Source of the DNA: Halocafeteria seosinensis
Lineage: Eukaryota; Sar; Bigyra; Bicosoecida
NCBI GenBank assembly: GCA_001687465.1
Contig: LVLI01000202.1
Span: forward strand, 1 to 64,000
DNA: 64,000 bases
Direction: 5' to 3'
The notes under the pieces are model-generated. The model ran no database searches, had not been told where the DNA came from, and worked only from the letters and a program-made list of their open reading frames with translations. A program made the position numbers and the translations under genes. Shown in pieces: positions 1-64,000 of the stretch. Numbering within the stretch: position 1 is the first letter of the stretch; each line of letters starts with the position of its first letter.

Positions 1-87
1 GATCCTGCTGATGAAATGGAGGCGGCGCATAGGGATGACAGTACGCAGAGCGAACGGGAAAGCATGGATAGTGACTCCTCTTTGTAG
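1..87 (+). CDS. C-terminal end of an unidentified protein (partial)
   Basis: The first base of the window is inside an open frame that runs 28 codons to TAG at 85-87. The visible tail is acidic and serine-rich (ends ERESMDSDSSL). No domain can be named from so little. The frame is read from base 1; the start lies outside the window. Tails of this composition are common in regulatory proteins, so no function is proposed. Confidence 0.55.
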   Translation, partial: DPADEMEAAHRDDSTQSERESMDSDSSL

Positions 88-171
88 CTGGTTTTGTAGC
101 TGTTCTCTTTTCCTTTCGTAGCTCTCTTTGCCCGTAGGCCTATAATATACTCGTCGTCGTCGTCATTACCT

Positions 172-192
172 TGTATATTCATGTGGTTATAC
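172..192 (+). repeat. 21-bp repeat, copy 1 of 3
   Basis: The sequence beginning TGTATATTCATGTGG is identical at 172-192 and 1209-1229 in the same orientation. An 18-bp inverted copy lies at 769-786. The two direct copies bound a 1.06-kb block of broken frames. Confidence 0.7.
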
Positions 193-768
193 GGAAATAC
201 TCCCCCGTAGGACGACAAGACGAACGAGACAAAGGAATCTGAATCCACGTTGGAGCGATATTTGTTTATTTTCGCTGCCTCTCTGAGGCAGGTTGCTCCA
301 TGCGGGTCCGAAACCTGTTTCCCGAGCGTGCCGTCCTGTAAGGGGTCGACCACGGAAACGTCAATAATCTGGCCCCCTTCTGGAAGAAGCAGACGAACAT
401 CACCCCGGTGTTTGGAGCGAGATTGAAGGAGAGGTTCCGTGTGGGCCGCCACACCCCATGCCGAAAAGGCCTGCGCTAGCCTGTCCCGGACGAAGTCATG
501 CCTGTGGTTATGAGAATTTCGGAGGAAATTGTGGCCACAACGCAGGACATGACGACCAGTAGCATCTACCGGGTGTCTACGCAACACAATTGGCAACCAG
601 CCCAATTTCTTTATGCGGACAGTAAGCCCCGATATCTTGAAGGAACCACTGGATAGTTTCAATCAAGAGATGCTCTTTGGACTGTCCCATATTCTCCAGT
701 GGCACCCCGAGGTCGAACTGCCGCACCACATTACAACAAGAGCCATGCTACCAATCGGGTATTTCGTG

Positions 769-786
769 TAACCACATGAATATACA
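769..786 (-). repeat. Inverted copy (18 bp) of the 21-bp repeat
   Basis: Reverse complement of the repeat at 172-192. It is followed directly by a second partial TATACATGAATA-like stretch, so it may itself be a short local duplication. Confidence 0.6.
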
Positions 787-1208
787 TGAATACTGTCAAA
801 ATGGGAGGTCTAGCACTCACTCAGTCGAGCACAGTGAGAGCCGCGGCATACATGGCGGCGTCCCTGACGAGTTCAGATACGTGTGTATTGTATACGTCCT
901 ACCGGAAGAATCTACGAGCAAGATGATACCATTCTACTACTACTTACGTTTCAAATTGCGCGGTAGTCACGAAATGACGGATCATTTTGACGTTCTCTCT
1001 CATCAAGAATATGTGGAATGTCTTCGAGAAGGGTTGTCTTGTCGACTTATGAAGTCCAATGTCAACCTACTTTCTAGGTGGTTGCAGTTAGTTCTACCGA
1101 AGAAGAGTGGAGGTGTAGCTGTTTATGTTCCTAGTTCGGTAACAGGCGCTGCTTACAATTCCAACTCGTCTTTGTAATACTCCAAAACCATCAACATAAT
1201 ATACATGA

Positions 1209-1229
1209 TGTATATTCATGTGGTTATAC
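1209..1229 (+). repeat. 21-bp repeat, copy 3 of 3
   Basis: Identical to 172-192 over 21 bases. Similarity resumes after a short gap: copy 1 continues to ATACTCCCCC after an extra GGAAAT-type insertion, copy 3 continues directly to ACTCCCC. Confidence 0.65.
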
Positions 1230-1656
1230 TCCCCTAACGAGTTTAAAGGGAGTTCGGATCCCCTGAAATGAATTTTTTTCGACTGGCTCCATCGAAGTGG
1301 ACGACCAGTTCGTGATCCACTTCCTCCGCCTGACACGTCACTACTCCATCTTCTTCCTCCACGTTTTCCGAATCCTGTGCCTCGTTTCCAGGAAGGGGAA
1401 ATATGTCATGCATGTGGACGTCGTCGGGGTTATCTGCACTGGTATCTGCAGGGGAAACAAACTTACAGGACAGGAGCAAGCTCCGCCAGTTGCGGACAAT
1501 GTCCGCCTGGTATTTGGAGACGGCACAAGTAAGCTGATTTACCAACCGGGCCGACCATCGAGAGGGGTTATGGACGAAGACAGCCGGAGGGCGTTTCCCG
1601 GCTTTCAAAAGCGTTGTGAAGTTGTCCAACAGCCAAAAAATCCGGGCCGTTTGTGA

Positions 1657-1740
1657 TGGTCGAGGTGGGGTTCGAACCCACGCGTGCTTACGCACATCAG
1701 GTCTTAAATCTGACCCCTTAGACCACTCGGGCACTCGACC
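1657..1740 (-). tRNA. tRNA-Leu (anticodon UAA)
   Basis: On the minus strand the acceptor arms GGTCGAG and CTCGACC pair perfectly, followed by discriminator A at 1657. The T arm GTGGGTTCGAACCCCAC is canonical and there is the long variable arm of type II tRNAs. The anticodon loop is TTTAAGA with anticodon TAA at 1704-1706. The anticodon stem closes with an A-C mismatch at its inner pair. There is no intron and no encoded CCA. A T6 run (minus strand, 1634-1639) lies about 18 nt downstream and may be the Pol III terminator. Confidence 0.93.
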
Positions 1741-2279
1741 TCGCCAAAACATCCTCCGAAACGAAACGGGTTTGAGATATTTAAAGTACCGTGGAAAGCA
1801 CCTTCAAGCACCAATCCCAGAGTCCAATTCAATGATCCCTTGCAGACAAGGATTGTAGGGGCAATACTATCTTAATATACCAGTTGTCTTTCTTAGTTCT
1901 ATTCGTTCTATTTGCTACTTGGTACCTGCCCATAGTCAACAAGTTGGGGGGCCCATACGCATTCGGTTTACGGACGCACCTCACCACGGACCACCTGGGA
2001 TTTCACCCATGCGTATGATTGTCACGATCTACGGATAATGACACGCTACGAGTTTCGTCAAAAAAAAGTCCGATTGAAGGCACGTACGACCCATCAAAAG
2101 ACCCATTAGAACAGCGTCCGTATAGAATGGCTCACTTTACCCACGTTCTATACTGCCAGATTGTGTAAATTTCGGATCACTTTTTTCACTGGCCGACGAG
2201 TCGGCGACGACCGGCGAACCACAAGGGGGTTGAACAAATAACCAGGAAATAGAGGTCGAGTGCCGGGGGAAACTGAGAG
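1741..2279. other. Intergenic, nothing recognised
   Basis: Read on both strands. Small open frames only, without codon structure or motifs I trust. Confidence 0.4.
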
Positions 2280-2765
2280 ATGGAGGGATTTCCCAAGATG
2301 AACGTCTCGAAGAAATCGATTGTCTCCATGTCGCCACATATTCAATACGTGTACGGGATGCTTGACCCGTGTCATATTGGACTTCGGCAGCAAACAAAAC
2401 GACCTCGCAAAACAGACTATATTGAGTTGGCGTGTGTAAACGATTCACATCTATGTCTTTTGTACGAGCGGGGGAGGAGTGCCGAGTTCTGTGTGATCAA
2501 CGTTCCCTCGGCAACAGCGCTGAGTCAAATAAGCAAAGGCGCAATCGTGAATGGTTGATTATACGGGAACAATGGCGACATCCTTCGCTTGCGCCAGGGA
2601 TGGCTCCCAGAAGCAACGAGGGCATTAAAAGATCCTGAGAATTGGTGTGAAATCTATGGAACTGGAAAATTCAATGTAGATGTAAGCGGAAATCCTCTAG
2701 CTTCGATGAAAGTCTCCGAGCTGACGCATGTTCGTCAGATCCCGTGTGATGCTCCTGGAGCTTAG
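2280..2765 (+). pseudogene. Unidentified reading frame with an in-frame TGA
   Basis: An ATG frame runs 92 codons from 2280 to a TGA at 2556-2558, and the same frame continues without another stop for 68 codons to TAG at 2763-2765. Both halves read like ordinary protein: the second contains a stretch GWLPEATRALKDPENWCEIY. Continuation in the same frame across one stop suggests a recently disabled gene. Read-through, or an exon of a larger gene, are alternatives. I do not recognise the family, and no start signal or partner gene supports it further. Confidence 0.35.
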
Positions 2766-3038
2766 TATCTCGTGAACCTGCTTGCAAAGCCTCCCAGAGA
2801 GATGAAGCCCTCCGGTAAAGAGATATTCCAGCCATTGCCGACACGTTCTCCATTTTGTAAAGCAATACGTCGAGAGTATGGTCATCAACAGAGAAAGACC
2901 TGGATAACATGGGCATCTCGGATAGTTCGGGTTAATGGCAATATTGGAGTAAGTTAAGTTTTGTTTGGCATCATGCTTTTCGCATTAATCCGGTAACTAC
3001 TGAGACAAGTCTTTTCTCAGTATTCTGTGTGACACGAA

Positions 3039-3440
3039 ATGCCCCTGGCAAAAAGTCGTCGTTCTGGCTGTTTTTCAAAAACGACCCCGCCATGTTTGCT
3101 GCACATGCAGTACGAAAGCGGGAGCACATGTAATGAGGCACTCACTCTGCAGAGTGATGGTAACACGACCAATGTATGCCGACATTTGATGGCCCATAAT
3201 GGATGGGAGAATGCTCTGGAACAGCGGAAGGAAAGAAGATAGAAGCGGCTCCCTGGCCGGTGGGCTATCTGTCACATATGTGTGTGTGAGCAACCTAGTT
3301 TGTTGCACCACACGACGTCCATGGGTGGAAGCAAAAGACGAAGGGAGGAGACGATTGATAGAATAGCGACATTCACCGTTGATGAGAATATACCCTTGAA
3401 TTTCAGCCATTCAAGAGGATGCTGGAGAGCGGCGCTGGCA
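3039..3440 (+). pseudogene. Decayed BED zinc-finger / hAT-transposase-like relic
   Basis: Two overlapping plus-strand frames together carry the landmarks of a BED finger. One frame reads SSFWLFFKNDPAMFAAHA, matching the aromatic W..F start of the domain. The shifted frame then reads GNTTNVCRHLMAHN, the typical G-N-T-(T/S)-N..RHL...H ending. The first metal-binding cysteine pair is lost and a frameshift separates the halves. A third frame at about 3330-3440 reads EETIDRIATFTVDENIPLNF, reminiscent of the segment that follows the finger in hAT transposases. All are broken, so this is a relic of a mobile element, inferred from motif only. Confidence 0.45.
3254..3288 (+). repeat. 35-bp dispersed repeat, copy 1 of 3
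   Basis: The sequence starts TGGCCGGTGGGCTATCTGTC and ends in a (TG)n run. It is identical over 35 bases to the reverse complement of 38232-38266 and differs at two positions from 56598-56632. Here it lies just downstream of the BED-finger relic. Confidence 0.8.
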
Positions 3441-3479
3441 TAGTGTCTACTGCATGCTCAACAGATTCCTTTCTCTTGG

Positions 3480-3853
3480 AAATTGGCCAAAACGATTCGA
3501 GTCTTGATGGTCGATTTAGACCCTCAATGCAACCTCACGCAAGCTGTTTTGATGCCGATGATACAAAGGGGGCTTGGATATAGAGGGGGATAGAGGAACA
3601 GGTCGTTATGGAGGAATTTTATAAGGAGCATCCTGAATCGTCTCTGTTGACCACTTTACGTCCGTGGTTCGGCGACCATGATTCGAAGCCCGGGTTTTCC
3701 TTTGTGTTTAGCCTTGCCATCCAGACCGAAACTACACCCGACGATGAATTGACTCAGTTTGAGGAAGAAGCTAGTGCGTCTTTAGTGAAAGCGTTTGCAA
3801 AAGCTGGGATGGCGCATGCCTTGAACATTCCGTACATATATATTCCACGGTAA
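3480..3853 (+). pseudogene. Relic of a ParA/Soj-like P-loop ATPase
   Basis: A plus-strand frame contains IRVLMVDLDPQCNLTQA, very close to the ParA/Soj/MinD-superfamily signature (hydrophobic strand, then D-L-D-P-Q-x-N-x-T). The expected deviant Walker A loop upstream is not intact. After about 30 codons the frame must shift, then meets a TAG near 3587, and only then enters the open stretch 3608-3853 (acidic, ending IPYIYIPR). At least two lesions therefore separate the motif from a plausible C-terminal part. ParA-type ATPases are chiefly bacterial and plasmid proteins, so acquisition followed by decay is the simplest reading. Confidence 0.45.
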
Positions 3854-4626
3854 CCAAACGGAGTACGTGGCGTCCGTTCAGCGATTGTGCTACCAAATAC
3901 GACACCCGTGGGAAGGCATTTCCGATGACGAGGGTACTCGAATGAAGTGTCTTCAGAAAGCGACAAACTATCCCCCTTTTGCCCACGTACACGAAGAAGA
4001 TTCCGGAGTCGGCGTCGTCTTTACAGCGCATTTACCGTAACGTGCCGAATGAGACTAGGTTAACAAGAAATAAACGACACAGAAAATAATACACAGAACT
4101 TCTATGGTAAGTCCGGCTCTGACAGTTGCAGGAAAATGTAGCTCCAAAGGAGTCCAAACCCTCACGTTCCAGACGGGGATGTGGGCTTGTAGGCGGCTCT
4201 GTTTTCTCCCCAGCAAGTCGAACTAATAAACGTGAACTGTTTGGCATTCAGTAGATTGATGTTAATAGTTAGTAAGTACGACCCGAGGCCGCTGGAATTC
4301 CGATTTTAGCGACCAGTTGCCGCAGCGTCACAGCACTTCTTTAGGAAGCAACCGGGCCAGGCTATCCGCCGGGAATTCTAGAGCGGAGGCAAAGGCACAA
4401 ATTTTGACCCCTGGAGCTCTGTGCACGACGAGTATTGGTGGTCGCATTATATATTGTTATGGTAGCGTACCAACCTGGGATGTCCCTAGTATGTGGCCAG
4501 GGAACAACCTATATCTCGATAACGAATGCGAATTTCGGAAAACCCTGTGAGCACAATAGAAAGTGCGTATTCTTTCACCTGGTACAACTGGTTCCATTTC
4601 CATATCTATACAGTGCTTGTACGCAG
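3854..4626. other. Intergenic, upstream of the GH28 gene
   Basis: No gene found on either strand. The open frame that precedes the GH28 start in frame (from 4435) lacks an ATG and does not look like part of the protein. Confidence 0.4.
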
Positions 4627-5982
4627 ATGGCAAAAATAAGGGCGAAAAAGATTTCGCCCTTGTTTCTGATATCGACAGTATTGGCATTATTGAGCATAGT
4701 GGATGCGATTTCGATTGAGGAGTTTGGCGCCAAACCATTTGTTTCAAGCGAAGAAGTTGCCAGCATAAACAGCAAAGCACTGCGCAAGGCATTTTTCTGG
4801 GCGAATGCCAGCTCCAACGACAGAACTGTGGAAATTCCGGCCAATAAGAACTTCGTCGTGTTCAATACAACTGTGCAGGATGTGACTAACGTATCGCTTG
4901 AAATCAGCGGGAATCTTACGATGGCAGCGAATATTACGTGGTGGCCATACAAGAAGCAGCGTCCAGAGTGGTTCTCGATGCTAGCAATTCTTGACTCATC
5001 CTTCATTGAGCTTCGCGGAAATGGCACCGTTGATGGACAGGGTTATGACTGGTGGTGGGCAAAGTTCTTAGTAGACCCGGTGCAAAGACCTTACATGTTT
5101 ACTATTTCTCGTTGCTCAGACGTTACTATACAAGGCTTCACAGCTCTTAATTCTCCAAAGTATCATTTCAAACTGTTGAATGTGTTGCGCGTATATGTCA
5201 ACAAAATTACAATTCTTGTTGACGTCTTCAAGCAAAAAGAAATGATGCAGACGCATGGCTATTGGAAAAAGAGCAATAATGCTATCGGGGGACTACCTGT
5301 GTTTCCACTCAATACTGACGGGTTCGATCCGCGAGGAAAGAACATGCTCTTTGAGAACCTCTTTGTGCAGAACTTCGATGACGTCGTTGCTGTGAAACCT
5401 TCTCACCAAGGTGACGCCTTCACGAACTGCACCCAAAATTTAACAATAAGGAACTCGACGGTGCGACTTGGAGTGGGAATGACCATCGGGTCTGTGCCAC
5501 CTCATCCTGGCACCAACTGTGTCCGGAACGTAACCTTCGAGAACATCATTTTTGACACTCCAATAAAAGCAATATATATCAAGACGAATCCGGGAACGAC
5601 TGGCGATGGAATAATTGATAACATATTGTATAGGAATGTGACGGCCACCAACAGTCTCTGGTATCCTATTTGGATAGGACCACAACAGCAACAACAGCCT
5701 GGATCTTCTGGTACCGGTTGTAGTTTCCTCTATCCGATTGTAAAACAATGCCCTACTCAACCTCGTGTGCCAATCACGAATATTTTCCTCAAGGATATGA
5801 ATTTCACGGGTGGACTAACATTACCGGGAGTGCTGCTTTGCAATGAGACGAATCCTTGTCAGAACTTCCAATTCGACAATGTGCAAAATAATGGAGAATT
5901 TCTCATTCAGAAGGACTATGTTTGTGAAAATATCGTCTCTAGCAACAGCTCAGGAAGCATGCCTATCCCTAGCTGTTTCTAG
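4627..5982 (+). CDS. Secreted GH28 polygalacturonase-like protein
   Basis: A 451-residue pectinase-family protein, single exon. ATG 4627 is chosen because it opens a classic signal peptide (basic start, hydrophobic core LFLISTVLALLSIV, likely cleavage after VDA, residue 27). The parallel beta-helix fold is indicated by GNGTVDGQG (131-139). GH28 active-site segments follow in order: NTDGFD (229-234), FDD (250-252), GVGMTIGS (282-289) and YIKT (317-320). The three catalytic aspartates are present. In the third segment the normal GHG histidine is replaced by valine. Many N-x-S/T sites and paired cysteines agree with secretion. The likely role is hydrolysis of galacturonan or a related polymer, outside the cell; the lost histidine makes the substrate and activity uncertain. 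Confidence 0.88.
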   Translation: MAKIRAKKISPLFLISTVLALLSIVDAISIEEFGAKPFVSSEEVASINSKALRKAFFWANASSNDRTVEIPANKNFVVFNTTVQDVTNVSLEISGNLTMAANITWWPYKKQRPEWFSMLAILDSSFIELRGNGTVDGQGYDWWWAKFLVDPVQRPYMFTISRCSDVTIQGFTALNSPKYHFKLLNVLRVYVNKITILVDVFKQKEMMQTHGYWKKSNNAIGGLPVFPLNTDGFDPRGKNMLFENLFVQNFDDVVAVKPSHQGDAFTNCTQNLTIRNSTVRLGVGMTIGSVPPHPGTNCVRNVTFENIIFDTPIKAIYIKTNPGTTGDGIIDNILYRNVTATNSLWYPIWIGPQQQQQPGSSGTGCSFLYPIVKQCPTQPRVPITNIFLKDMNFTGGLTLPGVLLCNETNPCQNFQFDNVQNNGEFLIQKDYVCENIVSSNSSGSMPIPSCF

Positions 5983-6394
5983 AAGCAGACGCCCGAAATA
6001 GTCAGAAATTTCATTGAAGCTTTCTAGAGCGGCGAGATACGATATAATACTTCGCGGCATGAAGTCAGCTACGTAGGTTCGTTGTACTATTTGCATGACC
6101 CGTTTCTAGGAAGTAATGTTGAAGTCCACGCTTCCTCTGCTTGCTCAGACTGCTTCCCTTAGCAGACCTGAATTGACATACCTACGCTTCTCGTCCCGCT
6201 TATTCTATCCGCACTCGATAGATACATGGCCATAATCAAGTTTCGTGAATCCTTCCAAATCTTTCTGAACCCTGCATCTTTGGTTTGGCACGATGCCGCA
6301 CGAAGTATTTCGCGGAAATCAATGAGAAGAGGTAGGCAACTGGCCACGCTCTATAGGTAGTACTAGACCTTCACAAGAAAGCCGATATTCGCTT
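5983..6394. other. Intergenic between GH28 gene and tRNA-Leu
   Basis: No supported feature. The minus-strand frame at 6159-6347 has no recognisable content. Confidence 0.4.
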
Positions 6395-6475
6395 GCGAAG
6401 GTGCCCGAGTGGTTAAGGGGTTGTGTTTAGGCCGCAATGTGTACGCACGCGTGGGTTCGAATCCCATCCTTCGCA
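6395..6475 (+). tRNA. tRNA-Leu (anticodon UAG)
   Basis: Acceptor arms GCGAAGG and CCTTCGC pair fully, with discriminator A at 6475. Anticodon stem TTGTG/CGCAA encloses loop TTTAGGC, giving anticodon TAG at 6428-6430. The variable arm is long, as in leucine tRNAs, and the T arm GTGGGTTCGAATCCCAT is canonical apart from one weak pair. No intron and no encoded CCA. A T-run starts directly at 6476. Confidence 0.95.
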
Positions 6476-6485
6476 TTTTTTTTTT
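6476..6485 (+). terminator. Pol III terminator of tRNA-Leu
   Basis: An uninterrupted run of about ten T residues begins one base after the discriminator of the tRNA, the standard RNA polymerase III stop signal. Confidence 0.85.
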
Positions 6486-7208
6486 TGGCTTGCCTCCGAG
6501 CGAATGACAGTTTACTGGTGACAATGCGCTACGATAGTGTTTTGTTGTTGATACTGAAATTTTTTTCTCAATATTTCCTTATATGGAATTTCCATTGGAC
6601 AGAATTGTTGGGCACGGCAGTACTTCAACTTCGGGATCGGAATTTTGAATTGTTGGTGAGTTCATGGATTGAGTATGCTACAGGGTTGCATTACCACAGC
6701 GGATAGTATATTTGCAAGATGACTATATCTGCCATTTCTTTTCATGCTCGTCAACCCGGTAGGTCTTGGTTGTGACGTACTCCGGCCACTGACTCGGTGA
6801 TGACGGCAAGGACGCCACTGACGGCGTCCTTCCAATTGTACAATTGTACAACGGCTACTCACATTCTCACGAAGCAACAGTAAGAACCATTGTGCGTCGA
6901 AAATTTTGATCCTAAAACACCAAGCGTAAGGTTCTGCACGAAAGGTCGGTCTCTGCGCCGTTCTAAGGGGAGCGCGAGGGTGCACGAAGTAGCCCTGCGT
7001 ACATCAACTTGGACATCCCTATCCCGTAAGCGAAACATTGCTTGGAGAGAAGTAATTTACGCTTAGTAGAGAGTTGACAAAAGTTCTCATTGCTTCCATT
7101 CGAGACATCGGCATGTACATATTCCGAACGGCGGAAGAAAGGCTACTGGTTCTGAGCTCCAGGTCTTCGACCAGATGTCCTTAAGTTCATGCTCTATTAA
7201 TCTCCAAT
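6486..7208. other. Intergenic, with one perfect hairpin
   Basis: No gene recognised. It contains the inverted repeat at 6808-6831 and, next to it, a short palindromic CAATTGTACAATTGTACAA-type run. Confidence 0.4.
6808..6831. repeat. Perfect 9-bp hairpin
   Basis: AAGGACGCC (6808-6816) and GGCGTCCTT (6823-6831) are exact reverse complements around a 6-nt loop. The function is unknown. It lies near the 3' end of the minus-strand MED11-like gene, so a transcript-end role is possible. Confidence 0.6.
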
Positions 7209-7848
7209 TCATGAAGCAGTACCTTGTGTTCCTTGCTTGTTTTTCTCTTTTGCATCATCATACAATTTCTGGAGCCCCTTCTTTGTTTCTTCGATTTTGC
7301 TCTGGTATTCGCACAGTCTCTTTGCAAGCATCGGGTCCAACGAATCAATGGAATCTTGAATAGTTTGACCTAGTTGCTGCAACTCATTGTACAAATTGAT
7401 AGGTGAACAACCCTTGATGCTTCATTTGTGTCCAGGTCACAAAACTTACTCCAACCACGAAGGTGTATTGAGCTCCCAATTGACGCAGTTTTTTCTGATG
7501 CGCTGCTGCCGATGTCCCGGACGAGTTCTCACCCCCATTTGTAGCATAATGCTCCCGAGAATCCGTCAAAGAGCTTTGCAACTCTTGACAAGTGCTTTCG
7601 ACAATCTCCAGTAGCTGTAAAGCTTTATCCTCAGCCCCTTCCAAATCCTCCAAGAGGTTCGAGTTCACAAGAGTATTCAGACTCATTTGCACCTTGTCCG
7701 TCTCTTCCGCCGTACCATTCATGGGTTGGTCCTGTTCTGTCTTAACAGAGGCATCACATTGGCTCCCTGAAGCTGATGCGGCGCTCCCATTGCCGTGTGT
7801 TGTAGGCTCTTGATTCTCTGAGGGGGCTGACGAAGACTCTGCCATCAT
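7209..7848 (-). CDS. MED11-like Mediator subunit (tentative)
   Basis: Two exons, 7450-7848 and 7209-7376, joined across a 73-nt GT-AG intron in phase 0, give 188 residues. The N-terminal 50 residues are polar and disordered. Then comes an amphipathic helix (LLEDLEGAEDKALQLLEIVE), a second helix spanning the splice junction (KLRQLGAQYTFVVG|QLGQTIQDSI) and a final helix (YQSKIEETKKGLQKLYDD). This order and spacing resemble MED11 of the Mediator head module, which carries RNA polymerase II regulatory signals; similarity is weak and by eye. An unrelated small coiled-coil protein is the alternative. The gene is divergent from the Tudor-like gene; its promoter and first exon are duplicated at 8,900-9,345. 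Confidence 0.45.
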
Positions 7849-8125
7849 TCACCAATCAAGCAGTGTTGTTACAGTCTGTAATTTACAAATTCAGAGCGGA
7901 TTGTCATAGATACTCCCGAGTATGCAATTTTATAAGCATGAATTTCGCACGAGACGCACACAGAGAATCAGGCACCAACAACCCAGACAATTCGACCTCA
8001 GTTCAGTGAACACCTGGAGCAAGACCAAGCCCGGATTGCCGAAGAAGCATGAAGAAGCCTACCACAGCCGAAAACACAGTCGACGAGGACTTCGGGGCCC
8101 TCCAAGACGCGAGGATGAAGAGTGT
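7655..8125. repeat. Segmental duplication, copy 1
   Basis: This block aligns colinearly with 8900-9345. It covers the first exon of the minus-strand MED11-like gene, the shared promoter and the start of the plus-strand Tudor-like gene. Here the minus-strand start is intact. The plus-strand copy begins ATG AAT TTC GCA at about 7938 but stops after 23 codons and then continues shifted (EQDQARIAEEA). Confidence 0.8.
7938..8125 (+). pseudogene. Truncated duplicate 5' end of the Tudor-like gene
   Basis: The frame starts MNFARDAHRESGTN, parallel to MNFVRATKNTDRRESGT of the intact gene at 9151. It ends at TGA after 23 codons. A shifted frame then matches the next part of the intact protein (EQDQARIAEEA versus EQDQVRIAEEA). 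Nothing homologous to the Tudor-like domain follows, so this is a 5' fragment only. Confidence 0.7.
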
Positions 8126-8899
8126 AGTCTCCCAGTTCCCGAAAAACAGTTGAGTTTGGGATTGTGTTGTTCACGCGCTGGGATGTTGTACCGATTTCCG
8201 ATTCTGTCCCGAGAATGCTCACTGAAAGGCTAAGACAACAGTCGTTTCTGGGGCTGAAAGACCTGTTTTTATTTCAATGTTTATGGGCGAGTGCTCATTT
8301 CCTTTCCCACTGGAAAAACCTTCATCATTCGTTTTGAGCAAGAATACGTGATCCGAAAATCAATGTCATACGATTCATGGGTGAAATAAACATACCACAT
8401 TGTCTAGGTCCGAACCCAGAGTATGTTATGACTTGAATCGGGAGTAATTTTGACAAAAAATTTGATAATATGTAGTCGATTGTCAATTTGTCGCCAAATA
8501 GTAGTTGACGATTGCTACGGTCGATTACAGGGGTTCATTCAACCGAACATCACATTTTCTTGCTACAGTGTGTTACGTAATTTCTCCTTCAAGTACTGCT
8601 GATGTCAGCATGCTGCCCAATGGACTCACGTTGGACGGCTTCGTTCAAGTTCTCGTGCCTTCCCTTTCCTTTGCAGCCTCGTGGACGAGTCGTGGTGACT
8701 GGCAGATAGATTGAAACTGCTCCGCAGAAACCGAGAAAGCCCAAGGTGGTAGCGATCAGCTGGATGAGCCATCAGCGGATGATCAGCCGAGCAGCCTGAA
8801 TCCATTAGTCATCCGATGATGAGAGAAAGCATCAAGGATTGTGGAAGCAGTTAAAGGACGTCCTGCAAGAAAAAAAATACGTGCGGCGCAGTGTGACGG
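8126..8899. other. Spacer between the two duplicated blocks
   Basis: Unique sequence of about 775 bp with no supported gene on either strand. Confidence 0.4.
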
Positions 8900-9087
8900 C
8901 GGGTGCCGGGGTTCACAGGAGCATTCAGACTTGCTTGCACCTTGCCCGTCTCGTCTGCCGTTCCATTTTTTTGGGTTGGTCTTGCTCCGTCTTAACAGAG
9001 CACCGCTTTGGCTCCCTAAAAGTGACGCTGTGCTTCCATTGCCATGTGTTGTAGACTCTTGACTCTCGACTGAGGAAGACTGCCATC
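8900..9087 (-). pseudogene. Broken duplicate of the MED11-like first exon
   Basis: Minus-strand sequence matches the coding start at 7660-7848 (shared blocks such as SVKTEQDQP and the GTTGTAGACTCTTGA region), but with insertions and deletions and without a usable ATG-to-splice frame. No second exon follows. Confidence 0.65.
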
Positions 9088-9345
9088 ATACAGTACTCCA
9101 GAACGACCTTGGATTGTGATAGATACTCCTGGGGATACAATAAAACAAAAATGAATTTCGTACGAGCAACAAAAAACACAGACCGCCGAGAATCCGGGAC
9201 GAAAGAACCCAAACAGTCTGGCTTCACTGAGCAAGACCAAGTCCGGATTGCCGAAGAAGCCTCTCAGGCTTATCACAGCCGAAAGCATGGACGACAAGGA
9301 CTCGGAGCCACCCAGGATATGAGGACTAAGAAACTCAAATCGGAC
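8900..9345. repeat. Segmental duplication, copy 2
   Basis: Colinear with 7655-8125. Here the plus-strand (Tudor-like) start is intact, while the minus-strand half, matching the MED11-like first exon, has lost its frame. Confidence 0.8.
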
Positions 9346-10110
9346 GCAACGCAGACAGGAAATGACGCTCCACCAGTTATATCGTCTTCTGGTCAGAGTG
9401 CACGGGAGAAGCGCGAGAAGTTGAGGGCATTCGCCCGACAGCAACTGGAGCATGTATCGCCCACGACGCAAGCGAAAGAAGATACCCAGGCGACAAGTTT
9501 TTGGGAAAGCATAGATAAAGCAATAGGGAGGAATCGACCTCTGGATTCGTCTGAAATCGATCAACGCCACAGCGATGCAATTTTTGGAAGCTCAAGTGGC
9601 GGTAGTAAGACAGCTGCCAAGAGACTTGGCAAGAGTGGCAAGGACATCCACCAATCTGGTGAACATTCAGACGACAGCTTTGATTTCGATGCCGTGTATG
9701 CATCTTCTACGTTACAGAGTGACCACGAAGCAGTGGAAGATAATAGTGCACCTCTCTACAAAATCCTTCAGAAAGGCGACATAGTTCTGGCCCGCTGGCC
9801 AAGAGATGGCAACTTCTACGAGGCGGTTGTGGACAGTGTGACGCATGGTGGATACCAAAATGCTCGCTACGGTGTATGGTTTACAGAATATCAACATCAC
9901 CAGGGCGAGCTCACACATGAAGATATTCAATTCATTTCGCGCCCTTCACAAAAAATAGATGAGGTACTGACTACTTCGGAAGACGTCTCCAAGAGGTCAA
10001 AGACAGAATCCTCAACTGACCAATCAGAGGGGACGAGCACAGAGAATGAAAACCCTCAGAAGAGCAATTGGAGATATAGACTGCAACAGAAAAGACAGGG
10101 TGCTCACTGA
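9151..10110 (+). CDS. Tudor-like domain protein
   Basis: A 319-residue single-exon protein starting at ATG 9151 (the frame is open slightly further upstream but without ATG). Residues 1-200 are polar and serine/lysine-rich. A compact domain at about residues 207-270 reads LQKGDIVLARWPRDGNFYEA, followed by YGVWFTEYQHHQGELTHEDI. This is the pattern of Tudor, Agenet or SGF29-like barrels: the phrase D-V-x-A-x-W..D..FY.A.V starts two strands and an aromatic cage is plausible. Such domains bind methylated histone tails, so a nuclear chromatin role is inferred. The stop at 10108-10110 overlaps the stop of the convergent RecQ gene by 7 bp. Confidence 0.65.
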   Translation: MNFVRATKNTDRRESGTKEPKQSGFTEQDQVRIAEEASQAYHSRKHGRQGLGATQDMRTKKLKSDATQTGNDAPPVISSSGQSAREKREKLRAFARQQLEHVSPTTQAKEDTQATSFWESIDKAIGRNRPLDSSEIDQRHSDAIFGSSSGGSKTAAKRLGKSGKDIHQSGEHSDDSFDFDAVYASSTLQSDHEAVEDNSAPLYKILQKGDIVLARWPRDGNFYEAVVDSVTHGGYQNARYGVWFTEYQHHQGELTHEDIQFISRPSQKIDEVLTTSEDVSKRSKTESSTDQSEGTSTENENPQKSNWRYRLQQKRQGAH

Positions 10111-13100
10111 TTGTAGTTGTAACTATGAAGAGACCCTACCCCGGTATTAGGCTTGACTTCTTCTAATGGCTGTCTTTTGTCCCCCGCGCCAAAGTAGGGA
10201 GACTTTGTATGCTTGCCAGGATTTGGTTTCGGAAGGGGCGTTATCGTGCTGCCACTGTTTGTTGAGGCAGTTGTAGTCTTTGGTGCCTCAGTCTTCCTTT
10301 TTTTGGCAGCGCTCTTCGGAGTGCCTCCTCGACTTTGTGGTCGTTTGGTGTTTTTCTGATTGCTGTTACCATTATTGCTGGAGGAGACTGAAGAACTGCC
10401 AGTTCCAGCACGTGGCGCCGGGGTTAGTCCTTCCGCTTTTAAGTATTCTTTGACCTTATCGACAAAGAACTTTCCAAGCGAGTTGACACGAGCACCAAAG
10501 CCTTCCACCTTCTTGATTTCCTCCAACGTAACAGGGACGTCGCACGCAATTGCCTCAACTACATTCTTCGCACAGAGAGTTTGAGGAGCGGAATTTGGGA
10601 ATTCCTGTTCTGCGTACTTTTCGAAGCGCATCCAGAGGAAATTGTACAAGCCCTCAGTTTTAAATAAGGGCAGTCTTCCATTTGCAAACGGGTTTGATTC
10701 ATCGGGAGAGCCAGTGGCATTGTTCCAACCTCCCTCGTCTTCATCAGATTCACCTTCGTCCAGGCAAATGACCTCTTCCGTGTTAACTGTACCTTGCGTA
10801 TTCGAAGCAGAAGCGGATGTGCGTCCTTTTTTCTCCTTGTCATTGCCGGCAGACTTCCCCTTGGTTGCTGCTTTCTTAGTTTTCTTAGTCTTACTCTGCT
10901 GCTGTTCCTCGGGTCGTTTCTGTTGCTCCACGACGAAAGGTACTACTACCTGTTCTCGAGGATTTTGAAGCAGAGAATGAGCCTTTTGACCTAGTATTAA
11001 TCTGTCGTTGCGGAATCCCATTTGATTTTCGACGGGTTTTTCGCTGATATAGCCTTGCATAGCCAGGTGCTGGATTATCGTCTGAGCGTCTTTCTTTAGA
11101 TATTTGGCCCCTAGTCCGTAAACTTCACTGCTTTCCAAAGACTCGAATCTGGCTCGGTTGCGTTTGTCAAACTTCCCCCCTGTGTACAAGGTGACCAGCT
11201 GTTTCAGAGTCAGCTGTGAATGGTGTTGTTTGAGCAAACGGACGATAGCCTTGGCGTCCTCCGTCACGTCAATGTTCTTCTCTTCCTTGGCGTTCTTGCA
11301 GTTATCGCAAGTCTTTCTGCAAGCGCTCTTGTCGAAGCTTTCCCCAAAGAATTGCAATATCATGCTCCTTCTGCAGCGCACCTGGTTTTCGCAATAATTT
11401 ATAATTGAACTTAAATTATCAAGCTGGAACTGTAGTTGCGATTGCTTTGTCACACTTTCTCGTATCAATTTTTCGATACGGCGCCTGTCCGAAAAGTGGT
11501 AATAGAGAATGCAATCCGCTGATTTACCGTCGCGACCCGCTCTACCAGATTCCTGGTAATAATGCGTCAAGCTTTTCGGTAATGAATGGTGGATTACGTA
11601 TCTCACATCTGGCTTGTTGATCCCCATCCCAAAGGCAACTGTTGCGCAAATTACAGGGACTTTGTCTCTGCTCCAGAGGGTATGGCACTTCTCTTTCGTG
11701 CGCTTGTCCTCAATCCCTGCGTGATAGTAAGTGGCTGTGCCTTCACCGAGTTCTTTGTTAATCTTCGATGCCATTTCTTCACAGTCGTTCCTACTCAAGC
11801 AATATACGATACCACTATGCTTTGGTCTCTCTCTGATGTAATCGACAATCTGCTGATTGACTTTTCTCTTAGGAATGACATAGTATCTAAGGTTTGGTCG
11901 GTTAAACGACTGCTTGAAAACAACAGTGCTCCTGCTCATCCGAAGAGCACCAACGACGTCCTTTACCACATGATGGGTGGCCGTAGCCGTCAGTGCCATA
12001 AGCGGGACATGGGGAAACGTCCTTTTCAGTCTACTCAGCATTAAATAATCTGGACGAAAATCATGCCCCCACTGACTCACACAATGTGCCTCATCAATTA
12101 CAAATCTGTTAAGCTCTCCCCGTTCATCAACTTTCCCTAGCATGCGAAAGAGGCTATCACTTTGTGATACCTTTTCCGGGGTGATATAAAGCAGATTGAC
12201 CTCTGTACGGGGAGACCATAGGCGCGATATGACTCGACGTCGATCTTCTTCACTTTGGTCTGATGACAACAACTCTGCTTCGACGTTTATGGCCCGCATT
12301 TGTTCAACTTGATCTTGCATCAAACTGAGTAATGGAGAAACAACGACGGTTAGGCCTTTTTGCATGCATGCAGGGAGCTGGTAGCAAAGCGACTTCCCAC
12401 CTCCCGTAGGCATTAACACGAAGACATCATAATTAGCTAGAGCAGCAGCCACGACTCCTGCTTGCTTTCCTCGAAAGGCTTGATGACCGAATATATCCCT
12501 ATTGGCAGCTGCTGCCTCTTCGTATGAAACACCATAACGTCGAAAATATTCCTGTGGGGCCAAGGAGTCGTCTTCCGTAGCTTCCGCATGCGCGCGTTCT
12601 TCTTTGTCCTCATTTGGTTCGAAATGTGATGATGCATTCAGAAAACCACTATTTTTTAGCGAGCCACGCCCAAAATTCTCTAGGATATCGGCAGTTGCAG
12701 CAGCCACAGAGGGATCGTCGAAGTCTGGGAATAAATTAGCATACTCATCGCTATCCGTTGTCGCCGTATCTGTCATGGTGCCAGTGGTTGGTACCGAGGC
12801 AGGCCCACTATTTACAGTATTTTCGGCTTGCCCAGTGAAGGAGTCGCCTCCCTCGCGGAAATCCATATCAACATCGTCATCACCCCATAGAGCCGCAATG
12901 TCTTCTTCTACGTCCCACATATCTGTATCTCTGGTACCTGGCGTTGTAGGAGCCTTCGAAGTTGTACCGGTGTAGGTAGGGGTGTGAGAAACACTGCCTC
13001 CTGTTTGAGCACGTGGCGCTGTTTCACGGTCACGCGTTTCATATGAGTTTGTCTCCGCAATATTTGCCGTAATGAGGGCAGAGGTAGCCCTATGTTGCTG

Positions 13101-13890
13101 TTGTTTACGTTTGAGCGCTGCGAGGCGGTTTTCAGCCACTTGGATTTGAGTGCTTAGCTTGTTGTTGCGTTCTACGTCTTGCGGATCAAGCATGCCTTCC
13201 CCGGTAGTCAACATAGACGACAGCTTGAGTGCTAATTGCTGCCTTTCTTCTTTCAGCTCCTTGATACGCTTCTCCGCAGCCTCAATATCGTCGGTTAAAT
13301 GATCGTATCCTCCAGCAGGTACTGAATCCCGTGGAGCCTGATCGTTACGCCCACTCGATGGTAACCCAGGTTCCGGAGTGAGTAGAGGATTCGTCGTGTG
13401 TGTGTGAGCATGCCCGTTATGATCTGATGTCATCGAAACGCCTTGGTAGGGTCGATTAGATCCTTCAGTCGAAAAGGAACCTTCGTCAAGGACCGCAGCT
13501 AGAACGTTATCGTCCAAGTCGTCATTATGAGGAAGAGTTGGAGCGGTTCGTCTATTGTCTCGTTGTGGACGTCGGTCCACAGAATCCGTCGCTGGATGTC
13601 TCTCATTGGAAGTGCTAGCTGTATGCAAACTGACGCGACTGCTCATTGGGCCATCTGCAGAGCCAGTGACAGCTTCTTTCCGATTGGAACAGCTAGCTGT
13701 ATGCGTATTGGGGCGAGCGCCCATCGGCCCATCTTTGACTACTTTGTCAAGATCTTTGAATGGCACTTTAATCAAAGATTCATCGACCGGTGCTAGCTGT
13801 GTCCAAGAGGATCTGTACAAGAGCGTGCCAAAGATTACAGGTCAAAAGCTACCCTGGGCTGTATCCACCCTCACTTACATGTCTCCACAT
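10104..13890 (-). CDS. RecQ family DNA helicase, BLM/Sgs1-like
   Basis: About 1,234 residues, an ATP-dependent 3'-5' helicase for recombination and fork repair in the nucleus. After a disordered 450-residue N-terminus come Walker A (MPTGGGKSLCYQLPA), the DEAH box (VIDEAHCVSQWGHDFRPDY), ALTATAT, the helicase C half, and the RecQ zinc-binding cysteines (CRRSMILQFFGE...C...CDNC). The C-terminus has an HRDC domain (about 1,040-1,120) and a basic tail. The main exon, 10104-13796, has no ATG near its 5' end. I propose a 12-nt first exon (13879-13890, MWRH) joined by an 82-nt intron; this start is an inference. The first 70 residues contain a diverged tandem repeat (DGPMGARPNTHTAS / DGPMSSRVSLHTAS). 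BLM-like rather than RecQ1-like because of HRDC and the long N-terminus. Confidence 0.92.
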
Positions 13891-14809
13891 CTGTGATCAC
13901 CAGACAGCACTTTTCCCCTGTCCAGTGAAGCATAATATGACTCAGATGGATTCTGCGCCCCCTATATCGCGTCAAGAATAGCGCAGCTGACTGTCAATGG
14001 ACGACGTGCTTACCTCGTGAAGCTTGGCAAGATGCTTGTCAAGATTGTTTCGAACCGGCATTCTCACTGCTTCAGCAGCTAATCAATGCAACAAAACTGA
14101 CCCACTTCGACCAAGCTCTGTATGTTGTATTCAGGCAAAGCTACAGAACATAAGAGATGGGAAGGTCGTTCTTTTGGCAAATTCTCTTTGCTCTGATGTC
14201 TAAACGGCAGGCTTTATTATCACTCTCCAGCTTGCCACCACAACAGTCCACTAGCTGTTGGCAATGGCCATCGATACCTCAGATCCTGAGAATGTATGTC
14301 TTGGTGTGAAAGTCTAGATTTAATGCTATATAGAGCTGATAAACTAAAACAAGAATTCTTCCATCGTTCTTCTGTAGCAACGCTATCCAAGAACAGACAC
14401 CGGTCAAGCCTATTCAGCTTTATATCGATATGATGACATACATTATTTCGCGATCTTTTATCAACCCTATTGTTGTGGGCAACTTGTGCTTTGTATAATT
14501 GAAGCCGTAAAGTCGAACAACGATAGGTGTATTTGAATTGTGGAATTCAAATAGAGAAGTGAGTAATCCCCTCCCCCTTCAAGGGGGCCCTTGGTTTGAA
14601 GGTTCCAGTTGGAGCTCATGTCGTCTATTCCTTATGAATAAATACGTCTTTTTATCTTAGACGAATTCAAAAGTACTCGTGCATTGAAATTTGGTACAGT
14701 AGCTACTACCGGGGTCGTACTTCCCCATGCAGAATTGTGGACAATAGCAGTGTCACAATACCTAGTCAGAATAACCTTAAAACGTGAGAATCAATCCATT
14801 AAGTTATAA
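13891..14809. other. Intergenic; one unassigned Cys-containing open frame
   Basis: A plus-strand frame from about 13942 to TAA 14151-14153 reads LPREAWQDACQDCFEPAF and then FDQALYVVFRQSYRT, which looks protein-like. It has no ATG in frame and no convincing splice partner, so it is not called a gene. A perfect 10-bp hairpin lies at 14530-14553. Confidence 0.35.
14530..14553. repeat. Perfect 10-bp hairpin with GTGG loop
   Basis: TATTTGAATT and AATTCAAATA are exact reverse complements separated by GTGG. It lies 260 bp past the 3' end of the DUF924 gene (minus strand). Function unknown. Confidence 0.6.
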
Positions 14810-15973
14810 TTATTGTCCATATGTCATTGCCGTCTTAAGGTATTCCTCTTCTTCTGGAGTATTTGTTCGTCCCAATGACTTGTTACGGTAAGGAAATCTT
14901 CCGAATCTGTCAACGCTAAACCACCTGTATACTAAACTTTGTTGAAACAAGTTTCGCACATAAAATTAAATTACCTTTTAATTACGTTATAGTGGTCCAT
15001 GAGTATGTCACGAGTGGATCCATCTTCAAACATTTTTAGCTGTCACGGACATAGCAACAACACTCTCTCGGTCAGATCTTCACTTCTAGCTGGACATTCG
15101 CTATATTGTTACCTTGGTAAATTCCTCGACGCTCTTTTCTTGGAGATCCATGTCTTCCGCGTGCATCAGTGGAGTCAGTGCAAAAAGCCGCATTGTTTCA
15201 GGCAGTGCATCCCACCTCCGGTCTGACAAACCCTTGAGACACAGTTCTTGAGCCTGCTTTGACAGCTTTATATATTAAACCCTACCATTCCTTGAACAAA
15301 GGCAGCGTATGAACTCACATATTTGTCGTACGCAAAAGCTTTCTCAGTCCCTCTGTAAATGTTCCTGGGAAACTGGTCTAGGAGAATGGTTTTGGCCAGT
15401 CCTCCCATGGTAGTCTTGTTCCACTCGTCCAAACTAGCTGTGTGCAAACGTCGAATGCACGCTATAAACGAATAGCGGAGTCGCTTAATGATATTGTTCC
15501 CTTACAAGCATCTTCTTCAAACCGAAGCAAAAGTGGTTCAAATTGTTCACGAAGTTGGCGGTCGAGTTCCTTACTAGACTGGAACCACCATCTGCGGTAT
15601 GCAAGAATAGCACATCCAGTGGGCAATAGTTAATAGGTTAGAAGGCGATTAATTTCCACTTGGCTTACGGCTGGAATTGTGAAGTGCCTTTGTCGTCCGC
15701 TTCTGGAAACCAAAACGAAAGAACTGGAAACCATGGTTGACCGTCCTCGCGCTTCACTAGGTCTGGTAAGTTAGTGCTGCAATCTCCGGCGGAAGTGCAA
15801 AACGAGGAAGAAGCAGATGACATCGTAGACGTGTATGATAGAGAGAGCACCGAAATAAGATTATAAATGCCCCCACAGACACCTCTAAACGGTACGCTCC
15901 TGTAGATGGAAGATCGCACAACTCCTCGAGTCCGAGGCTTTTTGGTACACTGATACAAGGATCGACGCAACAT
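14810..15973 (-). CDS. DUF924 family protein
   Basis: Six exons (15669-15973, 15506-15591, 15319-15437, 15113-15265, 14975-15039, 14810-14924) with GT-AG introns of 50-78 nt join in frame to 280 residues. The family signature is clear in order: VLSFWFPEAD, WWFQSSKELDRQLREQFEPL, ILLDQFPRNIYRGTEKAFAY, RLFALTPLMHAEDMDLQEKS and RFGRFPYRNKSLGR. DUF924 proteins are small alpha-helical (TPR-like) proteins of bacteria and eukaryotes with no established reaction. The first ~70 residues (MLRRSLYQCTKKPRTR...) are basic and hydroxylated and could be a mitochondrial or plastid presequence; an internal ATG at 15823 is an alternative start. Confidence 0.88.
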
Positions 15974-17234
15974 ACCCCACTTTAAATGTATTTCTAGCTA
16001 TGCGGATTCAAGATAACAAACCAAGAATGACCAGGCTCTGTAGAGGATAAAGTCGTCGTAAACACAGCGTACTGGGGTTTCTAGAAAGTATGTCTTTTGG
16101 TTGCTTCTAGAAACCCATGTTGTGAAGTAGTCTAAGCTACTACCGCACCGCCGCGGACTCCGCGGAGTACGACATAGAGGAGAAGAACTGGTGACAATGC
16201 TCTCTGAGTTGGAGCACCTCGTTGCATTTCGTACGAGTAGATAGTAAGCCTTTCATTAACGACGATACGCAGACTAATCAGAGGTAGTGCGGCCGGAGCG
16301 TTGAAGTTCCACCGTAATGGCGTTTGCGCCGTGTATCCTTTGGCGATCAATTGAGCACAGAACTTATTTGAAACAAATGGGCTATCTCACACCCTCAATG
16401 TTCTCGTTCTAGCCAGCTGAGCACAGTTCCTTCCTGGTCCTTTGCAACGTGGTTTACATAGCTACAGGGGTTGTACAATTGTATTGAATCTTGTTAGACT
16501 CTTGTGCAAATTTCGGCAGAAAATGCTCTGAAAGTGTATGTAGTGTATTTTGCAATAGGGATATCCAGATGCAACTCTACAGGTCGACTGGAACTTCCAA
16601 GTTGGCTTCTTGAGTTCTTGGATGAGAAGCTTGTTCCGTGGTTGACGTTGTCTACAACTCATTAAAATAACATTCGATTTTGGGTATCTGTGCTATCTGA
16701 TTGTATGATCAACCCTTCCATTAGCATGCTCACAATGTTATGAGCCTCCTTCAGAACGTGGTACTGTATGGCACCAGTGCTACCAAGGCGGTAAATTGCG
16801 GTAGATCCTTGCCGCAGTTGCAGTGCCGCTGGACAGACAACTCGCTTCACAAACATGCCAAGCTACCGGATTCTGCTTTAATCATTAGAGTTTAACACTT
16901 GTAATTCCGCGGTTTGACGTGCTCGGATGGTGCTTATCTTGGGATTCGCAAGTGTTTCTATTAAGCATCCAGGCTGGTAACGGCAGCACTCGTACTTCAT
17001 TGAAGAAGTTGTTCGGAATAGACTTCGGTAGATGATTCAGTGGCGTCTATACGCTTGTTATGGCGCTTCATATCGAATATCTATAACATAGAAGGACTGC
17101 CATTCGGAGTGAATATACAATACGTTGGGAGGTTTAAATCGGACCAGCCAGAGACAGCTATATCAGTGGAAACCTTAAGGGACAAAGCGAACACGCACGC
17201 AGAGAGTTAGAGAGAGTTCCCGAGAACACGAATA
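15974..17234. other. Intergenic, 1.26 kb, nothing recognised
   Basis: Both strands carry only short frames without motif or splice support (for example minus 16662-16856 and 16132-16350). The last 100 bases contain a purine-rich AGAGAGTTAGAGAGAG run just before the carrier gene start, a plausible 5' leader. Confidence 0.4.
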
Positions 17235-18401
17235 ATGGTTGATGCCAAAGACGAAGCTACAGATTCTGCAACATATTCACAAGTCGCTGATGGTTCATAT
17301 GCGCAAGCAGGGCGAGGGACCCGCTGTGTCCAGGAGAGCGAACACGTGCGAAGTCCCAAACAGCAGCCCATTGAAGCAGACAACCAAGGCACAACGGCCA
17401 AGAAAACATCATATGCTGTATCGAAATCGTTCATTGCCGGTGGTATTGCTGGATCTACAGCCAAAACGTGTATTGCACCGTTGGATCGTGCAAAAATATT
17501 GTTCCAAACGAGCAAACGTGCCTTCAGTATACGCGCTGCCCTTGCTGTTCTGTACGACATTGCAAGAGAGGAAGGCTTCAGAGCGATGTGGAGGGGCAAC
17601 AGCGCTACAGTAGCACGTGTTTATCCTTATTCTGGGATCCAGTTAATGTCTTTTGATCAGTTCAAGAAGATCGTATTAAAACTACACGGGAAGGACCGCA
17701 CAAGACTAAGGAAGAGAGAAAAATTTCTGTGTGGTGCTTCCGCTGGCGCAGTCTCTGTTATGATTACCTACCCATTGGATTTAATGCGCGCAAAACTGGC
17801 GGTACAGCGCGGAGAAAACAGGTACTACAAAGGAATGAGTAAGTAACTCGTGGTCTTTGGTGTTCTGGTATCCAGATGTTCACGTGGTTTTCCTGTGTTC
17901 TTAAATGCCTACACAGTCGACGCGTTTCGTAAAGTCATTAAGCAGGATGGTATACTAGGTTTATATAGAGGATTGACTCCGACGATTCTAGGCATTTTGC
18001 CGTACGCTGGTCTGTCGTTCTTTACCTATCACCAGCTTCAACAAGTTCTCTCTGACAGAACGGGAAAGAAGGCTTCCATGATCCAAAAAATGGGATGTGG
18101 AGCTGTGGCTGGATTGGTAGGACAGTCTTTCACGTACCCCTTAGATATTGCCCGTCGACGGATGCAAACATACACACCAAAAGGGATAGAAGATTCTGCT
18201 ACCAATCCTGAGACAAGGACAGTGCCACAACAGATGTTGCGAATGACTGAAATCCTGGTAACCGTGTCCCGGAATGAAGGAATCAAAAAAGGACTATTCA
18301 AGGGTCTATCGATGAATTGGATAAAGGGCCCCATTAGCGTTAGCATTAGCTTCACTACATTCGATTTGTTGAAAAGATTCATGCACATCGAGAATGCTTG
18401 A
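17235..18401 (+). CDS. Mitochondrial carrier, CoA/adenine-nucleotide type (SLC25A42/LEU5-like)
   Basis: Exons 17235-17838 and 17917-18401, split by a 78-nt intron, give 362 residues. Three repeats of the carrier family are visible, each with its P-x-D/E-x-x-(K/R) signature: PLDRAKILFQ, PLDLMRAKLA and PLDIARRRMQ. GIQLMSFDQF and GLSFFTYHQL mark even-numbered helices. A ~65-residue hydrophilic N-terminus precedes the first repeat (FIAGGIAGSTAKTCIAPLD). The motifs GNSATVARVYPYSGIQ and GLTPTILGILPYAGLSF are typical of the group importing coenzyme A or related nucleotides across the inner mitochondrial membrane. Substrate is inferred from this resemblance only. Confidence 0.9.
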
Positions 18402-18435
18402 GAGGAAACATGGAAAAATAAGGTGGAGGGCAGTG

Positions 18436-18853
18436 TCAGTCCCTAGTTAACCTTATTACTCAAGCGACTTCCATTCTCTGCGGTGGAATAATTGTTTCAG
18501 GTGGTATTTCATCTGATTTTTACCGGGGTTTCTACACCACCACCTGTATCGGCTACGCCCTACCGGTATATTCTGCCAAAATAAAATCCGAACCTCCACG
18601 CACAAGAACCCGCTCCTCATCGAAAACGGTGTCTTTGCCCTTTTGGAATGAAACATTTCCCGTTGTCGCGAATACTACCAGCGAGACGAACACGTTGCAA
18701 TTCATCAGTTCGGGCTTGAGAGGTTTGCTGTCCTCCTCGACCAGGATCTTGTTCCCAAATACGTGCCCCCCTCGTGCCGCTTTGCTTGAAACATTGCAAA
18801 TGATTGAGGCCACTAACATACCCCAATCTCAAGATAGCATCCTCGCTGCTTGA
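18436..18853 (+). pseudogene. C2-like domain fragment without a start codon
   Basis: A plus-strand frame stays open for about 139 codons to TGA at 18851-18853. It contains RTRTRSSSKTVSLPFWNETF, which matches the C2-domain step from one beta strand (R-T-R..SKT) through the P-x-W-N-E-x-F landmark. There is no ATG upstream in frame before a stop at about 18423. The first calcium-binding loop is not recognisable. Either the fragment is a relic or it is an exon of a gene whose other parts I failed to find. Confidence 0.35.
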
Positions 18854-19521
18854 CTTCTCGGTGCGAATATAATAGCGATTCGTTCCAAGTTTTTATGAAG
18901 GACTATCCAATCTCGCAACACGAGGCTGATACCCTCAGTTTTGGGGAGTCCGTGGTTATCGAATCGATGGGCTTATTTATAAACTTAAACACAGTTTCAC
19001 TTCTTTCTTTCTTGTTGTAGTCAACTTGTGGGTTCTTGTCGTGGCCGTGATAGTACCACGCTTTATCGCTGGCAGTGTATGAACGCCATCAATTCGAGCT
19101 TCGAAACTCCCAAACTCTGATCCATTCAAACTTTGAATTTCAAAGCGAGTAGCATGTCGAATTCTCGCAAAATCGAAAAGAGGACGGACCGCCTAGAAAC
19201 TTCCATCGCCATTAGTATCCTATACTTCTACACAGGTAATCCATACAACAAGCATAAATAAATCACCTGCTTGATCCAGGTCCCTCCAAAGCCCTAGCAT
19301 TGCTAGCAACTACAATCGTTGCTAACAATGCAGCTGAAAACTAAGTAGACGAAAAGTTTGCCATTTCGACATCACACAAACACACCAGTGCATTGCAATG
19401 TCGATTAGTCATTAGTGGTTCCATCTGGCTTGCTTCTAGGTAGTATTCTCTTGTATTAACACTCAGCTAAGGTGTTGGTTGTTAGGTGCACCGTATCGAG
19501 GTGTAGAACAGACGAATAAAG
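18854..19521. other. Intergenic, upstream of PPWD1-like gene
   Basis: No feature supported on either strand. Confidence 0.4.
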
Positions 19522-22283
19522 ATGTCCTCCACAAAAAAGACCAAGATCTCGCTACGTGATATACCGCGTATGGACGAGGCGAAGATGCGTATGGCTCTCA
19601 AACAGCTCTCTGATGACAAGGACACCGATTGGGAATCACAATCACGCGATAACCTGGCGTCAAAGCTTGTGGAAACTATAAAACAACATGGAAACAAAAC
19701 TGAAGTGGAGCTCCCTGTGGAGCAAAAGGCTTCCTCTTCCTCCCATAATGACGCCAGAGATGACCATTCCTCTTCGGAACAAAGTAGTCGAAAGACTAGA
19801 AGAGACCCATACGAAAACGGACAGCAAGGGGAAGAGGATGACGAGGACGTGGGACCGGCGGTCCCGGAGACAGCAGCGCCCTTGGTGAAGAAACGACGGA
19901 AAGGTGAGCCATTTTCCAGAGTTGAGTGACTGGTGTCCTTTGGTCACGTTTGAGAAAAGATGTTGTGGTGAATTTTTTGCAGAACTACCACATGAAAATG
20001 TTTACTTGGAAAGTCTTCCGAATGCGGATATGTACGAAAAAAGTTACATGCACCGAACTCCAGTTACGCACATTAAGATATCGCACCAATATGACTTTGT
20101 TATCACGGTGAGTGTTTCCCTGTATCCAGTGGGAGAATAATTACAATCAAGAAATCAGTTGGACTCTTTTAATCTATCAGGCATCTGAAGACGGGCACTT
20201 GAAATTTTGGAAGAAAATGGAACAAGGGGTTGAGTTTGTCAAACACTTCAAATCACATTTGGGAACTATAACAGATATTGATATTTCGTACGATGGCTCC
20301 AAATTACTTAGTGTCGCTGAAGACTGTGCGATGAAGATCTATGATGTCATTAATTTTGATATGATGCACATGCTTCGCCTTGGTTTTGTCCCTTCCTGTG
20401 CAAAAGTAAGTTTTCGGGTTGCTCACCCTTTTAAATTGAGCTAGAATGCAGTTTGTGACCGCACCACCCTTCCTTGTTTCAGTGGATTTATCCTAGCGCT
20501 TCTTCGCCTCTGTTGGTGGCTGTAGCCGCACGAGGCGAGAATAACATCTACATATACGATGTAGAGAAAGGCAATGAGCCAATCAGCGTTGTAACACTGC
20601 ATTCGTAAGTGCTTCAGACCGAATTTTCGGTCTATTGTCTAGGGCCATATACGTGAGATCGTTTTACAGAGCATCCGTGCTATGTATGAGTTATAATCAA
20701 AAGTATAACACTGTCATTTCAACGGATGCAAGGGGGACTATTGAGTACTGGAAGAGTGATACCTTTGAACCGCCGGGAAAAGACATTACGCGGTTCTCGC
20801 TGAAGGTAGGCGTCCGTTAATCGAATATGTCTCTCTTCACAGAAGCGTGAGTGCTGGCTAACAACTGCTGCAGATGGATACGTCATTGTATGCGCTGACA
20901 CAAGACAATGCTATTCCATGGTCGATCTCCGTGTCGCATGACGGCGAACGCTTCGTTGTTACGTCAAACGATCGAAAGATCAGAGTGTTTAAGTTCCGAT
21001 CTGGCAAGCTTATGAGAACATACGATGAGAGTCTGGAGGTGTATGAAGAGGCCCAGAAAGCAAGTAAACTGCATCTTGACGATATCGATTATGGAAGAAG
21101 AACAGCAGTAGAGCGTGACATGGAAGAGTCGTTGAACGATGTCACAATGCGAACTACTTCGGCCAACGAAACACAGGCACAGTCCCCTGATACCTACGCC
21201 ATTGGGAAATACGTACCTCCTCCAAATGCCATCTTCGATTATAGTGGTCATTTCGTGATTTATCCTACACTGCTCGGGATTAAGGTTGTAAATATTGAAA
21301 CAAACAAAGTGCGCAAGTCTTTGGGTCGAATGGAGCATACCGAGCGCTTTTTGTGCGTAGCATTATATCAGGGCACCCCCAAATTGACCACCCAGCAACG
21401 CCAGTTACAGCAAAAACGGGGAAAATTAACTGGCGATGCATTGGCGGAGGCTCCAAAACCGGACCCTACTGTCTTCTGTGCAGCGTTTCGGAAGCAACGC
21501 TTTTATTTGTTTTCTCGGCGTGAACCTGATGAGGAAGAGGACGAAGGACGGGATGTTTTCAACGAGAAACCGTCTAAAGAAGAAGCAGTAGTTATGGCCG
21601 AGTCCAAACGTAGGGAATCTCTCGGAACGGCGGCGACGCTCCATACTACGCAAGGCGATATATACATAAAATTGTTTCCCGATGAAGCTCCAAAAGCAGT
21701 GGAGAATTTTTGGTAAGTGACCATACTTATGACAGGGACAATTTGCTATTTTAACACTTAAGACTGTGTGCTGCAGTCGTCTCGCCCGTTCGGGATACTA
21801 CGCTCATACAATATTCCATCGTGTGATAAAAGGCTTTATGATTCAAGGGGGTGATCCCAACGTAAGTTAGATGCAGGTATCCTGTGCCAAATTCGATCCT
21901 TGAACCGCGTCGATGTTTGTGCAGGGTGATGGAACCGGTGGAGAGAGTATTTGGGGAGGGGAATTCGAGGATGAATTCCACCGCAATTTGAAGCATGATA
22001 GACCGTTCACAGTATCAATGGCTAACGCCGGCCCGAACACAAACGGGAGTCAGTTTTTTATTACAACAGCTCCTTGCCCCTGGTTGGATAATAAACACAC
22101 GGTATGTCTCTTCGGTTGGGCAGCGCTTTATTCCTGCAGAATGAGTGTGTCATTTCGATGCAGATTTTTGGACGAGTGACCAAGGGTTCCGATACTGTGA
22201 CGAGTATCGAAAACGTTAAAGTAGATAAGACAGACAAGCCGTATGAAGATATCCAGATTGTCAATATTGATATAAAGACATAA
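19522..22283 (+). CDS. PPWD1-like WD40-cyclophilin (peptidyl-prolyl isomerase)
   Basis: Nine exons join in frame: 19522-19903, 19983-20107, 20181-20405, 20483-20604, 20670-20805, 20874-21712, 21777-21861, 21925-22101, 22164-22283, giving 736 residues with eight introns of 63-79 nt. After an acidic, basic-clustered N-terminus come WD repeats; [14 protein letters not shown] and [14 protein letters not shown] match the PPWD1 family closely. The C-terminal cyclophilin domain has [15 protein letters not shown] (catalytic Arg), NGSQFFITT (Gln, Phe), CPWLDNKH (the cyclosporin-site Trp and His) and ends [12 protein letters not shown]1 is a nuclear spliceosome-associated prolyl isomerase. All catalytic residues are retained. 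The gene ends 20 bp from the convergent neighbour. Confidence 0.95.
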
Positions 22284-22303
22284 TTAGCTTGATCTGACTG
22301 TCT

Positions 22304-24397
22304 TCATTTGTTCCCGAGTACTTCGGCCACTTTTTGACCATCAGGAAGTGCAGGAACAGCGGACGAAAACAGCACTCGGTTCTGACCAGTCAGGTACTGT
22401 GTGTAGGACTTTTGTGGACTAGGCGCAGAATTTCTTCTCGTGGTTTCACTATTGTCATGCAGCTGCTCGTTTTCTCCATTTTGTAAATGGGAAGCATCTT
22501 CGGAATACTTTCGTATAGATCTTCGCATTCTCTGAGGCACATCTTCACACTTTTCTTGAATAAACTTCTGGAGCAGTTGCTTCCTCTTCTCTTCACTATG
22601 TTCCCGTCCAGCTGATCGGCTCGAAGGAGTCGTCTCGACCCGTTCATTTCCTTCTGCTTCAGCTCCTGTTCTCAACATCGCCGGTTGAGCCCCCTCTGCC
22701 GGTGTATCGGCTTCTGAACCCACTTCTTGACTATATTGCATCACCAGTTTGTTGAGCTCCGCATCCGTCATTTTATCCGATGGTTGGTCCAGTGTCGTAC
22801 CAGACATATTGCGCGTGAGAGCACCCTCATCATTGTCACGTTTTGCTTTATACTTGTTTAGCCCCTTCCATCGGATTTCTTTGTCCTGAGAGGCAGTTCC
22901 CGATCCTCGATTTCTAGGAACAGGAGGCGGCGGGGGAGGAGTAGGTGGTAACTCTGTGTTGTTCGGATCCTGTTGAGACTGTAGTATGTTATCTCTAGCC
23001 GCCGCTCCTTGCTTCTCGGAATGAAGTCTCGAGAAAACGGTGTCTCGCACTAACGCCTGGGTTTTGTCACTTAAGGAAGGCTTCGATCCTGCCCGTTGAG
23101 AATGTCCAATTCTCCTAGGATTCTTGGACCTCGTAGATCGAGAAGGCTGAGACACCATATGGGAATGCTTTTTTGGGCGTTCGTCAGCCTTTCGCCTTGC
23201 AGTCCTTAATGGTCCATTTTCGTCCTCATTCCATCTATTATTAGTAGCCTTGCTCTTATTGTCATCTTCTTCGTTGATTCTTGACAATAGCTTCTCACGT
23301 ATTCGAGAATATTCTTTTTTGTTTACTCTTCTCTGTTGACTTTTTCCTTCCAAGCTCGGTTGTCCCCTTGGCACGGACTGCTGCTTGGGAACAGCGGGTT
23401 TTCGTTTCTCCCTCTTCGAAGTTGTAGAAGTAGACGGCTTACCGTCCTGCAACCGTGGCGGGGCCTTTGTGGTACTTCTAGAGTTGGTGGGAGGCCTATC
23501 CTCCGAAAATCGCGGCGAGGTGCTTCCAAATGGAGCAGTTTTCCCCAAGCGAGAAGTGCTTGATGGTGAGACTGAGGGTTTTGACTGTGTCGTTCCACCA
23601 GGGGAACGATGAGTACCGTTGTCTGCATGTTGTCCAGCAGCCGAGTTGTAGTCTCTGGTGGTGGAGGAGTTCCCTCCGTCCGTCGCAGAGTTTTGTTTTG
23701 CCGCTGCGTCTTGCGAACTTCGTCTTTGTGCATCTTCTTGCATAATTTGTCTCTTAGCCTCCACAAAGGGCTGGTAGACTGTTTCAAGGTAGGTCTTTAG
23801 GGGCATTGGCCGAGCGGTACTTTCTTCCGGACGGCGAACCATAACATGTGGGACATCGTCGATCATTTTCACACGAACCCTGAGTTTTTCAACAGAATGG
23901 GAATTGCGGCTACCTGTTTTCTGCGCTGTTACTTTTGCCTCTTCAGAAGGAGTCGTTGCAACACTGGGGTCCGCGGTAGTAGCTGGTGTTTCGATAGGTG
24001 GGGCTCCTCCCGTTTCGCCCGCAGAGAGTCTACGAAATTTGATGGGCATAATAGAGCCTTGCTGCGTTGTTACCGAGTTTATGACATTGGCAACGGCACT
24101 CTCCACCGAGTGGCAAGCCGTGGTGTAGGCCAGAGTAACTCCACTATGACGGTTGTCCTCTTCCTGACCATCCGCCGCCGTACTTGTGGTAGCATTCGAC
24201 CCCTTGGAAGGCGACGACTCCCGCGTAGGACTCTTTTTAGAAGGAGATGACGGCGTTTTCGATCGCGTTTTCAGACGTCTCAAGGGATCATTCACAGTAT
24301 ATCTGTAGTCCACGGACGCTCTTTCACATGCCAGACTGGAGACATGCTGTGCAAACTCTTGAATGACATCTCTCCATACTATGGACTCTGTGCTCAT
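22304..24397 (-). CDS. Large disordered protein, unidentified
   Basis: A single exon of 697 residues from ATG 24397. An earlier in-frame ATG at 24484 exists, but a TATATATAATA-type sequence lies between the two, favouring the downstream one. Residues 1-50 (SIVWRDVIQEFAQHVSSLAC) look helical; most of the rest is low-complexity, rich in S, T, P, R and K, with a polyproline run (TPPPPPPPVP) in the second half. A moderately conserved-looking helix (LNKLVMQYSQEV) precedes the C-terminus. No catalytic domain is visible. Composition suits a nuclear or cytoskeletal scaffold, but no function is assigned. Confidence 0.75.
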   Translation of the reverse strand: MSTESIVWRDVIQEFAQHVSSLACERASVDYRYTVNDPLRRLKTRSKTPSSPSKKSPTRESSPSKGSNATTSTAADGQEEDNRHSGVTLAYTTACHSVESAVANVINSVTTQQGSIMPIKFRRLSAGETGGAPPIETPATTADPSVATTPSEEAKVTAQKTGSRNSHSVEKLRVRVKMIDDVPHVMVRRPEESTARPMPLKTYLETVYQPFVEAKRQIMQEDAQRRSSQDAAAKQNSATDGGNSSTTRDYNSAAGQHADNGTHRSPGGTTQSKPSVSPSSTSRLGKTAPFGSTSPRFSEDRPPTNSRSTTKAPPRLQDGKPSTSTTSKREKRKPAVPKQQSVPRGQPSLEGKSQQRRVNKKEYSRIREKLLSRINEEDDNKSKATNNRWNEDENGPLRTARRKADERPKKHSHMVSQPSRSTRSKNPRRIGHSQRAGSKPSLSDKTQALVRDTVFSRLHSEKQGAAARDNILQSQQDPNNTELPPTPPPPPPVPRNRGSGTASQDKEIRWKGLNKYKAKRDNDEGALTRNMSGTTLDQPSDKMTDAELNKLVMQYSQEVGSEADTPAEGAQPAMLRTGAEAEGNERVETTPSSRSAGREHSEEKRKQLLQKFIQEKCEDVPQRMRRSIRKYSEDASHLQNGENEQLHDNSETTRRNSAPSPQKSYTQYLTGQNRVLFSSAVPALPDGQKVAEVLGNK

Positions 24398-24917
24398 ATT
24401 TGGGGGAGTGTCTGAGTCTGTGGAACCTTTGGAGCGTGTATATATAATACAATAAGCCGTAGAATCTGCCCTCCTCCGAAACAAAGCAAGAAGATCTGGT
24501 TTATTTGCTCATTTCTCTTGGTACCACACTGAATCAATGTACACCACTTTGTTCAGTCAATAAGTACTTCTTCATCCAGCGAAAATTGACCAACAATACT
24601 GGCTGTACAACCAATAATTCAAGGAGACACGGGCCGGGAACTTCAAGGATACAGTCTTCAGCCGAAGTTCAGCGTCCTCCTGCCATGGACAACACCGGAA
24701 GCAGGACCACCATTCCGGCATTGTAAAGAGGCAATGAATGGTACTGGAATAAGTTTGTTTGTATGGTTGTGGCGGTGCGGAGAACTTGTTAATCAGAATA
24801 ACTTCCACGGGTCACCCAATTGGACTACAACGTACGTCCTACCAAGGAGTATTCAACTGAAGAACCGATGCACATTTTTCCGGATACTACACGTTTTGAA
24901 AAGACAAGCTACGCAAT
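24398..24917. other. Intergenic between disordered-protein gene and aminopeptidase
   Basis: Contains the TATATATAATA-type box at about 24437-24447 upstream of the minus-strand gene. No other feature recognised. Confidence 0.4.
24437..24450 (-). promoter_or_regulatory. Possible TATA box for the 22304-24397 gene
   Basis: An A/T-only stretch (minus strand TATTATATATAC) 40-50 bp upstream of ATG 24397. Position and sequence suit a TATA element; there is no other evidence. Confidence 0.3.
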
Positions 24918-27900
24918 CTACTCCGAAGACACACTATTCGCAACTTTGGACAGAACCTCATACGTTTCTCCACTCAGCTTGCCTTCTCCGCTGTTATGAG
25001 AAGCAAGAAGATTGTTGACCTTCTGCACAACGAGATTCTGTTGTTTTGGTGGCAGTCTAGTTACAGAAGAAAAGATCCTAGCTACAGCAGAAGCTACATG
25101 AGGGTTCATCTTGTCCAAGCGCGCGATGCTCTCCCGAATGAACTCGTAACCGCTTCCATCATGGGCGTGGAAACGCGAAATATTTCCCCGAGCAAAACCA
25201 CCAATCAACGAGCGTACTTTGTTGGGGTTCTTCCAATCAAGGAAATCTGGATGCTCTGTTAGTCGCTTCACGTCTTCGAGCGAGCCGTACATTGCTTGAA
25301 TCGAGATCCACCTGACGAGACCACGACAATATTCAGATTTGCAAGCACTTCTCATAATAGTATCCCGTCGGCACTTACTTGTCCACAGCTAAACTTTCGT
25401 GGCAAAATCTGGAATGAAACAAATCAATGCTTTTTTGTCGTTCTTCATGTGTCGAGGGCACCGACATAAGAATGTTGAAAGCAGTTTGAGCTTCAGTCAT
25501 CTGAGGGAATAGCAGAACAGTCGAGTACCAGTCCTGTCTAATACACACGATTGTAAGTTCTCACCACTTACATTTTTGCACTGCTGGAGCATGTAGAAGG
25601 CAGACGTAACCGTGTTGACCTCAGCCTGAGAGACGTCCAAAGATGGCCCTTTCCCCATTGGTGTTTCGCAAAAAGGTGAGTTCATTATATTGAAAACTAC
25701 AGACCGTAAAGTTCTCTTTCCTTGTTCAGTCAAATCCAAAGAATACGGATACTGCCCAGTAAAATCTTCGTCGCCCAGCTGGGCACTGAGTGCTCGGAAA
25801 CAAGCCAACAAATCTTCTTGTAGTTCATGAGCCATATGGCGCCGCATAAGACTCTTTGCTTCTGCTAATGCAACAGGATCCGCTACTCCCTGTGGATTCT
25901 GGGTAGTGGCGTCTCCCACCAAAACAGAGAGCGGTGGAAGTCCAATGATTCGAGCCACAGTCGCCTTATCCGCTCGTTCGTCTTGAAGAAGTTGGCGAGC
26001 TGCCGTCAAAAACTTCTGACAAAACTCACTTAGTTGATCACAACTCTCTCCGTTTGCAAGCTTTTCGAATAGTTCGAGAACAACCTTCGTAGCCAACTTG
26101 TTGCCTGCTTCCCAACGATTGAATGGGTCCGAATCAAACGCCATAAGGAACAATGATTCCATAGTTTCTCGTTCACTTTGCGTTTCTGACTTATCAGAAA
26201 ATACCTTCTCTTCCCCTGCATTATCATTTTGCTGTAAGCGAATCGGAGCCGAAAACCCTCGTAGCAAAGAGGGAACCACAGGACATTTGTTCAATTCAGT
26301 GGCTGGGAGCAGGCGCTCACTCTCAACGCCCCGGTTTGACTTGGCTTTGTTTACGGCCTCACCGAGATTGGTGAACTCAAATGTCTGATGCCGCGTAGTC
26401 AGATGCAAGATAACGTATTGATCTCCCCAATCTTGTGAATTGTTACCGAGGCCCTGCGCGCCAGAGCTGGCTCCCGCAATGCCCTGTCCATACACTGGAT
26501 CCTTCGGATCTGACACCTGGTTTCCGTCTCGAGCTACCGGCTTGAGATCTTTGCCGTCTGGGCCTAACAGACCAAACCGAATTGGAATGTGCAACGGAGG
26601 CTTCTCTTCTTTATTCTCTTCATTCGGAGTAATAGGTACCCGTTGAGATAGATGAAGGGTATAAGTTCCCTTGCTTTCATTCCACTCTCCGCGCCAGTAT
26701 ACTTGCGGTGTGCCTGGGGTGCTGTACCAAAGGCGGAACTGCGCCATAGGCAGCTTCATCCGCTTTTGGGCTTCCTGTTCAATACTCTCTTGGCCTCCAG
26801 CCCACTCGTTTGCTTTCCCAAAGTTTGTTTTAAAATTGTTAAGCCACTCAGTAGAATCAACTATATTGGTACTCCAAGGTACTCGCTCCCCTGCGTGCTC
26901 CACCAAAGCATCCTCCAAAGCCGTTACCCAATCCTCGCAAGTAACTGCCGAGCCATCATGGCGATTAAAGTATAGCTCTGCTGCTTTTCTAAAAGCGGCA
27001 GGGCCCAACAGTGTAGCAGACATTCGGATAACTTCTGAGCCCTTTTCGTAAACGGTTGCAGTGTAAAGGTTGTTCATCCCAAGAACTTTATCAGGCCGAA
27101 CAGGATGAGCCATTGAACCTTGGTCTTCGGTAAACTGGGATGCACGCAAGCCGATAGTCTTTTCAATACGGCGCAGTGCACGCGAGAGACGGTCGGAGGA
27201 AAATTCTTCTTCGCGGAAAACTGTCAGCCCCTCTTTCAAGGTAAGCTGCAGCCAGTCCCGCAGAGTCACTCTATTGCCGGACCAGTTATGAAAGTACTCA
27301 TGGCCAACAACAGCCAAGATTGTATTGAAGTCGTCATCCGTTGCAACCATTTTGTCTGCCAAGATGAATTTTGTGTTGAAGATGTTCAAAGACTTGTTTT
27401 CCATGGCACCTGTAAAGGGTCATTTTGAAGCAAAACAATAGAGGCGTTGCTGACTTTTTAACTGTGTATGACCGCACACCTACCAGAATTGAAGTCATCA
27501 ATAGCCACGAGATTGAACACGTTTGAATCATATTCACGGTCATAAGCAATTTCGTCCCATTGAATAGCCATTTTCACACTCTTCATTGCATGATAACATT
27601 TGTCGATGTCTTTCTTGTCCGCAAAGACACGGATTTCAACATTGCGCCCACTCTTAGTTGTTAGGGTCTCACTGATATGACTTTTATCTGTCGCAACTAG
27701 AGCGAAAAGGTAAGATGGTTTGTAGAACGGGTCCTCCCAGCGAACCCAGTGTTTCCCATTTCCAACCTCTCCTTGTTCAACAAGATTCCCATTCGACAGC
27801 AGGACGGGGTACTTTTCTTTATCTGCCTCCATGTAGACCGTATACTTCGAAGTCACGTCGGGTCGATCAACGTGATAAACGAATTTCCGCATCCCTTCGG

Positions 27901-28622
27901 CTTCCATTTGAGTGCAAAACGTATTCCCACTCTTGTAGAGTCCTTCAAGTGTGGTGTTCTCCGCCGGATTCTCTTCCACGTTTATTTGCACCTGAGCCTC
28001 TTGAGTGGAATCTGAAAGGCCCAGGACATCTGCAGGAATCGTAAGTTTCTTTTGCTCCTCGTCTTTCTGCGGTAATAAAGAGAATGAAGCAATCAGTTGA
28101 GTCTGATCTAAAACAGTCAGGCGTACCTGAAATTGAGACTCTGAAAGCACGTTCCCATTGACCTGGATGGACTTCAACTCAAACAGCGAGGAGCCATCCA
28201 ACACAAGGGGATGAGGCGCGTCTTTCGAAAACGCTCTCTGAGGATTGCGTTTGACGGAAAGCGTGTTCTGCACACGTGTAACGGGGGTATCCAGCCATAC
28301 TTTCAGCTCCACCTGCAAGCTCACATATCGCTCAGGATATGGTTGTGATTAAAAGTCTTGGTCTGAGAGGAGATCTTACATCAGGCACCAAGTACGCCGG
28401 AGGCGTGTAATCACTTCGATCCATAGACATTTTATGAAATTCGTTCGGCGAGTTGTAGTGAAAATGACGAGTTCCAGGAGCAATGCAAGGGGTGCTAGTC
28501 CTCGAAAATGACAAACACGGGTAAGATATGCTTCGTAAGGGAAGAAACCGGGAGGTTGTGGGTTTGGATACAAGTCCACGCAGTGGCTTACAAGAGGCAG
28601 TGAATCCTCTTCGTATCAACAT
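24918..28622 (-). CDS. PepN-type M1 aminopeptidase
   Basis: Five exons (28380-28622, 27484-28312, 25572-27409, 25379-25500, 24918-25311), introns of 67-74 nt, encode 1,141 residues. This is a zinc metallopeptidase of family M1, closest to bacterial PepN rather than animal APN: PPAYLVPDVELKV opens the N-domain and DFNSGAMENKSLNIFNTKF and GHEYFHNWSGNRVTLRDW...LKEG form the active site (HEXXH-18-E). It releases N-terminal amino acids. The GAMEN motif is split by the second intron just after its first base. The C-terminal helical domain (WISIQAMYGSLEDVKRLTEH) is complete. The first ~65 residues are basic, serine-rich and lack acids, which suggests a mitochondrial or plastid presequence. A 300-bp divergent promoter region separates it from the next gene. 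Confidence 0.94.
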
Positions 28623-28921
28623 GGAAGGAGAAGAACCAATCAGCTACCCTACAGGTAACAATTACTTTTGACGTCTGTTACACAAGGGACTAATCACAAC
28701 AGGAAGGCTTCTTCATCACTGTTCGAGTCGAAGCCGCAAGGGTTAAGCGAGCAATCTTTTCTTGACCTCATAACTTCAACTTGAAGACAGCTTGAAAGGT
28801 GTTCCTTCTCCTTTTCATTCATCGTATTAACTAGGTGTCGCCCGTGGAATTGTGGAGATGAGGATGGTCGTATAAGGCGAGGAATACGTTGGTATTGCAG
28901 CACTGGCTTGTATCGTAGCGT

Positions 28922-31900
28922 ATGGAAGCGGTACGGCCTGAAAGTCGAAGTAGAAGTCAAGAGACTCCTACGACTTGCGGCAAGGTTGCTACGGTTTCTC
29001 ATAGCGTTAAACACGACACTACGCGTTCCAATGAAGGAAATACGACAATCGAACACGGTCGTCCGCCTCCCACACCTCCTGTGTATATCCATGATGGATA
29101 CTTTGGCAACGATACTGAGCTAAAGGAATCGTTCTCCTCCGGCTCGAACAAAATGAACGGCAACCAGACCTCTTTGAATGGCTCCAAAACGGCAACTGCA
29201 GGCGCCTCAAGCACAGCCAAGCCCACAAATGATGGAGAAATCCGGACGAAGCGGTCATCGGCTTACAGGAAAAATGATGTGAATTCACTAACAGGGAGTA
29301 CGGACCAACTGTCACTTGACAACCAACCGCGTCAGTCTTCGCGCGAGAGCACGGGAAACTCTTCAAATACTCAGCATAGTCCCCTATTTCATAGCCGTCA
29401 AGGTCGCTCACGAAGTGGCGCTTTTAGCGAAGCTTCTGATGACGGGAGGAGAGTCCGTTCAGCTATACAGCAAGGGAAGGTCACCGAGGCGTTGGGGATC
29501 CTGCAGAGCAATCCAGTGATACTTAGCTTACCAGATATGAATCCTCTTCACGATATACTACCCTTGATATTACACTCCTTGGCGGAAAGTTATGATAGTT
29601 ATGGAATCCAGGGAAATGAAGGCGTTTACTTTGATTTCTATCGCTACTTGCACAAGTGTATGACACGAGAAGAGAAGGCATCTACTCAGACGCTGGCAAC
29701 GATGTTCTATGCGGCCTGCAAGTTTAACCAAACCGATTTTGCTGACTGGATCCTCGTCGAAATATCTTCCAAGACTCAATTGAGTATCGACCGTCTGGCA
29801 GTGGATAGGTCGTACCGGTATAATCGTCTTCGGCACTGTGGATTGCACTATGTGGCTCGCAACGGAAACGTTAGGCTTCTCCAACACCTTAGCAAGTACT
29901 GCTCTGCGTCGCCGTTGCTGTTGGAATCTTCGTTATTAATGCAGTTTCCTCAGGGTCAAGAAGGAATGGAGCTCTCGTCGCTGTATATTGCTGCATCTCA
30001 GCGTCACAAGGGATTTGTCAGACACGCCATAGAAAGCCANCGCCACAAGTTCGACGATGAAGGGATGACTGCAGAATCTACAACGGCAGTGCAGAACTCA
30101 TCTTCGACAGGCTCCTCTGATAATAGGCTACGAGTTCCCGCCGGCCTGCGGCAGCTGGTGATGTGCTTAATGATACATGGGCTTGTTGCCTTAGATGACG
30201 TACCCACCGCTGAGTGGATTCGAAGGGAATGCATGTCTCTTGATCCCATTGTTTTGACTCTCCCTATGGCTACTTCGGCGGATGGACAGGGAAACTTGCG
30301 TTTCCCGCCTTCGATGGATAGGTCTACTGATGGACAAGCAGCAGCGCCTTTGTCACTACCGAAGGAAAAGAACGGGGAAAAGAGCCCCGAAAACTCTGAG
30401 TCTCAACAAAAACTCTCAGACGATAGGAAGTATATCCTGGGACGTAAGAGTCAGAACGTCCCGAGTGCCCAAAGCACGAACGAGGCAACGAACTGTTTGG
30501 CGCTACATTTGTGTTTATACCGTCTTCCCCCTTCCCCGCACCAAGCGAAGAGTGTTCCTTCGGCAGCCACTGCAGCTGGTATTTCTCTTAACCCCTCTGG
30601 CGGCCCTGAAGATGTGGTTCCTCGGCGGAGTGCGGTTGAACGCCTAAGAGAATATACCGCAGAATTTCGGCAGGAATTCCGTGGAGAAAAATCTCAGCAA
30701 AAAAGAAACGACCAGCAGCAGGAGAGTGACAATGCTGCCGTAAACTCTATCTTGCATCAACATATATACAATTATAGTGATCAAGGTCGTCCTGCTGCAC
30801 CTCACCCTGCGTTAAACATGTTTGGTTGGCTGCTGAACCATTTCCCCTGGTTGGCCAGCCGGCCGTTCTGTATTATGACTGGAGAAGCAAGCCAAAAGCG
30901 TTTAGAGTGGAGGAATGCGTTCCACAGTGCGTGCAGTGTAGGCTGTCGTTCTGCCGCGGAACAACTCCTTGATGTTGATCCTGAACTGTTACACACATAT
31001 TCGTACAGTGTACAGTTAGGAACTTGCTCGAAACTTCAAGATCCCTCTACGTGCTCTGATGATGTGATCGAGTTCCACCCACTGTTTATCACTATTGGAC
31101 ACTGCAGACTAACTGGGCAGTTCGACTTCCTCAGATGGTTGTTAAGTCACTATGAAGAGCAAACGATCGACCGCGAAGTTTACGAAGCATGTCAGGGCCT
31201 GCATGTAATGGTTCCTGATTTTGTTAAGGATGTATGTAAGAATACCGGACTAAGCTTGAGAAGGATGATGGGTATGCCTTCGCGATCCAAAGTATCCAGT
31301 GGTCGGTGGTCTTCCCAAAATACCAGTCGTTTAAGCAGTCAGAGTCGCACCGAGAGTATGGAAGGTGGGTCCAATATCAAAGGTACATCGTTTAACAGTA
31401 ATCGCTCCAGAAGTGAGACGGATAGCACATCTGAGACACCGATTGCATCACCGCAGCAGTATGGAGCTTCACGAGGCATTTCATTGGATAACAATTTTCA
31501 CTTAGATTCTTTTGGTGCCGACGATGCATCTGATGCGTTTCCGGATGACAGTTCCCATACATCGGATCATCAAACAAGACCTGCAAAAAACAAGAAGAAT
31601 ACGTCTGAGAAAGGAAAGAGAAGAGGTAACGAGAAGAATAGAAAGAAAGAAAGGGGGCGGAGAAGGAAAACCAAAGGTGCGCGTGATACGGACGTGGACG
31701 AGAGTGACACACCGTCTCACCAACGGTCTCGAGGGGATACCTCACAGAGCGCTGACGCTCTGCTGATGAGCCATCAGGATGACGAGACAGATGTAGACAG
31801 GTCCAGGTGTCTACTGAAGCACAGTGGCGGAAGCAATGTAAATGATATGAGCCGGATTCCAAGCTATGAATCAAACATATCTGAAGCGGAAGCCCAGCAT

Positions 31901-33802
31901 ATGCGCGCATTTGCCCTTCATGAGGACACAGCCAGGTTAGACAAGCGTGGCCCGAGTGCTCTCAGCACAATTCACTCGGTTTCTCCCTCCTTCGGAGCTC
32001 AAGACTCTCCTGTTGGTGTTGAAGATGATCCCAAGAATTCCGCACCAGATTGTACCAATGTATCTTCTACATCATTTTCGCTGGATAATGAGCAACGTGA
32101 GAAAGAGGAATATAGCACTGCTGCGATGAACTCAGACGCTCCCTTTGCCGCATCAGTTCAACCTGACATTCCTTCCACTGCATCCCTAACGCGGTCGTCA
32201 CAGAAGTCAGTAGACATTCCAGGTGCCCAGACCTGCGCCTCAGCTTCCACAAAGTCTCATACTGAGGAAACTCAAAGGAGTGCTAGCGTCCGTGTACTAG
32301 AGGAGGATAATCATAGCGAATGCTCCTCAGAGGAGGGAGAAGATATACGGATTAGGAACATATCTTTCAATGACGCGGACATCCTCTACCTGGGCTCAGG
32401 TGGTCTGGAGATTTTCCGCGGGTGCTGTGGGAGGCGGGCAGCAGCTATAAAGCGAGTGCGACGGCGCCTGTTCCCTAATGCATTGCGAGAAAAGATTGTC
32501 AATATTATGTTGACACTGTCAGAGGACTCCGATGAAGGCAGTGGGCGGTACATTTTGAGGTATTTCGATGATACAACGGATAAAAAGTATTGGTATTTGG
32601 CGACCGAACTATGCGAAAATAGCCTCGACAGAGCAATCGAGCAAGGGTGTGATCAGACTCGTGCTCACTTTACCACACGCTTTCCGAACAATGAATCGTC
32701 CACGTGGGTAACATTGCGTTCATTGCAGAGTATGCCTGTTGACTTTTGTAGGCAGCTCTTAAAAGCAGCGGATCACATACACAGTAAGGGGTTTGTTCAC
32801 GGCTTCATTAGCCCGAAGAGTGTTTTGTTGAAGAAAGGTACTGTTAAGCTTAGCGGCTTTGGAACATCTCTCTTCTTTAAACACGAGAAATTACCGGACA
32901 ACGTTAACCAAGAGTGGCTGGCACCAGAGGTTATGGGAAGTAAGACCAGGAGCGGACATACGGAGTGGAGTCAAGCGGTTGATTCGTTTTCTGTAGGATG
33001 CATAATTTTTTACATACTTTCAGGGGGAAAGCATCCTTTCGGAACTCCCAATGAAAGATTATACAACATGCTACAGGTGGGAAAGCCACCATACTCTAAT
33101 CTCCGGAAATCCTGGTGGGAGAGCTTGCCCGAGTTCTCTACGGAGGCTGCTTCTTATGCAAGCGTATCCTACGCTCCAGCATCCACAGCATGTAGAGAAA
33201 TTCCGTGGCAATACTACTACGGGGGGATCCATTTGGTCCGCGAACTAATACAGCAAAATCCGAAGAACAGACTCTCAGTTCATGCGGCTTTATCTCACCC
33301 AATGTTCTGGACAACTCGTCAGCAGATTGAAACAATTGCTGCTTTCAGTGACGTCGCTAAACAGTTATACGGAATGCTTCCTATTTGGGAGAGCTCAAAA
33401 GCCATCGAGAGACTAGAAAAAGCCTTTCGCCATTTCGAGGGAAGCTCTGAAGAAAAGCTAAATTGGGTCAATAAGCTGCGCGTAGATGATGAGCGCGCGC
33501 ACCGACAATGGGAAGTAATTTCCAGTTCTTCGTCAGAGTGGAAGTCTCCGCAAGAGTACTTCAAAATGTATACAGCCAAAGAAAGGCAACTTCACGCTGT
33601 GGGCCTGTGTCGAGCTATCCGAAACATAGCTTACGCTCATACTATCGAATACGTTTCTGCCGGATTGTTCGCATCCGTGGAGCAAGTCCATACATACTTC
33701 CTTGGAAATTTTCCCTGGCTAATGGTGGAAATCTACGATATAGTTACAAGTGGCATAGACCCTCAACTGTCACAAGAACTACGGGGACTTTTGCCGACTT
33801 AA
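28922..33802 (+). CDS. Ankyrin-like / pseudokinase / KEN endoribonuclease protein (RNase L-like architecture)
   Basis: One intronless frame of 1,626 residues. Residues 1-150 are disordered. Helical ankyrin-like units occur near 310 (LHYVARNGNVRLLQHLSKY), 360, 667 (FHSACSVGCRSAAEQLL) and 725. A basic/serine linker (about 790-1,130) follows. A kinase-fold domain (about 1,150-1,460) keeps the VAIK lysine (AAIKRV, K1177) but has HGF for HRD (1293) and GFG for DFG (1312), so it is predicted catalytically dead. It is followed directly by a KEN domain: SHPMFW at about 1,458 and LCRAIRN (1562-1568), the nuclease motif of IRE1 and RNase L. The catalytic histidine normally four residues after the Asn is here five after it (H1573). 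There is no signal peptide or membrane span, unlike IRE1. Role inferred: a sensor-controlled RNase. Residue 373 is undefined because base 30,040 is N. Confidence 0.85.
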   Translation: MEAVRPESRSRSQETPTTCGKVATVSHSVKHDTTRSNEGNTTIEHGRPPPTPPVYIHDGYFGNDTELKESFSSGSNKMNGNQTSLNGSKTATAGASSTAKPTNDGEIRTKRSSAYRKNDVNSLTGSTDQLSLDNQPRQSSRESTGNSSNTQHSPLFHSRQGRSRSGAFSEASDDGRRVRSAIQQGKVTEALGILQSNPVILSLPDMNPLHDILPLILHSLAESYDSYGIQGNEGVYFDFYRYLHKCMTREEKASTQTLATMFYAACKFNQTDFADWILVEISSKTQLSIDRLAVDRSYRYNRLRHCGLHYVARNGNVRLLQHLSKYCSASPLLLESSLLMQFPQGQEGMELSSLYIAASQRHKGFVRHAIESXRHKFDDEGMTAESTTAVQNSSSTGSSDNRLRVPAGLRQLVMCLMIHGLVALDDVPTAEWIRRECMSLDPIVLTLPMATSADGQGNLRFPPSMDRSTDGQAAAPLSLPKEKNGEKSPENSESQQKLSDDRKYILGRKSQNVPSAQSTNEATNCLALHLCLYRLPPSPHQAKSVPSAATAAGISLNPSGGPEDVVPRRSAVERLREYTAEFRQEFRGEKSQQKRNDQQQESDNAAVNSILHQHIYNYSDQGRPAAPHPALNMFGWLLNHFPWLASRPFCIMTGEASQKRLEWRNAFHSACSVGCRSAAEQLLDVDPELLHTYSYSVQLGTCSKLQDPSTCSDDVIEFHPLFITIGHCRLTGQFDFLRWLLSHYEEQTIDREVYEACQGLHVMVPDFVKDVCKNTGLSLRRMMGMPSRSKVSSGRWSSQNTSRLSSQSRTESMEGGSNIKGTSFNSNRSRSETDSTSETPIASPQQYGASRGISLDNNFHLDSFGADDASDAFPDDSSHTSDHQTRPAKNKKNTSEKGKRRGNEKNRKKERGRRRKTKGARDTDVDESDTPSHQRSRGDTSQSADALLMSHQDDETDVDRSRCLLKHSGGSNVNDMSRIPSYESNISEAEAQHMRAFALHEDTARLDKRGPSALSTIHSVSPSFGAQDSPVGVEDDPKNSAPDCTNVSSTSFSLDNEQREKEEYSTAAMNSDAPFAASVQPDIPSTASLTRSSQKSVDIPGAQTCASASTKSHTEETQRSASVRVLEEDNHSECSSEEGEDIRIRNISFNDADILYLGSGGLEIFRGCCGRRAAAIKRVRRRLFPNALREKIVNIMLTLSEDSDEGSGRYILRYFDDTTDKKYWYLATELCENSLDRAIEQGCDQTRAHFTTRFPNNESSTWVTLRSLQSMPVDFCRQLLKAADHIHSKGFVHGFISPKSVLLKKGTVKLSGFGTSLFFKHEKLPDNVNQEWLAPEVMGSKTRSGHTEWSQAVDSFSVGCIIFYILSGGKHPFGTPNERLYNMLQVGKPPYSNLRKSWWESLPEFSTEAASYASVSYAPASTACREIPWQYYYGGIHLVRELIQQNPKNRLSVHAALSHPMFWTTRQQIETIAAFSDVAKQLYGMLPIWESSKAIERLEKAFRHFEGSSEEKLNWVNKLRVDDERAHRQWEVISSSSSEWKSPQEYFKMYTAKERQLHAVGLCRAIRNIAYAHTIEYVSAGLFASVEQVHTYFLGNFPWLMVEIYDIVTSGIDPQLSQELRGLLPT

Positions 33803-33862
33803 GTACACCAAAATAAACGTACCCAAGTATCCGCAGCCCTACCTCAAGTTTACGATTCCCAC

Positions 33863-35460
33863 TCATACAGCACTGTCTTGTCGACCTGTTTCCTCATCGC
33901 TTCCATCTTCATGCTGTTCAACTAGCCTAGGGCGATGCGTCCGAGGGACGCCTCGCGGGCGTCTAGGTGAAGGGGGTCGTGCCTTTCTCGGACCAACGTA
34001 CGAGCGCTGTGAGTTTGGAGTCTGCTCTTGCAGTCGCTCGCGCCGAGAGGCATTGTTCTGCGGAGAAACTAGCTCTTCTGTCTGCGGCTTTGGCGTTAGT
34101 GCGGAGCTTCGACGTGGAGCAATTGGCATCGATGTCGGGTGTTCAAAGACAGTGGGCCGTCGTGCAGTCGAGAACGGCGTATACGACCGTGCTCTTCCCG
34201 TTCCGTCTGAGACCTGCTCTGTGCCGGGTACAGGCAGTTGTGCGGATGAATCCCCACCTGGTTGATATCTAAGATGGGTCGGTCCTTCCACTATCGAGGG
34301 GGTCTTAGGATGTTCAGGGATAAAGTAGTCTCCCAACGACCGTATAAAGTGTGAATCCCATTCTTTGAGCATTTTAAAGTTTTGATCTCCAAGATATGCG
34401 CTAATCATCAATGCGAAGTGCAATAAAAACTCTGCTGTGTTTACTAAAAACGGTGCGTCCATCGAGGAAGGGGTAACCAGTAGGGCTACCAAATATAAGG
34501 AAGCTGCTACAGTAAGTGAGGCCCATGGGTTAAAAATTGTGGCTCGTACATCAGTAGAAATGCTGGTACCGTATCTCCAAAATGAAATTCCAGTGTAGAA
34601 GCTTTTGGCAAACAGTATCAGTGGGACAACAAAATCCATCACTGAGCTGAACGTCACATCGTCTTGGCGATCCCCTGACCCAGGTATCTGTAATTTCTTG
34701 TTGGTAAACCTGCCCTAACAAAAATCAACACTGTAGTGGTAACAACATTACCTCGATCAGTGATAGATATATAACCAACCTGTATGTCTCCGTAAATCGA
34801 TCAACATCCGATATGTGCGTGGCGGACGCTATAATCGAGACAATAGCCAAGAATAAAGCTGTGACCCAAATGCTGTATCTCGATACTTGTGATGCAAATC
34901 CATATTTTTTCCGATGGCCTTGCTGTAGGGGCAGTAACAAGTAACTAGCAATCCTGTCGCTTGGAACTCGTCTTCCAATTGACGCGAACTTACATCAAAC
35001 GTAATGCAGCAGAAGAAATTTGCGCTTCTAGCTTTATGCACTTCATAGTTCAGTTCAAATTGAGTTATAATGAGCATCGGTGCAATAAAGCCTGAAAAAA
35101 TAAGATCGTACACAACTTTGTACGTTCCGCCGAGGGTTCTTCCCTTCATTGACTACGTACTCGCCACCGCAAATCGTATTTGCAGTAATGCTTCGGGGCG
35201 TTCCGGTTCCACCGCGATGGACGCCGCGAGGGTCCCATTTTCCAGAGCCATGAAAAACGCTGTCACAGGCTGCAGCACAAACGGTGAACATCTACAAGCT
35301 GACGCACGTTGGGCGGGCGTTGACGTACCATGAACAAATAGCCCACTTTATTCGAGTAGGGCGACGCCAAGTACCCCGTCACGAACATAGCCACGAGGAA
35401 CAGCGCCATTAGTAACCAGAAGGGCCATGCCGGCCCTGAGAGGTCCTGATGGTCGCTCAT
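33863..35460 (-). CDS. Multi-pass membrane protein, unidentified
   Basis: Five exons (35329-35460, 35161-35269, 34994-35091, 34752-34922, 33863-34687) joined in frame through introns of 59-71 nt give 444 residues. About seven hydrophobic segments are visible: WPFWLLMALFLVAMFVTGYL, an uncertain one around VTAFFM, FIAPMLIITQF, YSIWVTALFLAIVSIIASA, VMDFVVPLILFAKSF, LTVAASLYLVALLV and LLHFALMISAYL. A ~175-residue polar tail rich in P, R and S (cytosolic by inference) ends the protein. ATG 35460 is chosen because the longer frame upstream runs through a poly-A/GAA tract. No family recognised; a seven-helix receptor or transporter are both possible. Confidence 0.7.
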
Positions 35461-35738
35461 GACTGGATTAAACACTTGTACAGATCCCCTCCGACAAGCT
35501 TCTGCGCGCCATATGTGCTGCCGACGGACGCTATTCGTCAGTCCTGTTTGCGCGTCTGACCGAAACAAATGGATATTGTCTACTGCACGCAGTGCTACTA
35601 ATACAATCGGTACATAGCATCTGAACACTCCGTAAGAAATGCCAAACGGCCATCCATCAATGCGACGGCCGGGCGAGTCAACGTGGGCAACAACGACCTC
35701 CCTCGAGATTCTCCTGCTACAGTTGGTAGAAGCAACGC

Positions 35739-35766
35739 AAAAAAAAAAAAAAAAAGAAGAAGAAGA
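35739..35766. repeat. A17 plus (GAA)n tract
   Basis: Seventeen consecutive A residues (35739-35755) followed by GAAGAAGAAGAG. It lies upstream of the minus-strand membrane-protein gene. It may be a simple microsatellite or the tail of an old retroposed sequence; no parent sequence is seen. Confidence 0.7.
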
Positions 35767-36061
35767 GTTGCTTGTAAAGTCCAAACAATATATTAGGATC
35801 ATTTAAAAAACAGAAAAGAGCAAGATGCATTTGTATGACTACAGCGGACCCGGGATAAGTGCGCCAGCCTAGACTCGCGAGTCGCGATTTGTGTCCATAC
35901 TGAAAGAGTGGTATAATTCTGAATGAATCATTGCTATTAATACCGGACATTCGCTATCATTCCAACTCCAGGATAGGCATGTCAACCGAACATTTGTTCG
36001 AGAACCTTATCTTTCGTTGGAAGATCCTATATCTAATTCATTCAGGTCATCAAACGCCTAC

Positions 36062-37012
36062 TTATAAGGAACCGACCTGCCATACACGGATGATGTTATC
36101 GGTGTAGCCGGAGAAGAGGGTAGCACCATCGGCTGACCAGCACAAGCAAGTGCAGTAGGGGGTCAATGCCTTCTTGGATCTTTCCTCGAATTCAGGGTCC
36201 AATTCAGCAACGAGAGCCTTGCTCTCCAAATCCCAGATCTTGATGTTCTTGGTGGTAGCAGCGCAAAGCCAGTAACGGTTGGGGGAGAAAACCAAACTGT
36301 GGATTTCAGATGCGGCATCCAACTTGTACAGTTGCTTACCCTCATGGAGATCCCAGAGCATAGCAGTCCCATCACGACCACCGGAAGCACAGAGTGATCC
36401 ATCTGGGGAGATGGTAACGGTGTTCAGATATCCACGATGTCCGACGAGGTCGAATTTCAACTTGCAAGTGCTCAAATCCCACACTTTTACAAGCTTATCC
36501 CATCCACAGGAAACGATGAGCTCGTTGTCCTTGTTGGGGGAGAAGCGCACGCAGGAAACCCAATCAGTATGGCCATCGTCGGAGATTGTGTACTTGCATT
36601 CACCCAAGACGTTCCACAGCTTAATGGTTCTATCACGAGAGCCAGAGACGATCTTGGTGTTGTCAGCGTTGAAAGCCACAGAGAGAACATCCTTGGTGTG
36701 TCCAATGAATCGTTCCGTAGTCGCTCCGTTGTCCAAATCCCACAGACGGAGGGTCGAGTCCCAGCATCCAGAGAGGCAATACGCTCCATCACTAGAGAAC
36801 ACAACGTCCTGGACGAAGTGAGAGTGTCCATGGAGGGATTTCATGGGGAGACCATACTGCTCGGGATCCCGGACGAGTTTCCATACAATGATGGTACGGT
36901 CACGAGAAGCTGAGATAATGGTGTTCACGTCCTGGTCGGTGGTTGAGATGGAGGTCACCCAGTTGGCGTGCCCCTTGAGAGAAGCTTTGAGCGAAATACC
37001 TTCGGAGCCCAT
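36062..37012 (-). CDS. RACK1: RACK1, ribosome-associated WD40 scaffold
   Basis: A single coding exon of 316 residues. Seven WD repeats fill the protein, starting [14 protein letters not shown]; repeats end with the expected W-K/D motifs ([49 protein letters not shown]). Order and spacing are those of RACK1/Asc1, which sits at the head of the 40S ribosomal subunit and docks kinases. ATG 37012 fits the family's usual length. Just upstream the sequence TTTCCCTGCAG looks like a 3' splice site, so a 5' UTR intron is likely. Codon use is strongly biased to C- and G-ending codons compared with neighbours, as expected for a highly expressed gene. Confidence 0.96.
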
Positions 37013-38231
37013 TTTCTGCAGGGAAACGTGTATGAAAGTGGTCAAATCGTGAAAGTCAATGCTGACACCAAACCCCGCCAGCTACGTCCATTGCTCCCTC
37101 ATGCAGTCCTCCGTCGGGGCTGGGCTCAATTAGCCCACATAAGACGCAGTTCATCAGCTATATGCTCCTATTGCGGTTCTTATAATTGGCCGAAAAAGAC
37201 TGTTCAATGAATAAAGCCTCGACAGACAGGTAGCATTCCAGCAGATGCCAACGCCCCTATACCCTCCCCTATCCAGTTGACCCAGACCCTTTTCGGTATT
37301 TTCGGACACCTGACAGGGGACAGTTCTATGTATACACGGCCACTACTTACATCTTGATGTTGTTACGGTCAACAAATAATGCAGAATACAAATAGAAAGT
37401 TTGTAGACTTCCCCTCTTCGAGGTCTTAATAACGAAGCAGCCACAATGTCCGGTATTGTCCCACTCACGGTGCCGGTGCGCCGGGTTTCCGGACCGAACG
37501 GGTCCGAACTTCGGAAAGCGAGGAGAAGATAGGCTCAAGGTCTGTGCCATTCATTCTCCAACAGGAACAAAAAAGGTTCGGTACAAAGATAGGAAAAACA
37601 AGAGGACGACAATGAGCAATTCTACTTTTACACATATCATTGGAATATCATACGTGGAAGAACTTGATTTCACGATCTTCGGAGCATAGAAAAATGGATT
37701 TTCTCTGCCTGTTCATTGACTGACTGGAGCTGGTTTGACTTTGAAAAATAGCTGGCCTAGCATGCAGAGATCATTGAAAAATGGAAACAGGTGTCAAATC
37801 GATGTCTCATTCAAAACATGTACCATGTGTCACCTTCCAAGAAAACTCTTTCCTTCTCCGCTTGACGGCACACTGTGTCGCACACATCGTTGAGCGTTGT
37901 TTGAGGGGAAGGACGGAAGTTAGGAGCTCTTTCTATCCTCCGTCTACTCCGGCTAGAGCAGCTTCGTTGTCAGACCACCCTGTTGCTGGACCGCAGGCCA
38001 GTGGCCACTAGGAGAACCACTCGCTCGATCGGCGTCCGAAAAAACTCTTTCCCCGCCTACATCCTCGACGAACACACTGTCCATCGTTTGAGCGAGGAGC
38101 TACGAGGTATTATTATCCTTTGGCTGCACTGGTGAGAGCAGGTTCCTTACCGGGCCACACTCCTCTTGCCGAGTAAGCCGGTCTTGAGTGCACGCCGAGA
38201 AACTCCACTCCACACCCGAAGACAAGAGAAC
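37013..38231. other. Repeat-bearing spacer downstream of nothing coding
   Basis: No gene is supported. A 28-codon ATG frame (37446-37532, MSGIVPLTVPVRRVSG...) has good context (ACAATG) but nothing downstream to join. From 37846 two diverged copies of a roughly 150-bp unit lie in tandem (listed separately), ending at the 35-bp dispersed repeat. Confidence 0.4.
37846..38185. repeat. Diverged tandem repeat, two units
   Basis: Unit A (about 37846-37990) and unit B (about 38038-38185) share, in the same order, AAAACTCTTTCC, CACACTGT, ATCGTT-GAGCG, a TATCCT...GCT..ACT segment, AGAGCAG, and a CC..AC(C)CT...TTGC end. Period is about 190 bp. The match is by eye and imperfect. Confidence 0.5.
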
Positions 38232-38266
38232 CACACACACATATGTGACAGATAGCCCACCGGCCA
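38232..38266 (-). repeat. 35-bp dispersed repeat, copy 2 of 3
   Basis: Reverse complement is identical over 35 bases to 3254-3288. Confidence 0.8.
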
Positions 38267-38664
38267 GAGAACCATGAAACACGTACGCCAGACAGAAATC
38301 CTATATGGTACGAGAATCCCTTCGCATTCCTCGGCAAGCAAATCCTGCATGTTTTGTCTTGCCTTTTATCGCAAACGTAGACAACCGGCCAGCTGCTCCC
38401 AGCTGTGCTTCACAGGCTCACCGAGCCGTACAATGTATAAGCGATGCATGATGCATCGCGATAACACTCTCCAGCTTCACAAGGTCATCTTCACCAAAGT
38501 ATTAGAGGCCCTGATAAACACAGGTGAAGTAATTCACATGGATTGATAATACAATCGAGAAATTGGCAAGCACACTCAGTCCCAACACTCTGCCACTGAG
38601 TTAGGTAAACCGATAATTTTCTTCGACATCAAATCTTAACGAGGGATCGCTCTCAATATTTACA

Positions 38665-39342
38665 ATGGATCCATCCAAACTCGATCATTCCTATATTCAA
38701 TGGCTCATCGACATGCTTGGCACTCTAGATTTATTGCAAGCCACTCTAGCCAGTTTTACCGGGATCGAGTATCCGGTCGTCGATGTGAGCGAGCCACCCA
38801 ATACTCGGAAGAGGTTTGAGCAATGTGAAGGACAGATTGCTGCCAAGAAAAAGACAGGCAAGCAACCAAAACGAGTATTGGACGACGGTCTTTATTTTGT
38901 TGACGCTCACTGGTTCTGTGTTGTTGACGGGGTGGTCCGAGAATCCTTTGGGGAACACTACCAAGCCACTGGGACTGCCCATTTTTGCCAAACCTTTGCT
39001 CTGCTCATTTTTCTTCAGCGGAAGCATAGAGAAATCTTCAACGGTCTAGGGATTCGATTGTATCCCGACGAATTCGAGAAGAACGTCGAGGCCGTCATGG
39101 GCTTTTGGCTTCATGTCTTCGAACATCACTCCGAACTAGCCCTATGGCTGTTGGATCAGGTTGTTTCGGACGTCCATGCCGGCCAAATTGAAAATGTTTA
39201 CATTGAGCTTCCTCAAAATCAGGGGTTTCACCTACAACATATCACCTACCAGAGGTTTCTCCTTTATCTCCAAACAGTGTCCAGGTTTTCTTCCGTGTTC
39301 GCTTTCCCTCTGCGAGCGCGAGTTTTTTTCCGCGCTATGTAG
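38665..39342 (+). CDS. Unassigned protein with HW...HFCQ block
   Basis: An open frame of 225 residues from ATG 38665. The first 30 residues are helical; a basic stretch (AAKKKTGKQPKR) precedes LYFVDAHWFCVVDGV (HW at 82-83) and TAHFCQTFALLIFLQRKH (C108-Q109), then YPDEFEKNVEAVMGFWLHVF. The order H-W, then C within a short hydrophobic helix, recalls the arrangement of adenain/ULP-like cysteine peptidases, but the Asp partner is not certain. The final ~25 residues (RFSSVFAFPLRARVFFRAM) look like read-through into an intron, so the true C-terminus is probably spliced. Function unknown. Confidence 0.5.
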   Translation: MDPSKLDHSYIQWLIDMLGTLDLLQATLASFTGIEYPVVDVSEPPNTRKRFEQCEGQIAAKKKTGKQPKRVLDDGLYFVDAHWFCVVDGVVRESFGEHYQATGTAHFCQTFALLIFLQRKHREIFNGLGIRLYPDEFEKNVEAVMGFWLHVFEHHSELALWLLDQVVSDVHAGQIENVYIELPQNQGFHLQHITYQRFLLYLQTVSRFSSVFAFPLRARVFFRAM

Positions 39343-39988
39343 ATAGATCAGGCACAGATAGCATCGAAGAATAAGAAGTTTAGTTTTCGTCTCGTAAACC
39401 GCGCGAGGTAGCTGCCAGTCTTCAAGACAAACACTCGCCATCTCCGTCCGAGAAAACTCTTCGCTCTGGAGAGCAGGGAATGGCCTGTCTCTGCAACCCG
39501 AGTTTGAGTATACACAATCACACGATTTGACTCTCATCAACGCAGGCACATGATGGTAAAAGAGCTCGAATGCCTCCCAATAATGTTGAACACTACAGTA
39601 TAGTGTGTGTGCACCCAGGGGACCCGGTCTATGCGTACAAACAGAACGCAGCTAACGCAGAATTCGTTTTACAACGAGAGTTTTACCCCTATTTAAGTTT
39701 GCATATAAGTATATTCAATCAACGCCTTCCAAAAATCATTAAAAAAAAAAAATACACATCGCGTCAATCCCTGATTGAACACAAGTCTAGTAGAAAGGCA
39801 GTCTACTTCAAGTTCCGGCGTTGTAGTTACAGTACGCCACCGCGTCGCCACGAGATGTGTCGACAACATTGTAAGCACATTTGTGAACCCATATTATTCT
39901 GTTCATTAATGGATCATCCTATTGCTTTTCCTAGCGGAGGTATTTTACTAAATAAAATAAGTTACGCCTCTTTGCTCCCTCTTCGGCT
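39343..39988. other. Possible 3' exon or spacer after the 38665 gene
   Basis: Between the two genes a plus-strand stretch after a CAACGCAG acceptor-like site near 39545 reads RARMPPNNVEHYSIVCVHPG and could be a further exon of the gene at 38665, but no donor makes the join unambiguous. An A10 run is at about 39741. Confidence 0.3.
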
Positions 39989-42791
39989 TCATCCGCCAAC
40001 ATGAGATACCTGCACTGTTACCTTCTCAATATTGCACTCATTCTGTATTATATCTTTTACTGTTTTTGTCATCGTCTCGATCGATGTCCCCTTCCCCACT
40101 AGAACATTAACTGTAGCAACAGGGGTGGTCGAGTCATACTGCCAGCAGTGTGCGTCTTCTATACGATGCACTTCTGGAAGCTTTCCAATGGACATCAATG
40201 CTTTTCGAAAACGAGGAAGTAAACTCGTTGGTGTTCGCAACAATAAGGCGGTAGCAGTGGCTTGCAAAAACGGAAGGACGCTTAGCAAGATTAAAACCGC
40301 AATCAAAAGTGATGCAACTGCATCCGCCCAATACCACTCGTAAAGTTCTATCAGCAGTGACGACACTATAACACCGGCGCTTCCTAAAGTATCCGCAAGG
40401 ACATGCAAGAACACTCCGTGCATGTTCTCGTTGTGGGCTGATTCTCCCTCGTATGCAACACTTGTATGAGCATGTTGCTTATCTGTACCGGCAACGTCTT
40501 CATGATCGTCAGTCCCGTTGGTATGAGTATGCCCATGTCCGTGCTCATGTGAGTGTCCGTGGCCACCGTGTGAGTGTCCATGATCGTGGCTATGCCCATG
40601 TGAATGTTCATGAAAAAATGCAAGGCCTACCAAGTTAACCAGCAACCCAAGGAAGGAAACTAGAAGAAGGTGATCACTGCGTATTTCCGGTGGCTCACGA
40701 AGGCGTTCAAGGCCTTCGATGACGACTGATACAGCGATGAACACCAGGAATACCCCGTTCGCGAATCCAGCTAACGTTTCGTACCTCGAGTAGCCATACG
40801 TATAAACCTCATCAGACTTCCACTTTGACATATAAGCAGCATAAAGCCCAATGAAGAGCGAGGCATTATCGAAAAACATGTGGCCGGCGTCTGATACGAG
40901 GCCTAAAGAGTTCGTTAATAATCCCACAAAAATTTCAACAAACATGAAAGCCAAATTAATAGAAAGAAAATAGAGAATTTTCCGCGAATTTGAGTCACTC
41001 ATGACATGCTTCAGTAGTCGCCGTAGCCTCACAGTGAAGTTTCCTCCTTCTAGTGCATTGGAAGTGCCCTCCCACTCAGCAGCGACCTGTCCAGAAGGAG
41101 TTCGTAGAGCTGCCATGTGGCGCTGAAGTATCCAATAACTGCCTACTGATGTGGCACCGCCCACAATTTTAATCATTGTGATCCTCTCGAACAAAAGACT
41201 GGAAATCAAAGCTGCAGAGGCAGCAGGGATGTAAAACCATATCCTCAAGTCAGTTGAGCCAATCCTCCTGCCTATATTCGTGAATACTTTGTCCTTCAAG
41301 CATATGTAGAAGAAAGCCAAGATTAGAGCTGATGAAACGGAGCTATATGTCAACAGGGAGCTAAGGGCACTTGGAGTCTGCGGGAGCAATTGAATAGTTG
41401 TGTCAGATTCGCTCAAAATATGTTATGCCAAACAAACACCCCATACCTTCATGCAGTATCCGGTAGAGGTGAGCAAAAGCAGCACGCAAGCTTGAAAGGT
41501 AGAAATCCGAGAGCCGATGGCTACAGTTCCTCGGGCCGATTTGGTTTGATCTTCGCCTCTGTTCCCCGGGACAGTCCGTAAACGAGTTTCGCCATATCCA
41601 AGCAACACGATCGAAGCACACTTAAAAAACTGCATAGCTAAGTTTACTTTTAAGAACGTCTCCGTTTAAAGCAGATCCCCATCTTGCAAAACCAAGCACT
41701 CACATTTGCTACCACAGTAGACGATTCCATTAAAGAGAGTATTCTTATGCAAGCGGAGAATATCACCGCACTCCTGCTAGAGACCGGCTGAACTGATTCA
41801 TACTTGCCTTCAGTGGTGGCTATCTGGAAAGGGACCGGAGTGCCGTCCGAGTCATATACCAGTGGAACTAGAACCGCAGCTACCAAGAGCGCAGTTCTTA
41901 TCTGTAGCTCTTATCAAGTAGATGCACGAATTTTCTCGAATGGACACACACGCGACTTGTCTAGAGCTTACCTGAAAAACAATTACACCTCTAGATTCTA
42001 TTAGCTTTGCAAAGAGTCCGTCGAGTCCCACAAGTAACATGAAGGGGAAAATGCCCATAGTATGAGGAAGGTAAATCAGAAAGACTGTCGCTACGGCGTG
42101 ACAAATTGACAACGGGATTTGATCGTATTGCTGTCCAAAGCAGAGAATCCAGTAGTGAATACAAACAGAATTGCTGCAAAAACAAAGGAGAACTGAAATA
42201 TGTGTTGCATGCACCCTACCTTGATACCCTGCCAAAGAGTTAACCTAGCTTCCTGTACGTATCTCCTGTTGATTCCCGAGTACGAGTCGTCTTTCGATTT
42301 CCGGCGCAATGATAATAAAACTGCAACAGAACCCATGAGTCGTTGCCGAATGAACCCATCATTTTTCGCTTGCATATGGTCCCTTCAGCACACGTACCAT
42401 GACTAATCAGCAGTTGGAAAACAGAGGTCAGCGCTGCCAGGACGATGCTGACCATGATAGGGTTAAATTGGGGCTCTTTCTGCTCCGTAACCTCTTCTTC
42501 TTCATTGGAGCCGTGTGTGGTTTGATCATGTGAGCCTAGAGAGGTGCTAATAAGGGTCTGATTCATGACATATAGACTTGTGGACGCTGCCATGCCTGCC
42601 ATCACCAGGGCAATTCTATCCCCAGACTGGTTCAAACTGCCTTTCCCTCCAGCATTTGAGCTTCCAGAGATCATCATCGGTAGGACGGACTCCTCCCCAT
42701 CGCTTCGCTTAGTAGAGGATGTACTGGCGCCTCCATTGCCTGTAAATGAGCTGAAGATGGAGGCCAGAGGCTGCTTCCGGTTAGATGTCAT
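39989..42791 (-). CDS. ZnT5/Msc2-like cation diffusion facilitator (zinc transporter)
   Basis: Six exons (42398-42791, 42220-42320, 41972-42130, 41704-41901, 41447-41629, 39989-41377) joined in frame give 807 residues, close to ZnT5. The C-terminal half is the CDF core: SRKILYFLSINLAFMFVEIF, SDAGHMFFDNASL (HxxxD site, TM2), a His-rich loop (HEHSHGHSHDHGHSHGGHGH), FLHVLADTLGSAGVIVSSL (HxxxD, TM5) and the cytosolic ferredoxin-like end (HRIEDAHCWQYD...VQVSHVGG). The N-terminal half adds several membrane segments (GIFPFMLLVGLDGLFA, ALLVAAVLVPLVYD), as in ZnT5 and yeast Msc2. It moves Zn2+ into the secretory pathway lumen in exchange for protons, usually as a heterodimer. The fourth exon's acceptor (41901 or 41907) is ambiguous. 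Divergent from the next gene, 122 bp between ATGs. Confidence 0.9.
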
Positions 42792-42859
42792 TGCCTTTCC
42801 TGTATTGATTATGCGCAATCTACTCCACCTCCACAGCCTCCACTGCAACTAGTATATGC

Positions 42860-42874
42860 ATACATATATAATGT
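42860..42874 (+). promoter_or_regulatory. Possible TATA element in divergent promoter
   Basis: CATACATATATAATG lies about 45 bp upstream of ATG 42914 within the 122-bp gap to the ZnT5-like gene. It could serve either strand. Confidence 0.3.
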
Positions 42875-42913
42875 AGTATCAATGCGAACCTATTGTATGA
42901 CAGTAAAAGCGCC

Positions 42914-43552
42914 ATGGAGACAACTGACAGTATATGGGCTCTTTCGGGAGGTCCTCCCATTTTCAACCCCTACGAGAAGCATAACAGGAGCTCCACGAGC
43001 TCTCAGACTATCTCCTACAGGGAGAGCAACAGTACTGCCACGCACAAGAGGGGCTTAGACGAGGATGGAAATGACCAGGGGAGAAGAAAGGGGACTAAAC
43101 GACAAAGAACCACGGTATCCAAGGAACAACAGGAAGGTGCAGTCTCCTCCTCCTCGGAGACAGAGCCACAGCCACAGCCACCTCGTGCTGCTCTGTATGA
43201 CATGTATGGTGCCGATAAATTGGAATCTCGCTGGAAGGAAGAATATGATAAGATAGTCCACGAAGAACAAGGGACGCAATCCTCCGGCTCGAGCAGCCCG
43301 GCAACTACTCGACCCTCCTCTTCATCATCATCTTCGTCTCAACAAAACAGACCTCCCGCGGCGGCAGCGCCAGACTCGAATGATGCACCAGTGGCTAGGA
43401 GAACAAGATCGAAACGGAGACAGTCCGTAAATAACCTCCTCGAAGAAATACAGTCAGAGAAATCCACAACGGAGCACTCTTTAAAACATCTTTCAGAAAG
43501 GGTAAAGGAAGGAAAACGACAAAAAGTCCAACAAGAGAGTGACAACCAGTGA
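42914..43552 (+). CDS. Small basic/serine-rich disordered protein
   Basis: A single exon of 212 residues from ATG 42914. A short N-terminal motif (SIWALSGGPPIFNPYEKHN) and a central segment (ALYDMYGADKLESRWKEEYDKI) look conserved; the rest is low complexity, with serine, glutamine and alanine runs and a basic RRTRSKRRQS nuclear-signal-like stretch near the C-terminus. Upstream, TACATATATAATG at about 42862-42874 may be the TATA box. Probably nuclear. No function assigned. Confidence 0.65.
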   Translation: METTDSIWALSGGPPIFNPYEKHNRSSTSSQTISYRESNSTATHKRGLDEDGNDQGRRKGTKRQRTTVSKEQQEGAVSSSSETEPQPQPPRAALYDMYGADKLESRWKEEYDKIVHEEQGTQSSGSSSPATTRPSSSSSSSSQQNRPPAAAAPDSNDAPVARRTRSKRRQSVNNLLEEIQSEKSTTEHSLKHLSERVKEGKRQKVQQESDNQ

Positions 43553-44323
43553 CATCCAGTGACATATTGGGCCATGAGAACGTCTCGTCAAAGCACATAC
43601 ACCGCGGTTAATCACCGTCTAGAGAGTGTATTTGTATTTAGATATAGCACCCTTGCTATATGGAATTATGGATAAGCGACTGCAGGGGCTTTTCCAAAGA
43701 ACAGTTGGATTTTAGCTCTGTTTGTGTACTGGACCGTCTACGCGGTGCGTTAGGATACTTGCGATACGCGACGCGCGTTTGATAATTGTGCGCATGAGAT
43801 AGTAAGTGGAGCACCTTGGTGTGGATTGCGTCACTAATCATCGCGTCTAATGACACTCTTAAGAGTCTACTGGACCACCAGTTCTTACTTGGTATGTTCC
43901 CGATTTCACTTTATTGCGGCACTGCTATGCGTGGAAGCATGGATGCAAATTCCGCTTCCGTATCTTAGTCCCAAATGTGTTCCAACAGGGTCTAGTCTGC
44001 ACCAGCTCACTAGATCAAGAAACACTACCGCTTGACGTAGTTTTGCTTTGTGATCTCTATTGGAATCGGATAGTTTGTTTGCTCCCCAGAGATAAATATG
44101 GGACATGCTCTGGGCATATCTCAGGATGTACCGCCGCCACTGTCTTGTTGACACGGTGTCAACTGCACCTTCACATCCCTCCCACGGACGCAAATCGCTG
44201 CATTTCCGTTGTTTTGTCAAGCACATACATTCAATACTTTTAAGTTTATTTTATGCGCGTAGAACTTACCATTCCGTATGGAGCACAGGGGCCGCACAGC
44301 GTGGTGTTTAAGGGATACTGGTG
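43553..44323. other. Intergenic, nothing recognised
   Basis: Frames of up to 109 codons occur on both strands here but have no motif, no splice support and overlap one another; none is called. Confidence 0.4.
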
Positions 44324-45826
44324 ATGGAACAGGATGGAATTCTGACGATTAACACGATGAATGCCAAAGATGAAGACGAGCAGCTAATTTCCGGTCGTTC
44401 AGTCTCAAGTTCAGATTCGAGGCCACACGGAGGGACGTCAGATGGTCTCAGGTACGTCACTTTGACTGTATGTGCTATTGCGCAGTTGGTATTCGGAAGC
44501 TTGTACGCCTTTAGTAGTTTAGCCGATGGGTTTGAACATCCATCCATCGGCATCGGGAAGACAATTCCCGTTTCCATTATTGGCGTGGCCGGGAACACTG
44601 GTACATTTGTGCTTGGGGCTATTCCCGGCGCTCTCGTAGACAGATATGGATCCAGCAAAACTATGCTGTATGGAACCGTGGTCGTCGCGATTGGATGGAT
44701 GTCCCTATGGGGCGTCGTGGAACTGGCGGAAGCTAACCAGCAGGGACAAGTGTCGGCGTCGAGTGGGCTCATTGATTCATTGGCCGTTGTCGCTTTGCTC
44801 ATAATTGGACAAGGAAGCGTTGGGGGATTCCTCTCAGCATGGATTGCCATGGGGAGCCTGTTCAGCAAAGAGAGACGCGGTGTGGTAGCAGGTACATTGC
44901 TAGCTGGGTACAGCTTAAGTGCTGCTGTTTGTGCCGTTCTCTATCAAAGCATTTTAAATGCTAACGTTGGAGCATACTGCATTGTCTTAGCTGCTTTTGG
45001 AGCGGGATTGGGGGCGGCGTCGACCGGGTTGCTTCGAATGTCTATGCGACGATATCACTTGATAGATAACACGACCACCTCTCCCAAAGCAAATATTAGT
45101 GAGAGTGCCAACGAAGGAAATAATGCAACACCCGAGGGGAAAGAGAAGAAGTATTGGTTCTTAAAGGAATGGAAATTTTGGATGCTCTACACAGTGGTAT
45201 TCATGAATCTCGGAGCTGCACTGATGTATGTGAATTCAGCGTCCCAGATGAGTGAAACGCTTACTCGCGATTCGAGTAGTAACTCTGGTGTTGCGACGGA
45301 ACGGTTAGTCCTAACATTCGCGCTTATGAACGGATTTTCCCGCATCGTTGCTGGGTATACGTCAGACAGTATGATTTCCAGAGGATACTCCCGTTTGTTA
45401 ATGTTCGTAATATCCCTTTCCTTTCTCACTCTGGGAGCGATCTTTGCCCTCTTTGCTAAAGCATCCACACTGATAGTGGTATCAGTACTAGTTGGAATTG
45501 CTGAAGGAAGTTGTTTCGCTACTTGGCCGGTGGCCACGAGAAAATGGTTCGGAGACGGAGAGTCTGTACGCAGCTCAGGACTCTCATTCGCCATTATGAA
45601 CACAAGCATTGGGTTCGGTTCTTTAGCGTTTAATGGGATCTTCGCTTTGGACTATCGAATTGCTGAGGATCACACAGGTAGCAGCGAATGTGGAGGGGCA
45701 CACTGCTATCGAGCAGCCTTTATCGTGGCGGCGGTTGTGAACGGTGCTTCACTGGGACTTGTCTATTGGCTTATACGGATTGAGAAAGGGGAGAAAGGGT
45801 ACACATCCATTGGAGAAAATGATTAG
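44324..45826 (+). CDS. Nodulin-like MFS transporter
   Basis: A single exon of 500 residues from ATG 44324. About twelve membrane segments are visible in two halves, separated by a polar loop with TSPKANISESANEGNNATPE. The N-half starts YVTLTVCAIAQLVFGSLYAF and contains GALVDRYGSSKTMLYG, the MFS loop 2-3 signature. The C-half begins KEWKFWMLYTVVFMNLGAAL, as in nodulin-like/RhtA (NFD4) carriers. ALMNGFSRIVAGYTSD and GIAEGSCFATWPVATRKWFG follow. Substrate unknown; relatives in plants, fungi and protists move small organic acids or metals. Membrane location is certain, specificity is not. Confidence 0.85.
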   Translation: MEQDGILTINTMNAKDEDEQLISGRSVSSSDSRPHGGTSDGLRYVTLTVCAIAQLVFGSLYAFSSLADGFEHPSIGIGKTIPVSIIGVAGNTGTFVLGAIPGALVDRYGSSKTMLYGTVVVAIGWMSLWGVVELAEANQQGQVSASSGLIDSLAVVALLIIGQGSVGGFLSAWIAMGSLFSKERRGVVAGTLLAGYSLSAAVCAVLYQSILNANVGAYCIVLAAFGAGLGAASTGLLRMSMRRYHLIDNTTTSPKANISESANEGNNATPEGKEKKYWFLKEWKFWMLYTVVFMNLGAALMYVNSASQMSETLTRDSSSNSGVATERLVLTFALMNGFSRIVAGYTSDSMISRGYSRLLMFVISLSFLTLGAIFALFAKASTLIVVSVLVGIAEGSCFATWPVATRKWFGDGESVRSSGLSFAIMNTSIGFGSLAFNGIFALDYRIAEDHTGSSECGGAHCYRAAFIVAAVVNGASLGLVYWLIRIEKGEKGYTSIGEND

Positions 45827-45938
45827 ACGATATGTTGTACTAATAATACAGGGCGTTGTCTTCAAATTAGCATTCATAACAAAGCTCGGTGATTCTACCC
45901 CGTTATTTTGCGTGGGTTGGTTTTGCTGTGGCTGGCTA

Positions 45939-47195
45939 TCAAATTCCAGTATTTGCTTCGTTAGCTCCGACGTACTGTTCGTGGAACAAGCTTTTAGATA
46001 CTGATGTGTACCATTGGGCTTCAGACTCAACACCTTCCTGGCAATTAGGTGCGTCTATGCTTGCAGTTCGCAGCGTATTCGTTGCCTCAGCCAGCGCCTG
46101 CGGTGTATCTTCAACATGAGTTGGTTCGGCTTTCGGGGAGCACGAGTACTCAGGTGGATTTTCGGATTCGGTACTACACGGCGACGATCTTGAGATAATA
46201 GGATGCAAAGTTTCCTGAGAACATCTCAAAGCCTACTTTGATGAGCCCAATATTCCACAACGTTAGAAGACAAGCAACACCGTACCTTGTATTGAGGAAG
46301 ATGCTCGATCATCATTTTGCAGCATTGTTCAACTACTTCATAGATCGATACTTCGTTGTTTTCAATTTCCTGCCAACAAAACAGTTGTGAACACGTAAAA
46401 AAATAAAATTAATTGCTCTTGGGGAATAATCACGTACAACATCCCAAGAGAAATTTTCATAGAAACTGCGCGCTGTTTCCATCCATTGCCTATCGTTCTG
46501 CCTAGTCAACATAGTGTAAGTTAAAGAGCGGCAGTTTTTACTTTAGAGAGCTTCACATACCTCGTTGTAGCGATAACGATGTGGTTCACGTTGCAGTCGT
46601 TCTTGAATGCGGCTCCACAGAAGCTCGGGTTCTACCTGGAATATTCCATGGTATTCACTACTTGCTGAGTGGAAAGCCAACGAAATCCGAAAGCTTAAGC
46701 ATCTTACCTTGACGTGTAAGGTGCGGATAAAAATGCCCGCATCGCGTTCGGCTTCTCTCATATGCTCTTTCACCACTGGTTTGAGTAAGTGGCCGTTTCT
46801 TCCATAAAACACCGCTGAGAACGGTGATCGATCGGCAATGAATACAGAATTGGCAAAATAGTCGTGGGGATTTTCGATACCACTTTGCTTGAGTTGGCTT
46901 TTCTTGCGAAGGTCGTTAGCTTTCTTTAGTAGCCTTTCGAACCAGCTGCAAACCCATGTAGTTTCCATAAGTAGTGATTGCGGATGTAAAGCATAGTCCG
47001 GCATATCCAAGAACCCCTGCGCACGCAAAGCGTTGCCCACAAAACTCCTAACTTTAATTCCGCATTATTTGTAAAACATTGAAAAGTCGTATGTATATGT
47101 ACCTCATCAAGGACGGTCATCCCGAGCTTTTGGAAAGCCTCGCAGAGGGCAGTCTTGCCGGATCCGTGGCATCCTTCAATGCAAATTACCAGCAT
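45939..47195 (-). CDS. P-loop kinase, deoxynucleoside/thymidylate kinase-like
   Basis: Six exons (47103-47195, 46708-47016, 46561-46635, 46438-46497, 46286-46369, 45939-46232) join in frame through introns of 53-86 nt to 304 residues. Walker A is GCHGSGKT (8-15) in the first exon. VFIADRSPFSAVFYGR carries the D-R-S motif of deoxynucleoside and thymidylate kinases, where the Arg and Asp contact phosphate. NFSWDVEIENNEVSIYEVVE looks like the C-terminal beta strand-helix. The last exon (98 codons) is a polar tail with no domain. The likely reaction is phosphoryl transfer from ATP to a nucleoside or nucleotide; the exact family is uncertain because the base-binding region is not recognisable. Confidence 0.7.
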
Positions 47196-47850
47196 ATTTC
47201 GTTGTTTACGCGACCCACAAGAGAATTAACTGATAAGATTCTTTTGCGCAACGGATTGTGTGTGTCAGTAGGTAGCTTCTACTGATCAATGCAGCTTAAA
47301 TAGAGCCGTAATACAGTGTGTACAATTCAAAAATTGCAGGCGTTAACGGCCGCGTTTTGCTGCGCTTTATTTCTTTATTAGTTGAATGCACAAAGATTCC
47401 CACCTCACATATGAATTGGTGATTAAAACAGCAAGCAATGATACCAACGAATACCAAAAAATATACCACGGATGCGTCTATAGCGGCCGTAAATCCCTCC
47501 CGGGCGCCCATTTGAATCCGGGATCCGCATGTTGAAGTTCGGGTGACCGCAAAAAATCCGGTCCGAAACAACTCCGGTTGAAGGTGGTTGGCCAACGGCT
47601 GAACCTTGCGCGGCGCCACGGTGGCAGCGACGGCTGCGGATAATCCGCGAATTACGCCTTTTTCATGCCACCCACTAGGCCAAGAAAAATCTACTAGTTT
47701 GTTGCACCGGTACGACTAGATTGCGAATAAAGCATCGCTGCAAAGCATAGAGCACCAGTCATCGGAGGTGTAGTTGTCGTTGTTCGTGTTCGTCAACTAA
47801 CGAGCAACATTCTTAGCTCCTTTTCCGAACGCCCAAAACACACTTTTATA
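47196..47850. other. Intergenic, divergent promoter region; open minus-strand frame without ATG
   Basis: A minus-strand frame (about 47296-47715) stays open for ~140 codons and contains a hydrophobic stretch (SVVYFLVFVGIIACC). It has no ATG in frame before a TAG at about 47717. It could be an exon of a small membrane protein, but no partner exon was found. Confidence 0.3.
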
Positions 47851-49192
47851 ATGACTGTCAAATACCAGAAGAAAGGCATTTCCAGTATCGACTCCCAGAT
47901 GGAGGATGTAGATGCTGTGAAAGCACCTCCGAGCGAGGAAATGATCCAGAAACAGGGAGTCAAACGAGGTGTCGGTTCAGCCTCGGCGGATACAGGTGAA
48001 GCTACGGCTAGCTCAGCAGAGGTAGCCGATTTTGAGTGGTCTTACACAGAGGAACCTCACGCCACCAGGAGAAAAGAGATCCTCCAACATCATCCGGAAG
48101 TAAGTGGTGCCTCAAATTTGTCCATCTGCGCTCCTAATGAGGGCGCTCATGGTACCTAAAGGGAGGGATATGTTGGGAAGGTATGGCCATGGCTCATCTC
48201 TCCCCTGGAAGAGCGCCGTGTCCTCTTGCCCGCGTTGAGAGACTCAGGTTCCCCCACTTCCACTTCACTTACTACTTGCTTCGCTGTGTTCCCCTGATAC
48301 TTTGCAGGTGAAAAAACTCTTCGGGATCGATCCTAACATCAAGTGGAAAGTGTTTTTTGCCGTCTCTGTGCAAATTCTCCTCGCTTCGGTCATCCATGAA
48401 GCGCCGTGGTGGGCACTTACCGTGGTCGCCTACACCATTGGAGGAACTATCAACCACAGTATGACCTTGGGAATGCACGAAATATCCCACAACTTGGCAT
48501 TCCGTAAGATCTTGTATAACAGGATTCTGGGAATCATCGCAAACCTGCCCTTTGGCATACCCGCGTTCGTAAGCTTCAAACGGTATCACATGGAGCACCA
48601 CAAATACCAAGGCGAAGATGGAGTGGATACTGACGTACCAACGACAATGGAAGGTCATTTCTTTGTGACGCCCTTACGCAAACTCGTGTGGTGCTTCTTG
48701 CAACCGCTCTTCTACGCACTGCGCCCAATGACGATCGTCCCCAAGAAACCGGGCAAAATGGAAGGGATCAACTTCTTGTGCCAATTCCTCTTCAACGCGG
48801 CCATTGTCTACTTTTTCGGAGTGAAGTCTTTGGTTTACCTAATTATCAGTACTCTTCTCGGGATGGGATTCCATCCAATGGCAGGTCACTTCATTGCTGA
48901 ACATTACACGTTCATTAAAAGCCAAGAAACCTACAGCTACTATGGCCCGTTGAACTGGTTTAGTTTCAACGTTGGCTACCACAACGAGCACCATGACTTC
49001 CCTAACATTCCTGGTTCACGACTTCCAGAATTACGGAAGATTGCACCTGAATACTATGATGTTCTTCCTTATCACTCCGGCTGGATGAAAGTTATTTTGG
49101 ACTACATTCGCCTACCACCAATAACCCCCTTTAGCCGAGTTATCCGAGCCACTCTGAGTGATGAAGAACGAAAAACTATAAGAGCGCAATAA
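47851..49192 (+). CDS. DES1: Sphingolipid delta-4 (dihydroceramide) desaturase
   Basis: Exons 47851-48099 and 48308-49192 with a 208-nt intron, the longest found here, give 377 residues. The N-terminal ~65 residues are polar and extra to the family core, which begins FEWSYTEEPHATRRKEIL. Three histidine boxes bind the di-iron centre: HEISHN, HMEHH and NEHHDFPN (with Tyr-His before it). RFKRYHMEHHKYQG-type context and KKLFGIDPNIKWKV are diagnostic of DES1. Several membrane segments lie between the boxes. The enzyme puts the 4,5-trans double bond into dihydroceramide in the endoplasmic reticulum, using cytochrome b5. Intron position is between the N-terminal extension and the core. Confidence 0.95.
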
Positions 49193-49367
49193 GAAGGAAT
49201 TCTAAATTGGTTTAGATGTGTTAGCGTTAGATTTTATCTTGCATGTGGCTGATCTGCTCCCTCAGAGCAGACATTAGCAAAATAGACTCTGACCCAGTGG
49301 TTATTAACCTAACACCACTGGTTTTTCTTGTGTTGACGTAATGGGTCCTTCCCCATCCATTGCTGGA

Positions 49368-50933
49368 CTACACTTCCACTGCTTCGTTGCTGTCAATGGG
49401 TCCAAACTGGGAGTTGGAAGCTGAAACTCCGGCAGCACTACTTCGTTCACTCCCGCCGCTGGAGTCACCAAATATGTTACGCATTCTCTGGTCGTGATTT
49501 CTCTTTGCTTCTTCCTCCCTTTCCCGAACCTCATCCCGAATTGCTTCCGGTAGACCGGATGCAACAGACATTGAAGCAAGGGCGGTTTCCTCAGGATTTT
49601 GTTTGTTTATTTCGTCAAACCATGGATGGTTCATCGCATCCGCGCAGCTAATTCGTCTCATAGGGTCATACGTAAGCAATTTCTGTACAACTCAGGCCGA
49701 GGGGAATTACCTCACACTGCACCAAGATCAACGAGCTATTAAAAGCTTACCACCAACAGATCCCTGCCAACCTCATCCAACTCTGGCACAAGTTTTATCA
49801 GAGGCTTCTGGGGCCAGCACGGAAAGTGCTCCATATAGTTAGGCAAGCTGGACACTCCTTTCCATATTCGCTCGTTTGGGGTTCCTAAGCCCTGGAAAAT
49901 TTTGTATAGCTGGTCGATTTCGGAGTCCCCTGAATACCACCAAGTCGCAAAGCGGAATATTTGTGTGTAGACAAAGGGCTCAGAGTATAGCTTTCTTACC
50001 AGCAAAGAGAGGACTTCCGTTTATCATTTCTGCCATCATGCATCCGACACTCCAGCTGTCTACTTTGGCATTATAGTTCGCTGCTCCTAGTAACACCTCC
50101 GGCGCCCGATACCATAGAGTTACAACTTCATGAGTATACGGACGAATTGGCAATGTAAAAGGCCTTGCTAAGCCGAAATCCGCCAACTTAAGATGTCCGT
50201 TCCGCGACAGCAATACATTTTGGGGTTTCAAATCACGGTGGAGAACCGCATTAATATGACATTGGTGAGAACCGTTCAAGAGTTGGAAAACGTAGCTCTG
50301 GGCCAAACAGTACCATCTCAGGAATACACACTGTTGCTAGCGAACTGGAGAAATAGGCTTACTTTTGCCAAGAGTCTATTTATTCCGATGGAGCGAAAAT
50401 GATCCATATACTGTTTGAGGTCCCGATCTAACAACTCGAAAACCATGTATAGGTTGCCGCTGAAACTAACGAAGACATCGTCGAGTCTGGAAGACATAGA
50501 GCAAAAGAGCCACCATGTAGACAGGCAAAGATTTTCGTAGTTCAAAAATGACGTCAACTTACTGTACAACATTAGGAGAATCAATCTGTTTCAAGACGGA
50601 TATTTCTCGGAGTGATATTGCAGACATTCCTTCCCCCCACGCATCGCATCTCACTTTTTTGAGGGCCACAAAAATGCCTCTGTGCTGATCTTTGGCTTTA
50701 TATACAACTCCGTATGTTCCTTCTCCCAATTTTTCGACTTTTAAGTATCGTTCCTGCTGTTGCTGTGATCCTTCAGCGGTACCTCCACTTTGATTAGATT
50801 GTTGCTGTTGCTGTTCGTTCTGTTGGGCACTGTTATTGGAGCCCCTCGAGATATTTTGCGGCGGTTCGTTTTCATCGCCATGCTCTCCCGTAGCATGGCC
50901 ACTCTGGTTACTTTTTTGTTCTTGTCCACCCAT
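49368..50933 (-). CDS. Cyclin-dependent kinase, CDK1/2-like
   Basis: Five exons (50563-50933, 50363-50486, 50000-50297, 49751-49929, 49368-49682), introns of 65-76 nt, encode 428 residues. A 65-residue Gln/Asn-rich N-terminus is extra. The kinase core has the Gly loop [13 protein letters not shown], catalytic loop [17 protein letters not shown], and T-loop [14 protein letters not shown] with the activating Thr. The cyclin-binding helix reads [13 protein letters not shown], a PSTAIRE-type helix with P-S-T changed to M-S-A-I-S. The C-terminus adds a charged coiled-coil-like tail ([21 protein letters not shown]) of about 80 residues. A Ser/Thr kinase for cell-cycle control, activated by cyclin; the exact CDK class is uncertain because of the altered helix and tails. 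Confidence 0.92.
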
Positions 50934-51296
50934 TGTGGCAAGTATAATAGTCCCGAAAAGGGCACAGAGAAAAACCTACCTCGCGTGTGTATCCTTTGGC
51001 TCAACACGCTTTTACCCTCAATAAGTAACCACAGACACCGTTTTATCGTGTATCCACAAACTGCACTGGCGCTTTCAAACAAGCGTCAGGCAATACATAC
51101 TGGAGAGACCCATCATACCCATCATAGGACGCCGTATACAGGACTGGCTCTGCGTATTTGAATTTTTTTGAAGTCTTTCTGAGTCTGCGAAATGATTGTC
51201 CGGTAAGCCGTTAAACGAAGGGTAATGCAGTTGGAGGATGAGTTTGGCGTTAATCATCATTAATTATCACCGAGAGTCTCAGTGGGGAAGAATACA

Positions 51297-54200
51297 ATGC
51301 CAGGGGATCCGACAAACAGCGCTCGGCGGCCGAGCCGCAGTGCAGGGCGTTCCTCGGCTAGACGCCAGTCTTCGGCGAGTGGAACTGGCCAAGGTGGGCA
51401 GAAAGGAGAGGTAAGTGGAATTCTTTATTGAACCGAGAAGCTTGGTGTTTTCGTAGAGTGACTGAAGTATTGCGCGAATGGTATGAATTTGGATGTACAG
51501 GAAGCTGGTGGTGATGATCACCCGCACTTAGTGGATGAATCTGGACGTGACGTTACTCCTAAGTCGTTGCTGCCAAGTGCAGCTCAGGAAGAAAATGCTG
51601 CTGTCTTTAAGATCTTCTCCCGCGGTAATCAAGTGAGTTCATACACTGTTCTTTCGTAGTCTGTTCTCCTCGTCACCTCGGTGGATGCGTTATGCAGCAT
51701 GGTACGTCTATGGAAAACGCCATACAAGGTGAACAGGACGAAGCCGCAGCCGATACCGAAGATATTATAGGAGGTGGAGGTTTCTCTGTATCCGGTGCTT
51801 CGATAAGAAGTGGGGATGCGAGTGAGGATGAGTCGGACGAAAATGCAGAAAGTAAAGATGAAACTCCTCGAGCTGATGTCGGAGAGGGCTATGCTGCTCA
51901 GCTCGAAGGGAAGGGCGACGATGACGATCAGTCTCAACCTGAGATGGGTGTTGACCGTGTGAGACAAGCTGTGCGGTCTTTGATGGTAAGTGGCAACTAC
52001 CGATGACTTAAGTCCTTTACTAGTCTGTTGTTTACTGTTGACGTTGCTTTCAGAGCGAATATGACGCGAATACGCTTTTATCGCTGCAATTAGAGGAAAC
52101 GGATACTGACATTCTACTAGAAATGAAAAGTAGCCGGGTCATGTCTGACACGCCTTACGCTGAGCAGGTCCAGTCCCGAAACGACCGTTACGGAGAGTAC
52201 ACCGCCCACATGTCAAGGAGTGGTGACGGGTATGTCGGGAAGTACACCCAAACACTGCACGGAACAGGCTCCGCGGGAGCAGGCAAGTTAACAAAGGGAA
52301 TACAAGCTCGCCCTATTCCAACAGATGATGCGAGCGTCCAGGCATCTGTGTGGGACATTGCCGATGCCAATTACGCACTACAGAAGGCTGCGGCTTCTCA
52401 GACTTCGGAAGGTTTGGAGCTGCTTCAACGTTCTACCCAAGAAAAATCCAGTGAAAATGCTGGCGAGGATTTCCAAGAGGATGAAGGAGCATCGGAAGAG
52501 GAAGATGCCTGGGCCAGCGATGAAGAAGGTGAAGGAAAGCATAGCAAATCGAAGAAGAAAGATGCGGTAGATGAATATGCTATAGCGGCACTGGAGAGGC
52601 AGGTGAATGATGTTCTGAGTGCCGGGAACTCTGCCCCCGGTTTCCTTCTTGACTCAGAAGGTAGTGTAAGAATTGCTCCAGTTATGGAAAAAGTCGAGGA
52701 TGACAAGGAGGTGAGGAGACGAGCAATCCAAGAGGGAACTTCCCGCAGTGGTAGAACCAGTTCCAGGCGGGAGTCTCAAAGAAATGCAGTGGGAATCAGT
52801 GTCGGGGAGAGCTTACGGGGATACGGAAACAGTCAAAGTAACAATACATCGAGATCTAGCAATGAATTGCGCCACGGAATAGAATCAACAAATAATTTGG
52901 AAACATCGACCCAAGACAGCTCGTCGGTTAGTCACGATTCGAACGAAGGTGAAGAGGAAGATGGGGAAGATGGCGGCGGTGACGAAATGCATGACAAATT
53001 GGCCAGAGAGAAGCAGCTTCAGGAGTTAATCTCCAGTCGCCAACTCATGTCTGGACTAAGCGTTGTAGAACGCGCTGTTCAGCAGAATTTGTACCACCAT
53101 GCGCATCGACTTTATCGAAGTCGCGCGGGGTTAGAGGCTGTCGAGGGACTGCTAGCCGGTATGCGAAATATAATTGTTGCTGCTGTCCGCTTGGAACAGA
53201 CCAAGTTTGGCAGTGACGCAAAACAAGGCCCAGGGTCAAATGACCTTTTTACTCTTGCATCAAAGATTCGACAAATGAAAGCGGAAGAGGCTCGCCTCCA
53301 AAACCAAAAGAGTGTTCTGCAAACAGAGAAGCCTGAAGACCAGGAAGAAACACAACAGCGAGGACTTGACAGCGAACAGAGACAGAGTTCCTCCGACGCT
53401 GGTAAAAGAAGTCCCGATGAGTCTGAAGCGACTGAAGAATCCGCTAGCAGTGACGACAATCAGGAAGCTGAAGAGGAAGGTGAAGCAGCCGTGGATGCCG
53501 GAGAGCGGTCTGAACATGAGCCTGGAATGCATCTGGGAGAAGATGCGGGAACTGAGCTGGCATCAACTCTTGCTGTACTTGCGGAACGAGCAAATGATGT
53601 TGGAAACAGGAACGTCGCTGCTCTTCTCGAAGGTTTACAGTCCTTGGCATTAGGGCCTAAAGCTTCCCCGGGTTTGCTTTTGCTTTTTAGCTATTCTTGC
53701 GCTGATGTAAAGAACATGGCAGTAAACTCAATTGCTTGGAATCGGATCAACTCAGACTTGCTCGCTGCAGGATACGGGCCGTCGTCGTACATTCCTCCGT
53801 CAAAGAGCCGTGGCTACCTAGCCTTGTGGAGTATTAAGAATCCTGAATACCCTCAGGCGCTAGTTAGGGTGGAGTCCGGGGTTACGGCGTTGGACTTCTC
53901 CGCCGCTCATCCTAACTTACTTGCTGTTGGACTGTATGATGGTAGAATTGCGATCTATGATGTGCGGCGCTTGTTAACTGGTGACGCGTTCGTGTCTCCT
54001 GAGGCAATTTCAGAGCCACTTGCTCCCGGAGCTCATACGGAAGTCGTATGGGAGGTAAAGTGGGTAGATACTTCTCCTAGTTCCAACAACACTGAAGAAG
54101 ATAAGCAGGGCTCTACGGAGGATGACTTCGGTAGCACCACTACCGGAACGACAGCTTCAGCGCCTGCGTCGGAACGCCTCGTTTCAATCAGCTCTGATGG

Positions 54201-55500
54201 TAAGGTTAATGAGTGGAATACGAAGAAAGGACTCCAATGCAGAACGCTGATACATCTAAAGCAGCCAAGAACCGAAGACCTTAATTCTTCTGATCCGCAG
54301 CAGGCTGCATTATCCTCTACTACTAGCGAAGAGCTTTCTACAGCACTTCAAAATAAGAAATACGGTAACCTTACTGTTCCAAAACCGGTGCCAAATCACA
54401 GTGCAAACATCAGTGGCCTTACTGTTGAAGACGCAGTGCGGAACGCAGACTCAAATAACCAAACGGCCACGCGTGACCGTGGTCCAGCAGGAGCTGCGTC
54501 GAAACATGGGTCGAACGATGTCCACGAAGCACGAATCAGTCGTACGGTTAGCGGGCTCTGCTTCGACTTTCCTCAGTCAGATCCCTCCTCGTATCTGGCA
54601 GGTGCCGAAGACGGCCACATGCACCAATGCTCAGTTAGTTACAATGAACAGACGCTTCGGAGCTACAAGGTGCATGGAGGACCAATCAACAAACTGCGGA
54701 TTTCTCCCTTCTATGAACCTGCTGTCATTACTGCGGGGGGTGATTGGTGCGTCCGTTTATGGGATCTTGCTGAGTCATCTGCCGAGGAGGAAGGGGTCAA
54801 ATCGAAGGAGCAGCAGCAAGATGACGACAAGTCGGATAAAGAAACAGCGAATCAGAAAAACTTTGTTTCCGATATGGAGACTCCAGTAGCTGGCTTTGCA
54901 TCCCCTGATTCTAGAGATGCTGTAGCAGACTTGCAGTGGCATCCACAGGTCAGTACATGGCTCGGTAGTGTCTCCGGTGACGGCCACATCTGCGTTTGGG
55001 AGGTTGGAAGTGGTGCTCCTCTGGTGGACCACATTGCTCGAGAACCGGAAGAAGGACAAGAGCATAACCAGGGAATAATTGGGCTGATCAAATCAGCAGG
55101 AGAGGAACGCGTAGATAAAGACCAAGGAGAAGAAAGCGATGAGGAGAGCGAATACGGCGGAAAAGAGGACAAAGACCATCGGAAACCCAGCCAAAGTGCT
55201 CAACACAGGGCTCGTAGCGAGAGCTCCGAGTCTAGTGACAGTGGCCCCTCAGAAGACAGTGGCGAGGATGCCAAGGAACGAGAACTACCAACGAAGCGCC
55301 TAACTTGTTTCCTATTTGCAAGGGATGCCCCTGTGGTAGTTACGGGTGACAGCTCAGGTCGCATCGACGTTTATCGGCTGATGGGATCTGTATCCCAAGC
55401 TAAGTTTACTGGATATACTGAGGCTCAACTTACGGAAGAGTTATATTATGCCATGCATCCAGACAGACAACGAGCAGAGGAAGATGAGGCCGAAGGGTAA
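51297..55500 (+). CDS. Axonemal dynein intermediate chain, IC138/WDR78-like
   Basis: Four exons (51297-51410, 51501-51632, 51698-51985, 52054-55500) give 1,326 residues. The N-terminal third is acidic and disordered. SRQLMSGLSVVERAVQQNLY and YHHAHRLYR correspond to the helical segment before the beta-propeller. VNSIAWNRINSDLLAAGYG and YLALWSIKNPEYPQALVRVE, then VTALDFSAAHPNLLAVGLYDGRIAIYDV, closely follow the IC138 (DNAI4/WDR78) WD repeats; INKLRISPFYEPAVITAGGD is a later blade. Long acidic insertions split the propeller blades. This chain regulates the I1/f inner-arm dynein of motile cilia. DNAI1/DNAI2-type chains are the alternative class. The organism is therefore expected to build motile flagella. 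Confidence 0.88.
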
Positions 55501-56539
55501 ATAGTTGTCCAGAATAGCGTTTGGTATTTTCGGGATTTGCACCTGTGCCTTTGATACGCATATAGACATGGCACTTCACCGCGAATACACATGATGTGCT
55601 CGCGTACCCCTCACCATATGGAATGATAATTAAAATTGCGAATTGTTGAGCCAAGGAATAAACGTGTACACTGGTCATCTTGATGTATATCACCATACTG
55701 AGCAGGAGACTGATGAAGAGGGCAGCACTTCTCATTTTTCGACAGATAGATGTGTCGAGAGAGAAGTTCATTTCTGGTGCAGAGTCGTGTCATTGACGGA
55801 CTCCACATTCTCAATACGTCCACGGCTGTCTCTCTCAAGTTCATGCGGAGGTACACGTACTGTATAGCAAAGTCCTCTGAGTAGGCTTTCACTTCTGTGG
55901 AAGTTGGAGTTAATGTTCCCGGAGATATGGTATTGCTGACCAATAAGTACCGCCTTAATCAACGAGTAGCAAGGAGGAAACAATTTATTGACGTTATTTT
56001 CTTTGCTTCCCAGGTTCCGGAGTGTGTATTGTTGTATTTACCAGCATGAATATTTCCACTAAACTTATTCTGCACTGGAAACTTTTTAGGAGATTAGCCG
56101 TTCGAATGTTGGGAGACTGCAACGGGACTTGTCGTTCAGGTTGTAGTACGTGGCTCCATCACCAATATGTATTCAGAGTCCGACGATGCAGGAGTGGTAG
56201 TCCTGGGTTGCAAGGAATGCGACTATGAGAAGGAATTAGCAGCAGAGGAATCTGATCGTGCGTAACGACTGGCATTGACCGTAGCACACACACATACACT
56301 GACAAATTGTTAGATCGCCCACCGATCAGGAATTGGGGTGAAATTTGGAGTAGCACGAGCGATGATGATTTTAACGATGCCGCCTCTCAATTTAGGAAAT
56401 CACTGGAAACGATTCCGAGCACTGGTATTGTGGGCGCAGGCATGGCTCCTCGGAGCCTCCTCCCCCGATGCCTCCTGAGCATAACCAGTGTTGTGTTCCC
56501 TCACGGCGCATGTCAGCAAGGCTGCAGGAACAGCGGGCC
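55501..56539. other. Gene-poor spacer; possible small two-exon frame at its end
   Basis: No certain gene. A plus-strand ATG at 56167 reads MYSESDDAGVVVLGCKECDY and could join by a GT-AG intron (donor near 56250, acceptor near 56313) to HRPPIRNWGEIWSSTSDDDF and on to TAA 56550-56552. Both pieces look protein-like, but the join is an inference and no family is recognised. Confidence 0.3.
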
Positions 56540-56552
56540 CGTCGCTGCTTAA
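56167..56552 (+). CDS. Possible small two-exon protein, unidentified
   Basis: See the preceding spacer. Exon 1 would start at ATG 56167 and carry GCKECDYEKE, with a C-x-x-C pair. Exon 2 reads NWGEIWSSTSDDDFNDAASQ, then a less protein-like Cys-containing end. The intron would be about 60 nt with TTGTTAG as acceptor. It overlaps the start of the repeat at 56540. It may equally be a relic. Confidence 0.25.
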
Positions 56553-56597
56553 CACGGGCGCATACCGCTCCTCGTTAAGAGGATGCGGTCAACGTCC
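56540..56597 (+). repeat. 58-bp repeat, copy 1 (hairpin-forming)
   Basis: CGTCGCTGCTTAACACGGGC and its continuation recur at 56877-56935, 337 bp away, with about four differences. Inside, ACCGC...GCGGT and CCTC...GAGG can pair into a stem with a GTTAA loop. Confidence 0.7.
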
Positions 56598-56632
56598 CGG
56601 CCGGTGGGCTATCTGTCACATTTGTGTGTGTG
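56598..56632 (+). repeat. 35-bp dispersed repeat, copy 3 of 3
   Basis: Matches 3254-3288 at 33 of 35 positions. Here it follows directly after the 58-bp repeat. Confidence 0.75.
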
Positions 56633-56876
56633 CTGACAACTTGTGGCACTGTTGGAACAATACGTTCTCACGGTAGAGGAGACTTTTAATGCTATGGCAT
56701 TTGACTTTTAGTGGTATGGCATCTATGCAACCCGATGGATGTCGTTATACGAGATTTCAATATTGCTGAAGCTTGATTCACTGGAGCAGTTGCTCAATCG
56801 AACACCGTCTCTAGCAGTCGTTATTATCATATAGGTAGATACTCAAAACACTTGGTCAAACAACCAGCAGAGCAAC

Positions 56877-56935
56877 CGTCACTGCTTAACACGGGCGCAT
56901 ACCGCTTTTCGTTAAGAGGATGCGGTCAACTTCCT
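56877..56935 (+). repeat. 58-bp repeat, copy 2 (hairpin-forming)
   Basis: Second copy of 56540-56597. The stem arm CCTC is TTTC here; opposite GAGG this keeps pairing by G-U wobbles. The 35-bp repeat that follows copy 1 is absent after copy 2. Confidence 0.7.
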
Positions 56936-58035
56936 ACTGCCACAATGTCTGAGAAAGATCGTGAGGCTCATAACCTCAAGGACCGCGGATCGAAATCGCG
57001 AGCCGCAATTATCTTTTTGTTTTTCACTTCGTAAATGTGCACCTTTCCATGCCGTAGTTTTCCATGTGTGGTAATTCTTGCTTGAACAACGGAGTTACCT
57101 CACCTCACACTGCAGTACACTCAGTGGGTACAGTATACTTGGCTGACTCAAGGCTGTTTCATTTAGCTAATTGATTTAGCTCAGCAACTACACAAACTAT
57201 TGAACAAAAACCAGGTGCCCAGACGGTGCCATCATAATCAGATGTGTTACTTATGGTCGACCGGGAAATCCGCAAATCCTTGCAACTTGTACAACACACT
57301 GTACACACACTTAAGTTAACTAGTACTTGTACTCAGAAAGGGAAGTCCTGTGAGCACGAACTGCTTCTAGATGGTTTGCAGATTGTGTTTGCTGAATATA
57401 ACGGAAAGAATACGGTTTACGGTTTCCACTCTCCAGCGATACCTCATTAAGCGTTTGATGTCATCTGACGGAGTACACACGTGAGGAGATCTAAAGGTTC
57501 TCAAGTAGCTCAATACCACAGTAGTCAGTTCATAAAATGTGTAAACCCAGCTCAGGACTCTGAACTCCAGCAAAACTCGTTGCTAGCGTGGATGGCTCCT
57601 TAAAGTTGATGAAGACAGTTAATGGCAGCTATAGGCGCGGAACTGTGATAATGGCATTAGGAAAGCCTCGAAAAGAAGTACACTGGGTATCGGTCGGAAC
57701 TTCGGAAGAATCCAGCCATCGTTCCTTAATTCAATATCATTGCACTGGTTAACTAATTGAACAGTGTCTCTGCAACGGGTAGAGAAGTCATTTTTCGCTA
57801 ATCGCGTTTGAACCTTTTACTCTTTGAACTAAGACTTAGCGGTTCTGAGTTCACAAATCACTGTCGGGTCGACTCAACACTACCATACCCGGTATAGTGG
57901 GCGACGCACCAGTCGATAGCAGCAGCATATGTTTGTGCCACTATGACCAGAAAGTAATTGAAATCTAGCATTGAAAACATCCATCAAATTGCAAGTTGCA
58001 TATCGTACAAAGGTTCCGACGTGTTGTGTTACAGG
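56936..58035. other. Intergenic, 1.1 kb, nothing recognised
   Basis: Short frames only on both strands. Confidence 0.4.
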
Positions 58036-58525
58036 ATGTCGTTCAGCCGTGTAATACGATTTCAAGCCTCCAGAGCTATACGCCATACAACCGCTATTCG
58101 AGCACAACCGACCCTTATCACTCCCAGGATCAGTTCAGCATTGTCGACGCTTCCACAAGAGCAGGAAGCACAGCTACTGGTGAAACGCGGCGTCCGGCAC
58201 CAGAGTACCAGCCAACATCAGCAGCCGCCGAACTCAGAGGGAGACCGTACACACACAAACCCTGGAGCTGATGCAGACAAGCCGCCAGAGCCCCCTACAG
58301 CCAGTAATATTGCGCTCGGGCTAGTTCTCTTTGGGTTCATCTGGGCCGTGTATCAGTATACAATGCAGCAAATGAAAGCGACAGTAAGTCTCATGAATGC
58401 GATTGTCCTCACACACGTGGCCTACGCGATTGTCGTTCCGAATACAGGATGCGCTAATGCAAGTGGAGGAGGAGATGAACGAGCTTGAAGACAAAAATAC
58501 AAATGAAGAAGATCGAAACAGATAG
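58036..58525 (+). CDS. COA3-like mitochondrial membrane protein (tentative)
   Basis: Exons 58036-58383 and 58448-58525, 64-nt intron, give 141 residues. The start MSFSRVIRFQASRAIRHTTA is Arg-rich without acids, a typical mitochondrial presequence, ending before a QHQQPPNSEGDRTHTNPG linker. One membrane span follows (ASNIALGLVLFGFIWAVYQY), then TMQQMKATDALMQVEEEMNE and a charged tail. The span followed by Y-x-Y-T-M and an acidic helix is the pattern of COA3/CCDC56, a cytochrome c oxidase assembly factor that binds newly made Cox1 in the inner membrane. Any other single-span mitochondrial protein remains possible. Confidence 0.5.
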
Positions 58526-59138
58526 AGCGAGCTCTTGACGTCGTATGCAAGCACTCGAGGCTGTACGAGGACAGCTACGTCAGCAGCTGGCCAGGTTCAG
58601 GGTACTAAACGAATGTTGCCTAGACTATATGTTGGTCCGGATATGTGAGGCAAACTAAGCCAATAATGGTTCTGTCGTCTCAAATTGAGCAAAATTTGAA
58701 ACCCGGTAGCATGGCAGAGACAAGTGCGTACTCTGCATGCCGTATTACCATTGGGTAATAAACGTATAGCAACAGTTTTGTACATGTGTGTATTAGTTAC
58801 CGGCTATAGTCTGTATACGATGTATAGCGTCGTTCGCGTGGCATATATGAGACAGCTATTGACATCTCGCCAATAGAAGCGGATTGTCAAGTCTTCATCG
58901 CAGTACCTGATATCCGTGTGTGTGCCGCGTTACCTCCAACTACAACAACAGCTCACATTTCAGTAAAACACTCTGGTTCTTAACAGACAAACACTGCATC
59001 TCTAACAGCCAGTGTTTGTAGAGGAATTCGAGAGTGGGAATCCCATTGAAGATCTGGCTGCGGGTTTGACGAATCAGTATTTCTATGGGTAGCGTAGGGT
59101 TGTGCCGCTTCCTACGGATGAGTTAACAAGAACTTCCC
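58526..59138. other. Intergenic, nothing recognised
   Basis: No supported feature. Confidence 0.4.
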
Positions 59139-60363
59139 ATGCCCCCTTCTTTGTATGTCGTAGTTCATCTAGCTTTTCTCACGGGCACAGGTTACCATCA
59201 TAGAACCTTTTCTCTGAGAATGGCGGCTCGGTCTCACCAAGATGGTCATTTGAATGAGCAAGAAGAGGACGGCGAAGGGGAAGAGCAGGCTTCCAAGGAG
59301 CTCCAAGAGGAGATTAGAGGTTACTTTGCAGATGTCGATAGGAGTGGTTATGAACAAGAGGAGGAGGAGGAGGAGGAGGAAGATGATCTCGATGAGGAGG
59401 AAATAATCCATTCGTCGCCTTCCTTCCGATATAATGTGAATCAACTGAGTGAAGAACGGCGTGCTGATATTCATAAAGAATTACGAGCAAGGATAGACGC
59501 ACACAAGAGGCTAAAGAAGTGGGGCATCAAGGACACGTTTTTAGACGTCTGCTTGTACTCCCGCCATTACCACCTAGACAATGCCATGAGACTCGTGACG
59601 AACTTTGTACACTTTGTGGAGAAGCACGTACGTTACTTGTATAACTGGCTTAAAATGTGTATGGGTGTTCTTTCACATGCGAACACGTAACTTTGCTGGT
59701 GCAGAATTGGGCTAACTCCATATATCCTAAAGGTCTGGAGGGCCCTCTCCGGACAGGATTTCACAGGATGTTCCCTGTCGGGCATACTGATTGTGACGGG
59801 CACGAAATCATCACACTTGAGCTAGGGAAACTAGATTTCGATAGTTTTTCAATTAAGCATTTCCAACAACTTAGCCTGTATGCCATCTCAAAAGTAATGG
59901 AGCGTGAAAACTCGAAAAAGAAAGGTGTATCAATGTAAGTCAGGAGAACGCGATCTCGACCAACGTGAATGTTAAAGAAAAATACCGTCCATGCTACAGG
60001 GTGGTAGATTTTAGCGGGCTGGACTGGAATACCGTCAAGAAGGTGTCGACCGACGATTTTAATCGGGGACGCACTCTCGTGTACGATACTATCCCTCTGA
60101 AGGTTCGAAATGTGTTTTTCGTTCGACAAGGGGTGATATCACGAACGGTGCTTTCCATGGTCAAACCCTTCATGTCAAAACGCGTAAAGCAACGAATGAT
60201 AATGTGCAAAGATAGTCGACCCCTGACGAACTTCATTCCCAGGGAATACGTCCCGGAAGAGTGGGGTGGAACAAACAGTCAGTTTGCCGCTGAATGGCAA
60301 AGACAGGTAGACGAATATATTCAGCAGGAACACCATCCAATGTTCTCGGCTACCTCTAGATGA
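59139..60363 (+). CDS. CRAL-TRIO (Sec14-like) lipid-binding protein
   Basis: Three exons (59139-59627, 59705-59934, 60000-60363) with 65-77 nt introns give 360 residues; ATG 59220 (MAARSHQDG) is a possible alternative start. An acidic run (EEEEEEEEDDLDEEE) sits in the first third. The CRAL-TRIO-N helix region (HKRLKKWGIKDTFLDVCLYSRHYHLDNAMRLV) precedes the lipid-binding fold: GFHRMFPVGHTDCDGHEIIT, VVDFSGLDWNTVKK, and PLKVRNVFFVRQGVISRTVL then MVKPFMSKRVKQRMI, equivalent to the 'kPFl..K...Ki' Sec14 step. It ends EYVPEEWGGTN like the LP.EYGG motif. Predicted to carry a hydrophobic ligand (phosphoinositide, tocopherol or retinoid-type). Ligand unknown. Confidence 0.85.
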
Positions 60364-60425
60364 ACAGTCAAAAAAATTAGTAGCAGTCTAAACCAAACAT
60401 CAGGATTGCAGTGCCGTCGCACGCT

Positions 60426-61676
60426 TTAGGATGTCTCGAACAATGCGTGTGCACTAGTGTCTTGCGAAGCGTTGTTCTTCAGAAGACTTCGTCTCGACTG
60501 CCCTGCGGAATTGTCGCTGCCTTGGGTACGAGGGCTGTTTAGTCTTCCAAAACTAGTAGGAGGACTTTCATGTGGGGACTGTTTTGCATCGTAAATTCCG
60601 CTCCGATGTGACTGATAGAAACCCGTACTTGTCGAACGCCTGGGCTTCACTCTTGTAGCAGAAGTAGTATTAGGTGGCTTCTTTTGCGGTGGGCTTTCTA
60701 TCCTCTGAGATAAGCGGGACATGAACTTGGTCGGTTGGTGTTTGTCCCGTTCTGAGTCCATCGTTTTCCGAACCTCCTTTGCTGTCTCCTGGGCAATTTC
60801 GTGAACTTTAGTCATGGAATCCTCCATGCTTTGCATCTGTATCGGGCACAATAGCCTATTAAGTCAGCAAAACCACTACCAATGCTCGCCAATCTACGGT
60901 ATATACCTCTTTCTGCATATCCTCCAAGACTTCGGCGTCTTCTGCAAAGGCTTTGGGGAACTTGTCCAAGAACCTCTCTACGTCATTAAACTCATGCTCA
61001 GGCGCAAAATCCTCAAACCTGTACCATCGATATACCAAAATAGGAGTCTTCAAATTCTTCTGAGGGTCTCAAAGCTTACTGATTATCCAATCTATGAGAT
61101 ATTTGTTGCATTGCTTCGTGCTTTCGTTCAATGGAAGCAAAACTATCCTTTAGCTGCCGATCATATTTTCCTGTTTCGCAGCAATCAGCAGTGTTGCAGC
61201 CGTGCGTTTGACATCCACAGATAGCATGTCATAATAAACTTACCAAAGATATCTGATACTTTGGAAATCAACGGTGTGCTTGTATCAGAATGGTTAGGAG
61301 CTAGTGGTGAGTTCCTCCGAAGTCGATCGGTGCTGTCACTATTGCCTGATTGGCCACGCGCTACTCTTCCTAACGACCCACTGCTCTGATCGTGTTTGAG
61401 TGGCGATGTCCCTATCTTTCGCATTGACGAAGACGCCGCTCGATGATTTCCTCCTGATCCTTGCGATTCCTCGTCAAAGGAACCACTGGACCCGCCACTC
61501 TTACCGGAATTGCCTCGATGTCGTCCTTTCTGAGGATATTGGCGTCCTGGTGCATCCGATATTCCAGCTGCCGCGCTCGTGGACGGTGAATTCGATCTCG
61601 ACCGGGTTCGAGACCTTTGCTGAGGCTGTGCACCCTCATCTCCACGAGCAGCAGCACTGCTGCCTTCAGCAGACAT
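60426..61676 (-). CDS. Disordered/coiled-coil protein, unidentified
   Basis: Four exons (61244-61676, 61080-61170, 60907-61018, 60426-60836), introns of 61-73 nt, encode 348 residues. The first ~135 residues are Ser/Arg/Gly-rich and disordered. A helical centre spans exons 1-3 (LKDSFASIERKHEAMQQISH, FEDFAPEHEFNDVERFLDKF, FAEDAEVLEDMQKE) and continues into exon 4 (SMTKVHEIAQETAKEVRKTM). The C-terminal ~110 residues are again Ser/Pro-rich. No enzyme motif. A structural or adaptor role is likely; no function assigned. Confidence 0.75.
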
Positions 61677-62003
61677 TGTGTGTAGTTGTCGTCAATTACG
61701 TAGTATCTCTCTCTGTATGGAAGTGGCACTCATCTCATGAATACCAACTACCCTTTATACATCCACTAGTAGTGCCGTTCAGGTGGGACATACATAATAA
61801 TAACCCTCTTCCTATGTACTACTGATATACAGTAACTGTATCATACATGTGTGTGTATGCCATAATGTCATTCTACAAGGGCGCTTCAACCTCAACTTTG
61901 TTGGATTGGGCCACCATTGACTGCGTCTGGACCACGTTTTATGTGGGGTTGACTGTAGGTATGCAGCTGTCGGTCACTTGGATGGAAACGAGAGAGCTAT
62001 AAT
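61677..62003. other. Divergent promoter region
   Basis: The gap between the minus-strand gene (ATG 61676) and the histidine kinase (ATG 62004). No TATA or other element stands out. Confidence 0.35.
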
Positions 62004-64000
62004 ATGGGAGGGAACCACAGCAAAGGTAAGCTCTATGTCCCCTGGGCCTTGGCTGCAGTATTAGTCAACGTAGTGCCTTGCGTTGTCTTGCTATGTGGGT
62101 TTACAGAGGTGCCTGACGCCTCCCATACCACGAGGCGCTCGAATACTAAGCGAGGAGGGCGCAAACATGCTGTGGCGGCGGCTGAAAGTGCGCCCAAAAG
62201 CCCAGCAGCTTCTTCACTGGCAGACTTGATCGAGCAGGATACTTCCCGAATGTATATTCACTTGGATCCGGATGTACGTGGACATGGACCGAGATTGCAC
62301 TCTCCTTGTACTCTTATCCACGAATGCGTGTATGCATGGGCAATACAGAGCATCATTCGGTATGTCTCGGCGGCCAGTGAAAGGTTCTTGGGATACTCTT
62401 CAGAAGATATGGTGGGTCATCGAAACTCATCCTTCATACACGAAAACGATCGAGTAAGTCTAGGTCCGAAAAGAACTCTCAAGTAAAGGTATTTGATAAC
62501 TTGCATCCAAATTGGTTTGGTTTGCCGCAGGAGACTGTCGAGAACAAGTTCTTGGAAGCAAAACGCGCACCACACACTGCCATCAGCGTCAAATTCCGAA
62601 GAAAGCACAACAATGGAATGCATACGCGAGTTGGTAAGTAAACGTGATCAATTACACCCAGTTTTCCTTCCTCTTTGATGAATTTTCCCAACTGTATGTT
62701 ATTCCAGAGTTTTACGGTCATTGGATCTGCAAACACGATGAACCTATTGGTATCACTGGGTGGGAGCAAGATGCTGAACGTGGCAAGAACGAGCAAGAAG
62801 AGCTTGTGGAAGAAGCGTCGACGACCAAGGATCAAACAGCCGCTGAAAATAGCAAGATTATGACATTTGCGCTTCACGAGTTACGCAACGCCATCCATGC
62901 CTTAGATGCTTCAGCAACTTACATTGAGGAAGTGAGTCTCATAATGCTCTTTAATACTCCCCCTCCCAAACGTAGCGAGTTTGGCTTTTTGTTTTGTTTT
63001 GTACCTAATACAGCTTACCGGTGAAACAATGGATGACGAGGTGAAAGAGTCGGTAAATGACATGATGTTCGCGGCCAAGAACACCAATGTTCTTGTCGGG
63101 GATATATTGTCGTTAATTGGACTTCGTGAAGGAACTGTTATTACGAATGCTGAAGACTTTCCAATTAGAAGTTATATCAAAGATCTTACTGCCTCCATGC
63201 AAACACTAAGCTCTGTTCCCGTTGTACCCGTTGTCACAGAGGAAGTCCCTGTAGTCGTCTGCGCGGACTGGGACAGCATAGCACAGATTTTAAAGAACGG
63301 TCTAATGAATGCAATCAAATACTGTGGCCAAAACACCGAACCAATTTATGTTCGTGTTTCGAAAGAAGAAACACATCTGACTTTCGAAGTACGAGACAAA
63401 GGTACTTCTTTAGGAGATGTATCTCAGGAAAAGCTGATGAAAGCTCTAACCCAAGGCATACCCCTTCGGGGAGCACGAGCGCAGCGAACGAGTCTCTTTC
63501 TACCAATTGCGGATAACGTTGTCCGGAAACTTATGTTTGGGAAGGTAATAGCAGCTGTTGCTAAATGTCCAGGGGTCAAACGAGTTTCACATCTTCCTGA
63601 TTCGTGGTTCACAGGTAGGGATAGATTCTCATGAGGGTGTTACCAAGTTCTGGTTTACGGCTAAGTACTCACCGACATCCGATTCTAAGAAGAGTATGAT
63701 GGCGGTCCGTGAAGAAAAAGAGTGGTCTTTAGTAGCTCAAGTACTGCCGGGTTCATCAGAGAGGCCAGAACCAATATCGACCAAGCAATCTTCATCCGTG
63801 GCCACTCCCACGGACAAGTTCTTACAAACAATCACGCCTGAAGGCTCCGCCTCGCCAACCAGCACGCCTAAGAGAAGTCGTGAAAAGAAAGTTATCGGAG
63901 TGGAAGGAGACGGGAAATCGCTTAATTTGCACGTATTGCTGGTCGATGATCAAAAGGTTGTAAGACGTCAAGCTGCCTCGTTTTTGGATCAGTTAGGGTG
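62004..64000 (+). CDS. Hybrid histidine kinase with PAS and receiver domains (partial)
   Basis: Seven exons run to the window end: 62004-62025, 62107-62273, 62349-62453, 62531-62633, 62708-62931, 63014-63544, 63615-64000; 512 residues are visible. After a ~60-residue polar start (MGGNHSK looks like a potential N-myristoylation site) comes a PAS domain (YVSAASERFLGYSSEDMVGH). The DHp helix has TFALHELRNAIHAL, with H in the H-box. The ATP-binding domain has the N-box ILKNGLMNAIKYCG and VRDKGTSLGD for the G1 box, but the G2 region reads GARAQRTSLFLPIADNV, less glycine-rich than usual. FTAKYS then leads to a Ser/Pro linker and the start of a receiver domain (LHVLLVDDQKVVRRQAASFL). Two-component phosphorelay is inferred. 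The C-terminal part lies beyond 64,000. Confidence 0.9.

Follow-up and report, generated by a model that had tools for sequence, protein, structure and literature searches.

RNase L is the best known pseudokinase-linked RNase, and its ankyrin repeats, pseudokinase and KEN nuclease domain follow one another in this order with no membrane anchor. IRE1 has a lumenal part and a membrane span, and its KEN domain stands directly after the kinase. The catalytic histidine has been identified as H1061 in yeast Ire1 and H672 in RNase L (PMC8104961), and RNase L binds ATP with two cations even though its kinase is inactive (PMC4718504). The wider HEPN group has the active-site motif R-x4-6-H, in which the histidine sits exposed at a helix terminus, a place that is often distorted (PMC3710099). 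The KEN row in Table 1 of the same survey lists fusions to kinases, some of them with ankyrin repeats or CCCH fingers, together with R-x4-6-H, so a layout of this kind has been noted before; that row names no protein like the one described here, and a series running from live to dead kinases with R-x5-H is absent there (PMC3710099). A literature search, with most subscription journals outside its coverage, gave no paper on such a protein among the matches listed. The protein described here, P0001, appears to share the layout of RNase L and would represent a second lineage with it. On balance, we read it as probably a soluble ligand-gated endoribonuclease, RNase L-like in its working, on its own branch of the IRE1-type kinase-KEN proteins.

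P0001 is encoded at positions 28922-33802 on the plus strand of the window, the whole stretch of 64,000 nucleotides that was analysed. It is a single frame of 1,626 codons from the ATG at 28922 to a TAA at 33802, with an in-frame stop at 28916, 5' of the ATG, and an AATAAA at 33812, just 3' of the TAA. A stop-free run of 1,626 codons has an ln P of about -65, far beyond chance length, and the frame described in the earlier note is thereby borne out. The motifs listed in that note, the VAIK lysine (in β3, here AAIK), HGF for HRD, GFG for DFG, LCRAIRN and H1573, are likewise all present. Of the three Pfam families at issue, Pkinase was matched clearly (E 1.4e-21), whereas Ank_2 on the whole protein (E 0.001) and Ribonuc_2-5A (E 0.014) fell below the curated cut-offs. 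The RNase L order of ankyrin-like region, dead kinase and KEN domain proposed earlier is supported in P0001, with Pfam scores for its first and last parts that lie below cut-off. The features of the locus are as follows.

28922..29401, plus strand: Ser/Thr-rich, weakly conserved N-terminal segment (residues 1-160)
29447..30046, plus strand: ankyrin-like block 1 (residues 176-375; helix pairs by eye at 176-197, 259-280, 304-327 and 350-372)
30040, plus strand: ambiguous base N in a codon caN, His or Gln, which leaves residue 373 undefined
30149..30229, plus strand: additional candidate ankyrin-like helix pair (residues 410-436, by eye)
30794..31276, plus strand: ankyrin-like block 2 (residues 625-785; candidate pairs 662-686 and 716-744; 54% identity to relatives)
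31277..32326, plus strand: long linker (residues 786-1135; 16-22% identity to relatives)
31586..31675, plus strand: basic cluster in the linker (residues 889-918; 17 of 30 are Lys or Arg)
32351..33310, plus strand: IRE1-type pseudokinase (residues 1144-1463, last letters HPMFW; Pkinase match as above)
32450..32452, plus strand: retained β3 lysine K1177 of AAIK, as a sequence motif
32798..32824, plus strand: HGFISPKSV replacing HRDLKPxNI (residues 1293-1301; catalytic Asp and Asn gone)
32855..32863, plus strand: GFG replacing DFG (residues 1312-1314)
33311..33799, plus strand: very probable divergent KEN domain (residues 1464-1626; core 1536-1626)
33611..33640, plus strand: RAIRNIAYAH (residues 1564-1573; R1567-N1568 and H1573, giving R-x5-H)
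33710..33721, plus strand: FPWL (residues 1597-1600; Tyr 8 after the F, as in 7/7 IRE1/RNase L references)

When about 5.8 billion proteins were searched, P0001 matched three others, P0002-P0004, at E < 1e-249, and P0005, an IRE1-type protein of Ustilago, at E 4e-06. The three close relatives are unnamed proteins from the sources ENA and 'lgn', taken as metagenome assemblies. As each of the large protein searches scored only the roughly 8,000 candidates sharing most words, the family size is a lower bound. P0001 is 38-40% identical to P0002-P0004 over the alignment and 45-46% in the best local alignment, which spans 39-41% of the query. Outside the linker and the N-terminal segment 1-160, the alignment extends along all of P0001; that segment has 46 Ser and Thr in 160 and is 14-32% identical to the relatives over few common columns. 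The order ankyrin-like region, linker, kinase and KEN recurs in all four full members (P0001-P0004), indicating a real family. A search with the family alignment listed 81 proteins, among which P0007-P0083, judged by their low scores and the domains listed for them, are taken to be general kinases. The same search gave a remote relative, P0006 (E 2e-39), which shares the front part, has a degenerate kinase (HGCVHPSSV), and has no Pfam match whatsoever and no detected KEN; it is either a second dead-kinase member or a cut gene. Since its C-terminus may be cut, P0006 was left out of the counts over four members and of the tree. No relative was found in viral contigs or prokaryote genomes in a scan with two short peptide patterns. 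Its own genome gave 12 matches and no second copy of P0001: apart from P0001 itself, the matches are confined to kinase residues, and two of these 11 lie within IRE1.

Residues 405-455, around the additional candidate helix pair, are 53-55% identical to the relatives, and the part of P0002 that matches block 2 gives Ank_5 at E 0.00013, below cut-off. The model of the N-terminal region, made for a P0004 fragment with six alignment rows, has a mean pLDDT of 54.1 and is fair only at about residues 20-220 and 490-555. Among the 595 Foldseek matches of this model, none reached E 0.001; RNase L is absent among the 50 matches listed, an absence that is not evidence against RNase L. There is no convincing membrane span in P0001: the highest 19-residue Kyte-Doolittle mean is 1.54 and lies at a candidate ankyrin-like helix, and the controls reach 2.62 in an IRE1 orthologue and just 1.59 in the genome's own IRE1, which makes the hydropathy test a soft one. 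With that test, the earlier view of P0001 as a protein that lacks a membrane anchor is supported to the extent that it is probably soluble. The most basic 30-residue stretch of each of P0002-P0004, Arg-rich, also falls in the linker, and the cluster could be a nuclear or RNA tether. Ankyrin repeats are abundant in the genome, where Ank_2 is matched at least 157 times; many of these matches lie in short frames, and some contain internal stops.

The solved structures nearest to the P0001 kinase are those of IRE1 (E 8.6e-22), and the best kinase of another kind is CDK16 (E 1.5e-08). This match, together with the tree described below, places the kinase in the IRE1 clade, as the earlier suggestion of an IRE1 relative would have it. 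The kinase retains the β3 Lys and a probable partner Glu, E1190, and is also without the G-T-P-G-W activation segment. In RNase L, the corresponding motifs read HQD and DFD, whereas P0001 has HGF and GFG, with the HRD-Asp, the Asn and the DFG-Asp all lost; judged by motif, the P0001 kinase therefore appears more thoroughly dead than that of RNase L. Of the active-kinase triad (Lys, HRD-Asp and DFG-Asp), P0001 keeps only the Lys, whereas P0002-P0004 keep all three and have HRD, its Asn and DFG intact. A dead kinase is thus not a family-wide trait, and the earlier claim stands for P0001 itself and does not extend to the family in general.

The evidence for the KEN domain comes from several scores that converge on the same region. 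The last 176 residues of P0001 match Ribonuc_2-5A at E 0.0011 with 19.6 bits, compared with a cut-off of 23.3 and with 109.8 bits for the genome's own IRE1. When C-terminal pieces of P0001, P0004 and P0002 were scanned, Pfam KEN was matched in two of the three (P0004 at E 0.039, P0002 not at all). A KEN profile made from seven IRE1 and RNase L sequences gave E values, for a search space of 1, of 1.3e-05 for P0001, 6e-04 for P0004, 0.006 for P0003 and 0.01 for P0002, where the RN stretch scores below zero and the best-scoring stretch is elsewhere. Comparison by hhalign with five IRE1 KEN domains gave E 4.6e-07 with the HPxFW start included; minus this anchor the score was 22.3, beaten by one of 200 column shuffles (24.6), and against RNase L alone the score was 16.4. 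The prediction of the kinase-KEN structure, with four rows, has a mean pLDDT of 36.9, a value too low for the model, or an overlay of H1573 on it, to be of use. A motif pattern was drawn from the references ([RK]x[IMLF]RN, 27-34 residues, FPxL, 4 residues, Y), which as first written fits 7/7 references and 3/4 family members; one position was widened by Val after P0004 had been inspected, giving 4/4. The widened pattern is absent from 78 other proteins, which total 100,216 aa, and from all shuffled versions of P0001 and of P0002, 1,000,000 for each. The tail of P0001 also opens with the HPxFW-SD junction of IRE1. We consider it very probable that the C-terminal region is a divergent KEN domain, a membership that rests on scores that converge, the Pfam ones from below the threshold. 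An ordinary ankyrin-kinase whose tail is KEN-like by chance would account for the sub-threshold Pfam score, and the ankyrin-rich genome (at least 157 Ank_2 matches) makes such a protein easier to imagine. This explanation is very improbable, as IRE1 is the nearest solved kinase by 13 orders of magnitude in E value over the next kind, the tail starts with the IRE1 junction, and the pattern recurs in 0/78 proteins and 0/2 million shuffles.

The position of the histidine within the putative active site differs by one from that in the described enzymes. In all seven IRE1/RNase L sequences the histidine stands four residues past the Asn of the RN motif (R-x4-H). In the family it stands five residues past this Asn, is invariant in 4/4 members, and has Ala or Ser at N+4. 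All four members have RN followed by the histidine of R-x5-H, that is, a polar residue after the Arg, which fits the KEN active-site motif R-x4-6-H and makes the spacing compatible with an active site. The earlier description of a histidine one position off is correct as an offset from the references, but the residue is not displaced in the sense of being out of place, as it is invariant in the family and inside the HEPN range. The distance from this Asn to FP is 29 in P0001, 28 in RNase L and 31-35 in the IRE1 sequences, and the simplest reading is that the family has one extra residue between RN and the histidine. One global multiple alignment shifts the register and sets H1558 opposite the IRE1 histidine. 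The RAIRN register is preferred because both hhalign and HMMER print it, the Pfam range is consistent with it, and it keeps the N-to-FP distance at 29 and the FP-to-Y distance at 8.

The Asp at N-7 of the RN motif, present in 7/7 references, matters in RNase L, and is replaced by Gly in 4/4 family members. This replacement and the shift of the histidine by one are what would be seen if the C-terminal domain were a nuclease-dead KEN relic, kept as a dimerization or RNA-binding module in a pseudoenzyme scaffold; the weak KEN scores and the drifted first half of the KEN region fit such a relic as well, and some HEPN domains that lack the motif have been proposed as RNA binders (PMC3710099). We regard a relic as rather unlikely, since the Arg, the Asn and the histidine six residues after the Arg are invariant in all four members, the KEN core is among the better-kept parts of the protein while the kinase decays, and R-x5-H is within the published HEPN range (PMC3710099).

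Identity between P0001 and its three relatives is 53-74% in the N-terminal blocks, 45-47% in the kinase N-lobe, 30-32% in the kinase C-lobe and 53-55% in the KEN core (1536-1626). Among themselves the relatives are 65-76% identical in the kinase C-lobe and 66-84% in the KEN core, and in the first half of the KEN domain (1464-1535) they are 56-65% identical, compared with 36-38% between P0001 and the relatives. Identity has thus fallen most in the C-lobe of the kinase and clearly also over residues 1464-1535, with only a mild drop in the N-terminal blocks and the KEN core. This pattern suggests that the sensor and the nuclease core, and not the kinase, stayed under selection after the kinase had been dispensed with. 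What agrees least with this reading is that the part of the KEN domain next to the kinase has drifted as well.

The kinase+KEN tree was built from ten rows of IRE1, RNase L and the family and two outgroup rows. The ten KEN-kinase rows stand apart from the outgroup (95/98) and the family is recovered at 100/100. In a tree from the kinase alone, for which four of seven intended outgroup kinases were dropped for want of the cutting motif, the family is recovered at 96/96, and no order is settled among IRE1, RNase L and the family. Long branches are flagged in both trees, with P0001 among them. A grouping of P0001 alone with RNase L was tried and rejected (p-AU 0.0015). Trees that join the whole family to RNase L (p-AU 0.148), to all IRE1 (0.258) or to the genome's own IRE1 (0.436) were not rejected. 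In the free tree, with its long branches and few rows, RNase L falls beside human IRE1 (support 82/77).

These results bear on whether P0001 is a true RNase L orthologue, or descends together with RNase L from an ancient ankyrin-kinase-KEN protein, perhaps with 2-5A as its gating ligand. The two proteins are alike in several respects: besides the apparent domain order and the probable lack of a membrane anchor, both keep the β3 Lys, the RN motif and the FP-x-L-x4-Y spacing, and FP follows the histidine at a distance of 24 in P0001 (29 - 5) and in RNase L (28 - 4) alike. A clade of the family and RNase L is among the groupings above that the tree test did not reject. P0001 differs from RNase L in its R-x5-H in place of R-x4-H and in a linker of about 350 residues. 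Against such kinship, its ankyrin-like repeats are weak and interrupted and it has no GKT/GKS motif; no OAS1_C match was found in the genome in a search that had no positive control. With P0001 alone beside RNase L rejected and RNase L next to human IRE1 in the free tree, we judge this kinship distinctly improbable, and a specific link with RNase L or 2-5A is left unsupported. The likeness to IRE1 consists of the IRE1-type kinase, the HPxFW junction and the very probable KEN directly after it, and the difference from IRE1 lies in the divergence of this KEN and in the ankyrin-like front with no clear span, by the soft hydropathy test, in place of a lumenal part and a membrane span. P0001 is best described as RNase L-like by anatomy, and on its sequence we assign it to the kinase-KEN kind rather than present it as a shown member of RNase L. 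Since the grouping of P0001 alone with RNase L is rejected and its nearest kin in the tree have live-kinase motifs, parsimony indicates that the kinase was lost independently of RNase L, and kinase decay in the P0001 lineage was apparently separate from the same change in animals. P0006, degenerate too and outside the tree, could share the kinase loss of P0001.

The genome assembly that holds P0001 comprises 30.6 Mb in 605 contigs with eukaryotic genes. It also encodes, in a gene apart from that of P0001, an IRE1-like protein of 1,389 aa, which is the sole Pfam KEN match in the genome at E 0.001.

2228-6397 of L002 on contig C345, minus strand: IRE1-like protein in one open frame

This protein has an HRD kinase with SDMG for DFG, a long insert, a KEN domain with R-x4-H and, as read from its sequence, a C-terminal CCCH zinc finger; its orthologue P0084, 55% identical and of the same plan, has a Pfam CCCH match. 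The first ~520 residues, which have no family match, are probably lumenal, and ~531-549 are a probable membrane span. With an IRE1 of kinase and KEN encoded elsewhere in the genome, P0001 would be an additional KEN effector with a job of its own and no replacement for IRE1.

In the mechanism that we propose for P0001 as a ligand-gated endoribonuclease, the ankyrin-like module would sense a cytosolic signal, either a protein or a small molecule. Self-association driven by this signal would set two kinase-KEN units back to back, by analogy with IRE1 and RNase L. The kinase would act as a dimer scaffold, which in the live-motif relatives may also phosphorylate and bind nucleotide, and which in P0001, from which the HRD-Asp, its Asn and the DFG-Asp are absent, would be purely structural. 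Conservation and the HEPN motif suggest that the paired KEN domains would cut RNA without metal via R1567, N1568 and H1573. As a guess, the basic cluster of the linker may direct P0001 to the nucleus, to ribosomes or to RNA. If this probably non-animal eukaryote has a KEN RNase in its cytosol in addition to IRE1, that would point to regulated RNA decay outside animals, perhaps in a stress or antiviral response. Members with live and dead kinases side by side allow the contribution of the kinase to KEN activation to be asked directly, the family also bears on how a kinase is discarded while the nuclease core stays, and the KEN active site itself, with R-x5-H, varies in a way that can be tested. 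One could go further and see in ankyrin-kinase-KEN an ancient eukaryotic switch for cytosolic RNA decay that predates interferon and 2-5A, with RNase L and the P0001 family as surviving branches and the kinase dead independently in both, here after the live stage seen in P0002-P0004; this broader history we hold to be unlikely.

Elsewhere in the window, a GH28 polygalacturonase-like gene lies at 4435-5982 on the plus strand (E 5.6e-32). This gene, together with a search for light-harvesting proteins that gave no match, hints at a heterotroph. A family M1 aminopeptidase is split over two frames at 25497-28324 on the minus strand, and an apparent 74-base GT-AG intron at 27410-27483 (by eye), just before GAMEN, joins these frames, which suggests that genes in this genome can contain introns.
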